Source of the DNA: Bacteroidota bacterium
Lineage (GTDB): Bacteria; Bacteroidota; Bacteroidia; Bacteroidales; JAAYUG01
Direction: 5' to 3'
NCBI GenBank assembly: GCA_029571215.1
Contig: JAKPTE010000008.1
Location: 1 to 64,000 of the forward strand
DNA length: 64,000 bases
A model generated the notes under the pieces. It saw only the letters and a program-made list of their open reading frames with translations, had not been told where the DNA came from and made no database searches. The translations under genes and the position numbers were made by a program. Positions 1-64,000 of the stretch are shown here, in pieces. The first letter of the stretch is position 1. Every line of letters begins with the position of its first letter.

Positions 1-3000
1 ATCTGCTGTTCGTAATTTCCGGCAAATTTGTATGAGACACCGGTAGGTAATTTCAATTCCCCTGATTCAATCTTTGCTTTAATGTGTGCATCGGCTTTTT
101 CTACCACATCAACCTCGGCTACTCCCGGTTGCTTATCGAAAATGACATAGCCTGTAAGAAATGTGTTCTCACTGCGGATCATTTGTGGCCCACGAGTATA
201 ATGCATCTCTGCCAGTTCTCCCAAAGGCACCTGAACACCTGTCATGGAAGGAACGAGTATTTTCTCTAATTCTTCTGGTGTATTGCGTAATTCTCGTGCA
301 TACCTTACCCGAACGGGAAACCGTTCACGCCCCTCAACAGTTGTCGTCAATCCCATACCTCCAACAGCACTCTGCAAAGCCTCCTGCACGTCGCTTATGG
401 TCATACCATAACGGGCTATGGCTTCCCGTTTTAATTTTATTTCAATATAGGGTGCTCCTACGGCACGGTCATAAAAAACCGATGATGGTATTATAGAGGG
501 AACCTCCTTCAGTATTTTTTCAAATTCCAGCCCTGATTTCTCGATTGTCTCCAGGTCTGGTCCATACACCTTTAATCCCAACGGAGCCCTCATTCCGGTG
601 GACAACATGATCAATCGTGTCTGAATTGGCTGAAGTTTGGGAGCTGAAGTAAGTCCGGGCAAATTTGTCACTTTAACTATCTCATTCCAGATATCGTCTG
701 GCTTTTTTATCTGAGGCCGCCATTGACGGAAATACTCACCGTTGTTGTCAGGAATCAGAAAAAAACTGACATTTTTCATGATCAATTGTGATAATCCGCC
801 AGATGGTGAACTTTGTATTTGTTCCCATTGCTTATCAATAAGAACATACAATTTGCCATTTTCTCTGTCGTATTTTATTCCCCTGATTCGATTAATATCA
901 ATCTTATCCCCCTCAACTTTTTTTCCATTTATTTCTATTTTATTTCCACTAACTTCATTTCTTACTTTTTTCAGATCAATCAAGAAATAACCAGCTTTAT
1001 CTGTTTTAAACCTTCTTCTGTGCCCATTCTCATCCAGAACATATTCGGGCTTATAATTTATTGTGTTTTCAAACATCTGCACCGGAGCGGGGTCGAGGGC
1101 TGAAGTCACCCTTCCCCATTTTCCAACAGCCGTTTCAACTTCAGGAATGGATGCAAGTCGCTTATCAAGGGTTTTTACATATTCAATATTTTGTTCAATA
1201 CCTGTATGTGGCATGCTGGTGGGCATCAAAAGAAAGGATCCTTCGTCAAGCGCAGGCATAAATTCTTTTCCAACACCTGGAAATATTTTCGTAGCATTCT
1301 GCCAAAAGCCGGTTTTCCTTAGTTCCCACCCTGCTTTTCCGAACCCTGAAGCCGCGAATCCGAATATCCTGTCGAAACCAAGCCAGATGGTAATTCCCAG
1401 TAAAACTGTGATAAAAGGTATAGCAAGAAATTTCCATTTGTGTGTCAGACACCACCGCAGTATAGGTTCGTAAAAATGGATGATCATAGTAAGCAGGGTA
1501 AGCACAAAAGCAACTAAACCTGCCACAAAGAGAAAATTCACCAGGAAGGAATTGTGGGCTCCCAATGGCAACCACGCATGAGTGAGGTAATAAAGGGCTA
1601 CCATAAGTGTAATTCCTATGTTGATATGATCAGGTATCTTCCTTCGGTTTTTAGGCCATTTATAGGATAAAAAGTTGTTTATACCAATCAGAGAAAGCGC
1701 AAGGGCAGGCCATGTGCCCCATATGACAATAAATACAACACCTGCTGCCATCAGAAAAATATTCCACAATTGACTGACTCGGCGTTTCTCGAATTTTATC
1801 GAAAAAATAAAATGTGAAAGCAATGGTAGCACAATAATTCCTAATACAAAGGAAGCAATAAGTGCAAATGTTTTGGTATAAGCGAGCGGTTTAAATAATT
1901 TACCCTCAGTAGCCTCCATCGCAAAAACAGGTAAAAAACTGACAACCGTGGTGGACAAAGCCGTAATAATAGCAGGTGATACTTCGGTGGTAGCACGTAA
2001 AATGACATTTTGCAAGGCTTTTCTTTTTACTCCTTGGTTTTCAGGCATTTCAAGATGACGTATCATATTTTCCACAAACACAATACCAACATCGACCATT
2101 ACACCAATGGCTATGGCAATACCTGAAAGTGCTACAATGTTGGCGTCAACTCCCGTCAGCCTCATGACGATGAAAGTCATCAGCACAGCCATAGGTAACA
2201 AACCGGAAATAAGGATGGATGCCCTCAGATTAAACACAAGTACAATAATTACTATAATACTGATGAGTACTTCGTGGGTAAGCGCCGATTCTAACGTTCC
2301 GATCGTTTCCCTGATAAGTCCGGTACGGTCATAAAACGGAACAATGGTTACTTTAGAAACAGTTCCATCATTTAATGTTTTGCTGGGCAATCCGGGAGCT
2401 ATCTCTTTAATTTTTTCTTTAACGTTATTGATTACTGCCATAGGATTTGATCCATAACGTGCTACTACCACTGCACCCACCGCTTCTGACCCGCCCTTAT
2501 CCAGTCCCCCTCTGCGTGTAGCCGGTCCGTAACTTACTCTCGCTACATCACCTATCCTTACAGGTATATTGTTTCTGGATGTAATTACAGCATTCCTCAA
2601 ATCATCGAGACTCTTAATGTACCCCAAACCTCGAATTACATATTCAACTTTGTTTAATTCTATGGTCTCAGCACCTATATCGAGGTTACTTTTTCTCACT
2701 GCGTTCATGATATCCATCACCGAAACACCAAAAGATTTCATGGCATCCGGATCAATATCCACCTGGTATTCTTTTACATATCCTCCAATAGAAGCAACTT
2801 CGGAAACACCTTCCGATGATGCCAGTGCATACTTTACATAATAATCCTGAATGGTTCTTAGTTCTTGTGGATCCCAGCCACCAGCAGGTTTTCCGGTTTT
2901 GGGATCACGCCCTTCAAGCGTGTACCAGAAGATTTGCCCAAGGGCTGTGGCATCAGGCCCGAGACTGGGTTGAACACCGGGAGGTAATGTTCCGGCGGGA

Positions 3001-3383
3001 AGTGAGTTTAACTTTTCGAGTATGCGTGAACGACTCCAGTAAAAGTCAACCTTATCATTAAATATGATATAGATAAACGACATTCCAAACATGGAGGTGC
3101 TGCGTATGGTTTTAACACCCGGAATACCTAACAACGCCGAAGTGAGCGGATAGGTAATCTGGTCTTCAATATCACGCGGCGAACGCCCCATCCATTCAGT
3201 TGCAATAATCTGCTGGTTATCCCCAATGTCGGGAATTGCATCCACAGGTACGGGATCCCTTGGCAGGAATCCTGTGTTCCAGTTAAATGGTGCACTAACG
3301 ATCCCCCATACAACGAATGTTATTACAAGGATAACGGTTACCAGACGATTTTTAAGGAAATACTCTATGATACGGTTTATCAT
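1..3383 (-). CDS. cusA: CusA/CzcA-family heavy-metal efflux RND transporter (3' end lies outside the window)
   Basis: Minus-strand reading from ATG at 3383: MINRIIEYFLKNRLVTVILVITFVVWG...DAIPDIGDNQQI...MSFIYIIFNDKVDFYWSRSRILEKL...GVMVDVGIVFVENM; open to the window edge, so missing from the ORF track. Confidence 0.93.
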   Translation of the reverse strand, partial: MINRIIEYFLKNRLVTVILVITFVVWGIVSAPFNWNTGFLPRDPVPVDAIPDIGDNQQIIATEWMGRSPRDIEDQITYPLTSALLGIPGVKTIRSTSMFGMSFIYIIFNDKVDFYWSRSRILEKLNSLPAGTLPPGVQPSLGPDATALGQIFWYTLEGRDPKTGKPAGGWDPQELRTIQDYYVKYALASSEGVSEVASIGGYVKEYQVDIDPDAMKSFGVSVMDIMNAVRKSNLDIGAETIELNKVEYVIRGLGYIKSLDDLRNAVITSRNNIPVRIGDVARVSYGPATRRGGLDKGGSEAVGAVVVARYGSNPMAVINNVKEKIKEIAPGLPSKTLNDGTVSKVTIVPFYDRTGLIRETIGTLESALTHEVLISIIVIIVLVFNLRASILISGLLPMAVLMTFIVMRLTGVDANIVALSGIAIAIGVMVDVGIVFVENMIRHLEMPENQGVKRKALQNVILRATTEVSPAIITALSTTVVSFLPVFAMEATEGKLFKPLAYTKTFALIASFVLGIIVLPLLSHFIFSIKFEKRRVSQLWNIFLMAAGVVFIVIWGTWPALALSLIGINNFLSYKWPKNRRKIPDHINIGITLMVALYYLTHAWLPLGAHNSFLVNFLFVAGLVAFVLTLLTMIIHFYEPILRWCLTHKWKFLAIPFITVLLGITIWLGFDRIFGFAASGFGKAGWELRKTGFWQNATKIFPGVGKEFMPALDEGSFLLMPTSMPHTGIEQNIEYVKTLDKRLASIPEVETAVGKWGRVTSALDPAPVQMFENTINYKPEYVLDENGHRRRFKTDKAGYFLIDLKKVRNEVSGNKIEINGKKVEGDKIDINRIRGIKYDRENGKLYVLIDKQWEQIQSSPSGGLSQLIMKNVSFFLIPDNNGEYFRQWRPQIKKPDDIWNEIVKVTNLPGLTSAPKLQPIQTRLIMLSTGMRAPLGLKVYGPDLETIEKSGLEFEKILKEVPSIIPSSVFYDRAVGAPYIEIKLKREAIARYGMTISDVQEALQSAVGGMGLTTTVEGRERFPVRVRYARELRNTPEELEKILVPSMTGVQVPLGELAEMHYTRGPQMIRSENTFLTGYVIFDKQPGVAEVDVVEKADAHIKAKIESGELKLPTGVSYKFAGNYEQQ

Positions 3384-3698
3384 TGATTATGGTAATTTAC
3401 TTTTTTCAAACTAATCAATATACATATTTATTTTATTGCTGTTATTGACCGTTTCAGAGGTTCATTACTACGTATCAATGGAAAACCGGTGGTTCTATAA
3501 AATCCACAGAATGTAAATATTGCTCCGCAATTACCCTTGCCATTTCAAATCCCCTTAAAATTTTCTCTGATGGCAGGAAGGGGGCGAGAACTATGATCTT
3601 TCTAACAAATCCATGAGCCACCGGTTCGGACGACGCCATTTCCTGAATACCTGCAGAATTGCCGTTCAGATTAGCGTTTGAACGAATCTTTCCCGACA

Positions 3699-3965
3699 CT
3701 AGTTCACAGATGTAGTATCTGTTATCTGATGACTTCCAATCGTGTCGCTGGAGGAAATTTCTTTCTTCACCAGAGTCATGCCGCATATCGGGCATTCTCC
3801 TGGTTTGTCGCTCTTTATTTCAGGATGCATTGGACAGGTATAGTAAACTTTTTCTGCAACTGTCTCTGTTCCTTTCTTTTCTTGATTTTTTGACGACTGA
3901 GAAGTGCATGCGGAAATAAATAAGCTGGCTCCTGCCAGAACCAGAATGAAAATTTGTTTTTTCAT
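3699..3965 (-). CDS. Small lipoprotein with heavy-metal-binding domain (YTCPMHPEI...[12 protein letters not shown])
   Basis: 88 aa; lipobox-like signal (LFISACTS) plus the CPMHPE/CPxCGM motif of heavy-metal-binding domains; same strand and just upstream of cusA. Confidence 0.85.
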
Positions 3966-4196
3966 GATCTTGAGATTTTAAGGTTTAACAAAAAATAAAA
4001 TGAATAAAAAATGGATGCACATGTAAGTGTCGCTTATGTTGCGTTAGGCTGACTTCTTTCTTTACAATTCTGTCATTTAAGATTGATAGAAAGCTTTTCA
4101 ATTCATTCTTTGATATAAGCTGAAAATTTTTCTTCATTTGAAAGAAAAGAAAAAGGCCTAAAAGCATACAATGTTCACAATTCCTTGAAAAAAATC

Positions 4197-4610
4197 TCAA
4201 CATTGCAATTCACATAAAAGTGCAAGTTTAACGGATGTCAACCTGAGGCTTCCTGGCAGGGAATTGGAGGTCTTAATCAGGTAGATAGGTTCTTCCAAAA
4301 CAATTATTATAGGATAGCCGGGAGGGGTTACCGGAACGTTTTGGAAAGCTTTTATCGAGGGTGGTTGGGGAATTTCATAAAAGCAATCAGAGGACAGGAA
4401 AGAGATAAAACTTCGGCAACAATCGTTGGTAAAGAAAATCGTCAATTTTTTGTCTGGATACTTCTCTGCCATTTGGCAGGTTCCTTTTTCTTCTGTGAAC
4501 GATAATCTGATAGAAGACACTTGTCCTGAACAAATATGTATTGCAAGGCCAAAATGCAGACCTGTAGTAAGGATAAGTGCCAGAATCAGTATGGATAAAG
4601 CTTTTTTCAT
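4197..4610 (-). CDS. HYC_CC_PP family small protein
   Basis: Start set at MKKALSILIL (ORF track starts at 4661). Contains HxC, CC and PP motifs (AIHICSG, NDCC, PQPPS). Confidence 0.6.
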   Translation of the reverse strand: MKKALSILILALILTTGLHFGLAIHICSGQVSSIRLSFTEEKGTCQMAEKYPDKKLTIFFTNDCCRSFISFLSSDCFYEIPQPPSIKAFQNVPVTPPGYPIIIVLEEPIYLIKTSNSLPGSLRLTSVKLALLCELQC

Positions 4611-4767
4611 CCTTAATAGAAACATAAAAATACGCAATTTGTTCGATAAAAGATTTTTCATGAAAAGATGTTAGATTTACATGTCTGAACCATCACACCG
4701 TATTTTTGGCTAAATTTGAATGATGTGTTAAGGGTTAGAACCAAATGGATACCATAAACAAAATCCT

Positions 4768-6441
4768 ATGGCAAAAACAAATATCGAAATTGCCCAAAGC
4801 ACCAAATTAAAACCCATTGAAGAAATTGCACTGCAATTGGGTCTTCCAGAAGGCGAAATCGAACTGTATGGTCGGTATAAGGCCAAGATTCCGCTTCATT
4901 TCCTGCGGCCGGAAAAAATCGATCAAAACCGGCTGATCCTTGTTTCAGCTATTTCACCTACTCCGGCCGGTGAAGGGAAAACTACGGTTTCCATTGGCCT
5001 TGCCCAGGGGCTCAACAGGCTGGGAAAGAAAACAACGGTTGTGCTCAGGGAGCCCTCTCTTGGACCAGTTTTCGGAATGAAAGGAGGAGCGACCGGTGGT
5101 GGGTATTCACAGGTTCTGCCTATGGAAGATATCAACCTTCACTTCAACGGCGATTTTGCTGCGGTAGAAAAAGCGCATAACCTTCTGGCGGCTCTGATTG
5201 ACAATAACATCCAAAGCAAAAAGAGAAGCCTGAATCTTGATCCGCGTACGGTTACCTGGCGCAGGGTGATGGATATGAACGACCGTTCTCTGCGCAACAT
5301 TATCGTAGGCCTTGGAGGAACCGCTTCCGGGATTCCCAGGGAAACTGGCTTCGATATTACCGCCGCATCCGAAGTAATGGCAATCTTGTGCCTTGCAGAG
5401 AATATCAGTGACCTAAAAACACGAATGGGAAATATTTTCATTGGCTTTACCTTCGACAAGAAACCCATTTATGCCAGGGATCTGAAGGCGAACGGAGCAA
5501 TGGCTGCCCTTCTGAAGGATGCCATCAAACCGAACCTGGTTCAAACTATCGAAGGAACGCCGGCCATTATACACGGTGGTCCTTTTGCCAACATTGCCCA
5601 GGGAACAAATTCGGTTATAGCCACCAAAATGGGATTGTCCTGGTCTGAGTATGTGGTAACGGAGGCCGGTTTTGGATTTGATCTGGGTGCAGAAAAATTC
5701 TTTGATATTAAATGCAGATATGCCGGGCTCTATCCTTCAGCTGTCGTTCTGGTGGCTACGATAAGAGCGCTCAAGTATCATGGCGGAGCTGACCTCAAAA
5801 ACCTTCGGGAACCCAATCAGGAAGCTCTTGCAAAAGGTATTGAAAACCTTGGCAAACATATAGAGAACATTAAGTTGTTTAACATCTGTCCTGTTGTGGC
5901 CATCAACCGCTTCGAATCCGATACCGAAGAGGAAATTCGTTTCGTTGCTGATTACTGCTCGGCAAAAGGTGTTCAAGCCGAAGTGGCCGACGTCTATGCT
6001 AAAGGTGGGGAAGGAGCCCTTGCCCTGGCCAGACGTGTAATTCTTACTGCCGAAAAATGTCCGGGAGAATTTACGCCCCTGTATGACTGGAACTGGAGCG
6101 TGGAGAAAAAAATTGAAACGATTGCCCGTAAGGTATATGGCGCTGAGGCAGTTGATTATACACCCAAAGCCAAAATCCATCTCCGTAAAATACTGGATCT
6201 TGGACTTCAAAATCTTCCAGTTTGTATTGCAAAAACACAAAAATCCCTGTCCGATAATCCTGAATTGCTTGGAAGGCCCAAAGATTTTGTCGTAACGGTG
6301 CGGGAAATTGAAATTGCTGCCGGAGCCGGATTCCTGATTCCCATTACGGGAGAAATTATGCGCATGCCCGGTTTACCCGATGAACCGGCCGCTGAACATA
6401 TTGATATTGATGAAAATGGCCATATAATTGGATTGTTTTAA
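4768..6441 (+). CDS. fhs: Formate--tetrahydrofolate ligase
   Basis: 557 aa; TPAGEGKTTVSIGLAQGL, PSLGPVFGMKGGATGGGYSQV, EAGFGFDLGAEKF motifs. Confidence 0.97.
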   Translation: MAKTNIEIAQSTKLKPIEEIALQLGLPEGEIELYGRYKAKIPLHFLRPEKIDQNRLILVSAISPTPAGEGKTTVSIGLAQGLNRLGKKTTVVLREPSLGPVFGMKGGATGGGYSQVLPMEDINLHFNGDFAAVEKAHNLLAALIDNNIQSKKRSLNLDPRTVTWRRVMDMNDRSLRNIIVGLGGTASGIPRETGFDITAASEVMAILCLAENISDLKTRMGNIFIGFTFDKKPIYARDLKANGAMAALLKDAIKPNLVQTIEGTPAIIHGGPFANIAQGTNSVIATKMGLSWSEYVVTEAGFGFDLGAEKFFDIKCRYAGLYPSAVVLVATIRALKYHGGADLKNLREPNQEALAKGIENLGKHIENIKLFNICPVVAINRFESDTEEEIRFVADYCSAKGVQAEVADVYAKGGEGALALARRVILTAEKCPGEFTPLYDWNWSVEKKIETIARKVYGAEAVDYTPKAKIHLRKILDLGLQNLPVCIAKTQKSLSDNPELLGRPKDFVVTVREIEIAAGAGFLIPITGEIMRMPGLPDEPAAEHIDIDENGHIIGLF

Positions 6442-6558
6442 GAATTTTTGCTTCTGACTGTAACCCGATGTTCAGAGAAGCCTGCATTTCAAAAAATAAA
6501 TGTCTGATTGGGGACGATCCATCAGTCTCATTATTATCTGGTGTTTGAAAATTGTTTT

Positions 6559-7689
6559 TCACCTTCCCTGGAGATATCCTGCTAACATTTGGCATGCCTG
6601 CCTCAGAAGCTGCTTTGAATCACGCTGAATCTCCTCTGTACCGGGCACATGGTCAAACAGCGTAATAACCTTCCGTATTCCAGGCGGAAGTATCCTCTCA
6701 ATGGTTGAACTTGCTGTGCCGGCAACCACAATTACAGGTTTGCCTTCCCTTACGGCCATCTGCCGGACCCCTTCCACGGTTTTCCCCTGGAGAGTTTGTT
6801 CATCATATCTGCCTTCTCCGGTGATCACATAATCACAGTTCTTCAGTTGTTCACCGAACCCTGTCAACCTGGCCACCATATCAAATCCGGGAAGAAGCAA
6901 AGCACGGCAAAAGGCCATTAGCCCGAAACCCAGGCCACCGGCTGCTCCTGCCCCGGGAATCATGGAATAATCTTTTCCTGTTTTCTGTTCCACAAGCCGG
7001 GCAAGTTTTTGTAACCCGTGGTCCAGAATTTTTACATCAACAGGAGATGCCCCCTTTTGCGGCCCGTAAACAAAAGCTGCACCTTCCTTTCCGTACAGCG
7101 GCGCCGTGACATCACACAAAACCCTGACCTTGCTCTCAAGTACAAGATCATGAACAGCACGATCATCATAATCTTGAATCTTGATGAGATTTTTACCAAT
7201 GGGATTTACCAGGTTTCCTGATTTGTCATAAAAGCGGTATCCTAAAGCAGAAGCCATTCCTGTTCCACCATCATTCGTGGCACTTCCTCCCAGACAAACA
7301 ACGATTTCCTCGCACCCGCTTTCAAAAGCATGCACCATGAGTTCACCGGTTCCAAAAGTTGTAGTAAAAAGAGGGTTGCGCTCTTTCTCCTGCAGCAATG
7401 AAAGTCCCGATGCCGCTGACATCTCTATATATGCTTTCCTGCCATCCTTGTCCGTTCCGTACCGTGCGGTAATTTTTCGAAACAACGGATCATTCACCGC
7501 AACGGAGCGAAAATGACCGCCGCTGTGCCGTACTAAAATATCTACCGTTCCTTCTCCGCCGTCAGCCATCGGAAACTGAATAATTTCGCCCCGAAAGCCT
7601 CCTTCTGTGAGGCCTTTTGAAATAATCTCCGCCACCTCGACGGCATCTAATGAGCCTTTGAATTTATCGGGTGCAATCAAAATACGCAT
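6559..7689 (-). CDS. Glycerate kinase (GarK/GlxK family)
   Basis: 376 aa; MRILIAPDKFKGSLDAVEVAE, CLGGSATNDGGTGMASALG, ITGEGRYDEQTLQGK. Confidence 0.93.
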   Translation of the reverse strand: MRILIAPDKFKGSLDAVEVAEIISKGLTEGGFRGEIIQFPMADGGEGTVDILVRHSGGHFRSVAVNDPLFRKITARYGTDKDGRKAYIEMSAASGLSLLQEKERNPLFTTTFGTGELMVHAFESGCEEIVVCLGGSATNDGGTGMASALGYRFYDKSGNLVNPIGKNLIKIQDYDDRAVHDLVLESKVRVLCDVTAPLYGKEGAAFVYGPQKGASPVDVKILDHGLQKLARLVEQKTGKDYSMIPGAGAAGGLGFGLMAFCRALLLPGFDMVARLTGFGEQLKNCDYVITGEGRYDEQTLQGKTVEGVRQMAVREGKPVIVVAGTASSTIERILPPGIRKVITLFDHVPGTEEIQRDSKQLLRQACQMLAGYLQGR

Positions 7690-7744
7690 AACGGTTAACA
7701 GATTTTATTCTAAATTTAGTGTTTTCTTTAATTAATACCCTAAT

Positions 7745-8842
7745 ATGCTGTCAATAGTCCGTCCTGTTCTGCTCCTTGATGAGCAACGTGTGCGGCAGAA
7801 CATCAGCCGTATGGTAAATAAAGCTAAACACCATGGAGTTGCTTTTCGACCCCATTTTAAAACACACCAGAGTGCAGAAATAGGTGGCTGGTTCCGGGAT
7901 TTCGGGGTAAAAAAGATTACCGTTTCTTCCCTTCAGATGGCATACTATTTTGCTGAATCTGGCTGGAAAGACATAACCATAGCCTTTCCGGTGAATGTTT
8001 GTGAACTAAACCAAATACAGGATCTTGCTTCGACCGTTCATCTCAATCTGCTTGTTTCTTCATCTGAGGCCGCTGACATACTGGCACGTGATATTAAAAC
8101 GGATACTGGCATATTCATCGAAATTGATACTGGATTCAAACGCAGCGGAATGGATGTCGACAATATAGATGCTATCGAAAAAATACTCATTCGTATAGGC
8201 ACAAACAAATACCTTCGTTTTGAAGGCTTTTTGACCCATACAGGTCAGACATACCTCGCCGCAGGTCCTGAGCAAATCCGCAGCATTTCGGCAGAAACAT
8301 ATGCTCAATTGAGACGGCTAAAGGAAGCTTTCCACTCGGCTTATCCGCATGCCCTCATTTCCATAGGAGATACGCCTGGTTGTTCTGTTATGGATGATTT
8401 TTCGGGTATTGATGAAATCAGACCGGGAAATTTTGTTTTTTACGACTTGATGCAATTGCAATTGGGTGCCTGTCAGCCCGATGAAGTGGCCGTTGCTATG
8501 GCTTGCCCTGTTGTTGCTGTATACCCCGAAAGGAATGAGATGATCATCTACGGTGGCGCCATCCATTTTTCGAAAGAGTTCATTACGATTCCGGAAAAGG
8601 GACCCGTCTTCGGAATGATGGTTTACTTAAGGAAAGAACAGTTCACTGAACCTGATCCAGACATCTGGATCAGTAAACTTTCGCAGGAACATGGCACAGT
8701 GAGAACGGTTCCTCATCAGGCCGCCCATTTTTCAGTTGGAGATATTTTATACTTTATGCCGGTTCATTCTTGCCTGACGGCCAATCTCATGCGCGAGTAC
8801 CATACCCTTTCAGGTGAAATCATTCAGACTATGAACAGCTGA
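7745..8842 (+). CDS. Alanine racemase N-terminal-fold PLP enzyme, D-threonine aldolase / DSD1-like family
   Basis: 365 aa; FRPHFKTHQSAEIG PLP-Lys motif; EIDTGFKRSGM; C-terminal metal-binding-like HGTV...PVHSCLTANL. Confidence 0.85.
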   Translation: MLSIVRPVLLLDEQRVRQNISRMVNKAKHHGVAFRPHFKTHQSAEIGGWFRDFGVKKITVSSLQMAYYFAESGWKDITIAFPVNVCELNQIQDLASTVHLNLLVSSSEAADILARDIKTDTGIFIEIDTGFKRSGMDVDNIDAIEKILIRIGTNKYLRFEGFLTHTGQTYLAAGPEQIRSISAETYAQLRRLKEAFHSAYPHALISIGDTPGCSVMDDFSGIDEIRPGNFVFYDLMQLQLGACQPDEVAVAMACPVVAVYPERNEMIIYGGAIHFSKEFITIPEKGPVFGMMVYLRKEQFTEPDPDIWISKLSQEHGTVRTVPHQAAHFSVGDILYFMPVHSCLTANLMREYHTLSGEIIQTMNS

Positions 8843-8850
8843 AGCAAACC

Positions 8851-9933
8851 TCACTGCCCGAGAGAATTGTTGTAATAATTATGCACATCTCCGTTGTGCT
8901 GAATATTTTCCAGCTTGAGTACCCTGAAATAATCCAACGGTATGGTATTTATGCCACCCTGATAATCCCGTAATATCCCTTCCCATGATTTCCCGGCCTG
9001 ATATTTTAACTGTTCAGCATACAAAACGGTTCCACCGGCAATATCAACCACAACGGCACCATACTTTTGAAGTGCTTTGGCAACAACCAATTCTCCTGGT
9101 AACAAATCAAACTTCGAAAGATCCAGAGTGGGATCAAGCTGTATTACCGCCCCTTCCGGTATTCCACCTGGTGTAAATCCGTCAGTTCCGGTGGCCGGAT
9201 AGACATAATCCCTGAAAGCGTTGAACCGGGTTGCAATGGCCAGTTTGTGCCTGATTTCTCCCCTGATTACTTCATCATACATGATCAATCCGGCTATGAC
9301 GGGCACTCCGGCAGCACGACCCGGACCATAAAAATGAACACTTTCCCCGTCCTTTATCCCGAGTTTTTCCCGATCAAAAACACCTTCCCCGTCAAGATTA
9401 TACCGCATACCTGTTTTCGACACCCATTGACCATCAGCTTTCTTTTCAGCCCCCCACATGTCCCATATGATTCTCCTTTGCCTGTCAATTAACACCATGT
9501 GGGCATCACTATAAGGATCCGGTAAGGCATAATCAGGGATGGGAACAGGTTCAGCATCAAATTCTTTTCCGTGTCCAAAGCTCGGATGATCAACTTTCCA
9601 TTGTCTTTTCTCTTCTTCCGTCAGGAAAACTTTACCGATCCGGTAAACGGGAGTGGTACTGTCAACTTCATATACAGGAATGGTAAATTTGTTAATATTT
9701 ATCCCAATCCGTGCTCCTGTCGGCTCTTTTTTCAACAATTCAATAAAGTGGTTACTGGATGGGTCAATCTCAGGATCTTCCGGTATAGGGGTATTCCAGA
9801 AACTCGAAGCACTGAAGATCCTCTCTGTGTCGTCCGGAAACTGTTCTTCCACGTTGTTGATTAAGGAAGGTTTTTGCCGGCATGAGAAAATCAGCAGTAC
9901 AGTAATCAATGAAAAAAAGACAATCGGTTTCAT
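8851..9933 (-). CDS. Secreted lipoprotein of unknown function
   Basis: 360 aa; lipobox (LLIFSC); SASSFWNTPIPEDPEIDPSS and GLIMYDEVIRGEIRHKLAIATR segments. Confidence 0.7.
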   Translation of the reverse strand: MKPIVFFSLITVLLIFSCRQKPSLINNVEEQFPDDTERIFSASSFWNTPIPEDPEIDPSSNHFIELLKKEPTGARIGININKFTIPVYEVDSTTPVYRIGKVFLTEEEKRQWKVDHPSFGHGKEFDAEPVPIPDYALPDPYSDAHMVLIDRQRRIIWDMWGAEKKADGQWVSKTGMRYNLDGEGVFDREKLGIKDGESVHFYGPGRAAGVPVIAGLIMYDEVIRGEIRHKLAIATRFNAFRDYVYPATGTDGFTPGGIPEGAVIQLDPTLDLSKFDLLPGELVVAKALQKYGAVVVDIAGGTVLYAEQLKYQAGKSWEGILRDYQGGINTIPLDYFRVLKLENIQHNGDVHNYYNNSLGQ

Positions 9934-10060
9934 GTCAGGTTGGTTTTTTCAAAAATACATAATATTTTGAAAGGAAAATAGGAATTACTCAAAGAAAACA
10001 GGGTGTACATACTTATCTTTCGATATGATTTTCTATATTGCACAGGAAAATAACATGCTT

Positions 10061-10978
10061 ATGGAAAACACACGCAGGTCATTTCTTAAGACAGCAGGAG
10101 CAGGTAGCCTTGCTGTTGTTTCAGCGGCCGGAGCCATCCTGGCATCGTGCAAAAACGAAGGCAAGATCAAAACAGCCAATAAGCCCGAAAACCTTACCCT
10201 GAATCTTTCCTGCCAGGAAGGTGTGGCACCCGGAGAAACGCTTACTGAAAAACTGGATTTTCTCGAAGCAAACGGTTTTACCGGTTTTGAACCCTCGGGA
10301 AAAGGAATCACGGATCGGGTGGATGAACTGAAACAGGCACTTTCAGGGAGAAATATCAAAATCAGTGTAATCTGTGCCGGGTTTGACGGATACCTTATTG
10401 CCGATAAACCTGAACCCCGCGAAAAAGCAATGAAAAGTATAGCGGAAATTCTTACTGCTGCCGGTGAACTTGGTGCCTATGGAGTCATCGTGGTTCCGGC
10501 ATTCAATAATCAGCCTTCCCTTCCCTTTGTTGAAAGCCGTGAACTCCTCGTGAGTCAACTGAAGGAACTGGGGAAACATGCCGCTACCCATAATACCCGC
10601 ATCATCCTTGAACCACTGAACAGAAAAGAAGCCTGGTTTCTCAGGCTGGTTGCCGATGCCGCTGCCATTTGCCGCGATGCTGACAACCCGGGAGTGGGTT
10701 GTATGGGCGATTTCTGGCATATGACATGGGAAGAAACCAGCGATATGGGCGCCTTCCTCTCTGCGGGCAAGTATCTTACCCATGTGCATATTGCCAGCCG
10801 GCAAACAAGAAATATGCCTGGAGAAGATGCAAATGACAATTATGTTGAAGGCTTTAAAGGACTCAAATACATAAAGTATAATAATTTCGTTAGCTTTGAA
10901 TGCGGATCAAAAGGGGATAAGAAACTCTCTATCCCTGCAGCTGTTCGCTTACTGAAAGAACAATGGGATCAGGCATAA
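10061..10978 (+). CDS. TIM-barrel sugar isomerase/epimerase-like protein (hydroxypyruvate isomerase family) with Tat-like and lipobox signal
   Basis: Start set at MENTRRSFLKTAGAGSLAVVSAAGAILASC; AP-endonuclease-2/xylose-isomerase-like TIM-barrel segments (EPLNRKEAWF, CMGDFWHM, HVHIASRQTRNMPGED). Confidence 0.8.
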   Translation: MENTRRSFLKTAGAGSLAVVSAAGAILASCKNEGKIKTANKPENLTLNLSCQEGVAPGETLTEKLDFLEANGFTGFEPSGKGITDRVDELKQALSGRNIKISVICAGFDGYLIADKPEPREKAMKSIAEILTAAGELGAYGVIVVPAFNNQPSLPFVESRELLVSQLKELGKHAATHNTRIILEPLNRKEAWFLRLVADAAAICRDADNPGVGCMGDFWHMTWEETSDMGAFLSAGKYLTHVHIASRQTRNMPGEDANDNYVEGFKGLKYIKYNNFVSFECGSKGDKKLSIPAAVRLLKEQWDQA

Positions 10979-10984
10979 GATAAA

Positions 10985-11380
10985 TTGCTGAATCAGATTC
11001 TTGATGTTTTTTTCCTCCTGTTTCATACCAGCCTCACACTTTTCAATGCTCTGGGCTGGATATGGAAACCTTTACGGAAAATCAACCTGCTGACCTTGCT
11101 TCTTACCGGGTCATCATGGTTTGTTCTCGGATTGTTCTATGGCATGGGGTATTGCCCCTTAACCGACTGGCATTTTCGGGTATTGAGAAATATGGGCCGG
11201 ACAAATCTTCCTGACAGTTATCTCCAGTATCTTACAATGCGGTTCTTCCATTGGCCTATTTCTGCCAGTATAATTGATTTCATAACTGCTGCCGTTTTCT
11301 TCCTTGCCCTGTCTGTGTCGTTGTGGCTCAATATCAGAGACTGGAAACACCAAAGAAAGGGTCTTCCTTCTCACCTTTAG
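10985..11380 (+). CDS. DUF2784-like membrane protein
   Basis: 131 aa from a TTG start just after the upstream stop; hydrophobic; GYCPLTDWHFRVL motif. Confidence 0.7.
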   Translation: MLNQILDVFFLLFHTSLTLFNALGWIWKPLRKINLLTLLLTGSSWFVLGLFYGMGYCPLTDWHFRVLRNMGRTNLPDSYLQYLTMRFFHWPISASIIDFITAAVFFLALSVSLWLNIRDWKHQRKGLPSHL

Positions 11381-11633
11381 AAGTTTTTAACCATGATTAT
11401 GCATTGGTAAAAAAGCGAACTTATCTATAGAATGAGAGGGTTAAGTGATGGCATTCGGGCTAACCTTGATGCATTGAAAACTCAATCGGCTTGAAATGTG
11501 AATGCATTTCCAAAGCATTCATCGGGTTTAATAACAGCCGGAATTAAATTTACTGAACTTTTTCCGGAATCAACTGTTTATATGCTGAAAAAGAAAAACA
11601 GGTTTCTTTGATTCTGAATTAAAAACAGTATTT

Positions 11634-12176
11634 ATGAAAAATTTCTTTATAGGTATGATTTTACTTGCTTTGTCACACGGAATGTTTGCCCAGAAATCGT
11701 TTTACGATTTTACTGTTACCACAATTGACGGCGAACAATATCCCCTTTCTTCTCTGAAAGGTAAAAAAGTCATGGTGGTGAATACAGCTTCCAAATGCGG
11801 ATTTACCCCTCAGTATGCTGACCTCGAAAAACTCTATAAACAGTATGGACCTGATAAATTTGTAATTATTGGATTCCCTGCCAACAATTTTATGTCGCAG
11901 GAACCAGGTTCCAACCAGGAAATAAAGGAATTCTGCAAACGAAATTACGGAGTTACTTTTCCTATGATGTCCAAAATCAGCGTAAAGGGTGATGATATGC
12001 ATCCGTTGTATAAATGGCTGACATCAAAAGAGTTGAATGGTGTTCAAAATTCAAGCGTGCAGTGGAACTTCCAGAAATACCTGATCGATGAAAACGGGAA
12101 ACTGGTTAAAGTGATACCTCCCAGGCAAAGCCCCCTGTCAGAGGAGATTGTTTCCTGGATTACCAGTAAAAACTAA
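11634..12176 (+). CDS. Glutathione peroxidase family (Cys-type) with signal peptide
   Basis: 180 aa; VVNTASKCGFTPQYADLEKLY, GFPANNFMSQEPGSNQEI, WNFQKYLIDENGK. Confidence 0.95.
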   Translation: MKNFFIGMILLALSHGMFAQKSFYDFTVTTIDGEQYPLSSLKGKKVMVVNTASKCGFTPQYADLEKLYKQYGPDKFVIIGFPANNFMSQEPGSNQEIKEFCKRNYGVTFPMMSKISVKGDDMHPLYKWLTSKELNGVQNSSVQWNFQKYLIDENGKLVKVIPPRQSPLSEEIVSWITSKN

Positions 12177-12179
12177 ATT

Positions 12180-14453
12180 TTAGGCCGTAATAAGAAGGGT
12201 GAAGAATTTTCCTGTTTCTCTGTTTTTGCTTTCATAGCCTTTGAGTGTGCAGATAATTTCTTCCCCTGTTTTCAGTTTAAGTTTTGATGGATGGCTTTTT
12301 CTCAGCAAACCTTTCCAGTTGCCCTGACTTATTTTTTTAATGATTTCGTCTATCCCTTCTGCATCAGTTTCCAGAAGTGACGAAAGAGCCATTCCTGTTC
12401 CGCCTTCTTTTTCAATTTTCAAAAGTTTCTCGGCACGTTGATTGAGAAAAATAACCTTTCCTGCTTCATCGATAAGGATGGCAGCTTCTGGTAAATGGTC
12501 AAAGGCTGCAAGAACCGGGGAAACCGGCAGCCCTGAGATTCCCTGGCTGCCTTTCAGGATCTTCTGAAGATCTTCGTTCTTTTTTCGCAGTTCAATATTC
12601 TCCAACCTCAGTTCATGTACTTCGTCAGCAGTATCTGATACACCCTCATTGACAGTTTTGGTTTCTTTTTCAATTATCTGTATTTCAATTGGCCAGGCTA
12701 CCAGTATTATTTTGTGAACCTCTCCCGTAATGTCGGGCACAGGAGTCAGGGTAAATCTGGCTTTTTTAGTATTTCCTCCTGGTGTTCTGATATATAGATC
12801 TCCCCTCTGAAAAGTGTTTTTCAGAGTGGCTTTCCATGCTTCTCCATAATCTGTTTTATGAGAGCTATCTGTAAGGGAAAGCAAACTTATCCCCTGTACA
12901 GATTCTTCAGTGCATTCAATAAAATCAAGGTATTCTTTGTTCCATTCGAGCAAATTCCCCTGAGCATTATACGTTGCGTAAATGACGGAACGGTAAAGTG
13001 CTTCAGCCTGTGCCTCAATGTCAATAGCCATGTTTCTCTGCTCGGTTGTATCAATTCCTAAAAAAAGTATCCTTTCTGCACTTCCGTCCTCCCTTCTCAT
13101 GCAGGTATAGGTTGCCATGGTCCATATTTCCTGTCCATCTTTTGTGAACAGACGTACATAACCCTCAAAATGACGCCCGCCGCTGGCAAGATTATTCCAG
13201 ACCGGTTCAAACCATGACATGTCGCGAGGCGGAATAAACGTGAAAACATGCTTGCCCTCTACGTCCGCGTTACCAAGATATTTGAGCTTATAGATGAATC
13301 GGGTATTTGCATAAATCAGGGTTCCATCAGTTGCAAATTCCGCTCTGATAAGGGTATGGTTTACCGCATTGGTAAACGTTGCCATCTGCTCACTTTGTCG
13401 GGCCGCCTCTTCCTGCATGGAGCGCAGCTCTTCCATTTGTTCCCGCATCTTAACATCCTGTTCGCTCAGTATCCGTGCCTGTTTTTGCGTTTCTTCCAGC
13501 AATCTGGCGGTACGTAATGTGGTTTTCAGCATTTCAATGGCAGCCGCTGTGCTTTCAGCTGCCGATTCAAGCAATATGTATTCGTGCTGCTCAAATGGCC
13601 GAAACATTGCCATTTCAATTACTCCGAAAACAGTTTCATTATAAAGCAATGGCACAATAATGAGATGATCAGGTGTTGCATCCCCAAGTCCAGATGTAAC
13701 ATAAACATATCCATCAGGAATTTCGCTGAAACTTAGTGTTTGCTTCTCCTGTATGCAGGCACCTATGAGTCCTTCTGTTACCGATATTCTCCTGTCAGGG
13801 TATTTATTCCGTCCATAAGCATAAGAAGCGGTTTGCTCCAGAAATACATCGGCAGGATTTTCATCATTTATGACAAAAATGCCACCCTGACAGGCTTTCA
13901 GGTATTTTATCAGATAACTAAGTACTTCCTGCGTCATCCTGTGAAGATCACCGCTGTTCCTTCGAAGAATATCACTGATCCGCGATATGCCATCTGCTAT
14001 CCATGCCTTCTTTTCTTCTTCCATTTTCCTGCGCTCAGATTCTTCTGAAGATTGTCTGATTTTTTCGTCCAGTTCTCGGATTCGTACCAGCAAAGAATTG
14101 TTACTTATAAAAAGATCTGCCGGAAGATTTTGTCCATCAATCAGATGTTCAATGGCACTCCGATATTGCTCAAATCGTTCGTCTTTTTCATTCAGCTTTT
14201 TTCTCAAGACTTCGGTAAATTGGAGAAAGCGATAAACCGAAAAATGAATAACTACAGGTAATACAAAAGGGATCAAATCAACCAGGTAAAAGACGGCAGA
14301 ATTGTCGTGCAAACGAAAAAATCCATGAATAGAAAAAGACTCTTTGCGCAATATAAAGACTATTCCATAAAACAGAACAAAGAACAGAATTCCCGCAAGA
14401 AAGCTTTTCAGCAACAATCGAATATAACGTTCATGTTCTGGATAACCGGTCAT
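12180..14453 (-). CDS. Membrane sensor protein with GAF and multiple PAS domains, no kinase domain
   Basis: 757 aa; N-terminal TM segments, GAF region (SYLIKYLKACQGGIFVIND...), PAS regions, final PAS to C-terminus; no H-box or N/G-boxes. Confidence 0.8.
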   Translation of the reverse strand: MTGYPEHERYIRLLLKSFLAGILFFVLFYGIVFILRKESFSIHGFFRLHDNSAVFYLVDLIPFVLPVVIHFSVYRFLQFTEVLRKKLNEKDERFEQYRSAIEHLIDGQNLPADLFISNNSLLVRIRELDEKIRQSSEESERRKMEEEKKAWIADGISRISDILRRNSGDLHRMTQEVLSYLIKYLKACQGGIFVINDENPADVFLEQTASYAYGRNKYPDRRISVTEGLIGACIQEKQTLSFSEIPDGYVYVTSGLGDATPDHLIIVPLLYNETVFGVIEMAMFRPFEQHEYILLESAAESTAAAIEMLKTTLRTARLLEETQKQARILSEQDVKMREQMEELRSMQEEAARQSEQMATFTNAVNHTLIRAEFATDGTLIYANTRFIYKLKYLGNADVEGKHVFTFIPPRDMSWFEPVWNNLASGGRHFEGYVRLFTKDGQEIWTMATYTCMRREDGSAERILFLGIDTTEQRNMAIDIEAQAEALYRSVIYATYNAQGNLLEWNKEYLDFIECTEESVQGISLLSLTDSSHKTDYGEAWKATLKNTFQRGDLYIRTPGGNTKKARFTLTPVPDITGEVHKIILVAWPIEIQIIEKETKTVNEGVSDTADEVHELRLENIELRKKNEDLQKILKGSQGISGLPVSPVLAAFDHLPEAAILIDEAGKVIFLNQRAEKLLKIEKEGGTGMALSSLLETDAEGIDEIIKKISQGNWKGLLRKSHPSKLKLKTGEEIICTLKGYESKNRETGKFFTLLITA

Positions 14454-14636
14454 AAACCTGTCTCTGTAGAAAACTCAGGAATAGGGCATGGTGGTTTTAC
14501 GCATGCAACCGCAGTCACTAAAATACTGTTTTTTTCGACCTGATGAATTTCATTAGGTAAAAATCACATTAGGAAGCACGAGATCACAAAAGCTCTTAAG
14601 AAATGTCGGGGATTTCAAGAGCAAAATAGTCTTCCC

Positions 14637-15023
14637 TCAGGAAATATGGAGTACCTGCTGCACTTTTGATATAAGTTCCTGAATGTCAATGGGCTTAATA
14701 AAATAAGAAATGGCTCCAAGTTCCAAAGTATGCTGAAGATTTTCATGATCACTCACCGCCGTAACAACAATAACGGGTATATCCTTTTTTTGAGGATCAG
14801 ATTTCAGTTTCTTCAGAAAATCATACCCGTTGATTTTAGGCATCAGCAAATCAAGAAGGATGAGATCGGGTAATTCGTCATCCATAATCTGCTCGGCCTC
14901 CATAACATTGAGTGCAGTCTTAACACGAATTCCCTTATCATTGAGGATGGCATCGAGAAGAACAACATTAGTGTTCGAGTCGTCAATAACCAGTACAAGT
15001 GGTTGATCACTTTTGCCTTTCAT
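14637..15023 (-). CDS. Single-domain response regulator (receiver only)
   Basis: 128 aa; VLVIDDSNTN, DLILLDLLMPKINGYDFL, VVTAVSD, YFIKPID. Confidence 0.93.
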   Translation of the reverse strand: MKGKSDQPLVLVIDDSNTNVVLLDAILNDKGIRVKTALNVMEAEQIMDDELPDLILLDLLMPKINGYDFLKKLKSDPQKKDIPVIVVTAVSDHENLQHTLELGAISYFIKPIDIQELISKVQQVLHIS

Positions 15024-15206
15024 ATTTCTTCGGCTGATTTCGGTTAGAGGAAAATTTTTTCAAAGGTAACAACTTAGTTAATATTTTCATAGGAGTTAAA
15101 TAAATATGATGTCAATCATCATATCAAAATGATTTGTATTTATTCCAGCCTTTTCATAACTTTAATTTTTGTTTTTAATGGAGGGAACCTGCTAAGTTTT
15201 CAATTC

Positions 15207-15872
15207 ATGCATTCATCTTTTCAACTGCCATATTCAGAGTTACTAAATGACCAGGAACGTCAGCTTCTTTTTGAACGCAGCAATGAAGTTTCATACGATG
15301 CCAAAGAGATTATTTTTCATCAGGGAACCCGGTCTTCGCACATTATGTATTTGAAGGAAGGCCTGGTAAAGGTTTTCAAAACAAACCGCCAGAAAAAATC
15401 GGTGATATTGAAAATTATTCCATCCGGAAACTATATTGGCCTGATATCTGTTTTTGGATCGGAAATACACCAGTATTCAGCCGCATGTGTGGAGCCTTCT
15501 GTTGTCGTCGACATCGATATCAATGCTTTTCGTACCGTTCTTTCCGGAAACGGCAACTATTCCATGAAGCTTCTGAACAAGGTGAGCCAGGACGGTTTGT
15601 TCATATTCGACCGGCTTATGGCACAAACACACAAACAGCTTCCGGGAAGAATTGCAGATGTTCTTTTGTACTTTGCTGAAACTATTTACGGGAGCACATC
15701 GTATACCTTACCGTTGACCAGAAAAGAGCTTGCAGAGCTTGCCGGTACAACCAAGGAAAGTTTTATCCGTACCCTGATGGAATTCAAAAGAGATAAAATT
15801 ATTAACCTGGAAGGTTCGCAGGTAGAAATTGTCAGCATGAAGATTGTGGAAACATTGAGTAAACTTGGATAA
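15207..15872 (+). CDS. Crp/Fnr-family transcriptional regulator
   Basis: Start set at MHSSFQLPYSELL; cNMP-binding fold (FHQGTRSSHIMYLKEGLVKVF) and HTH (LTRKELAELAGTTKESFIRTL). Confidence 0.92.
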   Translation: MHSSFQLPYSELLNDQERQLLFERSNEVSYDAKEIIFHQGTRSSHIMYLKEGLVKVFKTNRQKKSVILKIIPSGNYIGLISVFGSEIHQYSAACVEPSVVVDIDINAFRTVLSGNGNYSMKLLNKVSQDGLFIFDRLMAQTHKQLPGRIADVLLYFAETIYGSTSYTLPLTRKELAELAGTTKESFIRTLMEFKRDKIINLEGSQVEIVSMKIVETLSKLG

Positions 15873-15882
15873 ACCGTCTGTG

Positions 15883-16251
15883 ATGCCGCCTCGTGTTCTT
15901 GTTGTTGATGATTTGGTGATGAACAGGATTCTGCTGAGAGAAATCCTCACCGAGCTTCATTACGAATACACTCTGGCTGAAAACGGGAAGAAGGCAATCG
16001 AATACCTTGAATCAGAACCCCTTGATATTGTCCTGATGGATATCGAAATGCCGGTTATGAACGGCATTGAAACTACCCGTTACATTCGCAACAGTCTTCC
16101 TCCTCCTGCGTCTGGTATTCCCATCGTTGCGTTGACAGCGCATAATCCCCGCATCTTTTTTGAGGATTTCCGAGACGTTGGTTTTGATGCCATCCTTACA
16201 AAACCATACTCAATCGAAAAACTTCAGGAAATCATTTTACGGTTTTGCTGA
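15883..16251 (+). CDS. Single-domain response regulator
   Basis: MPPRVLVVDDLVMNRILLREIL...LDIVLMDIEMPVMNGIETTRYI...ILTKPYS; ORF track uses an upstream TTG at 15865. Confidence 0.93.
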   Translation: MPPRVLVVDDLVMNRILLREILTELHYEYTLAENGKKAIEYLESEPLDIVLMDIEMPVMNGIETTRYIRNSLPPPASGIPIVALTAHNPRIFFEDFRDVGFDAILTKPYSIEKLQEIILRFC

Positions 16252-17229
16252 CCGTTTTATTTTTTCGGCAAAAATACCCGTCCATCGTTCCCCGTTCGAT
16301 TTGGCATAGGCTCTGAACATGCCTTTCGTATTATATATCATAGCAATGTTTCCATTTCTGTCAACGGCAATCAGTCCACCTTCCCCTCCGGCTCTTTTAA
16401 GCTGTTCATTGATGACAAAATTGGCTGCCTGCCTTAGTGTCCATCCTTTATATTCTATCATGTCTGCAATGGAATGGGCAACTACAAAACGAATGAAATA
16501 TTCCCCAACGCCGGTGCAGGAAACGGCACACGATTTATTGCTGGCATAGGTACCGGCGCCTATAACAGGCGTGTCGCCAATTCTACCCCAGCGTTTATTG
16601 GTCAATCCTCCGGTGGAGGTTCCTGCGGCAAGATTCCCCTGCTGGTCAAGGGCAACACAGCCAACTGTCCCCAGTTTGCCTTCTCTCAGTTTTCTCAGGT
16701 GTTCCTCCCAGCGGCCCGGGGTGAAGAAATAAGTGCTATCGGCTGTTTCCAACTGATGCGTCCGGGCAAATTCCGAGGCCCCCCTGCCTGAAAGAAATAC
16801 ATACTCTGATGAATCCATCACCATTCTTGCCAGTGAAATAGGATGCCGCACATCCTCAACCCCGGCCACTGCACCGGCTTTGCTTCCCTGACCGTCCATG
16901 ATGGAAGCATCCATGGAAACCTTGCCTTCATAAGTATATACCGATCCTTTTCCTGCATTGAACAGAGGATTATCTTCCATCACACGGATGGCAGCCTCCA
17001 CTGCATCAATGCTTTTTCCCCCTTTCTGAAGAATCTTCTCTCCGGCCGACAATGCTTCATTAAGCCCACTTATATATGCCTGTTTTACCGAATCAGGAAG
17101 GTCGGCAGAGATGGCTCCGGCTCCGCCGTGAATTACAATAACGTATCTTGGCGGCTTTTCTTTGGCACACGATACAATTAGGAACAGAAGCAATACAAAA
17201 CCCGTCTTTTTGATGATACTTTTTGCCAT
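16237..17229 (-). CDS. Isoaspartyl peptidase / L-asparaginase (Ntn hydrolase), lipoprotein
   Basis: Start set at MAKSIIKKTGFVLLLFLIVSC; VIHGGAGAIS, GKLGTVGCVALDQQGNLAAGTSTGG cleavage-site motif. Confidence 0.93.
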   Translation of the reverse strand: MAKSIIKKTGFVLLLFLIVSCAKEKPPRYVIVIHGGAGAISADLPDSVKQAYISGLNEALSAGEKILQKGGKSIDAVEAAIRVMEDNPLFNAGKGSVYTYEGKVSMDASIMDGQGSKAGAVAGVEDVRHPISLARMVMDSSEYVFLSGRGASEFARTHQLETADSTYFFTPGRWEEHLRKLREGKLGTVGCVALDQQGNLAAGTSTGGLTNKRWGRIGDTPVIGAGTYASNKSCAVSCTGVGEYFIRFVVAHSIADMIEYKGWTLRQAANFVINEQLKRAGGEGGLIAVDRNGNIAMIYNTKGMFRAYAKSNGERWTGIFAEKIKRSAKP

Positions 17230-17325
17230 ATCCTTGGTATCCGTTAGCCTGTTGCAATGCGAATGTACATTTTTTTTCAATTTCTTCTCTATCTTAGCGG
17301 ATTCTTCCGAAATAGGTAATTTCAC

Positions 17326-19164
17326 ATGAAGCCATACAAAAGCCTTTTGTTCTGCCTTCGGTACGCAGCATTCTGGCTGGCTTTTTTTATTGTTGCACGC
17401 ATCCTTTTTCTGGTCTTTAATCTGAACGCAACGCATGCCCTCACCATGCAGAGTGTATGGCAGATCTTCCGGCATGGAATGATTCATGATATTTCTGTGA
17501 CAGCCTATATTTTGCTGATTCCTTTTGTATGGCTTGCAGTTACAAGCTTTTTTCATGGCAAATGGATTGTTCAGTTTTTAATCGTTTATACCTGGATTAT
17601 CCTACTTGTTGTTACCGTCATTGTGATTATTGACGTGGAACTATATAAATACTGGGGATTCAGACTGGACGCAACACCGCTGCTCTATATAAAACAACCG
17701 AAAGAAATGCTTGCTTCGGTTACTGCAGGCATTATCGTCAGGCAAATTCTTTTGGGAATATTGCTTTACGGCAGCTTTCTAATACTATTCGGGAAATGGA
17801 TTAAACCCGGAAATGAATCATACGGTAAGGGCGGTTTAGCCGGGCTGATCCTTTATCTCTTGCTGGCTCCCTCACTGATTATTCCGGCGCGCGGAGGCTT
17901 TGGCGTTGCTACGTTAAACGCAGGTTCCGTGTATTTTTCAAAAAATCCTTTCGAGAACCATGCGGCGGTCAACGTGGTCTTCAATCTTGGTTACGCTTTG
18001 TCAAATCTTGAATCGGAAAAAAATCCCTACACATTCATTGATGGCAAAACAGCAGCATACATCGCCGACAGCCTTCTTGTAAAAAGCGATCGTGATACTA
18101 TCCGGATTCTCAATACCGACAGACCTGATATTCTGATCATCGTCCTGGAAAGTTTTACGGCAAAGGCAATCGGGTGCCTCGGAGGGGTGCCCGGAATTAC
18201 TCCCAATTTTGACCGATACGCCAGGGAAGGACTCCTTTTTACCAATACCTATTCGAGCGGGGACCGATCTGACAAGGGACTCGTAGCTGTTCTCAGTGCC
18301 TACCCTGCACTCCCTTCTCTTTCCATCATCAAATATCCAAAGAAAACCCAGAACCTGTCCTTTTTAAGCAAAGATCTTAAAAAACTGGGATACCATTCAG
18401 CGTTTTTCCACGGGGGAGATGTGGATTTTGCCAACATGCGATCCTATTTTACCAATGGTGGATTCGACAAAATTGTATCCAAATCTGATTTTAACCCACG
18501 TGATTTTAATTCCAAATGGGGTGTTCATGATCATGTGGTTTTCGATTCACTGGCCTCTTTCCTGGCTCATCCTGCTGAACCATTCTTCACGGTTTTCTTT
18601 ACTCTCAGCAGTCATGAGCCGTTTGATGTACCCGGAAAACCCATAAACCCTTCGGCAGGATCTGATGAAAAGTTTTTGCATGCAGTGCACTATACCGACA
18701 GCTGTCTGGGAGTTTTCCTTGACAGGGTGCGTCAGATGGAGTGGTGGAACAATGCTCTGGTTATCTTGGTAGCAGACCATGGAAGCCGCCATCCGGGTTT
18801 TCATGATGCCAACGATTACCGCAGGTACCATATTGGAATGTTATGGCTTGGCGGGGCACTCCGTCTGAAGGGAACCATTCCGGTATTGGTCTCACAGACC
18901 AGCATTGTGCCGACCATCGTAAGGCAGATGGATCTTTCTGATGCTTCATACCGTTTTGGTCAGAGTATTTTTGACCCGGCACGAAAACAGGTGGCTATGT
19001 TCTTTTATAATGACGGATTTGGCATGATTACAGACCATTCCAATTTCGCCTTTGATAACCGGTCGCATTCGGTTACCAGAACGGTCACAGGTTATAAAGA
19101 TGCGGATATTATTGCCGGCCGAGCCTTTCTTCAGTATCTGTACGATGATTTTATGGCTCGGTAA
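17326..19164 (+). CDS. LTA synthase family sulfatase-fold membrane protein
   Basis: 612 aa; five TM helices, then DILIIVLESFTAKAIGCLGG, YSSGDRSDKGLVAVLSAYP, DHGSRHPG. Confidence 0.9.
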   Translation: MKPYKSLLFCLRYAAFWLAFFIVARILFLVFNLNATHALTMQSVWQIFRHGMIHDISVTAYILLIPFVWLAVTSFFHGKWIVQFLIVYTWIILLVVTVIVIIDVELYKYWGFRLDATPLLYIKQPKEMLASVTAGIIVRQILLGILLYGSFLILFGKWIKPGNESYGKGGLAGLILYLLLAPSLIIPARGGFGVATLNAGSVYFSKNPFENHAAVNVVFNLGYALSNLESEKNPYTFIDGKTAAYIADSLLVKSDRDTIRILNTDRPDILIIVLESFTAKAIGCLGGVPGITPNFDRYAREGLLFTNTYSSGDRSDKGLVAVLSAYPALPSLSIIKYPKKTQNLSFLSKDLKKLGYHSAFFHGGDVDFANMRSYFTNGGFDKIVSKSDFNPRDFNSKWGVHDHVVFDSLASFLAHPAEPFFTVFFTLSSHEPFDVPGKPINPSAGSDEKFLHAVHYTDSCLGVFLDRVRQMEWWNNALVILVADHGSRHPGFHDANDYRRYHIGMLWLGGALRLKGTIPVLVSQTSIVPTIVRQMDLSDASYRFGQSIFDPARKQVAMFFYNDGFGMITDHSNFAFDNRSHSVTRTVTGYKDADIIAGRAFLQYLYDDFMAR

Positions 19165-19172
19165 AAGCCTGA

Positions 19173-20267
19173 TTACCTTTGCAAACTTACGTTGCCGAAT
19201 TCGGTGGTAACGCGTACTCTTGAAGATGTTTTCTCATCCTTTCCAATGCGTCCCGATACCTGCATCTGTGTATTCTCAACAATCCTGCTCACTTTTGCCA
19301 TGTTCTCCGGATACAGGATTTTTGAAAAACGGGCATTTCCGTCAAGCTGGTAAGAAGCTCCTTCTTCTATGCCTAGCCGGATACTTCCATAGCTGTTATC
19401 AATTTCTATACTCTCAAAGCTCGCAGGAACAAAATCAACCCGGCAGTCACTGTAACGCAAATTGAGATCAATTTTATTGGCTATTTTGTCAAACCGATAA
19501 TTGGTATAGGCACCCGTGCCCGCAAAATTAACAAGCGTTCCAATTTCATAGGTGTCATACTTGGCGTCAGAAACCAGCGAACTACCTTCCGTTAGCATAA
19601 GTTTAGAATATTTACTGATAACAACCAGTGCCTTTGCTTTTTCAATACTCATTTTTGAATATTTCATGTCTATCTTGAGCCACTGGCATTCATCAATTGT
19701 AGCATTACCATAACCAAGTGTAATCTGGCTCAACGGTTTGTTGTCGGTTCTCTTTAGACGATTGGCACGCAGATTTCCGTATTTAACATTGACATCGACG
19801 AGTCCCGATAATTCATTGATGGCCACATCCCCATATTTGTTCAGCAAAGTAAGTTGCATTGCTTCCGGCATATTTATGATATAGTCAATGCTGAACTTTT
19901 TTCTCCCTTCGTTACCGAAAACCTGGTTCGAATTGAACTTGCTGTCGAGCACAGTCACAGCGCGTATCTCGTTGTCCTTATAAGAAAAATCAACATTGAC
20001 ATAACCGAGGATGCGGTCGGCCTTTTCCTGGTTTTCACCGACCAATGTGGCCACAACATCAATAACAACCTTGTTCTGGTTCCAGTTTTTGATGGTCACA
20101 TTGCCATAAATATTTTCAATGCGCAAAACATCCCCGGCACCAGCCTGGTACTCTTCATGAAATTTCTTGGTGTATTGTTTTTCCTGTGCTGCAACTATCT
20201 GGATTGCAAGAGTCTGAATCAGAAATCCTGCTACCAGTATCCTAAAGTACCAATTCTTTCTTTTCAT
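19173..20267 (-). CDS. Secreted protein with DUF4097-like repetitive beta structure
   Basis: ~364 aa with signal peptide; repetitive YGN/YGD/YSK beta motifs (IENIYGNVTIKNW, LLNKYGDVAINEL, VKYGNLRANR). Confidence 0.7.
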   Translation of the reverse strand: MKRKNWYFRILVAGFLIQTLAIQIVAAQEKQYTKKFHEEYQAGAGDVLRIENIYGNVTIKNWNQNKVVIDVVATLVGENQEKADRILGYVNVDFSYKDNEIRAVTVLDSKFNSNQVFGNEGRKKFSIDYIINMPEAMQLTLLNKYGDVAINELSGLVDVNVKYGNLRANRLKRTDNKPLSQITLGYGNATIDECQWLKIDMKYSKMSIEKAKALVVISKYSKLMLTEGSSLVSDAKYDTYEIGTLVNFAGTGAYTNYRFDKIANKIDLNLRYSDCRVDFVPASFESIEIDNSYGSIRLGIEEGASYQLDGNARFSKILYPENMAKVSRIVENTQMQVSGRIGKDEKTSSRVRVTTEFGNVSLQR

Positions 20268-20793
20268 GGCTATCATTATTAAAGTTGTTACAAATAGGTT
20301 GAAGTCGTATCAGCAACTCATCCAGCAGTTCAAGTTTGGTTTTATATTGATTCAGTATCGTTTCAACCAAAACTTCATTCTTTGGGTTTTGCTGCAATTC
20401 ATTCAGTAGCTGTGTATCGCTCTCCGTAATCTCTTCAATCTCCTGAACCAAAGCTTTCTTTTTCCAATCAGGAATACAGGAAATCTTGCTCAACTCGCTT
20501 ATTTTTTCATTCAAACTTGTTGTGTAGAATTGCTCAACTTCTTTATATTCAGGGCGTAAGACTCCCAGGGTCAGACGGGCATCACCGTTGCTGACCTGAC
20601 CAGGCTGCTGGTAGAGGAACCATAAGCCGGCAAGAATAATAAATCCTGCAGCAACGGCTGAAATTCTTATAAGCCAGATCAAGTGCCCTCTGCTTTCCAG
20701 CTTCTTCATGAACCGAAGATCATGACCCGGCGTGGGTTCTTCCTCGTCAAAAACCTCCCGGCCCTTTCTGATGATTTCTTCTAAATTGTTCAT
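20242..20793 (-). CDS. Membrane protein, candidate anti-sigma factor
   Basis: 183 aa, one TM (ISAVAAGFIILAGLWFLY); start overlaps the sigma-factor stop. Confidence 0.6.
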   Translation of the reverse strand: MNNLEEIIRKGREVFDEEEPTPGHDLRFMKKLESRGHLIWLIRISAVAAGFIILAGLWFLYQQPGQVSNGDARLTLGVLRPEYKEVEQFYTTSLNEKISELSKISCIPDWKKKALVQEIEEITESDTQLLNELQQNPKNEVLVETILNQYKTKLELLDELLIRLQPICNNFNNDSHEKKELVL

Positions 20794-21356
20794 TTTCTCT
20801 GTCTTTTAAGAATTTCAATAAGTTTCTTTCTTCCTCTTGCAAATTGCGAACGGGCTGTTGAATTGCTGATTCCCAGTATCTGTCCGATCTCCTCATGATC
20901 GTATCCTTCCAGAAGATGCAGGGACACCACAACCCGATAACCTTCAGGGAGTTGCAGAATGGCTTTTCTGATTTGTTCAGCTTGTATTGCCAGGTCTTCC
21001 TCATCTGCTCCGTCATGCCAGTCGTCTCCTTCCTCCACGATATTTTCCTCACTGAGCTCAGCTTCCATCAGCCTTCGCCGCTTGCGGAACCTGTCGATAG
21101 AGGTGTTGATCACAATTGTTTTGAGCCAGTGCCCGAAACCTGATCTTCCCTCAAACTCATGTATCCGGCGAAAAGCCTTGATGAATCCTTCCTGCATAGC
21201 ATCCTCGGCATCCTCGATCCGGCCTAAAATACGCAGACTTGTGTTGTACATGGCCTTGTAGTAGCGATAATATAACTCCATCTGCGCATTCCGGTCACCC
21301 TTTCTGCACATGTCAATGAGCGTTTTCTCTGAAATGTCCGAAAGTCTCTCCTTCAT
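20790..21356 (-). CDS. ECF-type sigma-70 RNA polymerase sigma factor
   Basis: 188 aa; GRIEDAEDAMQEGFIKAFRRI (region 2), GYDHEEIGQILGISNSTARSQFARGRKKL (region 4). Confidence 0.95.
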   Translation of the reverse strand: MKERLSDISEKTLIDMCRKGDRNAQMELYYRYYKAMYNTSLRILGRIEDAEDAMQEGFIKAFRRIHEFEGRSGFGHWLKTIVINTSIDRFRKRRRLMEAELSEENIVEEGDDWHDGADEEDLAIQAEQIRKAILQLPEGYRVVVSLHLLEGYDHEEIGQILGISNSTARSQFARGRKKLIEILKRQRK

Positions 21357-21694
21357 TCTTTCATGTTAATAGACGAAGGTACGGAAAAAACGTTGCATCG
21401 ATCTCTGACCCAGTAACCATTTCTTTTTTCTCGGTTCATAGAAAAACATCTAGTGAGGGAGCACTCTGGTCCATGACCGGTTGTTTGTTTCGTATTTTGT
21501 TTTTCGGATTTTTTAATGGGCAATGAGATTCAGGAAAAGGGGTGCGTTTCAGACCACAGGGTAATACAGATTATGTATGACAACAATCAGGCAATCCAGT
21601 GGAAAATCTGCCACCATTTATGGTAAGCTGTTCGCTTCGCAAGCTTTCAGCCCCGCGGATAGTTAACACCAGACGGCAAAATATATAACCTCGT

Positions 21695-22519
21695 CTATAA
21701 ATAGCAGGAAATCATCCCCGTTACTACTTTCCCTGTTTCATATTTCAGTTCCGATCCCAGAAGGGAATGGGGAATAGAAAATACCAGAATCTGAATTACC
21801 GCAGCCAGGACCACAAGCCCTCTTCTTTCCTTTTTCCTGTTACCTGCCCACGCAATTATCCAGAAAATAAACGCAATGAGCGTTTTGTTATCCGTAAGAT
21901 CATATCCGAAGGGAAAGCCGGTCCAGAATGCACCAAATGCGTATTTCTGGACAATCGGACCCATTATCAGCCCTCCGGCAAACAACAAAACCATTGTAGC
22001 CACCATGGCCGGTCTGAAAGGTCGCTTTCGGTTCAGAGCAAACAGTCCGGCAAGATTGGATATCCACATCGAAAAAAACATCAGAAAAATATGCGGTATG
22101 AGAACCCATGGTGGTACGGCTCCTTTAAAGCGGATGATGACAGGTCCTCCGCTGACGGAGAAATTCGGCTGTCCTGAAGCAGTAAGCAGTATTGAATATT
22201 CAAGTTTCCCGGCAGGTGGTTGCGATGGCAATTCTGCCACCAGGGTTTCACCTTCCCGACGAAAGGAAACAACGCTGTACTCTTCATTTGTCGGGTAACG
22301 TTTGTACTGCAGAAGGGCATGCACCGAAGTATCAGGTATTGTTAAATTAATTGTGCAATTTTCAGTATTGGTATGACTTCGTGGCAATTGGAAGGAATAT
22401 TGATGTTCTCCCAGTTTTAGCTGTATCCTGGCCGGGTAGGTCGGGCCGGTCATCCTCTGATAGACAGCTGCAGCAAGTGTAATAATCAGGGCAATAATCC
22501 AGTAAAAAAATGATTTCAT
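21695..22519 (-). CDS. Multi-TM membrane protein of unknown function
   Basis: 274 aa; N-terminal extracytoplasmic beta domain followed by several TM helices; 3' of the M28 peptidase gene. Confidence 0.7.
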   Translation of the reverse strand: MKSFFYWIIALIITLAAAVYQRMTGPTYPARIQLKLGEHQYSFQLPRSHTNTENCTINLTIPDTSVHALLQYKRYPTNEEYSVVSFRREGETLVAELPSQPPAGKLEYSILLTASGQPNFSVSGGPVIIRFKGAVPPWVLIPHIFLMFFSMWISNLAGLFALNRKRPFRPAMVATMVLLFAGGLIMGPIVQKYAFGAFWTGFPFGYDLTDNKTLIAFIFWIIAWAGNRKKERRGLVVLAAVIQILVFSIPHSLLGSELKYETGKVVTGMISCYL

Positions 22520-22530
22520 TCTCCTGAGGT

Positions 22531-24300
22531 TTATAATTGAATAAACAAAAGTTCTCTTTTCCCGTCGCGCATAACTTCAACCTCGACAAGCTGGCCTGCC
22601 GAAAGTTTGGATAGCCGGTACATGTATTCCTCAATATTGTGAACAGGTTTTCCGTCCAAAGCGGTAATGATATCTCCCTTTTTCATCCCTCCCCGCCAGG
22701 CCGGCTTGTCGCGGGTAACAAAATCTACCCGCAAACCATTATTATCGGTGGATGTGAAATCAGGCATAATGCCAAGTGTGACCTTAAACCGCGGCCTTCC
22801 TCCCTGTTGCCCGCTCGGGCCTGATTCTTTGAAGGTCAGTCCTTTGGGTAAAGTATCCAGAGCCCATGTCAAGGCATACACATAATTTCCAACCTTTACC
22901 ATTCCGTCATAATTCAGCTTATCAGCATCATCGTACGGTGTATGATAATCGGTGTGGGCGCCGGTTGTCAGAAAAAAGACCGGAATATTCCTGCTATAAA
23001 ACGCCGCATGATCCGATGGGCCGATTCCTTCAGGGGACATCATCAGGCGGAAAACGCTATCTCTGTTGATTTCCCTAATGAGCGTTTCTGATTCGGCTGA
23101 CGTGCCCGTTCCCCCGATCTGCAGGGAATGGTCATCACGCAACCTCCCGACCATATCCAGGTTGATCATTGCCTTGATGGCATGTATATCAACGGGAGGA
23201 TGATTGGTGAAATAGGTGGAGCCAAGAATTCCCATTTCTTCTGCCCCAAATGCAACAAAAAGAATGCTTCGCTTCAGTTCATTTCTATGCGCAGCAAATT
23301 TTTCTGCCAGTTCAAGAAGCAATGAAACCCCGGATGCATTATCGTCTGCTCCGTTATGTACCGCAAGTGTGTCAGGAACCCTCGATCCTGACCCGGGGCC
23401 CCCCATGCCGAGATGATCCTTGTGGGCACCTATTATTATAATTTCATCCCGAAGAATGGGATCATTGCCCCGCAGCAGTCCTGCAACATTATTGGTTAAT
23501 ACTTTGTGCGACAATACATTTGTCCGTGCTGATGCGTTTTTACCCGTGAAAAATCCTACAGGACAATGACAGCTGTCGGCCAGCATTTCGTACCATACAA
23601 TGTTTTTCCCCGTTCCTTCCAGAAGGTCATCCGCAACTTTTCGCGAAATATGCAAGACGGGAATCTGCATTCTGCTTTCGGTCCTTCTCATCGGCACCAG
23701 TTCATCCATTCTGTCAAACTGGCTGCCCGACACAAACAGTACCCCGGAGGCTCCCTTGTCGGCAGCCACCATCGCTTTTGTCCGTTCATCAGTAAACCGG
23801 GCAAATGAAGAGGGGAGGGGGTTCTTCTCGGGTTCCCCTCTCAAAATAAGACACCATTTTCCCTTAATATCCAGATTCCTGTAATCATCCCAGGAAAATG
23901 TATCGGAAACAATAGAAAATCCATAACCAGCAAAAACAACAGGAGAGGCAACCGTATCGGACCCGCTGAAAGGGAATGCTGTATAATCTTTACCATACTC
24001 CCACCGGTGAGATCCGGTTATCAATACATTGCCTTCGCCTGCCTCTGTGGAACCAGTTACTTCAAATTCCTGGAATCCTTCGTCGAAAAGCAATTCCAGC
24101 TTGTAGGCCTTAAAATGCGCCCGGATGTATTCCGATGACAGAGAATCACCTTCTGTACCAGGATAACGTCCAGTCAGCCTGTCTGAGGCTAGAAATGCCT
24201 CATGTTCCTTAAGCTCTTTCGGTGTGATTTCAGGATTATCGGGTTGAACCGCACAGGTTCTTACAAGCAAAAAAATGAGAATCAGAATAAGAAATTTCAT
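22531..24300 (-). CDS. M28-family metallopeptidase with PDZ domain
   Basis: Start set at MKFLILILIFLLVRTC; GAHKDHLGMGGPG, HNGADDNASGVSLLLELAE, FGAEEMGILGS, C-terminal PDZ (MKKGDIITALDGKPVHNIEEYM). Confidence 0.93.
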   Translation of the reverse strand: MKFLILILIFLLVRTCAVQPDNPEITPKELKEHEAFLASDRLTGRYPGTEGDSLSSEYIRAHFKAYKLELLFDEGFQEFEVTGSTEAGEGNVLITGSHRWEYGKDYTAFPFSGSDTVASPVVFAGYGFSIVSDTFSWDDYRNLDIKGKWCLILRGEPEKNPLPSSFARFTDERTKAMVAADKGASGVLFVSGSQFDRMDELVPMRRTESRMQIPVLHISRKVADDLLEGTGKNIVWYEMLADSCHCPVGFFTGKNASARTNVLSHKVLTNNVAGLLRGNDPILRDEIIIIGAHKDHLGMGGPGSGSRVPDTLAVHNGADDNASGVSLLLELAEKFAAHRNELKRSILFVAFGAEEMGILGSTYFTNHPPVDIHAIKAMINLDMVGRLRDDHSLQIGGTGTSAESETLIREINRDSVFRLMMSPEGIGPSDHAAFYSRNIPVFFLTTGAHTDYHTPYDDADKLNYDGMVKVGNYVYALTWALDTLPKGLTFKESGPSGQQGGRPRFKVTLGIMPDFTSTDNNGLRVDFVTRDKPAWRGGMKKGDIITALDGKPVHNIEEYMYRLSKLSAGQLVEVEVMRDGKRELLFIQL

Positions 24301-24449
24301 GATGGTTAAGCTAATGCCGTAAAAATAAACAAAGTCTTTACAAGACGTACAACAATTGAACAAGGTCTTTTGTTTTAAACAAAGCTTTGTCTCGTAAGTA
24401 ATCTATCAAGGCTTTTGGGAGAAATGGATGGCATCCTTTAGGAACCTTA

Positions 24450-24479
24450 TTGTATTTATGAAAAAATTATTTATCTTTG
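24450..24479 (+). promoter_or_regulatory. Candidate Bacteroidota promoter for the TetR/exporter operon
   Basis: TTG at 24450-24452, 19-nt spacer, TATCTTTG at 24472-24479. Confidence 0.5.
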
Positions 24480-24487
24480 ACCGTTTG

Positions 24488-24507
24488 GTTAAATTATATA
24501 ATTAAAC
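24488..24507. promoter_or_regulatory. Candidate TetR operator (palindrome GTTAAATTATATAATTAAAC)
   Basis: 20-bp near-perfect inverted repeat with a perfect 12-bp core AATTATATAATT, between the putative -7 element and the TetR ATG at 24526. Confidence 0.5.
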
Positions 24508-24525
24508 TTTTTGGTTAATATTGAA

Positions 24526-25161
24526 ATGAAAACGAACGGGCAGACATCCGTGCCAACAACAGAAAACCTTATTCTGGAAGCTGCGCGCCAGGTCTTTCTT
24601 GACAAGGGACTGGAAGGATCCCGCATGCAGGAAATTGCTGACAGGGCCGGAATAAACAAGGCTCTTCTGCACTATTATTTCAGAAACAAGCAAAAATTGT
24701 TTGAACATGTTTTTGAGTCTGTTATAGCTTCTTTTTTTCCGCAGGTTCTCCATTTGATTGGTTCTAACAAATCCGTTCCTGAAAAAATTCGTCAGTTCGT
24801 ATCTATTTACCTTGATGTTATTTATGAAAATCCCTTTATCCCCCGGTTTATAATTCATGAGATGAACCGTGATCCGGCACATTTGACAACCACGATGGAA
24901 CGCATTGCCGGAAAGGACATCCGTAAACAATTGAAAAAACTGGATGAAGACCTGGCCGAGGCTTCACAGCGTGGCATAATAAGACCAGTCAATGCTGAGC
25001 ATCTGGTGATCAATATGCTGTCCCTGTGTATATTTCCTGTTGTCGCCGAACCAATTATCGCCGGTATCCTCTTTCACAAAAATGAAGCAGAATACAAACA
25101 GTTTCTGTTGACACGGAAAGAGCTTGTGGCCGAATTCATTATCAATGGATTGAAATGCTGA
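24526..25161 (+). CDS. TetR/AcrR-family transcriptional regulator
   Basis: LILEAARQVFLDKGLEGSRMQEIADRAGINKALLHYYFRNKQKLFEHVFE. Confidence 0.95.
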   Translation: MKTNGQTSVPTTENLILEAARQVFLDKGLEGSRMQEIADRAGINKALLHYYFRNKQKLFEHVFESVIASFFPQVLHLIGSNKSVPEKIRQFVSIYLDVIYENPFIPRFIIHEMNRDPAHLTTTMERIAGKDIRKQLKKLDEDLAEASQRGIIRPVNAEHLVINMLSLCIFPVVAEPIIAGILFHKNEAEYKQFLLTRKELVAEFIINGLKC

Positions 25162-25216
25162 TGGATTATGGTTTCTTAAGGATTAACGATACAAAATACT
25201 ATAAAACAATCAGTTT

Positions 25217-26554
25217 ATGATGTGGAGAGTTTTATCAGGCAGTATGTTTTTTCTGATGACGGGGGCAGTGCTCAGCCAGGTTCCGGCTTCAGTGACGCTG
25301 ACTGGCTGTTATGACAGTGCACGCGTTAATTATCCTGTTTTCAGAGAAAATGCCCTTCTGCAGGAATCGCTGAACCTGAAAATCAAAAATCTGAATGCGT
25401 CCTGGTATCCGCAGGTTTCTCTTGGTGCACAAGCGGCATACTATTCCGATATCACGGAACTTGACGTCAGGATCCCTCTTCCTGGTGTAGAGTTTCCCAG
25501 GGCCCCTCATGAGCAGTATTGGGTCTTTTTCGATATCAGTCAGACAGTCTGGGACGGAGGTGCTTCCCGTGAGCAGAAACTGTACGAACAAAAAACTACT
25601 GAAGCCGCAGCAAAACAAGTGGAGACCGAAATGCAGCAGCTGCGCGAAAGAATCAACAATCTTTACTTCCTTATCCTCTCTCTGAAGGAAAACGAACATC
25701 TATATGAACTTTCTCGTCAGACGCTGGTAAGCCGGCTTACCGGAATGGAGGCTGCCGTAAAAGCCGGAGCTGCAATGGTTGTGCAGAAAAATCAGATACA
25801 GGCGGAGATTCTGCGCACCGAACAGTTGCTGGAAGATGTCAGAAAAGACAGGAAAGCTGTTCTTGATATACTTGGTATTCTTACCGGAATGTCGTTCTCT
25901 GATTCAACGGTTCTCAAAGTACCTGTTTTTCATGCCGAAGTCTTTTCTGACACACTTACCCGGCCTGAAATGGAAGTGTTTGATCTGCAGATAGCAGCAA
26001 ATCAACAATTGGAGAGAGCGCTTCGTACACGAAATTACCCAAGAATTGTGGCTTTTGCCCAGGCAGGTTACGGAAATCCTCCCGGAATGAACCTACTACG
26101 TAATGAATGGGATTTTTATTGGTCGGCCGGTGTTGGGTTGAAATGGAATCTGTGGGACTGGAACACTCTAAAGCACGACATTCGCATGACTTCTATACAG
26201 GGGGAGAAACTTGCTGTGAGAAAAGAAACTTTTGTCACAAACGTAAGAACACAGCTTGCTCAGGAGAGAACCAACATCCTCAAATTCAGGGAAGCCGTAC
26301 TTCGTTCAGAAGAGATTGTGCGGCTGCACCATCAGATTCTCAGTTCCATGGCTTCCGGACTGGAGAACGGGATTATTACGGCTACTGATTACCTCGCCGA
26401 ACACAATACCCTTCTGCAGGCTGAGATCTCCCGTTCAATAAACCGGCTGCAGCTCCTCAGGGCTACTTTGGCCTACTTTACAATTCAGGGAAATGTGGAG
26501 ACCAAAGTATCGGCCTGGGAAATTCCTGTTTGGGAAACAATTAGTATGCAATAA
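25217..26554 (+). CDS. TolC-family outer-membrane efflux protein
   Basis: 445 aa; signal peptide; coiled-coil TolC pattern (ASWYPQVSLGAQAAYYS, WDGGASREQ...). Confidence 0.9.
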   Translation: MMWRVLSGSMFFLMTGAVLSQVPASVTLTGCYDSARVNYPVFRENALLQESLNLKIKNLNASWYPQVSLGAQAAYYSDITELDVRIPLPGVEFPRAPHEQYWVFFDISQTVWDGGASREQKLYEQKTTEAAAKQVETEMQQLRERINNLYFLILSLKENEHLYELSRQTLVSRLTGMEAAVKAGAAMVVQKNQIQAEILRTEQLLEDVRKDRKAVLDILGILTGMSFSDSTVLKVPVFHAEVFSDTLTRPEMEVFDLQIAANQQLERALRTRNYPRIVAFAQAGYGNPPGMNLLRNEWDFYWSAGVGLKWNLWDWNTLKHDIRMTSIQGEKLAVRKETFVTNVRTQLAQERTNILKFREAVLRSEEIVRLHHQILSSMASGLENGIITATDYLAEHNTLLQAEISRSINRLQLLRATLAYFTIQGNVETKVSAWEIPVWETISMQ

Positions 26555-26591
26555 AATGTATCATCTTTACCTTTTTCAAACTGAACGCAAT

Positions 26592-27485
26592 ATGAAGAAA
26601 GCGGGGCTTCTTTTATCAATGGCATGCCTGGTGTCATTCTGTAGCACAGACAGGCAAAAGTCTGATGCCTACGGAAATTTCGAAGCGGTGGAATACATTG
26701 TCTCGGCCGAAGGGCAGGGCACCCTCACCGATTTCCTGCCGAAAGAAGGAATTACCGGAAAAGCAGGCAGCTATGCAGGATGCATCGACACCACTCAGTT
26801 GTTTTTAAAAAAACAACAATTGATGACGCAGAAAAAAGGCCTGACGGCACGACGCAAAGCAGTTAATGCCCAGTTGGATGTGTTACAGGCTCAGAAAAAT
26901 AACCTTCTTCTTGAAAAAACTCGAGTTGAAAAGCTTCTGGAAGGTAATGCAGCTACACCCAAACAGTTGGATGATATAAAGGGTAATATTGAAGTGCTTG
27001 ATAAACAGGCAGCTTCAGTCAGTCTGCAAAGAGAAAGCCTGGCGGTTGAAAACGATGCGCTTGATGTACAGATCGCACAGGTAAATGAACAGATTGATAA
27101 ATCGTTGATCCGCTATCCGGTTACAGGTACCGTTCTCGAAAAATATGTCGAAAAATCGGAACTTGTTTTTCCGGGAAAACCATTATTCAAAATAGCTTCA
27201 CTTGATACTCTGTTTCTGCGCGTTTATATTGACGGAAGTCAGCTTCCGGCGTTACGGCTTAATCAGAATGCAGAAGTCGTTGTCGATGCGGAGGATGGTG
27301 GCTTGAAAAAACTTTCCGGTCGGGTATGCTGGATAGCCTCACAAGCCGAGTTTACACCCAAAACCATTCAAACACGCAAGGAAAGGGTGAATCTGGTTTA
27401 TGCCGTTAAAATCAGTGTACCAAACGATGGAAGCCTTAAAATAGGAATGCCGGGAGAAGCCGTTTTTTTCTCAAGAGAAAAATGA
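26592..27485 (+). CDS. HlyD-family periplasmic adaptor lipoprotein
   Basis: Start set at MKKAGLLLSMACLVSFCS; coiled coil plus IRYPVTGTVLEKYVEKSELVFPGKPLFKIASLDTLFLRVYI. Confidence 0.88.
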   Translation: MKKAGLLLSMACLVSFCSTDRQKSDAYGNFEAVEYIVSAEGQGTLTDFLPKEGITGKAGSYAGCIDTTQLFLKKQQLMTQKKGLTARRKAVNAQLDVLQAQKNNLLLEKTRVEKLLEGNAATPKQLDDIKGNIEVLDKQAASVSLQRESLAVENDALDVQIAQVNEQIDKSLIRYPVTGTVLEKYVEKSELVFPGKPLFKIASLDTLFLRVYIDGSQLPALRLNQNAEVVVDAEDGGLKKLSGRVCWIASQAEFTPKTIQTRKERVNLVYAVKISVPNDGSLKIGMPGEAVFFSREK

Positions 27486-27486
27486 A

Positions 27487-28398
27487 ATGAAACCATTTGT
27501 CGAGATTGAAAAGATTTCCAGACAATTCGGTGATATTACCGCTTTGTACCAGGTTTCCTTAACTGTGGAGCAAGGAAAAATCTTTGGATTAATCGGACCC
27601 GACGGGGCAGGGAAGACCACCCTGTTCAGAATAATTGCAACCCTCCTGTTGCCTGATGAGGGCAGAGTCTTGGTGAACGGAATCGATGTGGTTCGCAAAT
27701 GGTGGAATATACGGGAAATGATCGGGTATATGCCAGGAAAATTTTCACTGTACCAAGACCTTACCGTTCGGGAGAATCTTGAATTCTTTGCTTCTGTGTT
27801 TCGGTCATCAGTACAGCAAAACTATAGCCTGATTAAACCAATATACGATCAGCTAAAACCCTTTGAAAATCGCAGGGCCGGAAACCTTTCTGGCGGCATG
27901 AAGCAGAAACTTGCTCTGTGCTGTGCACTGATCCATAAGCCCGGCCTGCTTCTACTTGACGAACCTACAACCGGAGTGGATGCTGTCTCCCGAGCAGAAT
28001 TCTGGGAAATTTTGCACAACCTGGTCAAGGCTGATATCACCATCCTTGTTTCTACTTCCTATATGAACGAAGCTTCACAGTGTGACCGGGTTGCTCTCCT
28101 TCAGAAAGGAAGAATCCTTACCACGGGTTCACCGGCTGAAATTACCGGAAAGTTCCCTTCACAAATCTATTCCATTACTGCCGGAGACAATTTTCGCCTT
28201 GTTCATGCACTGAACAAATGGGAAAAAACGAAATTCGCGTGGATGTATGGACATACTGTTCATTGGATCCCAAAGGAAAAGATTGATAACAGGGATACAG
28301 TCCGTGCATTTCTTGATGCATCCGGTTGTCAGACGTTTCACATCGAGGAAATTTTACCCGATATGGAAGATTGTTTTATGGAATTGATGACAGAATAA
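27487..28398 (+). CDS. ABC transporter ATP-binding protein
   Basis: 303 aa; Walker A GPDGAGKTT, signature LSGGMKQKLALC, Walker B LLLLDEPTTGVD. Confidence 0.96.
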   Translation: MKPFVEIEKISRQFGDITALYQVSLTVEQGKIFGLIGPDGAGKTTLFRIIATLLLPDEGRVLVNGIDVVRKWWNIREMIGYMPGKFSLYQDLTVRENLEFFASVFRSSVQQNYSLIKPIYDQLKPFENRRAGNLSGGMKQKLALCCALIHKPGLLLLDEPTTGVDAVSRAEFWEILHNLVKADITILVSTSYMNEASQCDRVALLQKGRILTTGSPAEITGKFPSQIYSITAGDNFRLVHALNKWEKTKFAWMYGHTVHWIPKEKIDNRDTVRAFLDASGCQTFHIEEILPDMEDCFMELMTE

Positions 28399-28402
28399 TG
28401 AT

Positions 28403-29146
28403 ATGACAAAGGAACCCGCTATACGTGTCAGGGATCTTGTGAAAAAATTCGGCAGTTTTACCGCCAATGATAAACTGACTTTTGAAGTGCACCAGGGGGA
28501 AATTTTTGGATTTCTCGGAGCCAATGGTGCAGGAAAAACAACCGCAATAAAAATTCTTTGTGGACTGACTGCTCCTACTTCGGGAGAGGTTTATGTGACG
28601 GGATGCAATGTGGCAATTCAGCCCGAAAAGGTCAAGAAAAATATCGGCTACATGAGCCAGCGGTTCTCCCTGTACGATGATATGACAGTTGCCGAAAATA
28701 TATGGTTCTATGCCGGCATTTACGGAATGGATAGGCAACAAATCCGGGGACGCATTAGCCAGCTTTTGTCGGAAATGGGAATCAGCCACATTCGTAATAC
28801 CCTCATCCGGGATATCCCCATTGGATGGAAGCAGAAACTGGCCTTTCTGGTAGCTGTTTTTCACGATCCTCCGCTGGTTTTTCTCGACGAACCTACCGCA
28901 GGCGTTGATCCGCTGGCACGAAGACAATTCTGGGAGCTGATTTATCAGTATGCAGCCCGGGGGAAAACGGTTTTTGTTACCACACATTACATGGACGAAG
29001 CAGAGTATTGCGACCGGGTTTGTATCCTTTCGGAGGGAAGAATTGCTGCTCTGGGAACCCCTAATGAATTAAAAAAACTGTGGAATGCCCGTTCAGTGGA
29101 AGATGTTTTTTTGCGCATTGCACGACCTAATCATAATAAAAATTAA
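28403..29146 (+). CDS. ABC transporter ATP-binding protein
   Basis: 247 aa; Walker A GANGAGKTT, degenerate signature (IPIGWKQKLAF), Walker B LVFLDEPTAGVDP. Confidence 0.96.
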   Translation: MTKEPAIRVRDLVKKFGSFTANDKLTFEVHQGEIFGFLGANGAGKTTAIKILCGLTAPTSGEVYVTGCNVAIQPEKVKKNIGYMSQRFSLYDDMTVAENIWFYAGIYGMDRQQIRGRISQLLSEMGISHIRNTLIRDIPIGWKQKLAFLVAVFHDPPLVFLDEPTAGVDPLARRQFWELIYQYAARGKTVFVTTHYMDEAEYCDRVCILSEGRIAALGTPNELKKLWNARSVEDVFLRIARPNHNKN

Positions 29147-29152
29147 CTTTCT

Positions 29153-29818
29153 ATGAAGATATCGGCTATATTTGATATGGATGGCGTTCTTGTGAACAAT
29201 AATCCCTGGCATATCCAGGCATGGATAACTTTTGCCGAAAGGCACGGACTATCTATAACCCCCCAGGAAGTGGAAAGCCATTTCGGAAATACAAACCGTG
29301 ACTATCTCACTTTTTTGTTCAGGAAAGAATTGCAACCCCACGAAATAGAAGAACTTGCTGAAGAAAAGGAAATGATATACCGTTCTCTTTGTGAACAGTA
29401 TATTGAACCAGTTAATGGCCTCATCCACTTTTTGGAACAACTGAAAAAATTCCAATTCGGGATTGCTATCGCAACAGGAGGCCCTCTTTCCAATGTCCGG
29501 TTTGTTATGGATAAACTGAAAACAGGGCATCTTTTTGATGTTTATGTTTACGATAGCATGGTGAAAAAGGGAAAACCCGATCCGGAACTTTTTCTGAAAG
29601 CAGCAGAACTACTTGGTACCAGTCCCCGCTATTGTGTGGTTTTTGAAGATTCGGTACACGGAATCGAGGCTGCCAGACGTGCTTCCATGCTGCCTGTTGG
29701 CATCAATACCTCAGGCAACAGGGAGAAACTTAAAAACGCTTCCCTTGTAGTGAACGATTTTACGGAATTAACCGCTGAATCTGTCCTTGAAATGCTGAAT
29801 AACCGGAAAGATATATGA
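29153..29818 (+). CDS. HAD-superfamily phosphatase (beta-phosphoglucomutase-like subfamily)
   Basis: 221 aa; FDMDGVLVNNNPWH, GIAIATGG, KKGKPDPELFLKAAELLG, VVFEDSVHGIEAARRA. Confidence 0.94.
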   Translation: MKISAIFDMDGVLVNNNPWHIQAWITFAERHGLSITPQEVESHFGNTNRDYLTFLFRKELQPHEIEELAEEKEMIYRSLCEQYIEPVNGLIHFLEQLKKFQFGIAIATGGPLSNVRFVMDKLKTGHLFDVYVYDSMVKKGKPDPELFLKAAELLGTSPRYCVVFEDSVHGIEAARRASMLPVGINTSGNREKLKNASLVVNDFTELTAESVLEMLNNRKDI

Positions 29819-30918
29819 AACCTTTTCTCGGATTTGTCCGGAAAGAATTTTATCACATTCTGCGTGACTATCGCACGCTGCTTGTTCTTTTCGGCATGCC
29901 GGTGGCACAGATGCTCATCTTTGGATTTGTTATTTCAACCGAAATACGGAATGTCAATATTGCTGTATACGATCAGAGCAATGATACCTATACAAGACAG
30001 ATTACTGACAAGTTACTTTCATCAGGTTTTTTCAGGCTGCACCAACGCATTCAGTCGCCCGGACAAATCCAACAGGCGTTTCGTAGCGGAAAGGTCAAGG
30101 AAGTTATAGTGTACGAATCAGATTTTGCCGGGAAACTTCTCCGCAGCGGGCTGGCAAATGTTCAGATTATCGCCGATGCCAGCGACGCCAACCAGGCCCA
30201 CATGATGGTAGGTTATACTACCGAAATTATCCTTTCCTGTATGGCTTCCTGGAACAAAAATGTACCTTCACCGGTAAATGTTCAGATAAAACCAAGAATG
30301 CTCTACAACGAAAATCTGAGCAGCGCCTTCATGTTTGTGCCCGGCACCATGGCAATGATCCTTATGCTGATTTGTACCCTAATGACATCCATATCAATTG
30401 TAAGAGAAAAAGAAACCGGCTCTATGGAAGTTTTGCTTGCTTCTCCTTTGCGCCCGTTTCAGATTATCGGAGGGAAAGTGCTTCCATACATTGTTCTGTC
30501 ATTAATAAATGCTGTTTCAGTTATCTTTCTGGGGGTTTTTGTTTTCGGTGTACCTGTACATGGTTCATTCTTTCTGCTTTTTGTTGAATGCCTGCTGTAC
30601 ATTTCCCTTGCCCTTTCCGTTGGCATTTTCATTTCTACCGTTACCAGCAGCCAGCAACTTGCCCTATTCCTTTCAATGCTGATTCTGATGCTCCCTACCA
30701 TCCTGCTTTCGGGCTTTATTTTTCCCGTCGAAAGCATGCCAACAATATTGCAATGGCTTTGCCATCTTATGCCCCCCAAATACTTTATTACAATTCTTAA
30801 AAATGTCATGCTGAAGGGCACCGGGATAGATACGGTATGGCGCGAAACAATTGTCCTGTTGGGTATGACTATACTTTTTATGAGTATGAGTATCAAACGG
30901 TTTCAGATTCGGTTATAA
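29815..30918 (+). CDS. ABC-2 type transporter permease
   Basis: 367 aa; KEFYHILRDYRTLLVLFGMPVAQMLIFGFVIS, SIVREKETGSMEVLLASPLRPFQIIGGK. Confidence 0.94.
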   Translation: MKPFLGFVRKEFYHILRDYRTLLVLFGMPVAQMLIFGFVISTEIRNVNIAVYDQSNDTYTRQITDKLLSSGFFRLHQRIQSPGQIQQAFRSGKVKEVIVYESDFAGKLLRSGLANVQIIADASDANQAHMMVGYTTEIILSCMASWNKNVPSPVNVQIKPRMLYNENLSSAFMFVPGTMAMILMLICTLMTSISIVREKETGSMEVLLASPLRPFQIIGGKVLPYIVLSLINAVSVIFLGVFVFGVPVHGSFFLLFVECLLYISLALSVGIFISTVTSSQQLALFLSMLILMLPTILLSGFIFPVESMPTILQWLCHLMPPKYFITILKNVMLKGTGIDTVWRETIVLLGMTILFMSMSIKRFQIRL

Positions 30919-30934
30919 AACTTGTTCTTCGGCT

Positions 30935-32065
30935 ATGCAACGAATTTTATTTATTATCAGGAAAGAGTTCCTTCAGATCTTCAGAAACCGTTTCATGGTT
31001 CCCATAATTTTTGTGGTTCCTGTTGTCCAGCTGATTATCCTGGTAAATGCTGCCACACTCGAAATGAAAAATATCAGGATTAGCATTGTGGACAATGATA
31101 ATTCGTCTGTAAGCCATGGCCTTTCGGATCATATTGTACATTCACCTTTTTTTAAATTTGTTCCCCAGGAAGGGAATAACCTGAACCTTGCCTTACGCAG
31201 GATGGAAAAAGACCAGACAGATGCCATCCTGGTTTTTCCTGATCGATTCAGCGAGTCAATCCATAAGGGCCAACCGGCTGATCTTCAGTTACTGATAAAT
31301 GCTATCAACGGAATGAAGGCCGGAATTACATCTTCTTATGTCGCTCAGATCATCAGAAATTATTTTGCATCCTCAGCAAATGAACTGAACGTAAATGCAT
31401 CGGTTCAGCCCGGAAAGACAATACACCAGGTACGAATTTCTCCATTGTTCTGGTATAACCCGGAACTGAACTATAAAATTTTTATGGTACCGGCTATTCT
31501 CGTCATCCTTGTAACCCTTACCGGCGCCCTGCTGGCAGGACTCAATCTGGTTCGTGAGAAGGAAATGGGAACAATCGAACAGATCAACGTCACACCCATT
31601 GGAAAATTTGAATTTCTGGCCGGAAAACTGATTCCTTTCCTGATCATAGCGCTGGCCGAACTTGCCTTCGGCCTGGTCATGGGAAAAATCCTCTTTCGTA
31701 TCCCCATCCTCGGTAGCCTTCTGCTCCTGTTCGGGGTGGTGGTTGTCTATCTGATTTTGGTTCAGTCGCTTAGCCTTCTGATATCCACTGTCAGCAATAC
31801 CCAGCAGCAGGCTATGTTCCTCATTTTCTTCTTTATGCTCATTTTTATTATGACCAGCGGAATTTTTACGCCTGTTGAAAGCATGCCTGTTATTGCACAA
31901 AAACTCGACTGGCTGAATCCCGTATTTTATCTCATGCGAATGATCCGCATGATCCTGCTGAAGGGTTCAACCTTAAAGGATATCCTTCCTTACATTCTCC
32001 CGATGACCGGTTATGCAGCCACAATGTTCCTGATCGCAGTGAGGGCCTACAGAAAGACCACCTGA
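30935..32065 (+). CDS. ABC-2 type transporter permease
   Basis: 376 aa; RKEFLQIFRNRFMVPIIFVVPVVQLIIL, LNLVREKEMGTIEQINVTPIGKFEFLAGK. Confidence 0.94.
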   Translation: MQRILFIIRKEFLQIFRNRFMVPIIFVVPVVQLIILVNAATLEMKNIRISIVDNDNSSVSHGLSDHIVHSPFFKFVPQEGNNLNLALRRMEKDQTDAILVFPDRFSESIHKGQPADLQLLINAINGMKAGITSSYVAQIIRNYFASSANELNVNASVQPGKTIHQVRISPLFWYNPELNYKIFMVPAILVILVTLTGALLAGLNLVREKEMGTIEQINVTPIGKFEFLAGKLIPFLIIALAELAFGLVMGKILFRIPILGSLLLLFGVVVVYLILVQSLSLLISTVSNTQQQAMFLIFFFMLIFIMTSGIFTPVESMPVIAQKLDWLNPVFYLMRMIRMILLKGSTLKDILPYILPMTGYAATMFLIAVRAYRKTT

Positions 32066-32077
32066 TGATCCCTTTCC

Positions 32078-32108
32078 TTTGTTTACCATTCCCTTTGTTC
32101 TATCTTTG
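32078..32108 (+). promoter_or_regulatory. Candidate Bacteroidota promoter for the SemiSWEET gene
   Basis: TTTG at 32078-32081, 19-nt spacer, TATCTTTG at 32101-32108, 20 nt before the ATG. Confidence 0.5.
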
Positions 32109-32127
32109 CCCTTTATTTTTAGCGAAT

Positions 32128-32382
32128 ATGAAACTGGTTGACTTTCTTGGCTTTTTTGCAGCAATTCTCACTACAGTAGCCTATATACCACAGGCACTTA
32201 AGACAATCCGCACACGCCATACACGTGACCTTTCCCTTGCCATGTATTCTGTTCTCAACGTGGGCCTTGTTGCCTGGCTTGTTTATGGTATTTTTCTGGT
32301 ACAATGGCCGATCATTTTTGCCAATATCGTGACGCTTTTATTTACACTTCCCATTTTGTATTTCAAAATAAAATACAAATAG
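32128..32382 (+). CDS. SemiSWEET-type (PQ-loop) transporter
   Basis: Start set at MKLVDFLGFFAAILTTVAYIPQALKTIRTRHTRDLSLAMY; ~85 aa, three TM. Confidence 0.88.
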   Translation: MKLVDFLGFFAAILTTVAYIPQALKTIRTRHTRDLSLAMYSVLNVGLVAWLVYGIFLVQWPIIFANIVTLLFTLPILYFKIKYK

Positions 32383-32465
32383 GGGAACGGAACTACCATT
32401 ACATGGCATTGTTTTTGCTTTGTCTTTGCAGCGACAAATCATGAATAACCTAAAAACCGTCTATT

Positions 32466-33098
32466 ATGAAAAAAATACTTTTAATTACGGTGGGACTGTC
32501 GTTTGCTTTTTTGTCAAGCGCCCAGTTTCTGCGGTTCGGACTGACCGGAGGTGTGAGTTCATCCTCTGTCCAAGTTAGTGATATCGTTACAACGGATGAC
32601 AATACAGCCGAATATCACATCAATACCTTTAATCCAGCCGTTGGTTTTCATTTCGGTGGTTTTGCCCGGATTACAGTTTCAAAGTTCTTCCTTCAGCCAC
32701 AGGTGTTATTTTCTTCTACTGGCGGTGAAGTGAAAATCAGAGAAGTAAAATTCGATACTACCTTTTTTCGGAACCAGAGGTTCAACAGAGTTGATATCCC
32801 GGTCCTGGCTGGCTACAAGCTTGGATTTTTGCGACTGGAAGCAGGTCCCGTTGCCACATTTACCCTGTCAAGAAAAAACGACCTTTTTGATTGGGCTGGT
32901 TATAAGGAGGACTTTAATGCAGCTTCTATAGGATATCAGGCAGGTCTGGGAGTTGATCTGCTGAAGAAAGTAACAATTGACCTGAAGTACGAAGGCAGCC
33001 TGAGCAAGCTGGGAAAAGGTGTGACCATAGGTGAAAGAACTTATCCGCTGGATTCACGCACAAACCAGTGGATTGTAAGTCTTGGACTATTCCTCTGA
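32466..33098 (+). CDS. Outer-membrane beta-barrel (porin-like) protein
   Basis: 210 aa; signal peptide; LRFGLTGGVSSSS..., terminal aromatic-rich strand QWIVSLGLFL. Confidence 0.82.
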   Translation: MKKILLITVGLSFAFLSSAQFLRFGLTGGVSSSSVQVSDIVTTDDNTAEYHINTFNPAVGFHFGGFARITVSKFFLQPQVLFSSTGGEVKIREVKFDTTFFRNQRFNRVDIPVLAGYKLGFLRLEAGPVATFTLSRKNDLFDWAGYKEDFNAASIGYQAGLGVDLLKKVTIDLKYEGSLSKLGKGVTIGERTYPLDSRTNQWIVSLGLFL

Positions 33099-33197
33099 GC
33101 AGAGTACTTTCCGTTCGCTTTTTAACCGGCCGTCCCTTCTTCAATTTCCTGGTTTTGCCCTATATTTACAGAGGCAAAACAAGAAACGGAAATTGCA

Positions 33198-35123
33198 ATG
33201 GTTCGGGATGGCGCACTCCGGTTTTTCATAATATACTGTTTGATTATCCTGGTGGCAGGCAGACATGCCATCAGCCAGAGTATTCCGGCGTATGCTGTGT
33301 CAGAAATACCAGATTCGGTCAGGAAGAATGCATTTGCCGTCATCAGATACAAAACGGTGCATTGCAGAATCATTGACGAAAAAAGATTTAAAATTCTCAA
33401 CAAACAGGCCATAACCATTCTGAACAAGGCGGGAGAATATAAGGCGGCCATTGTTATCTTTTATGACAAATTCCGTCACATTGATGCCGTTAAAGGAAAT
33501 ATCTATAATGGATCCGGAAAACTTATCAGAAAAATTACTGCCAGAGATCTGACCGATGCAGCTGCTGTTTCCGATTACAGTTTATACGATGATAACCGGA
33601 TGCTTTATTTTCAGCCCATGATTCCGGAATATCCGTATACTGTGGAATATGAGTATGAAATTACCTATGAGAGCCTTTACTACCTGTCGCAATGGGACGC
33701 ATTCCCCGGATACAATACAGGTGCCGAATACTACGAATTCTCTTTAACTTATCCTCTGCATTTTAAACCTTCCTGGTATGCACTTCACCTTGGCCAGCCT
33801 AAGGTAGCAAATGAAAATCCTGATACGGAAACACTGACCTGGAAGATACGCAACATTGTCCCACGGTCGGAAGAAATAATGGAATCTTCTGCAGCGGAAT
33901 GGGTCCCTATGGTAATGATTTCCCCGGAAATCTTCAGCATGGGTAATTATAAAGGTTCCATGCGTTCCTGGCAGGAACTCGGAAAATGGTTTCGCGATAT
34001 CAATGCCGGGAGATCTGATCTGCCTCCAGGTACCTGTCAGAAAATTCAACGTCTCATTGCACAAGAAAAAGACACCATTGAAATGGTCAGGAAGATATAC
34101 CAGTTTATGCAATCGAAAACCCGCTACGTTTCCATACAGCTTGGACTGGGTGGCCTGCAACCCCTTCCTGCTTCTCAGGTAGACGAATACGGTTACGGTG
34201 ATTGTAAGGCATTGACCAATTACATGCTCGCCCTCCTAAAATGTGCCGGCATCAGATCTTTATATGCACTTGTTTATGGAGGCACTAATGACAAAGGATT
34301 TATTCTTCCCGAATTTCCGTCGGGAAGATTCAATCATGTTGTTTTGTGTGTACCATTTCAGAACGATACATTATGGCTTGAGTCTACCGATCAGAAACAA
34401 CCGTTTGGCTACCTTGGAACGTTTGCCGACGACCGGTTTGCTTTACTGATCACAGAAAAGGGAGGATTTCTTGCAAAAACCCCGGAATATTCCGGAAAAG
34501 ATAATCTGTGGAGTTGTTCCGGTAACCTGCGTCTCGATGGAGAGGGAAATGCCGAAGGATACCTCACGCTGAAAGGCAGGGGAATACTGAGCGACAGGCT
34601 CAGGGACCTGACGAACAAACCATTTCTCGAGCAAAGGAAGGAAATTTATCCCATCACGGAATTACCTGATATAACAATCCGTGAACATATCCTGCACATA
34701 ACCGATGCTCCTGTTCCTGAAGCTATTCTCTCACTGCAAATAGTTGCATATAACCTCGCTTCTGTCAGCGGTCAGAGAATCTTCCTTCCACTGAACCGAC
34801 TGGACCGTTTTCCGTTCCTTCCCCACAACGGAAAGGAAAGAAAAACCTCCGTGGAACTAATCCGTTCACGCACCTTTTGTGATACCCTGACTTATGCCAT
34901 CCCGGAAAGATGGACGGTTGAATTTCTGCCGGAAGGAAAAGATATATCTTCCTCTTTTGGAGAGTATCACTCTGCGGTTGGTTTGTATGCCGGAAAAATT
35001 ACCTTTACCCGGTATTTCACTCTGAAAAAAGGAAAATATCCTGCATCTGCATACAGCGAACTGGAATCCTTCCTTAGGGAAGTGGCTGCAGCCGATAATC
35101 TCCAGGCGGTTCTCATAAGGTAA
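33198..35123 (+). CDS. DUF3857 / transglutaminase-like domain secreted protein
   Basis: 641 aa; YNGSGKLIRKITARDLTDAAAVSDYSLYDDNRM, LPASQVDEYGYGDCKALTNYMLALLKCAGI (Cys-containing transglutaminase motif). Confidence 0.87.
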   Translation: MVRDGALRFFIIYCLIILVAGRHAISQSIPAYAVSEIPDSVRKNAFAVIRYKTVHCRIIDEKRFKILNKQAITILNKAGEYKAAIVIFYDKFRHIDAVKGNIYNGSGKLIRKITARDLTDAAAVSDYSLYDDNRMLYFQPMIPEYPYTVEYEYEITYESLYYLSQWDAFPGYNTGAEYYEFSLTYPLHFKPSWYALHLGQPKVANENPDTETLTWKIRNIVPRSEEIMESSAAEWVPMVMISPEIFSMGNYKGSMRSWQELGKWFRDINAGRSDLPPGTCQKIQRLIAQEKDTIEMVRKIYQFMQSKTRYVSIQLGLGGLQPLPASQVDEYGYGDCKALTNYMLALLKCAGIRSLYALVYGGTNDKGFILPEFPSGRFNHVVLCVPFQNDTLWLESTDQKQPFGYLGTFADDRFALLITEKGGFLAKTPEYSGKDNLWSCSGNLRLDGEGNAEGYLTLKGRGILSDRLRDLTNKPFLEQRKEIYPITELPDITIREHILHITDAPVPEAILSLQIVAYNLASVSGQRIFLPLNRLDRFPFLPHNGKERKTSVELIRSRTFCDTLTYAIPERWTVEFLPEGKDISSSFGEYHSAVGLYAGKITFTRYFTLKKGKYPASAYSELESFLREVAAADNLQAVLIR

Positions 35124-35275
35124 CAACGGAAGTACATATCTGTTGTAGAGATATTTTCTTGGATCTTTAGTAATGTCAAAAACTACCATACAACTGAAAC
35201 ATGGAATCCGAAAAAATTTGCTTTTAAGTTCAACCAGGGTGAACTATTAATATCAATCCTAAACATACAGATGCA

Positions 35276-36004
35276 ATGTGCTATTTTATTGAAATCAATC
35301 TGACCAAAATAGAGCTCGAAAAGCGCTTTGGTGCAAAAATGCCGGAAGATTTTCAGTGGAAACCAGCTTATTTCTTCTCCGGATTTGATTATCCCCGGAT
35401 ACCCGTTGTGATTTCACAGCAACCTGAAAATTTTGTCCCGGCATATTGGGGTCTTGTGCCTTCCTGGATAAGGGAGGAAAGTAAAGCATTTGAAATACGG
35501 TCAAAAACCCTTAATGCCCGTATGGAAAGCATCTCTGAGAAACCCTCCTTCAGGAAGCCATTTCTCAGCCGACGCTGTCTGGTTCCCGCCCACGGGTTTT
35601 ATGAATGGCATCATGCCGGTACGCGGAAATACCCTTTTTATATAGCCCTTGCAAATGATGAACCCTTTGCTTTGGCAGGAATTACTGATGAATGGACCAA
35701 CCCCTCCACCGGGGAGAAAATACCGACCTTCTCAATTATAACCACTCAGGCAAACAGCTTGCTGGAAAGAATCCACAATTCCAAAAAACGAATGCCTGTT
35801 ATTCTGCCACCTGAGAAGGAAAAAAGCTGGATTGACCCATCCCTTCCGCCTGAATCAGCAATGCAATTATTACAACCGTATCCGACAGAATTATTGAAAG
35901 CCTGGCCCGTGTCCCGGCAAATCGCTTCCCGCACAATCGATCCGGCTTCTCCTGAATTTATTCAGCCTGTTTCTTTTCCGGAACTGGAAATCGATCTGAA
36001 ATAG
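35276..36004 (+). CDS. SOS response-associated peptidase (SRAP / YedK-HMCES family)
   Basis: 242 aa; Cys2 (MCYFIEI), WGLVPSW, NARMESISEKPSFR, RRCLVPAHGFYEW, HNSKKRMPVIL. Confidence 0.95.
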   Translation: MCYFIEINLTKIELEKRFGAKMPEDFQWKPAYFFSGFDYPRIPVVISQQPENFVPAYWGLVPSWIREESKAFEIRSKTLNARMESISEKPSFRKPFLSRRCLVPAHGFYEWHHAGTRKYPFYIALANDEPFALAGITDEWTNPSTGEKIPTFSIITTQANSLLERIHNSKKRMPVILPPEKEKSWIDPSLPPESAMQLLQPYPTELLKAWPVSRQIASRTIDPASPEFIQPVSFPELEIDLK

Positions 36005-36401
36005 CTTATTGAACAGTTCTACCAAAGGAAAACTGCATGTTGCATTCTTTTGAATTTCCCTGCTTGGAGAATTTCAGGGAAATCCTGCGCTGTTTTCTCT
36101 CCGTAATGGCATTTGATCATACTGAATAGTCCACAGGAATAAGATATTATACTGGTTTGTTTCAGTTGACAAAATTACCATAGATAGTGAATAGATACCA
36201 TCTGATCCAGGGATTGAAAATGACAGCCTGGTATTTGAAATCAGGTAAAATGACAGGTAGCCAATTGAAAACATTTCAGTTGCGAACATGGAAATAACAA
36301 ATAATCAGTAAAAATCCGTTGCTAATGAGAACAATTTATATTTAACGAAATGCATCCTGAAAAATAAGCTAAATCCCTCACAATACCATCCAAGATAAAA
36401 A

Positions 36402-36430
36402 AAGAGGATGCCTATTGTAGACATCCTCTT
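36402..36430 (-). terminator. Rho-independent terminator of the fasciclin gene
   Basis: AAGAGGATG / CATCCTCTT 9-bp stem; minus-strand transcript runs into a U-rich tract (CUUUUUUUAUC). Confidence 0.75.
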
Positions 36431-36449
36431 AATTAAACCATAATGACTA

Positions 36450-37769
36450 CTATTTGCTCGGAGGTAGGAGAACTTTATCGATCACATGTATCACACCATT
36501 TGCCCCTTGAATATTGGCAATTACAACATTAGTTGTTTCATTAATGGTTACACCAGAACCCACAGCCACCTGAATTGTGCTACCCGCTAAAGTTTGCACA
36601 CTGCCGCTGGTGAGTGCTGTGGAAAGTATATTGCCGCTTACCACATGATACAGTAAAATGGGACTGAGTTGTTCGGCAGTAAGGTCGGCTATGCCCGATA
36701 CCTGAAGGTCGGAAAACAGGTTCGAAAAAGCTTCATCAGTGGGTGCAAAAACGGTAAATGGGCCTGTTCCACTTAATGTTTCAGCCAGCTGAGCTTTGAT
36801 CACTGCACTTACTAAAGTGGAAAAATTGGGGTTGGCAATGGCCAAATCAACAACCGTTGGTGGTACAAGCACTTTGTCGATAACATGAATAACACCGTTA
36901 GTTCCAACGATATCAGCAATAGTTACATTTACGGCTCCATTAAGTTTTACTCCCGATGATTTATCAATGTAAAGCGATATGGGATTTTCCATGTAGGTAC
37001 TTAAAGTTCCAACGTAACCGGTCGAAATCTGATCGCTATATACTATTTGTCCAAGTACGTGGTACAAAAGTACGGGTAGAAGATCATTAGGAAGTGCTCC
37101 AAATGCTGAAAAAGCTGCATCGGTAGGAGCGAAAACAGTAAAGGTTCCAGATGGATTACTCAACGTACCGACCAAATTATTGGCATCAAGTGCCGATACC
37201 AGGGTTGTAAATGAACCGTCGAAGCTGGCTATGTCAGCCACAGTCGGGGGTAATAAGACCTTGTCAATTACATGCACCACGCCATTGCTTGCAATGATGT
37301 CAGCTTGTATTACGTTTACATTGCTGTTAACTTTTACACCATTGGCAACGGTAATTTTCAGCGATACATACTTTCCGCCCTTACCTGCACTTAAACTGGA
37401 AACATACCCTGTTTGCAGACTGGACGACATGGCCTTTGTTCCCAGAACATGGTAAAGGAGAATAGGGGTCAGAGTTTCTGAACTGAGGTCAGAAATACTT
37501 GAAACTCCCAACTTCGCAAAGAGTGCATTAAAGGCATCGTTGGTCGGTGCGAATACAGTAAATTCACCTGAACCCATTAAGGTTTTGTCTAGACCGGTTT
37601 TTACCAATGCTTCTTTGAGAGTTGTAAAGTTCTTATTGGCAACCACTACATCGGTAATGGTATTGGACTTTGGAGTATTGTCATCATTATTGTCTTTTTC
37701 GCAAGAAGAGAGAAATACTCCTGAGACCAAAAGAAGTCCTAACAGTAAAGATTGCATTCTTGTTTTCAT
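36450..37769 (-). CDS. Fasciclin (FAS1) domain lipoprotein, three tandem FAS1 domains
   Basis: 439 aa; lipobox (SGVFLSSCEKD); FTVFAPTNDAF / FTVFAPTDAAF / FTVFAPTDEAF and three NGVIHVIDKVL(L/V)PP repeats. Confidence 0.95.
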   Translation of the reverse strand: MKTRMQSLLLGLLLVSGVFLSSCEKDNNDDNTPKSNTITDVVVANKNFTTLKEALVKTGLDKTLMGSGEFTVFAPTNDAFNALFAKLGVSSISDLSSETLTPILLYHVLGTKAMSSSLQTGYVSSLSAGKGGKYVSLKITVANGVKVNSNVNVIQADIIASNGVVHVIDKVLLPPTVADIASFDGSFTTLVSALDANNLVGTLSNPSGTFTVFAPTDAAFSAFGALPNDLLPVLLYHVLGQIVYSDQISTGYVGTLSTYMENPISLYIDKSSGVKLNGAVNVTIADIVGTNGVIHVIDKVLVPPTVVDLAIANPNFSTLVSAVIKAQLAETLSGTGPFTVFAPTDEAFSNLFSDLQVSGIADLTAEQLSPILLYHVVSGNILSTALTSGSVQTLAGSTIQVAVGSGVTINETTNVVIANIQGANGVIHVIDKVLLPPSK

Positions 37770-37995
37770 TGTAGTAAGTTTTAAAGTTACTGTAGGAGAA
37801 CGATTATTCTGATGAAATTGTTCAAGAAAAATAAAAAATAATTAAACAAAAATATGTATATGCTTGAATATCTGATTAATAAAATTAGCTCTACTATACT
37901 CCTCAGAGAATTTCAACTATGCTTCGTGGGAAGTTGATTGTAGGAGCTATTGAAATTGATTTTCTTAACATTTATAATTGATTCCCAATACGTAA

Positions 37996-38160
37996 TCATA
38001 CTGTAAAGTATTCCCGACAAATTAAGTCACCATTTTGACGATGGTTTATAGATAATTTGTAGCTTTTCTTGATTCTTTCCTGCGTAATACCTGAGTATTC
38101 AATTTGGTTTGTGAGCATTTCCCTTCGGGTCTGTTCGTCATCGCGTTGGTAGTGGTAAAC
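37996..38160 (-). pseudogene. Possible decayed coding remnant, ~55 codons without a start
   Basis: Manual minus-strand reading: VYHYQRDDEQTRREMLTNQIEYSGITQERIKKSYKLSINHRQNGDLICREYFTV*; no ATG at its head and otherwise a noncoding stretch. Confidence 0.25.
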
Positions 38161-38462
38161 TCAGCGATATGTGTATACAATTCCTTTTATTCAATGAAGA
38201 CACGGGTTTTATCTTACCATAGTAATTGAACTTCTAAACGGGATAACATAAGAGCAAAAGTTCAATAAAGAATCCTTCCCTATAATATCCCCAAAACGTT
38301 TAGTTGTTTGAGTAAATCTTTTCTTTGAATTCTGGCAGTTTAGGAAAACGTTAATGGTTCATCTAATTAAAAAAATGTATTTTCCGGCACTTGAGAATAG
38401 ATTCTTTTAGCTAACATGGAAAAAAAATATGCGCGCAATAGGGCACGCATATTTTTTCTTCG

Positions 38463-38535
38463 TCGGTCCGCAGGGATTCGAACCCTGGACCCCATGATTA
38501 AGAGTCACGTGCTCTACCAGCTGAGCTACGGACCG
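38463..38535 (-). tRNA. tRNA-Lys, anticodon CUU
   Basis: Reverse complement folds as CGGTCCG-TA-GCTC-AGCTGGTA-GAGC-A-CGTGA-CTCTTAA-TCATG-GGGTC-CAGGG-TTCGAAT-CCCTG-CGGACCG-A; anticodon CTT. Confidence 0.96.
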
Positions 38536-38637
38536 ATTTTTAATCCACCGCAAAAGTACAAAATTTCAATTTATTTTTTCCAGATTGGAATTTTTTTTTG
38601 GTTGAGCCAATATTGGGCATTATGGGATCTATTTCCG

Positions 38638-39168
38638 TTATTTAGAATTTTGCGAGGGATTCAATTTTTGCTCATCGGAGGGAATAAACTGCAAGGCAGC
38701 TGAATTGATACAGTACCTCAGCCAGGTAGGAGGAGGCCCGTCACGGAAAATATGACCCAGGTGACCTCCGCAATTTCCGCACAGCACTTCTGTACGTATC
38801 ATTCCATAACTTGTGTCTTTAACAAAAACCAGGTTTGCTGTATCAATCCTGTCAAAAAAGCTTGGCCATCCGCACATACTTTCAAACTTGATATCCGACC
38901 TGAAAAGCTTCTGACCACAGCCCGCACATGCATAGATGCCTTTTTCTTTATGATTCCAGAACGCTCCGGTAAAAGGCCTTTCAGTGCCTTTTTGACGCAT
39001 TATATAGTATTGTTCCGGGGTAAGAATTTTCTTCCATTCTTCCTCGGTTTTGCTCACCTTGAATGAATCTGCTTTTTCACTTTCCATGGCAGGTATATCT
39101 AAGTTGTGTGCCGAACAGGACAGAATCGACAGACTAAACAAAAAGTAAATGTAAACAACAATTCGCAT
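38638..39168 (-). CDS. msrB: Peptide-methionine (R)-S-oxide reductase, exported
   Basis: Start set at MRIVVYIYFLFSLSILSCSA; GIYACAGCGQKLFRSDIKFESMCGWPSFFD, LCGNCGGHLGHIFRDGPPPTWLRYCINSAAL. Confidence 0.95.
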   Translation of the reverse strand: MRIVVYIYFLFSLSILSCSAHNLDIPAMESEKADSFKVSKTEEEWKKILTPEQYYIMRQKGTERPFTGAFWNHKEKGIYACAGCGQKLFRSDIKFESMCGWPSFFDRIDTANLVFVKDTSYGMIRTEVLCGNCGGHLGHIFRDGPPPTWLRYCINSAALQFIPSDEQKLNPSQNSK

Positions 39169-39264
39169 GCTTTTGTTTCTTGCAGAAACAATCTGTAAGC
39201 AGAAATGTTGTTTTATCCGTGATAATTTGATATTTCTTTTCCCATGGCATAAATTTCCTTCCCA

Positions 39265-41346
39265 ATGATTAAGTTTGCTGAAGAATTTATCAGGACTTCT
39301 CCCTTGGAATTGAATCATTACATAGCACACCGTTTTCTGCGAATAGCCCTGATTCTGTTCTTCATAGTTGCCTTCGCAAAAGAAGCCTGGAGCCAGCTCC
39401 CACCAATTATCTGGGACAATATTCCAAAATCGGATCTGGAACTCACTCCGGACGAACAGAAAAACTCTTCCGACGCAATTATTTTATGCGATTACGGTAC
39501 AGCAACTTATGAAGATGTGAGGGGGGAATACAGGCTCGTATACTTCCGTCATACCCGCGTCAAGGTATTTCGCCAGGAAGGAACCCGCTGGGCTAATATA
39601 TCAATAAGCTATAATAAGGGAGCCGGTGACGAAATAACCTTTCTGAAAGCTCACGCATATACTCTTCAGCCTGATGGGAAGATTAGTGTTACCGAAACAC
39701 GTCCGGATGAATTCTTTGAAAAAGCTTCCGGTGATGGGGATGTAACAGTTACCTTTTCTATACCGGGTGTATTTTCGGGGAGTGTCTTTGAATACTCCTA
39801 CAGGATCGTTTCATCTGACCTTCTGAACATGAGGTCATGGAAATTCCAACGCGTACTGCCGGTTCTGTGGAGTGAATACCGCGTGCAGCTTTCCGGTATT
39901 TATAACCATGTCGCTGTACTGCATAATGTTACCGATTCTTTGCGCATCAATCAGAAAATGGAAGGGGTTTCCGATCTGGAAGCCGGTACCATCGGATATG
40001 CCAGGCAAAATGATCTGATCCGCATTCCTGTGACTACCGGAAGATACGTAATGACCAATATACCAGCCATTAAGGAAGAACCTTTTATGGGACCTCTGGC
40101 AGACTATCTTCCGGAAATCAGGTTTCAGTTATATTCGGTTACTTTTCCCGGTAAAGAGCCTGTACGTTTTATACAGGCATGGGATGATGTGGCTGTTTAT
40201 TTTCTGCAGAACCAAGCATTCGGAGGATTCATCTCGGAAGGACGTTTGCTGAATGAGGTATTGAAAAAAATCGGGAAACTTCCGGAGAAACCGGCTGAAA
40301 AAGTTGAAGTTATTTACCGTTATGTTGTGAGCTATTTCCGATGGGATCACCGATATGCCATTCTCCCGGACAAAAATCTTCAATCGTTCCTGAATGAGCG
40401 TTCAGGCAATTCTGCCGCACTGAACCTTCTTCTGACGGGTTTACTGAAACAGGCAGGTTTGAAAGCTAATCCTGTACTTATCAGCAACAGGTCCAACGGA
40501 AAGATTAGTGATAAAATTCCGCTGGTTCAGCAATTCAATAATGTGATCTGTTGGGTGGAACTTGCCTCGGAAAATTGTTTCCTGAGTGCTCTTGACCCTG
40601 ACAGACCCTTTGATTTGCCGGATCCTGATTTGTATAACGAAAAAGGACTGGTTCTCCGACCCGGCAGGGCACAATGGATTGATATGCCTTCTCCGCCTCC
40701 AGCTGTGAGAAATATGGTAATATCGCTCAGGTTTCAGACCGAGGGTACCATGTTCGGTTTTATTATTATCCGTGAAAAGGGAGAGTTTGCACTGGCCAGA
40801 AAAAAAGAGATCATGCTGACCGATGTGGCTGCCTTCAGCCAGAATCTGCTGAACAACTTGTTTTATGGATTGCAGGTGGATTCGTTTTCCTATAAGGAAC
40901 TAAATCCGCAAAAAAACGAATCATCCCTTACCGTTTCCTTTTCTTCAAGAGCATGGCTCAATCAGTTTACCAATAAAAATATCATTTATTTCGAGGCTTT
41001 GCTCAGGAACCTGCTTTTCCGGATGAATCTTCCCCCCGTTGAGCGGAAATTACCTTTCATTCTTCCCTATCCGGTCGAAGAAACAATTGTCGCCGTAATT
41101 GAAATCCCAGAAGGTTATGAGATAGAGTCCTTGCCCGACGAGGAAAATATCAGTCTTCCTGACAACAAAGCTTCCTTTCAGATGAAGGTTTCAGGCAATG
41201 AGGAAGTTGCGCAGATAAAAAGTATGCTGTTTTTACGAAGTACCTTCTTCAGTCCGTCGGAATATCCATATCTCCGGCAGTTCATGAATATGGTTTCTGC
41301 AGCACAGTCCCAGCAAATTGTTGCTGTTACCGAAGAAAAACGTTAA
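39265..41346 (+). CDS. DUF3857-like secreted protein (transglutaminase-like core, paralogue of 33198..35123)
   Basis: 693 aa; GTATYEDVRGEYRLVYFRHTRVKVFRQEG, VEVIYRYVVSYFRWDHRYAILPDKNLQSFLNERSGNSAALNLLLTGLLKQAGL. Confidence 0.8.
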   Translation: MIKFAEEFIRTSPLELNHYIAHRFLRIALILFFIVAFAKEAWSQLPPIIWDNIPKSDLELTPDEQKNSSDAIILCDYGTATYEDVRGEYRLVYFRHTRVKVFRQEGTRWANISISYNKGAGDEITFLKAHAYTLQPDGKISVTETRPDEFFEKASGDGDVTVTFSIPGVFSGSVFEYSYRIVSSDLLNMRSWKFQRVLPVLWSEYRVQLSGIYNHVAVLHNVTDSLRINQKMEGVSDLEAGTIGYARQNDLIRIPVTTGRYVMTNIPAIKEEPFMGPLADYLPEIRFQLYSVTFPGKEPVRFIQAWDDVAVYFLQNQAFGGFISEGRLLNEVLKKIGKLPEKPAEKVEVIYRYVVSYFRWDHRYAILPDKNLQSFLNERSGNSAALNLLLTGLLKQAGLKANPVLISNRSNGKISDKIPLVQQFNNVICWVELASENCFLSALDPDRPFDLPDPDLYNEKGLVLRPGRAQWIDMPSPPPAVRNMVISLRFQTEGTMFGFIIIREKGEFALARKKEIMLTDVAAFSQNLLNNLFYGLQVDSFSYKELNPQKNESSLTVSFSSRAWLNQFTNKNIIYFEALLRNLLFRMNLPPVERKLPFILPYPVEETIVAVIEIPEGYEIESLPDEENISLPDNKASFQMKVSGNEEVAQIKSMLFLRSTFFSPSEYPYLRQFMNMVSAAQSQQIVAVTEEKR

Positions 41347-41377
41347 AACCCTATAATTCGTATTTTTGCCTGAGATT

Positions 41378-41992
41378 ATGCATCAGATTATGACGGAAAC
41401 TGGTTCGGCATTCCTTCAATCAGGTTGGTTCAACTACGTGATTTTGCCATTTCTGATCTTCCTGGCAAGAATTTGCGACGTGTCCATCGGAACACTCCGG
41501 ATAATTTTTGTCGCAAAAGGGAACAAACTGGTGGCCCCAATTCTGGGTTTTTTTGAAGTTCTAATCTGGATTTTGGCCATCACAAGAATCATTCAGAACC
41601 TCGATAATCCTTTCTGTTACCTGGGGTATGCTGCTGGGTTTGCTACCGGAAACTACATCGGTTTGCGGATCGAGGAGAAACTGGCTATGGGTGTTGTTAT
41701 GCTCCGGATCATTACCCTTCGTCCAGTACCTGAACTCATCGAAAAGCTTAACAAAGCCGGTTATGGTTCAACACAGATGAATGCCGACGGAAGCAAGGGA
41801 AAAGTATTTCTTGTTTTTACCGTTATACCCCGTTCGGAACTCAATACTGCTCTCACATTTGTGCGGGAAACTGAACCCGATGCCTTCATTACAACCGAAG
41901 ATATCCGGATGGTAAGCAAGGGAGTTTTCCCGTCGTCTTCTGTCAATCAGTCAAGAATCAATCCTTTTAAATGGTGGAGGAAAGGGATATAA
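41378..41992 (+). CDS. DUF2179/DUF5698 (UPF0316) membrane protein
   Basis: FLARICDVSIGTLRIIFVAKGNKLVAPILGFFEVLIWILAI; three TM then a cytoplasmic DUF2179-like domain. ORF track starts at a TTG (41366). Confidence 0.85.
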   Translation: MHQIMTETGSAFLQSGWFNYVILPFLIFLARICDVSIGTLRIIFVAKGNKLVAPILGFFEVLIWILAITRIIQNLDNPFCYLGYAAGFATGNYIGLRIEEKLAMGVVMLRIITLRPVPELIEKLNKAGYGSTQMNADGSKGKVFLVFTVIPRSELNTALTFVRETEPDAFITTEDIRMVSKGVFPSSSVNQSRINPFKWWRKGI

Positions 41993-42018
41993 ATGAATTG
42001 GCTTTTTGTAACTTTTTG

Positions 42019-42471
42019 TTAGCGGTTTAGCAACCCCACGATTTTTTCAAGCCACATAGCATCTGTTTCGTCAAATGAATTCAATTCTTTGCTGTCTGCA
42101 TCGAAAACCCCAATAATTGCATCCCCCTTATACACTGGGACAGCAATTTCCGACTGACTCCGCGAATCACAGGCAATGTGCCCCGGAAACTTATGAACAT
42201 CAGGAACTACGATTGTCCTTTTTTGATCAATAGCGCTCCAACAGACCCCTTGATGCGGTGTAAGAATCTGACAGGCAACCGGACCCTGATAAGGTCCTGC
42301 ACTCAATGTCTCGCCATCCAGCAAATAAAAACCCGCCCAGAAAAAATATTCCATTTTATGGTATAATATGGCATTAATGGTTGCCATTCTGGAAAGGTTA
42401 GTGCCCGGCAGTTCAAGCAATTTGGCGATTTGGTTAAAAAGGCGTTGATACTTCTGTTCTTTGCGAGTCAT
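42019..42471 (-). CDS. GAF-domain free methionine-(R)-sulfoxide reductase
   Basis: 150 aa; VACQILTPHQGVCWSAI...HIACDSRSQSEIAVPV with the three conserved cysteines of the fRMsr family. Confidence 0.9.
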   Translation of the reverse strand: MTRKEQKYQRLFNQIAKLLELPGTNLSRMATINAILYHKMEYFFWAGFYLLDGETLSAGPYQGPVACQILTPHQGVCWSAIDQKRTIVVPDVHKFPGHIACDSRSQSEIAVPVYKGDAIIGVFDADSKELNSFDETDAMWLEKIVGLLNR

Positions 42472-42493
42472 GGGATTCCTATGTTAATGGCAT

Positions 42494-43447
42494 TCATCCT
42501 TTCCTGCCTCGGAATTTGAACAGACCCAGAAATTTTTTTCTTGGGGTTTCCGAAAAAATCCCTAGTGGATCTATAAGAGGCGGAAGTTCTGAGGTTTCTC
42601 TGTCGGAAATGGCATGGCAGGTTAGCGTCATTACCGGAATGTCCGCTTCGTTTATAATATGATGGGCAAAGGCACCGATATAATTCTCAAACCGTTCTTC
42701 CTGATGGGTCATGACAATGATAAGATCTGCGCTGACTTCTTTAACATAATCAAGAACTTTTGTATAGGGAGGATCATTGGATTTTTTATATAGTTTTATT
42801 GTGCATGAAATGCCGTTTTCGGCAAATGTTTTCTGAGCAGCTTTCATTTTTTTCATTATCAAGCTCTTACGTTCCGAACCTCCTCCTATCATTACAGAAA
42901 CTAAATGAACTGTTGCATTGTAATGGAGTGCGAAAGCAATGGCACTAAACAGCTGACCCCTCGTACGCCTCGTAAGATCCAGCGGGACAACAATCTTTTT
43001 AAACGCAGATTTCTTTAATCCTCCTACACTAATTACCGGCACATGTGCTTCTGAAATAACGTGGGTGGCATTTGATCCCATGATGTTCCTTTTCCCTTCT
43101 TTTGTTTCATTTTTTCCCAGCACGATAAAACGAGCATGTATCTCATCAGCCACTTCAATAATTTTGTCATAAATCTTTCCTTCTTCCACCCTGGTTTCAA
43201 AAAGAATACCGGAAGCAGAATATTGACCTGCCAGGTTGTTGAGTTTTGTCATTGCTTCGGCTTTCAACCGTTCATAATGTTCCCGTTCCGTGAATAACCT
43301 GGCCAGAAAATATCCAGTATCGATAACATGCAGCATAAGGATGCCGGCATCAATAAACCGGGCAAGGTCGATGGCCTGTTCCAGGGCAACCAAAGACTGG
43401 TCTCTGAAATCAACTGCCAGCAAAAGCCTTTTCTTTGTTGAGCTCAT
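42494..43447 (-). CDS. Tandem universal stress protein (two UspA domains)
   Basis: Start set at MSSTKKRLLLAVDFRDQS; second UspA repeat from FKKIVVPLDLTRRTRGQLFSAIAFALHY. Confidence 0.9.
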   Translation of the reverse strand: MSSTKKRLLLAVDFRDQSLVALEQAIDLARFIDAGILMLHVIDTGYFLARLFTEREHYERLKAEAMTKLNNLAGQYSASGILFETRVEEGKIYDKIIEVADEIHARFIVLGKNETKEGKRNIMGSNATHVISEAHVPVISVGGLKKSAFKKIVVPLDLTRRTRGQLFSAIAFALHYNATVHLVSVMIGGGSERKSLIMKKMKAAQKTFAENGISCTIKLYKKSNDPPYTKVLDYVKEVSADLIIVMTHQEERFENYIGAFAHHIINEADIPVMTLTCHAISDRETSELPPLIDPLGIFSETPRKKFLGLFKFRGRKG

Positions 43448-43773
43448 GGTAATCTGTTTAGCAGTACCAAAAATAGAAATTTTACTTGGATAACCCTGCA
43501 TGTTGGATTCTTTTATATGTTCCATGTGATTCCGGCAAACAGAAGTGAAATCCCTGAAACAAGGAATTGAAAGAAGGTGGCATCACACTCTGTGCCATCC
43601 CCTTCCAGGTGTACACAAGAGCTGTTGAAGAATATTCATAACAGCAACTTCAACCCCTTTTTACAGCCAACGGTCTTTAGGTAAAACCTGTATCTGATGC
43701 TCTGTGAAAAGGGAACAGAGAAAACCAAACATGATTCCCTGGAAAATATTACTTTTGCACCTTTCTTTTAGGT

Positions 43774-45351
43774 ATGGATTTGTTGCAGGAAATAGAGCGC
43801 AGGCGAACGTTTGCCATCATCAGCCACCCTGATGCCGGAAAAACAACGCTTACCGAAAAACTCCTTCTTTTCGGAGGTGCCATTCATGTAGCCGGAGCTG
43901 TCAAATCAAACAAGATACGAAAAACGGCCACTTCCGATTTTATGGAAATCGAACGCCAGAGAGGAATTTCTGTGGCCACTTCTGTCATGGGATTTGAATA
44001 CAAAGGATATAAAATCAATATCCTTGACACCCCGGGGCATGAAGATTTTGCCGAAGATACCTATCGTACTCTCACCGCCGTTGACAGTGTAATTATTGTG
44101 ATTGACTCGGCAAAAGGGGTAGAATCCCAGACGCGTAAACTGATGAATGTTTGCCGGATGCGCAATACTCCGGTTCTGGTTTTTATGAACAAACTAGACA
44201 GGCCCGGACTTGATCCCTATGAATTGCTTGATAATGTTGAAAAAGAACTGAATATTGATGTTATTCCCCTGAGCTGGCCTGTCAGCAATGGTCCTACATT
44301 CAAGGGGGTTTACAACCTGTACGAAGAAAAACTGGACCTTTTTGATCCCGTTGATAAGCAAAGAGTACAGGAAACTACTGAAATCAGGGATCTTGATGAT
44401 CCGAGGATGGAGCATTATCTCGGGGATTTTGCCCGGAAACTGAAAGAAGATCTGGCCTTTATCAAAGAGGTTTTCCCCCCATTTGACGTAAAAAAATACC
44501 TTGCTGGTCAGACTGCACCAGTGTTTTTCGGAAGCGCTCTCAATAATTTTGGAGTACGCGAATTGCTTGATTGCTTCCTGGATATAGCTCCATATCCACG
44601 GTCGTTCGAAGCGTCTGAGCGGATAGTGGTTCCGTCGGAGAAAACCTTTTCAGGCTTTGTCTTTAAAATCCATGCCAATATGGATCCAAACCACCGCGAT
44701 CGAATTGCTTTCGTCAGGGTGGTTTCTGGCCGATTCATGCGTAACGTCAATTACCATCATGTCAGGCAGAACAGAGACATGAAATTTAGTAGTCCTACGG
44801 CATTTATGGCAAATAAGAAATCGGTTATTGACGAAGCATGGCCCGGAGATGTGGTCGGCTTGCACGATACAGGCAATTTCAAAATCGGCGATACTCTTAC
44901 GGAAGGAGAGAAGCTCCACTTTAAGGGAATCCCCAGCTTCTCTCCCGAATTGTTCCGTTACATCGAAAATGCCGATCCCCTCAAATATAAACAGCTTGCT
45001 ACCGGCATTGAGCAACTTATGGACGAAGGAGTTGCACAGTTATTTACCCTTCAGTCAAATGGTCGTAAAGTGATTGGAACTGTCGGTGCTCTGCAGTTCG
45101 AGGTAATTCAATATCGTCTCCTGCACGAATACGGAGCTTCCTGCCGGTATGAACCTTTGCAGGTTTATAAGGCTTGCTGGTTTGTATCAGACAATTCAAA
45201 GCAATTGGAGGACTTTAAACTCAGAAAAAGCCAATACCTGGCATGGGACAAGGAACACAGGGATGTTTACCTTGCAGAATCGGCCTATGCCCTTGAGATG
45301 GCCAAGGAGAAATTCCCTGATATCAGGTTTTATTTTACTTCCGAATTCTGA
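43774..45351 (+). CDS. prfC: Peptide chain release factor 3
   Basis: 525 aa; [64 protein letters not shown]. Confidence 0.97.
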
Positions 45352-45989
45352 AGCATTAGTCCTTCTATTGATATGACGCGGGTAGGTGCCCCGTCTGAAT
45401 TCTCAAATTTCAATGGGGCGCATACCAGCCAGAATTCCTGTGATCCGATTTGCTCAAGGTTGGTAAGATTCTCAATCAATAGTATTTCTTTTTCCAGCAG
45501 AATTTTGTGTACCGTAAATTCAGTGCTTTCTTCCTTGTCAAACGATATGGCATCAATTCCGATTCCTTTTAATGTAAAAGTACTCAGGAATTCTGCTGCT
45601 TCCCTGTCTAAACAGGGATATCCGCTAAAATAACTTTCTTTTCCCCAATGATCACTCCAGCCGGTAAACAATAACAAAAAATCGATGCCTGCAAAATCCG
45701 GTATATTATAGCTGATGAAGCGGGAATCGATTGCATTTTTCCCTCTCACGTCTAGTATTCTTCCCTTTCCGAAAAACTTGCCGGGAGGCATCCTGTCAAG
45801 GGTGAGTCCATGCGAAAGCATATGAGCCGGAGCATCCATGTGAGTGCCGGTGTGGGATACCATGCGCAGGCGTGCCTCATTATACCCGCATGCTTCTAAC
45901 TTAAACGGGTGTTCAATAAACGGCTCTTCGGTTCCGGGATATACCGGCATATGGTTATGGACAACATGGCTCAGATCAGTGATTTTCAT
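45330..45989 (-). CDS. Cyclase-family protein (kynurenine formamidase-like)
   Basis: 219 aa; [32 protein letters not shown] metal-binding motif. Confidence 0.9.
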
Positions 45990-45990
45990 T

Positions 45991-46680
45991 TCAAATGCAT
46001 ATTTTTTCCAGCTCTGCTGGAGTCGGATTTTTGTTTACTCTTAATACGAAATCAAACCGGTTTAGCGATAAGCATAACGCAAAGTCTCGGGCCGGAGAGT
46101 GAAGTTGATTGGTAGGATCGAGCAGACGTTTTCCGCTTCCTTCGCGCAGCAGCTTCACCATTCTTTCAAAATCGGTTGGTTTCCCTTCCAGTTCATTGCG
46201 TATATATTCCGCACAGAATGTGTCTTCATCCGCTGGCTCCCTGGCCGAGTATCCCATGCAGACAAGGGAAATAACCTTCGGCTCATGGGTTTTAATGTAC
46301 CGTACAATGGCCGATGCATTGACAAAGCTTCCGGTCAGGATTTCTTCCGCATGGCGGGCATTTACAATTCCCTGGGTTCCGGCACTTGTAGTATGAAGAA
46401 GGGTTTTCCCTGCAAAGGATATATGTTCGATTTGCGTCGGAGAATTTCCATAATCAAATCCTTCCGGCTTTCGCTCATTTCTTTCGCCGATCAGTATATA
46501 TTCCGGATGCTGTGACTTCAGCCGGTATGCTTCTTCCATATCACCTACCGGAATAATTTTCTTCGCACCGTTCTGAAAAAGATAACAGGCGAGCGAAAAT
46601 GCCCTGAAGACATCAATCACAACCGTCAGTCCTTCGGCCTGCCTTGCCCCGTCAGCAAAATGAAGAATCCTGATTTGCAT
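45991..46680 (-). CDS. comB: 2-phosphosulfolactate phosphatase family protein (ComB-like)
   Basis: 229 aa; VVIDVFRAFSLACYLFQNGA, LIGERNERKPEGFDYGNSP, TTSAGTQGIVNA. Confidence 0.88.
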   Translation of the reverse strand: MQIRILHFADGARQAEGLTVVIDVFRAFSLACYLFQNGAKKIIPVGDMEEAYRLKSQHPEYILIGERNERKPEGFDYGNSPTQIEHISFAGKTLLHTTSAGTQGIVNARHAEEILTGSFVNASAIVRYIKTHEPKVISLVCMGYSAREPADEDTFCAEYIRNELEGKPTDFERMVKLLREGSGKRLLDPTNQLHSPARDFALCLSLNRFDFVLRVNKNPTPAELEKICI

Positions 46681-46709
46681 GCACTTAGGAATTGGTCAGA
46701 ACCGTCTTG

Positions 46710-47165
46710 TCATTCCCCGCGGATAGTATCTTCAGCAGGGGAGGGGGGAACATAATCATGGGGCAAAAAATACAAGGCGCTTACCTGACCTGCTCCGTTA
46801 AATTGCAATTTCAGATCCACCAGTAAGTCCCCAAATTTTCCGGTACAGATAACAATGGTTGACCCTACATAGGGTTCTGACCTTATCTGCTCCAATCCCT
46901 GAAAAGGCCCCACCTGATAGATCAGATCTTTCCACGATTTCTCCAGTTTTTGCGGAGGCAGGCCTTTGTTGAGCCGCTCATCAAACATTCGGGTTATTTC
47001 AGTGTATTTCCCGCTGTCCAACAGAATGAGAATTTCCTTTGCCTTTTTTTCAAGCAATGCTATATTTCTGGTTTGTCCTGTCAGGGAACCAGAGAAAAAC
47101 AGAACAAGGAAGAAAATAACGTATACCTTCTTTATTATAAAGTGTTTATCGGTCTGATGATACAT
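46710..47165 (-). CDS. DUF3887-like secreted protein
   Basis: 151 aa; YTEITRMFDERLNKGLPPQKLEKSWKDLIYQVGPFQ. Confidence 0.7.
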   Translation of the reverse strand: MYHQTDKHFIIKKVYVIFFLVLFFSGSLTGQTRNIALLEKKAKEILILLDSGKYTEITRMFDERLNKGLPPQKLEKSWKDLIYQVGPFQGLEQIRSEPYVGSTIVICTGKFGDLLVDLKLQFNGAGQVSALYFLPHDYVPPSPAEDTIRGE

Positions 47166-47187
47166 TGTAAGTGACTTTGGAGATTTT

Positions 47188-47772
47188 TTAGTTCTGCTTA
47201 TTCAAATTTCCCGCCAGGCCAATATCACCGGCAACGGCACGCATACCTTCTATAGTACCGGCGATAATGGTATCAATATCCATCTGCAGCATTGAGGCTC
47301 CCTTTTCAATAATCTCTCTGTTGACTCCAGCTGCAAACCCCTTGGATTTCCATCTTTTTTTCACAGATGTTACTTCAAGGTCATAGATGCTTTTGGAGGG
47401 TCTGATAAGGGCTGATGCTGCTACAAGACCGGTAAGTTCATCAATAGTAAAAAGCACCTTTTCCATGAAATGTTCCGGCTCTGCATCACTGCAGATTCCC
47501 CAGCCATGGCTGATTACGGAACGGATCCAGTCTTCGGGCCACCCTGTTGATTCCAGTATCTCTTTTGTCTTCACGCAATGTTGCTCTGGATACCGATCGT
47601 AGTCCAGATCGTGAATCAGCCCGATAATACCCCATTTTTCAGGATCATGACCATATTTTTGAGCAAAATACCGCATCACTGCTTCCACCGCCAGCGCATG
47701 CCGGATGAGATGTTCTGATGCAGTGTATTGTAAGAGAAGCTGATATGCCTGATTTCGATCGGGTGTTGCCAT
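47188..47772 (-). CDS. HD-domain (HDIG-like) phosphohydrolase
   Basis: Start set at MATPDRNQAYQLL; HALAVEAVMRYFAQ...WGIIGLIHDLDYDRYPE...ISHG. Confidence 0.88.
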   Translation of the reverse strand: MATPDRNQAYQLLLQYTASEHLIRHALAVEAVMRYFAQKYGHDPEKWGIIGLIHDLDYDRYPEQHCVKTKEILESTGWPEDWIRSVISHGWGICSDAEPEHFMEKVLFTIDELTGLVAASALIRPSKSIYDLEVTSVKKRWKSKGFAAGVNREIIEKGASMLQMDIDTIIAGTIEGMRAVAGDIGLAGNLNKQN

Positions 47773-47846
47773 AGGTAGTTCTTTCTCCTGGTTCAACCAG
47801 GTAAAAATAATGATTTTTGCATGGTGATTATTAAAAATTCCGGAAA

Positions 47847-49598
47847 CTATCTGAGTGCAGAAATAAGAAACGATTCCTCTTTTATCGATACATTCCCCAG
47901 TCGGTCAATGGCTTTAATGGTTAACGTGTACCGACCCGGCGCATCAATAGGGCCTATTATACCGGTTGAAATTTTTTCCGATGTATTATTGATAACCGCT
48001 TGAATTTTATCAACTCCCGAAAGTAAATCGGTTGCACCCGTGAAGATTACGGTGTGGACAGGATAGATATTGAGGGCACCTTTTTCCGAGATTTCCCTGC
48101 CGCGGGGTGAGGTGCCGAATAGAATGCTGATTGCGGGACCGGCCGTATCAACCATGGCCACAAATGACAACTGATTGGTATTGTCAACCTGGTCATACCC
48201 CACAAAATGAACCGTATGTCTTCCTTCGGTAAAAAGTGAAAAAGGGACAGTATAGGTCTGGTACTCACTGTCATCAATCCGGTACTCGATCCGGTTCATA
48301 CCCGATTCCGTATCCTTTCCTGTTAACCTGATTTTTGTGTTTTTACCAATATACAATGTGTCTCCAATAGTGATGCGTGGACCAGAAAAATCGTACCGAA
48401 GGGATGGCCCAAGCAAATCAACATAAGGAATGGCACTTGCCGCCGTCTGACCTCCCTGTATTTCACTCTTGTTTCCTACCTTGTCAATTGCATAAAAGGT
48501 GATTTTCATATTTCCCCCTTCATCAGGAGGGTAAAACGGCTTTTCATATTTTTCATACGGTTTCCCGTTAACCGAGTAATACACGGCTGCAATACCACTT
48601 TTATTGTCGAAGGCAGTCAGTTTGACAAGGGTTTTTCCTGAGGCATACTCTTTTCCGTTGGCCAGAAAACTTTTCCCGATGAACTCCTGCACCACGATGG
48701 GAGGGGTTTTATCAACATAAAAACGGTAAACAATCGTGTCGCTGTAATTCTCAAGCTTATCTTTTGCTGCATAACGCAGAGTATGTTCCCCTTGCCGGAG
48801 ATATTTGGTCTGGACGGGGTACTCATAAGTACGCCAGTCGCCGCTGTCGATACTGTAATATATGCCGGCGATACCTGCGGCGACATCTTCAGCCATAATC
48901 CTGATAGATGCATGGCCTGAAAAAATATTCTGGCTGGTATCACCGGCAAATCTTAAAAGAGCGGTTGGCCCCGATTTGTCAAATACGATGGTAACGCTAT
49001 GGATGGATTCAACATTTCCCACATTGTCAACCGAATAAAACCGAACCTGATATTCCTTCTCCTCTTCGAATGAGATGGGCTGATCATATTTTTTCCAGGT
49101 ACCTCCGTCAATTGAATATAGGGTTTGTTCAACCCCGGACATACCATCATGTGCAGTCAGCACCATTACGCTATTACCGGAAAGAAAGACCTTCCCGTCC
49201 TTGAAAAGCATTTTGCCCCCTTTGTATTGAACCGTTGTTCTTGGCGCAATACCGTCGGCATATACTTCAAAAACAATCTCCTCCTGCGGATAAACCGGGA
49301 CTTTGGTAACGGTATCAACAGCCCATGGTGTGCGGATGGTATTCATACCTTCCGTATCAAGAAAGAATGGATTGGTGTATTTGGCAGAACGCTCACTGAA
49401 AAGCCTGAACTTCTGGGCATTGGGTTCAGGAGAAGAACTGATCCACAAATAAAGCGCAAGATGCTTGTTGATGTAAATTTTTCCGTCCGGCGCTGTATAA
49501 ATCTTTTTGGGATGGGTTAACCGTTCCTGGCCGGATGCCCTTGGAGCATTTCCAAAATATAACGCCAGGAACAACAAAACAATGAACGCTTTTTTCAT
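47847..49598 (-). CDS. Secreted protein with repeated OmpL47-type / Ig-like beta domains
   Basis: 583 aa; repeated D..SG(V/I)...YSIDxGxWxxY.xP units and GPT/TPP linkers. Confidence 0.8.
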   Translation of the reverse strand: MKKAFIVLLFLALYFGNAPRASGQERLTHPKKIYTAPDGKIYINKHLALYLWISSSPEPNAQKFRLFSERSAKYTNPFFLDTEGMNTIRTPWAVDTVTKVPVYPQEEIVFEVYADGIAPRTTVQYKGGKMLFKDGKVFLSGNSVMVLTAHDGMSGVEQTLYSIDGGTWKKYDQPISFEEEKEYQVRFYSVDNVGNVESIHSVTIVFDKSGPTALLRFAGDTSQNIFSGHASIRIMAEDVAAGIAGIYYSIDSGDWRTYEYPVQTKYLRQGEHTLRYAAKDKLENYSDTIVYRFYVDKTPPIVVQEFIGKSFLANGKEYASGKTLVKLTAFDNKSGIAAVYYSVNGKPYEKYEKPFYPPDEGGNMKITFYAIDKVGNKSEIQGGQTAASAIPYVDLLGPSLRYDFSGPRITIGDTLYIGKNTKIRLTGKDTESGMNRIEYRIDDSEYQTYTVPFSLFTEGRHTVHFVGYDQVDNTNQLSFVAMVDTAGPAISILFGTSPRGREISEKGALNIYPVHTVIFTGATDLLSGVDKIQAVINNTSEKISTGIIGPIDAPGRYTLTIKAIDRLGNVSIKEESFLISALR

Positions 49599-49603
49599 TT
49601 TGT

Positions 49604-49990
49604 TTATTCCGGTTTTATGGCAATAAAAGTAAACGGGACATTGATAATTTCCTGAAATTCTTTGCCCATATCCAGCATGTCATCATCATCTTCCATATAG
49701 TGCCACACTACTTCAACCTGATTTCCCTTCTGGTTCATTTCTTCCAGGATCTCCAGGATATCAACAATGGCCTTGGAAGATGAAGAATTACAGTATTCCA
49801 GCTGCAAATTCAATATGGTTTTTGAATTGGGATTCTGACTGTATTCCTCAAACCAGTCAATGACCGGTGAATAAAAGCTGATGGCTTCCTCCGGTATCGA
49901 TTGCCCGGAAATTTCAAACAGATTCTTTTCCTTATCAAGAATAACGGTTGGAATTTCGTCAGTTCCTGTTATTATCAAAGGTTCCATCAT
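49604..49990 (-). CDS. DUF1987 / SiaC-family regulatory phosphoprotein
   Basis: 128 aa; ISGQSIPEEAISFYSPVIDWFEEY, FNLQLEYCNSSSSKAI-like core (LNLQLEYCNSSSSKAIVDILEILEEM). Confidence 0.88.
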   Translation of the reverse strand: MMEPLIITGTDEIPTVILDKEKNLFEISGQSIPEEAISFYSPVIDWFEEYSQNPNSKTILNLQLEYCNSSSSKAIVDILEILEEMNQKGNQVEVVWHYMEDDDDMLDMGKEFQEIINVPFTFIAIKPE

Positions 49991-50107
49991 ATTCTATTCT
50001 AAAGCATCATACGGATAATTCCTTTTGGTTCTTTTGAACCAGACCAAAATTACGATAAGTGTTTTTTATCTCCAAAAAATATTTAAACTCATTGAACATT
50101 CATGTGT

Positions 50108-51895
50108 TTAGGGTATTTTGATTCCCAGAATCAAAATATCATCCCGCTGCGGATATCCGTTTTTCCAGTTCTCAAATGTTTGCTGAAGAATTGCCTTTTG
50201 TTCATTCATATTTCGTGTATGGATATCGAGCAATAATTGCTTTAGATTCCGCGAGAGAAATTTACGGCCTTTTTCACCACCTGGCTGATCAGCATACCCA
50301 TCAGTAAACAGGTAAATGCAGTCATCTTTCTGAAGGGGAATTTCGTGGTTGGTAAAGGGCTTTTCAGCGTTTCTGTGAATACTGATGGGCATTTTGTCAG
50401 CATCAAACTGCTGAAGTTCATTGTTGCGGATCAGGTACATTGAATTGTGAGCTCCTGCAAAATGAACCTTTTTCAGACCCGGTTCGAAAAGGCATATCGA
50501 CATATCCATCCCATCCTTTGTTTCTTTCCTTGCCCCGGTTTGATGCAACGAAAGGATGATTTTTTCGCGCATCTGATTCAATATGGTAGCTGCCGAAAAA
50601 TCTTTCCCTGTTGGGTCATAAGAGGAAAGGATTTCGTTGAGAAACGAAATTCCCAGCATACTCATAAAGGCACCTGGAACGCCGTGCCCGGTGCAATCAA
50701 CAGCCGAAACAACTACATACCCTTTTGTTTCGGAAAGCAGATAAAAATCGCCGCTTACCAGCTCCCGTGGCTGAAAATAGATAAAATGGCCGGCAAAAAC
50801 ATGTAGAATTTCTTCGCGGGGAGTCAAAACAGCTTTCTGAATACGGTGGGCATAATGAATCGAATCAGTAATCTTCTGCTTTTGGGCGCTGATTTCAGCA
50901 TTCTTTTGCGCCAGCAATTCGTTTGCCTTTTTCTTTTGCCGGAGTTGGATATAGATCAAAAAAGCAACGAGAAGCACGAAAAATACAATCCCCACCAAAA
51001 CAAGCCGAAACAATCTTTCACTCCTGATCCGTGCTTCCTGCTCCTTAATTTTTGATTCCTGAAGCTGCTTCTCCGTATTCAAAAGCCGGATCTGCATTTC
51101 CTTTTCCTTGGAAATTTCAATGACCTGGGAAAGTGTATCCTGTGTACTGGCAAGTTCAAGTTCGGTCATCAGCCTGCGGGCTTCTGCCTGATTTTTAGCT
51201 TCCGTAGCCCTGTCAATTTCCTGCTGCTGAAGAAACTTCTGAATGGAATTGAATTGATTGTAATACTCCATCGATTTTGCCGAATTCCCGAGCTTTTCAT
51301 AATTCTCTGCCATCATGCCGTAGCAGGTCTTCATTGTCTTAAGATCATTCTCCTCTTTTGTCAGTTCAAGCGCCTCTTCCAATTTCTGATTCGATTCGGA
51401 ATATCTCCCCAGATTCTGCAAACTCAATCCAATGTTAATCAGATCATAAGCAATCTCGGCCTTTTTGTTCAGTGCCCTGTTGATTTTCAAACTTTCATTG
51501 AAATAAATCAGTGCCGTTTCATCTTTCCCCAGTTCCGTATAAATGATACCAATGTTGTTGTTCAGCACCTTGATGGCATTCTGGTTCCCAAGAATTCTGT
51601 TTTCATCCAGTGCCTTTTCAAAAAAACGGATGGCATCTTCATGTAATTTGTTTTTCCACAGAAGGTTTCCGGCCAAAGTATAGTACCTGGCCAGTTCATA
51701 ATGATTGGAAACTGATGCAAAGCGTGAAATCTGATTTTGATATTCGTTATAAACCTGCCTGTCAGCCTCCGATAATTTGCTTAGGGATTCCTGAGCGCTT
51801 GTTTTTGTGGCGATGAAAATTGCAAAAGTGCATAAAATCAAAAAGAAGTTCAGATACTTAACATCCTTAAGAATAAGATGCCGGAATTGCAACAT
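50108..51895 (-). CDS. TPR-repeat membrane protein with SpoIIE/PP2C serine phosphatase domain
   Basis: 595 aa; multiple TPRs, TM (LVLVGIVFFVLLVAFLIYI), GDFYLLSETKGYVVVSAVDCTGHGVPGAFMSMLG. Confidence 0.93.
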   Translation of the reverse strand: MLQFRHLILKDVKYLNFFLILCTFAIFIATKTSAQESLSKLSEADRQVYNEYQNQISRFASVSNHYELARYYTLAGNLLWKNKLHEDAIRFFEKALDENRILGNQNAIKVLNNNIGIIYTELGKDETALIYFNESLKINRALNKKAEIAYDLINIGLSLQNLGRYSESNQKLEEALELTKEENDLKTMKTCYGMMAENYEKLGNSAKSMEYYNQFNSIQKFLQQQEIDRATEAKNQAEARRLMTELELASTQDTLSQVIEISKEKEMQIRLLNTEKQLQESKIKEQEARIRSERLFRLVLVGIVFFVLLVAFLIYIQLRQKKKANELLAQKNAEISAQKQKITDSIHYAHRIQKAVLTPREEILHVFAGHFIYFQPRELVSGDFYLLSETKGYVVVSAVDCTGHGVPGAFMSMLGISFLNEILSSYDPTGKDFSAATILNQMREKIILSLHQTGARKETKDGMDMSICLFEPGLKKVHFAGAHNSMYLIRNNELQQFDADKMPISIHRNAEKPFTNHEIPLQKDDCIYLFTDGYADQPGGEKGRKFLSRNLKQLLLDIHTRNMNEQKAILQQTFENWKNGYPQRDDILILGIKIP

Positions 51896-52043
51896 ACTTT
51901 GTTTTGTTTCCTGAGTAACAAAGATATTTTTTTGCTATATAAAAAGAAATATTCTTGCGGTTTTTTTTCCAACGAAATGATATTAAAGGAGGATTTCTCC
52001 TTTTGTCGAATGTTCCATATCTTTGCTGCGAAAATATTTTGCA

Positions 52044-52427
52044 ATGGGTTTCAACATTGAAAACGCTGATCTGAAGAAGTTTATCGTGGTTGGAGACAGG
52101 GTTCTCATCAAGCCGAAGTCACCACAGGAAAGAACGAATACAGGTCTTTTCCTTCCTCCCGGCGTTCATGAGCAGGAAAAAATCCAGAGTGGCTACGTTC
52201 TGAAAGTCGGTCCTGGATATCCCATTCCAGCTATCAATGAAGCCGATGAACCTTGGAAAAATAAGTCCGATGAAGTTCGTTATGTTCCGCTTCAGCCTAA
52301 GGAAGGAGACCTGGCGGTTTACCTCCAGAGCAGTGCCTACGAAATCGAATTCAACCGTGAGAAATATGTTATTGTTCCTCATTCGGCAATCCTTCTGCTG
52401 ATACGCGACGAGGAACTCTTCGAATAA
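52044..52427 (+). CDS. GroES-like co-chaperone family protein (non-canonical)
   Basis: Start set at MGFNIENADLKKFIVVGDRVLIKPK; SGYVLKVGPGY, GDLAVYLQSSAYEIEFNREKYVIVPHSAILLLI; longer than canonical GroES, with an inserted segment. Confidence 0.8.
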   Translation: MGFNIENADLKKFIVVGDRVLIKPKSPQERTNTGLFLPPGVHEQEKIQSGYVLKVGPGYPIPAINEADEPWKNKSDEVRYVPLQPKEGDLAVYLQSSAYEIEFNREKYVIVPHSAILLLIRDEELFE

Positions 52428-52431
52428 TTGG

Positions 52432-53442
52432 CTACAATACAATTTTTGATTTGCTCCTGTCTTTGTTGACGATAGGTAATAACAAGAGAGCAAATAATCC
52501 TACAAAAGTAAGGGCAAGATTAGTAGTGGTCCATGCAATCAGTGCAAATATTTTGGCCGATTCCATGGGTATGCCATAGATAAACAACGTTTGATAGACC
52601 ATAAAATGCCATGCACCTATACCTCCCTGAACCGGGGCAATCATTGCCAATCCCCCCATAACAAAAGCAACCATGCCGGTTCCAAGCGTTAGGTGGCTTG
52701 TTGGAGGATAACTAAAAAAAACAACATACAACATTACAAGCCACATCAGGTAAATAAAAGCTGTGTGACCGATATAGGCCCATACACTTTTCAGGTGAAT
52801 GATCGTCTTAATCCCTTCGGCAAAACTGTGGAACAATCGATAGATTTTCCCGGCAAAAGGATATTTGCGGAACGAATTCCGGAAAATAAAAAAGGCTGCT
52901 ACAGCTGCAATACATGCTGCAACAAAGAGATAAACATAGGGATTGGATGTCATGTGTCCGATTTTCTCTGACACCCCCGGATTATTGGCAAGAAAAGTAT
53001 CAAATACACCCACCTGTGAGATGAGGATTACAGCAGCAACCAGGGCAAGGGTGATCACATCGGTAACCCTTTCCGTGAAAACTGTACCCACAAGGGATGT
53101 TAACGGAACCTGTTCGTATTTGCTCAGAACGGTGCAGCGAAAAACTTCACCGGCTCTTGGAACCAAAAGATTGACAAAATACATTGTCATAACGGCCAGA
53201 AAGGAATTCAAAGGTCGGGGTTTATATCCCAGAGGTTCTATAAGCATATTCCAGCGGTATGCCCTGCTGATATGACTGAAAAGACCAAGAAAGAAAGACA
53301 AAACCAGCCACCAGTAATTCAACCTGCCAAGTTCCGAACGAAGGTCCTTCAGGTTGACATCTCTGTAAACCCATATAAAAAGCGCAACACCGGCAAGAAA
53401 AAACAACAAATACTTTAGAATATTCAATAATTTCTTTTTCAA
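52432..53442 (-). CDS. Lysylphosphatidylglycerol synthase TM-region / UPF0104 flippase-like protein
   Basis: 336 aa; multi-TM; SHISRAYRWNMLIEPLGYKP, VNLLVPRAGEVFRC, GGLAMIAPVQGGIGAWHF. Confidence 0.9.
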   Translation of the reverse strand: MKKKLLNILKYLLFFLAGVALFIWVYRDVNLKDLRSELGRLNYWWLVLSFFLGLFSHISRAYRWNMLIEPLGYKPRPLNSFLAVMTMYFVNLLVPRAGEVFRCTVLSKYEQVPLTSLVGTVFTERVTDVITLALVAAVILISQVGVFDTFLANNPGVSEKIGHMTSNPYVYLFVAACIAAVAAFFIFRNSFRKYPFAGKIYRLFHSFAEGIKTIIHLKSVWAYIGHTAFIYLMWLVMLYVVFFSYPPTSHLTLGTGMVAFVMGGLAMIAPVQGGIGAWHFMVYQTLFIYGIPMESAKIFALIAWTTTNLALTFVGLFALLLLPIVNKDRSKSKIVL

Positions 53443-53910
53443 CGCTTCACTTTTTTGGAGAAAAGCAAAATTAACTTTTTTACAGAAAGTACCGAATTTT
53501 GTTCCATGCCCCGGCTAATTGTTTCGGGTTTCGTGTTTCATTTTGTTTAGCTAACCGTACCTGGCAATTCTGGGAAATATCTCTGGCTATCCTTGGCCAT
53601 ATGTGGTTAACAATCAACACAGATATCTAAAGTCAAATCAGCAGATGATCTTTTGCTATCTATTGTTCACTATAGCTTCAATCCATTCCGTAGTTCACCT
53701 GAATGGCCCATAGCAAGCATGAAACCAAATTCTTTTATGAACCTGATTTCATTGACTGCGAAAATTGTATTTTTACGATATGGAACAGCAATATTCCAAC
53801 AATCAAATTGCTCCTTATAATCATTTATCAGAAATTTAGTAATGGATTCATTCAAAACCCATTCACGGAGCATAAAACCCTACCCCAAAACAATTTAATC
53901 GGTTTGTATT

Positions 53911-55248
53911 ATGGTCTCAGGTAAAAAAATTGTATCCCAAACCCGGAAATTCATCAGGGAAGATATCTGGAAAACATCGCCTGAACAGCATTCGCGCGGC
54001 AGGTATTTCCTTATCAGGCAGGTTAAAATATTCTTCATTGCCTTCAGGGAATTTTTCGACAAGAAGATTCAGATGAGGGCTTCTGCTCTCACGTATTATA
54101 CTCTTCTTTCTGTGGTTCCGGTTGTTGCGATGGTTTTTGGAATTGCCAAAGGGTTTGGACTGGAGCAACGGCTCGAAACCGAAATAACATCGCATCTGAA
54201 AGGTCAGGAAGAAGTTGTATCCTGGATTATCAATTTTGCACGAAACCTTCTGCAGAATGCCAACGGAGGAATTATCGCTGGCGTCGGAATGGTTGTACTC
54301 TTCTGGTCGGTAATGAGCGTATTGAGCAATATTGAAAGGTCGTTTAATGATATTTGGCAAATAAGGCAGGCACGACCGTTTGTCAGGAAATTTACCGACT
54401 ATCTTTCCATTATGTTATTGGCGCCGGTTATTATTATTCTTTCAAGCAGCGTGACAGTTTTTCTTTCTGTTCAGGTGCAATCCCTGACGGAAACAAGTAC
54501 AATACTTCAAAAACTTAGCTCTCTGATTCAGTTTCTTTTTGAACTCACACCTTATATTCTCGTCTGGTTCTTGTTTACTCTGGTTTATATTGTTATGCCG
54601 AACACCAGGGTTCGCTTCACATCAGCCCTTATTGCCGGCGTTTTGGCTGGTACGGTATTTCAGATTGTTCAGTGGGGGTATATTCATTTCCAGATCGGAG
54701 TGAACCGTTACAGTGCTATATACGGAGGATTTGCTGCATTACCCTTGTTTCTGGTCTGGCTTCAGCTCAGTTGGCTGATTATCTTATTCGGAGCAGAAAT
54801 ATCCTTTGCTAATCAGAATGTCGAAAAATATGAATTTGAATCGGAATCCCTTCATATAAGCCACTATTATCGGCGAATACTAACCTTGTACATTGTGCAT
54901 TTTGTCGTAAAAAAGTTCATTAATGGAGATGCACCTCCAACGGCACAGGAAATTGCCCATCAATTGAAAATGCCGGTGCGTATAGCACGGGATATAATAT
55001 ACGAATTGGTATCGTGCCGGATATTTAATGAAACAGTGACCCCCAGTATCAAGGTATATGGCTATCAGCCAGCACGCGATGTCAACAGCCTAACGGTAGC
55101 CTGGGTAATCAGCACTATTGAAAAACGGGGAATAGACAATATCAGTGTGACTGATTCCCGCGAACTGAAAAGACTAACATCCATTCAGGAAAATTTTCTG
55201 AAAGCGGTCGAAAATGCTCCTGATAATATCCTAATCAAAGATATTTGA
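53911..55248 (+). CDS. YihY/virulence factor BrkB family membrane protein
   Basis: 445 aa; MRASALTYYTLLSVVPVVAMVFGIAKGFG, YGGFAALPLFLVWLQLSWLIILFGAEISFA; C-terminal winged-helix-like extension. Confidence 0.92.
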   Translation: MVSGKKIVSQTRKFIREDIWKTSPEQHSRGRYFLIRQVKIFFIAFREFFDKKIQMRASALTYYTLLSVVPVVAMVFGIAKGFGLEQRLETEITSHLKGQEEVVSWIINFARNLLQNANGGIIAGVGMVVLFWSVMSVLSNIERSFNDIWQIRQARPFVRKFTDYLSIMLLAPVIIILSSSVTVFLSVQVQSLTETSTILQKLSSLIQFLFELTPYILVWFLFTLVYIVMPNTRVRFTSALIAGVLAGTVFQIVQWGYIHFQIGVNRYSAIYGGFAALPLFLVWLQLSWLIILFGAEISFANQNVEKYEFESESLHISHYYRRILTLYIVHFVVKKFINGDAPPTAQEIAHQLKMPVRIARDIIYELVSCRIFNETVTPSIKVYGYQPARDVNSLTVAWVISTIEKRGIDNISVTDSRELKRLTSIQENFLKAVENAPDNILIKDI

Positions 55249-55277
55249 AAATTTCTGGTTGATTTTCTCAGAGTACC

Positions 55278-58061
55278 TCAGCTTTCTGCCTTTGGTATGG
55301 TAAAGTAAAAGGTTGAACCTTTGCCCAATTCAGACTCAACCCATATTCTTCCACCCATCATTTCAATAAAAGCTTTGCTTATGGAGAGTCCAAGTCCTGC
55401 TCCTTCATAATTGTTACTTCTCGTATTTTCTCCCTGCCGGAAGCGCTCAAATATCTGTTCTTTATCCTGATCGTTCATACCAATTCCGGTATCCCTGACA
55501 AACACAATTATCTCATTGTTCTTTTCTTCAAAACCTGTTTCAATGGTCCCTTCCGCGGTAAACTTAATGGCATTTTTCAACAGATTGGATAAAATCTGAT
55601 AAAGTTTTGTTCTGTCGGCAATTACATAGACCTTCCTGGGTATTTTGGAATAGGTTGTGCTGATGGTCAGATTTTTCTTTTTTGCCTCGTTATTAAAAAA
55701 ACTGACCGCCTCATCGAGCAGAGCAACCAGGTCGGTTTTTTCCTTACGAATAACAACCTGACCTGCCTCAATTTTTGAGATATCAATGATATCGTTGATG
55801 ATACCCAGCAAACGGTAACTGCTGTTACGGATAATATTTATATATTCCCTTTGTTTTTGCAACGTTATGTCAGGATCATTCAGCAGCTCACAGAAACCAA
55901 TAATACCGTTCATAGGCGTTCTGATTTCATGACTCATGTTGGCAAGAAAAGCTGTTTTGAGCCTGTCACTTTCTTCTGCCCTAATTCTGGCCTCGGTAAG
56001 TTCCTGTTCGATTTTTTTAAGATAGGTGATGTCGGTGATGACAGCCACTCTGGCTGATTTACCTTCAAAAATAAGATCATGCGAATGGGCGATGATGGTT
56101 ATCAGGGTTCCGTCTTTTTTCCGGTGATGCCACTCGCCTGCGAAAGCATAGCCTTTCAGTCGTTCTGCAAGCTTTCGTATAGGTTCCTTCTCTTCTTCAG
56201 GATACAAATCCGGTAAATGCATGGTGGCAATTTCATCCGGATGGTATCCGTAATTCCTTAAAAATGCTTCATTTACAGCTAGCATCTGAAGGGATTCCTT
56301 TTCATATATCAGCATGGGGGCAGGATTATGCTCAAACAGAAAGCGGTAGATCGCTTCTTTTTCCTGCAAAAGCATTTCCTTCTCTAACCGTTCCGAAATA
56401 TCGGTATGGGTTCCTATCATCCTCACTGGTTTCCCGTTGTTGTCATACTCAATCACCTTACCTCTGTCCAGTATCCATTTATAAGACCCATCCTTGCACT
56501 GCATACGGTGCTCGTTTCGGTACATTTCAGTGTCTCCCCTCAGGTGCTTTTCAACATCTTCCCATGCTTTTTCGATATCGTCGGGGTGTACCCTTTTCTC
56601 CCATTCTGTCAGTGAATTTCCGATTTCATCCTCTTTATAGCCCAGCATGTTTTTCCATTGCCTTGAAAAAAATACCCTTCCTGAAGGGATGTCCCAATCC
56701 CATAACCCCTGTTCAGTTCCTTCTATGGCAAATTTCCAACGTGCTTCAGCTTTCCGCAGCTCTTCCTCCGTTTTTTTCAAAACATCTATATCGGTAAAGG
56801 CTCCGGCAATTTGTATTGGTTTCCCTTCATCATCCCTTTTTATTACTTTTCCCCGCATAAGAACCCAGCGGGTTTCACCGGATGTGCCTTCAACAGGGAA
56901 TTCAGTCTGAAATGAATCTTCCCCGGCACTGCAACGATCCAGTACCTTCGATATTTCTTCTCTTGCTTGTTCCGAAAAGATGACGGCCCATTCTTCTTTT
57001 CTCAAAGTCCCTCGCTTTGGCGAAACCGAAAAGATTTCATAAAACCCGGGGCTGACACTCATAATGCTTTCAGGGAAGAATATTTCAAACAGTCCGTCCC
57101 GTGTAGCCTGAACGGCTGTTCTGTACTGTTCTTCACTGCGCCGGAGATCGGTAAATGCTTTTTCCAGTTCACTGGTTTTCTTCCTAACCTGCCTCCTCAG
57201 CATCAGGCTGAATGCTATCAATGCTAAGATTAAAGACCCTACTGCTATTAGAATTACAAGTATTGCCCGGTAATATTTTGGATTAATCAGAGGTTCCCCG
57301 AGCCAGCGGCTTTCAATCGCCTTCCGCTCAGCATCGGTTATTTTTTCAAATCCTTCCTCCACCAGCCTGAGAACGTCTTCCCTGCCCTTGAGTACGGCTC
57401 TGTGAAATGCTCCGGTGTAAAGATTGAGCGACTGCCTGTATTCTCGATCAAGGCTTTTTTTGTACAAAAGATAAAGAGCAGGTGGTTCATCGATTGTGAA
57501 CACTTTCAGATTTCCTTCGGCAGCATCATTTATAATGGCTTCATAACTCGGGTACTCAACAATTGTATTGATCCCGTTTTTTCGTAACACTTCAATACTT
57601 GCATCTCCTGCCTTTGCTCCAACAGTAAATCCGCGCAGGGTTTTGAAATCGGTTATACCGCTTAAACTTCTGTGGAAATAAACCGGTACCCGGATTTGCA
57701 CATAAGGTTTTGAAAAAGTCAGTTTTTTTGCACGTTCCTCTGTAAAAAATACCGTTTCGAGAACATCGGCCTTCCCTTCCAGCATAAGGGACTGCGCTTT
57801 GTTCCAGTCGGTAGCAATCCATTCAACCTGAATCCCTGTCTTTTTACTCCACAAACTCCACTCATCAATGAGAATCCCGTTCAATTTACCATCCTCATCC
57901 CTGAAAATAAAGGGAGGATAGTTATCATCTGACGCAACTATAATTTTCTCAGGTTGCTGGACAAGAGAGGCCTCAATATGTTGGGTAAGACCTAAGAGAA
58001 GCAGGAATAAGATGCCTGTTGCAACAGAAACAGAGCAATTATTATGCCTATAACGGGCCAT
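55278..58061 (-). CDS. Sensor histidine kinase with periplasmic SBP_bac_3 domain and three PAS domains
   Basis: Start set at MARYRHNNCSVSVATG; SBP-like IIVASDDNYPPFIFRDEDGKLNGILIDEW; H-box FLANMSHEIRTPMNGI; HATPase DTGIGMNDQDKEQIFERF, GAGLGLSISK. Confidence 0.94.
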   Translation of the reverse strand: MARYRHNNCSVSVATGILFLLLLGLTQHIEASLVQQPEKIIVASDDNYPPFIFRDEDGKLNGILIDEWSLWSKKTGIQVEWIATDWNKAQSLMLEGKADVLETVFFTEERAKKLTFSKPYVQIRVPVYFHRSLSGITDFKTLRGFTVGAKAGDASIEVLRKNGINTIVEYPSYEAIINDAAEGNLKVFTIDEPPALYLLYKKSLDREYRQSLNLYTGAFHRAVLKGREDVLRLVEEGFEKITDAERKAIESRWLGEPLINPKYYRAILVILIAVGSLILALIAFSLMLRRQVRKKTSELEKAFTDLRRSEEQYRTAVQATRDGLFEIFFPESIMSVSPGFYEIFSVSPKRGTLRKEEWAVIFSEQAREEISKVLDRCSAGEDSFQTEFPVEGTSGETRWVLMRGKVIKRDDEGKPIQIAGAFTDIDVLKKTEEELRKAEARWKFAIEGTEQGLWDWDIPSGRVFFSRQWKNMLGYKEDEIGNSLTEWEKRVHPDDIEKAWEDVEKHLRGDTEMYRNEHRMQCKDGSYKWILDRGKVIEYDNNGKPVRMIGTHTDISERLEKEMLLQEKEAIYRFLFEHNPAPMLIYEKESLQMLAVNEAFLRNYGYHPDEIATMHLPDLYPEEEKEPIRKLAERLKGYAFAGEWHHRKKDGTLITIIAHSHDLIFEGKSARVAVITDITYLKKIEQELTEARIRAEESDRLKTAFLANMSHEIRTPMNGIIGFCELLNDPDITLQKQREYINIIRNSSYRLLGIINDIIDISKIEAGQVVIRKEKTDLVALLDEAVSFFNNEAKKKNLTISTTYSKIPRKVYVIADRTKLYQILSNLLKNAIKFTAEGTIETGFEEKNNEIIVFVRDTGIGMNDQDKEQIFERFRQGENTRSNNYEGAGLGLSISKAFIEMMGGRIWVESELGKGSTFYFTIPKAES

Positions 58062-58168
58062 GCACGTGCATAAACGTATAACAATAAAATCATTATGCAC
58101 TATTGAGTTCATTCTGCCATCTGGACAATATGTCAAATTTATTGAATTGTTATAACTTACACAAATAT

Positions 58169-59545
58169 TCAATCTGCTGATTTCGCCTTTTTACCTCTTG
58201 CCAGAGAAGCAAAAACACCCAACAGGCTCAGTCCTGAAAAGGAGAGAAACAATACCCTACTGGCATGAAGAAATGCTTCCTGGTTGGATGGATTGATCTG
58301 ATTTTTCCCAATGAAAACAGAAAGCACCAGCATGGCAATTCCCATACTCATCATCTGTCCTGTAAGCCGCATCGTTCCAACCATTGCCGAAGCAACCCCG
58401 AGAAATTCCCTTGAAACCGACCCCATGATAGCATTGGTATTGGGTGATGAAAACAGGGCAAAACCGATTCCAAGTATCACAAGAGCAATTAGAAGCCATG
58501 AAACATTTGTATCGGTCTGTATTCCTGCAAGAATAAAAAGTCCTGCCGTGCAAAGGGCCATTCCGGCTGAGGCAACGATCCGTGGATCAATATGATCGGA
58601 AAGCCTGCCGCTAAGGGGTGAGAGCAATGCCATCAGCACTGGTTGGGTCAGAATAATTAAACCGGATTCACGGGGCCCGAAATGTTTTATGTACTGCAGA
58701 TAAAGACTTAAAAGAAATACAATTGCCGATGTGGCACTGTAGTTAATCAGGGCAGCAAGATTGGAAAATGCGAACGTTCGGTTGCGGAATAGCAAACCGG
58801 TATCAATCAGAGGACTTCGGGCTTTCTTCTCGTAGAAAAGAAAAACGGCACCTAAGAACATCCCGGCAGTTACCACGGCAAAGCCCCATCCCTCCCTGAG
58901 CTTTGGTAATCCGGTCATGATAAGAACAAGCGATATCGCATATAACATAGAACCCGTCCAGTCAAAGGTTGCCGCAAGATCGGATTTCCATTCTGATCTT
59001 AGATAAATTAAAACAAGAAATATTACCGTCAGACCAACTGGAATTCCGGCCCAGAAAATGCTCCTCCAGCCGAAATGCTCAGTGAGAAATCCACCGATAA
59101 AGGGTCCGGCCGAAAGACCAAGATATACTCCCGAAACATTGAGCCCAAGAGCCCGTCCTCTTTTCCCTGCCGGAAATACTGAGGTGATGATTGCTGTTCC
59201 GGTTGCCGCAACCATCGTACTTCCAATTCCCTGCATGATGCGCGAAACGATCAGCATGACGGCATTGACCGACATACCTGCAACAGCTGTTGCCAGAGTA
59301 AAGATAATGATCCCCAGCAGGAAAATCCGTTTGCGTCCGGCAATGTCAGCGAGCTTCCCTGAAGGAAGAAGAAAAACAGCCGCCGATAAGAGAAAAGAAC
59401 TCGGAATCCAGCTCATGGCCATGGCATTCATTTTCAGATCCCGGGCAATTGCAGGAAGAGCAATATTGACCGAAGATAGCAGGAATGGAGTCAGGAATGC
59501 CCCGATCGCAGAAATCACCAGGACGGTTCTTTGTTCCCTGTTCAT
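58169..59545 (-). CDS. MFS transporter (multidrug-type)
   Basis: 458 aa; many TM helices; GKLADIAGRKRIFLLG, RIMQGIGSTMVAATGTAIITSVFP. Confidence 0.92.
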   Translation of the reverse strand: MNREQRTVLVISAIGAFLTPFLLSSVNIALPAIARDLKMNAMAMSWIPSSFLLSAAVFLLPSGKLADIAGRKRIFLLGIIIFTLATAVAGMSVNAVMLIVSRIMQGIGSTMVAATGTAIITSVFPAGKRGRALGLNVSGVYLGLSAGPFIGGFLTEHFGWRSIFWAGIPVGLTVIFLVLIYLRSEWKSDLAATFDWTGSMLYAISLVLIMTGLPKLREGWGFAVVTAGMFLGAVFLFYEKKARSPLIDTGLLFRNRTFAFSNLAALINYSATSAIVFLLSLYLQYIKHFGPRESGLIILTQPVLMALLSPLSGRLSDHIDPRIVASAGMALCTAGLFILAGIQTDTNVSWLLIALVILGIGFALFSSPNTNAIMGSVSREFLGVASAMVGTMRLTGQMMSMGIAMLVLSVFIGKNQINPSNQEAFLHASRVLFLSFSGLSLLGVFASLARGKKAKSAD

Positions 59546-59638
59546 ACGCTCTGCTGTATTACCAAAATAATCTGTTTTCCAGCAATAATTCTATGAGGCG
59601 GCAAAGTAAAATATTCTTGTGAATAAATTTCAACCCGT

Positions 59639-59668
59639 TTTGTATAATTTTAATTTTTTTTATCTTTG
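59639..59668 (+). promoter_or_regulatory. Candidate his operon promoter
   Basis: TTTG at 59639-59642, 18-nt spacer, TATCTTTG at 59661-59668; about 17 nt before the leader-peptide ATG. Confidence 0.6.
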
Positions 59669-59684
59669 CACATCAGTAAGAAGT

Positions 59685-59747
59685 ATGAAAAAAGGTATTG
59701 CATATCAGATTCATGGTCATCATCATCATGTTGATGCCGGGATCTGA
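59685..59747 (+). CDS. hisL: Histidine operon leader peptide MKKGIAYQIHGHHHHVDAGI (5 His, 4 consecutive)
   Basis: ATG AAA AAA GGT ATT GCA TAT CAG ATT CAT GGT CAT CAT CAT CAT GTT GAT GCC GGG ATC TGA; immediately precedes a terminator hairpin and hisG. Confidence 0.9.
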   Translation: MKKGIAYQIHGHHHHVDAGI

Positions 59748-59750
59748 TTG

Positions 59751-59804
59751 TGCAGTGCATTTTAAAGAATATCCCTAAGGTTTGCAGCACTGCAAACCTT
59801 TTTT
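59751..59804 (+). promoter_or_regulatory. his attenuator: antiterminator TGCAGTGC (59751-59758) : GCACTGCA (59787-59794) versus terminator AAGGTTTGCA (59777-59786) : TGCAAACCTT (59791-59800) plus T-run
   Basis: Perfect 10-bp terminator stem with GCAC loop followed by U-tract; perfect 8-bp competing pairing that consumes the loop and the start of the 3' arm. Confidence 0.85.
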
Positions 59805-59822
59805 GTTTTAAACACATTGTGT

Positions 59823-60680
59823 ATGGAAATTGTGAAATTAGCCATTCAAAAATCAGGGAGACTGAGTGAAAAGTCGCTCCAGTTGCTTTCGGAGTGTGGT
59901 ATTGGATTTGAAAACGGAGAGCGCCGGCTTGTGGCACGGGCGCATAATTTTCCTGTGGAACTCCTTTTTCTCCGCGATGACGATATCCCGCAGTACGTTT
60001 CTGATGGAGTGGCTGATGCAGGAATTGTGGGTGAAAATATCATTGCCGAAAAGGAATACCCTGTACCTGTCATGGAAAAACTTGGTTTTGCCCGTTGCCG
60101 CCTTTCTCTGGCTGTTCCAAAATCAGTCAGTTACAGTGGGACTGAATGGCTTCAGGGAAAACGGATTGCAACATCCTATCCCGGGATTCTGAAGAGGTTT
60201 CTTACTGAAAAAAATCTGGAAGCGGATATCCATGAAATCAGCGGAAGCGTGGAAATCGCTCCAGGAATAGGGCTGGCTGATGCCATTTTCGATATTGTTA
60301 GTTCCGGAAGCACGCTCATCAGCAACGGACTGAAAGAAGTGGAAACCATTATGCATTCCCAGGCTGTTCTGATAAAAAATGCCCACCTTTCCCAGGAAAA
60401 AAATCAGATTCTTGACCGGATGCTTTTCAGAATAAGGGCTGTTCAGAAAGCAAAGAGCAATAAATATATCCTGCTGAATGCCCCCAACGAAAGCATTCCT
60501 GAAATAACCCGTCTGATACCGGGAATGAAAAGCCCAACCGTGATACCATTGGCCATGGAAGGCTGGAGCTCGCTTCATTCCGTTGTAAATGAAAATGATT
60601 TCTGGGAAGTTATTGGTAAACTGAAAGAACTTGGAGCACAGGGAATTCTTGTCATTCCTATTGAAAAGATGATTGTATAG
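59823..60680 (+). CDS. hisG: ATP phosphoribosyltransferase
   Basis: Start set at MEIVKLAIQKSGRLSEKSLQLL; DAGIVGENII, ATSYPGILKRFL, GLADAIFDIVSSGSTL. Confidence 0.97.
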   Translation: MEIVKLAIQKSGRLSEKSLQLLSECGIGFENGERRLVARAHNFPVELLFLRDDDIPQYVSDGVADAGIVGENIIAEKEYPVPVMEKLGFARCRLSLAVPKSVSYSGTEWLQGKRIATSYPGILKRFLTEKNLEADIHEISGSVEIAPGIGLADAIFDIVSSGSTLISNGLKEVETIMHSQAVLIKNAHLSQEKNQILDRMLFRIRAVQKAKSNKYILLNAPNESIPEITRLIPGMKSPTVIPLAMEGWSSLHSVVNENDFWEVIGKLKELGAQGILVIPIEKMIV

Positions 60681-60687
60681 TTACCTA

Positions 60688-61995
60688 ATGTCGTCGATTA
60701 TGCAGATTATAACTGATCCACCAAAAAATAAATGGCCAGAATTGCTGGCCCGGCCTCTGCTGAACAGTGATGCACTGGAAGACTCTGTAAAAAAAATCCT
60801 GGAAGAGGTTCGGCAGGAAGGGGATCGTGCTGTTCGTTCCCTCACAAAAAGGTTTGATGGAGCCGATATACCCATATTCCGGGTGACACCGGATGAATTC
60901 GATCAGGCCGATGCCCGGCTTTCTTCCGATACCAAAAAAGCAATAGCCACTGCTATTGAAAACATCACCCGGTTCCACAAAGCGCAAATGCCTGCAAAAA
61001 TAAGGATCGAAACAACTCCCGGTGTACAGTGCTGGCAAAAAAGTGTTCCCGTTCATAGTGTAGGACTTTATGTTCCTGGCGGTTCAGCTCCGCTTTTTTC
61101 TACCGTTCTTATGCTCGGAATACCTGCCAGGCTGGCTGGTTGTGAACGAATCATTGTCTGCACACCGCCCGGAAAAGATGCAGCCATTCATCCGGCAATA
61201 CTTTATTCGGCCAAAGCAATCGGAATTACCGAAGTTTACAAAGTGGGAGGAGTACAGGCTATTGCAGCCATGGCTTACGGTACAGAAACCATTCCGGCTG
61301 TAAATAAAATTTTCGGCCCCGGAAACCAGTATGTTACGATTGCCAAACAAATAGTCAGTCGCCAGGGAGTTGCTATTGACCTTCCGGCTGGTCCGTCAGA
61401 GGTACTGGTGGTCGCTGATGAAACAGCCATCCCTTCCTTTGTGGCTTCCGACTTGCTGGCCCAGGCAGAACATGGCCCCGATAGTCAGGTCATCCTGATA
61501 ACCACCCATCCTGAAATTGTAGAACCCATATTGTCAGAACTTAAAACCCAACTCGCAGCTCTGCCCCGTCGAAACATTGCCGAAAAAAGCCTTTCCGGAA
61601 GCAAAGTATTTATTGTGAGGGATAACCAAACCATGATGGATATGGTTAATGAGTATGCTCCCGAGCATTTGATTATTGCTGCCCGAAATGCTGAAACCCT
61701 TGCGGAACTGGTTGTCAATGCCGGTTCGGTATTCATAGGTAACTATTCCCCTGAAAGTGCAGGTGATTATGCCTCAGGCACAAACCATACCCTCCCGACC
61801 TACGGCTATGCCAAAGTTTTCGGAGGGGTCAGCATCGACTCCTTTATGAAGAAGATTACCTTCCAGGAACTGTCGGAGTTTGGCCTTCGGAATCTGGGAC
61901 CGGCTGTGATGAATATGGCGGCTGTCGAAGAACTCGAAGGACATCGCAACGCCGTAAAAATTCGTTTTGATTACCTGAGCAAAAAACAAAGCTGA
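60688..61995 (+). CDS. hisD: Histidinol dehydrogenase
   Basis: [73 protein letters not shown]; start could also be 60700. Confidence 0.97.
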
Positions 61996-63035
61996 TGAAC
62001 CTCGATCTGTATTTCCGGCCCTCAGTATTATCCCTGACTCCCTATTCTTCTGCTCGTGATGATTTCCAGGGAGAGGCCTCGGTTTTTCTTGACGCCAATG
62101 AAAATCCTTACAACAGTCCCTATAACCGTTACCCGGATCCGCACCACAGAAAACTAAGGAAGCGAATTGCCGAACTGAAAAATGTGCCTCCGGAATCCAT
62201 TTTTCTTGGAAACGGAAGTGACGAAGCCATCGACCTGCTAATCAGGGCTACTTGCGAACCGGGTGTACATTCGGTGCTGGCAATTGATCCTACTTACGGT
62301 ATGTATGCCGTTGCTGCTGCTGTGAACAATGTCAGATATACCGGGGTTCTTCTGAAAGAGGATTTTTCTCTTGACAGGGAGAAATTGCTCGGGGCGGTCA
62401 CTTCACAGACCAGACTGCTGTTCCTCTGCTCTCCCAATAACCCAACAGCCAATAGTTTTGACCCGGCAGATATTGCATACCTTGTCAGAAATTTTCAAGG
62501 ACAGGGACTGGTGGTACTCGATGAAGCGTATATTGATTTTTCCCGCTATCCGGGTTTTCTCGGGCGATTGCAGGATTTTGAAAACCTGGTCATCTTGCAG
62601 ACTTTCTCCAAAGCATGGGGGCTTGCAGGAGTGCGACTGGGGATGGCGTTCGCAAATCCTGACATTATTAAAATACTCTATAAGATCAAGTATCCATATA
62701 ATATCAATGTGCTCACCCAGGAACTTGTCATTGACTTTCTCAGCAAACCATACCTGAAAGATCAGTGGGTGGAGATGATTCTCAGCGAACGTACCATACT
62801 CGCACAAAGGCTCGCCGGATTGCCATTTGTCAAAATGGTTTATCCTTCGGATGCGAATTTTCTTCTGGTACAGGTTGATGAAACGGAGAAAATATACAAC
62901 TGGTTGTGCGGTCAGTCCGTTATTGTGCGCAATCGCTCCAACGTGAACCTGTGCTCCGGATGCCTGAGGATAACGGTGGGAACACCGGAAGAAAACCAAA
63001 AATTGCTGGATGCTCTATCATATTATAAAAAATAA
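61995..63035 (+). CDS. hisC: Histidinol-phosphate aminotransferase
   Basis: 346 aa; DANENPYNSPYNRYPDPHHRKLRKRIAEL, FLCSPNNPTAN, VVLDEAYIDF, QTFSKAWGLAGVRLGM; start overlaps the hisD stop (TGATG). Confidence 0.97.
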   Translation: MNLDLYFRPSVLSLTPYSSARDDFQGEASVFLDANENPYNSPYNRYPDPHHRKLRKRIAELKNVPPESIFLGNGSDEAIDLLIRATCEPGVHSVLAIDPTYGMYAVAAAVNNVRYTGVLLKEDFSLDREKLLGAVTSQTRLLFLCSPNNPTANSFDPADIAYLVRNFQGQGLVVLDEAYIDFSRYPGFLGRLQDFENLVILQTFSKAWGLAGVRLGMAFANPDIIKILYKIKYPYNINVLTQELVIDFLSKPYLKDQWVEMILSERTILAQRLAGLPFVKMVYPSDANFLLVQVDETEKIYNWLCGQSVIVRNRSNVNLCSGCLRITVGTPEENQKLLDALSYYKK

Positions 63036-63038
63036 GTT

Positions 63039-64000
63039 ATGGCCGGAAAAAAAGTTCTTTTCATTGATCGTGATGGTACACTGATCGTTGAACCTCAGGA
63101 TACATTTCAGATTGATTCCCTGGAGCGTCTGGAATTTTTGCCGGGTGTATTCCGAAACCTTCATTACATACGGCATAACTGCGATTATGAACTCGTTATG
63201 GTTAGCAACCAGGATGGTCTGGGAACACCGGCATACCCGCAGGCTGCTTTTGATCTCGTGCAGAATAAACTGATTACTTATTTTACTAACGAAGGAGTTT
63301 TTTTTGATGACATTTATATTGATCCTTCCCTTCCTCATCAAAATTCACCCGGCAGGAAACCGGGTACGGCAATGCTGACGAAATATTTTGGTCCTGGCTA
63401 CAATCTCGCTGAATCGTATGTTATCGGCGATCGTCTCACAGATATTGAACTCGCGCGTAATCTGGGGGCATCCGGAATTCTTATCGGCGATGCATCTCGT
63501 TGGGAAGAGGTGCAAAAAGCTGGCCTCGGCGCATGGTGCGCTCTCATAAGTCCTGACTGGAACCGGATTGCAGAGTTTCTGATGCAGCGCAATCGCTATG
63601 CTCAGGTGAAACGGACAACCAGGGAAACCGATATTTCCGTTTCCATTAGTCTGGATGGAAAAGGTACAGGAAACATTTCCACTGGGATAGGATTTTTTGA
63701 TCATATGCTGGATCAGATTGCACGTCACTCCGGATGTGATATCAGTATCCGGGTAAAAGGAGATCTCCATGTAGATGAGCATCATACAATTGAAGATGTT
63801 GCCCTGTGCCTCGGCGAGGCGTTCCGAACTGCACTCGGCGATATGAAAGGAGTGCAACGGTATGGATTCGCCCTTCCGATGGATGAATCGCGGGCAACGG
63901 TGCTGATTGATTTTGGTGGTCGTCCCTTCTTCCGCTGGAAAGCGGTTTTCCGCAGAGAACGAATCGGAGAATTTCCTGCCGAAATGTTCCCGCACTTTTT
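63039..64000 (+). CDS. hisB: Bifunctional histidinol-phosphatase / imidazoleglycerol-phosphate dehydratase (truncated by window end)
   Basis: From ATG at 63039: MAGKKVLFIDRDGTLIVEP...VSNQDGLGT...GDRLTDIELARNLG...; then GIGFFDHMLDQIARHSG, DEHHTIEDVALCLGEA. Confidence 0.96.
   Translation, partial: MAGKKVLFIDRDGTLIVEPQDTFQIDSLERLEFLPGVFRNLHYIRHNCDYELVMVSNQDGLGTPAYPQAAFDLVQNKLITYFTNEGVFFDDIYIDPSLPHQNSPGRKPGTAMLTKYFGPGYNLAESYVIGDRLTDIELARNLGASGILIGDASRWEEVQKAGLGAWCALISPDWNRIAEFLMQRNRYAQVKRTTRETDISVSISLDGKGTGNISTGIGFFDHMLDQIARHSGCDISIRVKGDLHVDEHHTIEDVALCLGEAFRTALGDMKGVQRYGFALPMDESRATVLIDFGGRPFFRWKAVFRRERIGEFPAEMFPHF

Follow-up and report, generated by a model that had tools for sequence, protein, structure and literature searches.

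A probable ribosome-mediated attenuator ahead of the hisGDCB operon in a Bacteroidota bacterium

Ribosome-read attenuation of amino-acid operons is a textbook principle, and Bacteroidota are marked by unusual promoters and little use of Shine-Dalgarno sequences. The short stretch ahead of hisG in the 64,000-nucleotide DNA analysed here (the window) raises the question of whether a histidine operon of this phylum is controlled in that manner and, if so, which RNA strands make the choice. Altogether, our analysis argues that a ribosome-mediated transcription attenuator very probably governs hisGDCB.

The hisG leader in the window and in its relatives

The controlled operon begins with hisG (59823-60680, + strand; TIGR00070 and TIGR03455) and continues on the same strand with hisD, hisC and hisB (60691-63998, hisB running past the window end; TIGR00069, TIGR01141 and NF003937/TIGR01261), and inspection of the sequence places hisA-, hisF- and hisI-like ORFs further down the contig. 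The sequence-only reading that drew attention to the locus had described a 20-aa ORF with five His codons and a perfect 10-bp terminator stem with a T-run ahead of hisG, and both are indeed present. The leader ORF (59685-59747, + strand), with its ATG at 59685 and its TGA stop at 59745-59747, encodes MKKGIAYQIHGHHHHVDAGI in 20 codons, and its regulatory stretch CAT GGT CAT CAT CAT CAT (59712-59729, + strand) holds five His codons (59712-59714 and 59718-59729), that is, clustered codons of the amino acid that the operon makes. A pattern scan met this spaced arrangement once in 64 kb and in 0/100 shuffles. In the sister species, the counterpart is MKKGIAYQIHGHHHFDVGV, which differs from the window by substitutions and by a 3-nt deletion at the His run.

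Between this ORF and hisG, the first structural gene, sequence and fold place an intrinsic terminator (59777-59800, + strand) made of a 10-bp stem (59777-59786 : 59791-59800) and the 4-nt loop GCAC (-12.8 kcal/mol, z -3.8), followed by a T-rich tail to about 59809, whose T-run ends at 59804, 18 nt before the hisG ATG at 59823. The terminator is directional and the gene upstream of the leader is divergent, so that it cannot end an upstream + strand gene; nearby, only the leader precedes it on that strand. As for the start of the transcript, a candidate Bacteroidota-type promoter (59640-59668, + strand), with TTG at 59640-59642, an 18-nt spacer and TATCTTTG at 59661-59668, can be recognized by eye, as previously read, although a simple sigma-70 scan returned no promoter on this strand. 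The predicted transcription start lies at about 59673-59676, ~10 nt before the leader ATG. Among homologous leaders, a TAnnTTTG box stands within 60 nt upstream of the ATG in 57/123 cases, compared to 4.9% of shuffles, and its usual position 17-23 nt before the ATG implies a short 5' untranslated part. The combination of TAnnTTTG promoter, short ORF and terminator occurs once in ~360 kb of the host genome, a draft of 2.13 Mb.

The comparison with relatives was based on 400 nt upstream of hisG from 171 regions, in which a leader was defined as an ORF that begins with ATG and contains three or more clustered His codons, and the background was given by dinucleotide shuffles. Such a leader is found in 147/171 Bacteroidota regions (1.4% of shuffles), and together with a downstream terminator in 132/171 (0/855 shuffles); in a second sample, 40 genomes belonging to other orders of the class, 32 carry the leader and 25 of these the terminator as well. 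Loss of the His run or of either pairing in relatives, which the sequence-only reading had named as the outcome that would speak against its proposal, did not occur: in the upstream-region comparison that it had suggested, dozens of genomes keep the His run, the terminator and the antiterminator pairing, with compensatory changes. Among the 123 non-redundant homologous leaders, the median length is 19 codons, the median number of clustered His codons is five and the terminator stem starts a median of 34 nt after the stop; the corresponding values in the window are 20, five and 29 nt. The residues flanking the His cluster differ freely among relatives and the cluster itself is kept, which fits a role for the codons rather than for the peptide. 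This observation bears on a quite different explanation, in which a constitutive terminator would merely follow a small functional His-rich peptide, e.g., one binding metal, with no switch at all. The terminator is real and HGHHHH could bind metal, but the regular position of the leader ahead of hisG, its unconserved flanks, the varying form of its His run and competing pairings that are specific to each genome (see below) leave this explanation very improbable.

By the same definition, 21/171 upstream regions have no His leader (L015, L016, L018, L020, L048, L075, L076, L087, L121 and 12 others), and at some of these loci the device may have been lost or hisG may be controlled otherwise. One of them, L075, is a Legionella sp. 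MAG contig (JAFKHV010000021.1) whose HisG is 46% identical to that of the window; the ORF just upstream resembles, by eye, a TrpR/HisR-type repressor, an arrangement that would agree with the regulation by HisR described in Legionella (PMC9413887). Elsewhere in the sample, the leader peptides of L111 and L041 are identical, one being a Marinifilum record and the other a genome of the window's order, which places the host in the Bacteroidota, probably among the Bacteroidales as GTDB defines them.

Competing pairings and the proposed switch

Three pairings that make up a competing set can be drawn in the leader RNA. Segment 1, early in the leader ORF (59695-59712, + strand; folds and partner swap), pairs with 59740-59758. 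Segment 2, the antiterminator strand TGCAGTGC (59751-59758, + strand), starts 3 nt past the leader stop, is retained in the sister species and shows compensatory change in relatives. It is the exact reverse complement of segment 3, GCACTGCA (59787-59794, + strand), which consists of the terminator loop and the first 4 nt of the 3' arm, as the sequence-only reading had noticed; the spaced TGCAGTGC/GCACTGCA pair occurs once in 64 kb and in 0/100 shuffles. The fold of the leader RNA is more stable than that of shuffles (z = -6.5; sister species, z -6.4), and the best fold contains the 1:2 hairpin (59695-59712 with 59740-59758; -32.8 to -33.4 kcal/mol), in which the antiterminator strand is held by default through the outer pairs 59695-59702 : 59751-59758. 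The sister species retains this hairpin despite the changes at its His run. The terminator and antiterminator pair proposed earlier was thus borne out, but the 1:2 hairpin had been overlooked, and with it the pairings 1:2, 2:3 and 3:4 form the complete set of classical ribosome-mediated attenuation.

Forced-structure energies were compared for successive 3' ends of the transcript. If the free RNA is taken to start at 59745, the antiterminator is well ahead of the growing terminator when the 3' end is at 59794 (-12.0 versus -3.7) and still ahead at 59798 (-12.6 versus -11.5), and the complete terminator is slightly ahead of it (-14.0 versus -12.6). If it starts at 59733 instead, a local hairpin beside the leader stop can form together with the terminator, and termination is favoured (-19.4 versus -13.4 at 59798), so that the outcome depends on the stall position and on kinetics. 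Moreover, if the ribosome halted at the last His codon, 59695-59702 would remain exposed and could again pair with segment 2. These modelled energetics allow the switch without proving it. Taken alone, the 2:3 helix of the window shows no clear excess over shuffles of its own spacer (p 0.10); its support is comparative and comes from the tests described in the next section.

We propose the following sequence of events. The transcript would begin ~10 nt before the leader ATG and be translated at once. With ample His-tRNA, the ribosome would reach the stop at 59745-59747 and cover 59751-59758, the terminator at 59777-59800 would form and transcription would end before hisG. With scarce His-tRNA, the ribosome would stall on the His codons and mask segment 1, leaving segment 2 (59751-59758) to pair with 59787-59794; this antiterminator would take the loop and the first part of the 3' arm, the terminator could not close and RNA polymerase would read into hisG. 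In the absence of a ribosome, segment 1 would pair with segment 2 and the terminator would form by default. We infer from these elements that the leader ORF is translated, that ribosomes stall on it, that read-through ensues and that the system responds to histidine; in outline this mechanism agrees with that put forward by the sequence-only reading, histidine being the presumed signal in both.

A control at the level of translation has also to be considered, in which the short ORF would bring in ribosomes that initiate anew at hisG, the hairpins being incidental. A re-initiation role of this kind has been proposed for short leader genes close to structural genes, those of Bacteroidetes included, with distances peaking at 11-14 bp (PMC4833913). 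The leader stop considered here lies 75 nt from hisG, beyond that peak and with a terminator in between, and the alternative pairings are conserved, which together make re-initiation a most doubtful account of this locus.

Antiterminator designs among Bacteroidota

Best-duplex energies compared with shuffled spacers gave a modest signal (median z -1.8). This simple test is weak because the terminator core TGCA is self-complementary, and partner-swap tests were therefore used instead, in which the fit of a segment to its own partner is compared with that of the same segment from other genomes. The window's group was defined by the presence of TTGCA or TCGCA in the 5' arm of the terminator, which selects 30 leaders, and its members drawn by genome search all belong to the window's order. 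In this group, segment 2 is specific to its own loop and 3' arm (z -6.3, 0/2000 permutations) and shows no such fit to its own 5' arm (z 0.0), a comparison limited by the nearly invariant 5' arm. In the other 93 leaders, it is the 5' arm to which the segment shows an own-specific fit (z -11.3). The default 1:2 pairing is own-specific in both sets (z -7.9 in the window's group and -13.0 in the rest), and none of eight controls, built from reversed arms, downstream sequence and promoter sequence, gave a signal.

An anchored test, in which the arms were set by invariant cores only (GYAG near the stop and CTGC in the terminator) and never by pairing, showed that own partners extend the helix by 1.77 bp compared to 0.87 bp for swapped ones (0/5000). 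The same 22 anchored rows hold 16 doubly changed cells versus 6.4 in shuffles (0/500) and are 81.5% paired versus at most 47% with the arms slid, counts whose independence is weakened by sequence relatedness; the null controls suggest that relatedness does not produce the covariation signal. The covarying pairs include TGCAGTGC:GCACTGCA in the window, TGCAGGAA:TTCCTGCA (L006), GCAGAAC:GTTCTGC (L086), GCAGGAT:ATCCTGC (L089), GTAGTAT:ATACTGC (L104) and GCAGTAT:ATACTGC (L106). The swap, anchored and pair-count tests agree on a mutually exclusive antiterminator conserved through compensatory change. Judged from these comparisons, there are two antiterminator designs, in which the segment near the leader stop is predicted to pair with the 5' arm in most genomes, or with the loop and 3' arm in the window's group. 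What had been read from the window, an antiterminator on the loop and 3' arm, holds for its own group, but most Bacteroidota use the 5' arm instead.

Given this distribution, the same attenuator could work in the window through an antiterminator on the 5' arm, the 8-nt match to the loop and 3' arm being secondary. Such a design is the rule elsewhere in the phylum, an inner helix between ATTTTA (59759-59764, + strand) and 59776-59781 can form in the window, and in related families a TGTAA-like motif complementary to the 5' arm is present in 14/30 leaders (6.9 expected). The swap test within the window's group, even with the constraint that its 5' arm imposes, points the other way; moreover, the inner helix, which appears on forcing the outer helix and is clear in some relatives, is weak in the window species and no better than shuffles there and in its sister species. 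We consider a 5'-arm antiterminator in the window unlikely. The inner helix was likewise discarded as a general feature, being found in part of the group only (mean z -0.8); in some families, pairing of the TGTAA-like stretch with the 5' arm would add a second, inner helix that locks up the entire terminator.

Capture of the loop and 3' arm, the reading that we prefer for the window's group, has a consequence for timing. Since its strands include the loop and part of the 3' arm, this antiterminator cannot close until RNA polymerase has nearly arrived at the T-run. We tentatively propose, at slightly less than even chances, a late-deciding attenuator whose choice would be made once RNA polymerase is at the T-run, and of which related families would have doubled the device in series. 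About a dozen relatives carry two non-identical units of His leader and terminator in series within the 400 nt upstream of hisG, and these paired units are, on sequence grounds, apparent tandem his attenuators. Both terminators satisfy the strict criterion in 11 of them (L082, L089, L090, L092, L093, L097, L099, L102, L134, L144 and L160); in L010, L120, L123 and L128, tandem leaders are accompanied by a terminator for the first only.

A further variant concerns L110, L118, L207, L220 and L221, whose terminators all follow the pattern CCGTCTGAGTAAACAGACGG and keep a TGAGTA(A/C)A loop. Close to the leader stop, L110 and L118 also hold a sequence resembling CTCAGGCGAGG that is complementary to arm and loop together, and this combination seems to be a conserved, lineage-specific antiterminator.

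Known systems and significance

The his attenuator of Salmonella, which has seven His codons in a 16-codon leader and the terminator as its default state, is the nearest well-described model (PMC4046918). The hisL leaders of Salmonella and Escherichia coli share with the present device a short leader ORF with tandem His codons, a terminator before hisG, a default pairing of the first leader segments and an antiterminator formed on stalling (PMC4046918). They differ from it by seven consecutive His codons in 16 versus five in 20, by six pairing segments (A-F) versus four, and by an antiterminator that takes the 5' arm of the terminator rather than the loop and 3' arm; unlike hisL, the leader described here has no evident Shine-Dalgarno sequence and a Bacteroidota-type promoter. 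The window and 18 related loci gave no match to the Rfam model of the enterobacterial His leader at gathering score, nor was that model among the permissive matches of the window region. The Rfam T-box model had no match in the window or in the 18 related loci, nor could the device be assigned to any other Rfam family. The permissive Rfam matches to Spy1786666 and STnc390 (E 0.5-0.8) were set aside as mere terminator hairpins.

Within the phylum, the transcriptome of Flavobacterium psychrophilum revealed a conserved structured 5' element ahead of hisG, also present in other Flavobacteriaceae and without Rfam hits, and leader-peptide attenuation was proposed there ahead of amino-acid operons from mapped transcripts (PMC9723704). 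That element shares with ours the phylum, the gene and the absence of an Rfam hit, and the main account of that study, as far as it is available to us, gives no leader peptide or competing pairings for hisG (PMC9723704). The leaders of our sample outside the window's order have 5'-arm antiterminators, unlike the window's group. In Bacteroides, short ORFs in long 5' UTRs have been described as reminiscent of leader peptides (PMC7366714). It follows from these two reports that this kind of device is already known and that its occurrence in the phylum has been outlined (PMC9723704, PMC7366714). By comparison, his attenuators have been predicted in the Bacillus cereus group, Peptostreptococcaceae and Erysipelotrichaceae (PMC9413887), which have in common with ours leader peptides with 3-5 His codons, a terminator and an antiterminator but belong to separate lineages, the main text of that study making no mention of Bacteroidota. 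In the searchable literature, we found no description of the class-wide occurrence, of the two antiterminator designs or of the tandem copies.

The host genome also holds a trpE homologue (L245, G000:C20) preceded by a leader ORF encoding MRTKRTWWWWFSDSRFP (755-808, reverse complement), and within ~60 nt after this ORF by a strong terminator with a T-run, GGCCTGCC...GGCGGGCC, which read together look like a probable trp attenuator. Judged by eye, the spacer of this unit matches the 5' arm and not the loop, apparently the 5'-arm design. Hence, attenuation in this genome is probably not confined to histidine.

If this reading is true, the his operons of Bacteroidota from gut, soil and marine habitats would be under ribosome-mediated attenuation by devices that, in the present case, escape both general annotation and Rfam. 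For such a switch to work, a ribosome has to follow RNA polymerase closely, and these leaders would thus provide a natural assay for transcription-translation coupling in Bacteroidota. Moreover, the coexistence of a 5'-arm design and of a design based on the loop and 3' arm would permit a direct test of when an attenuator commits.
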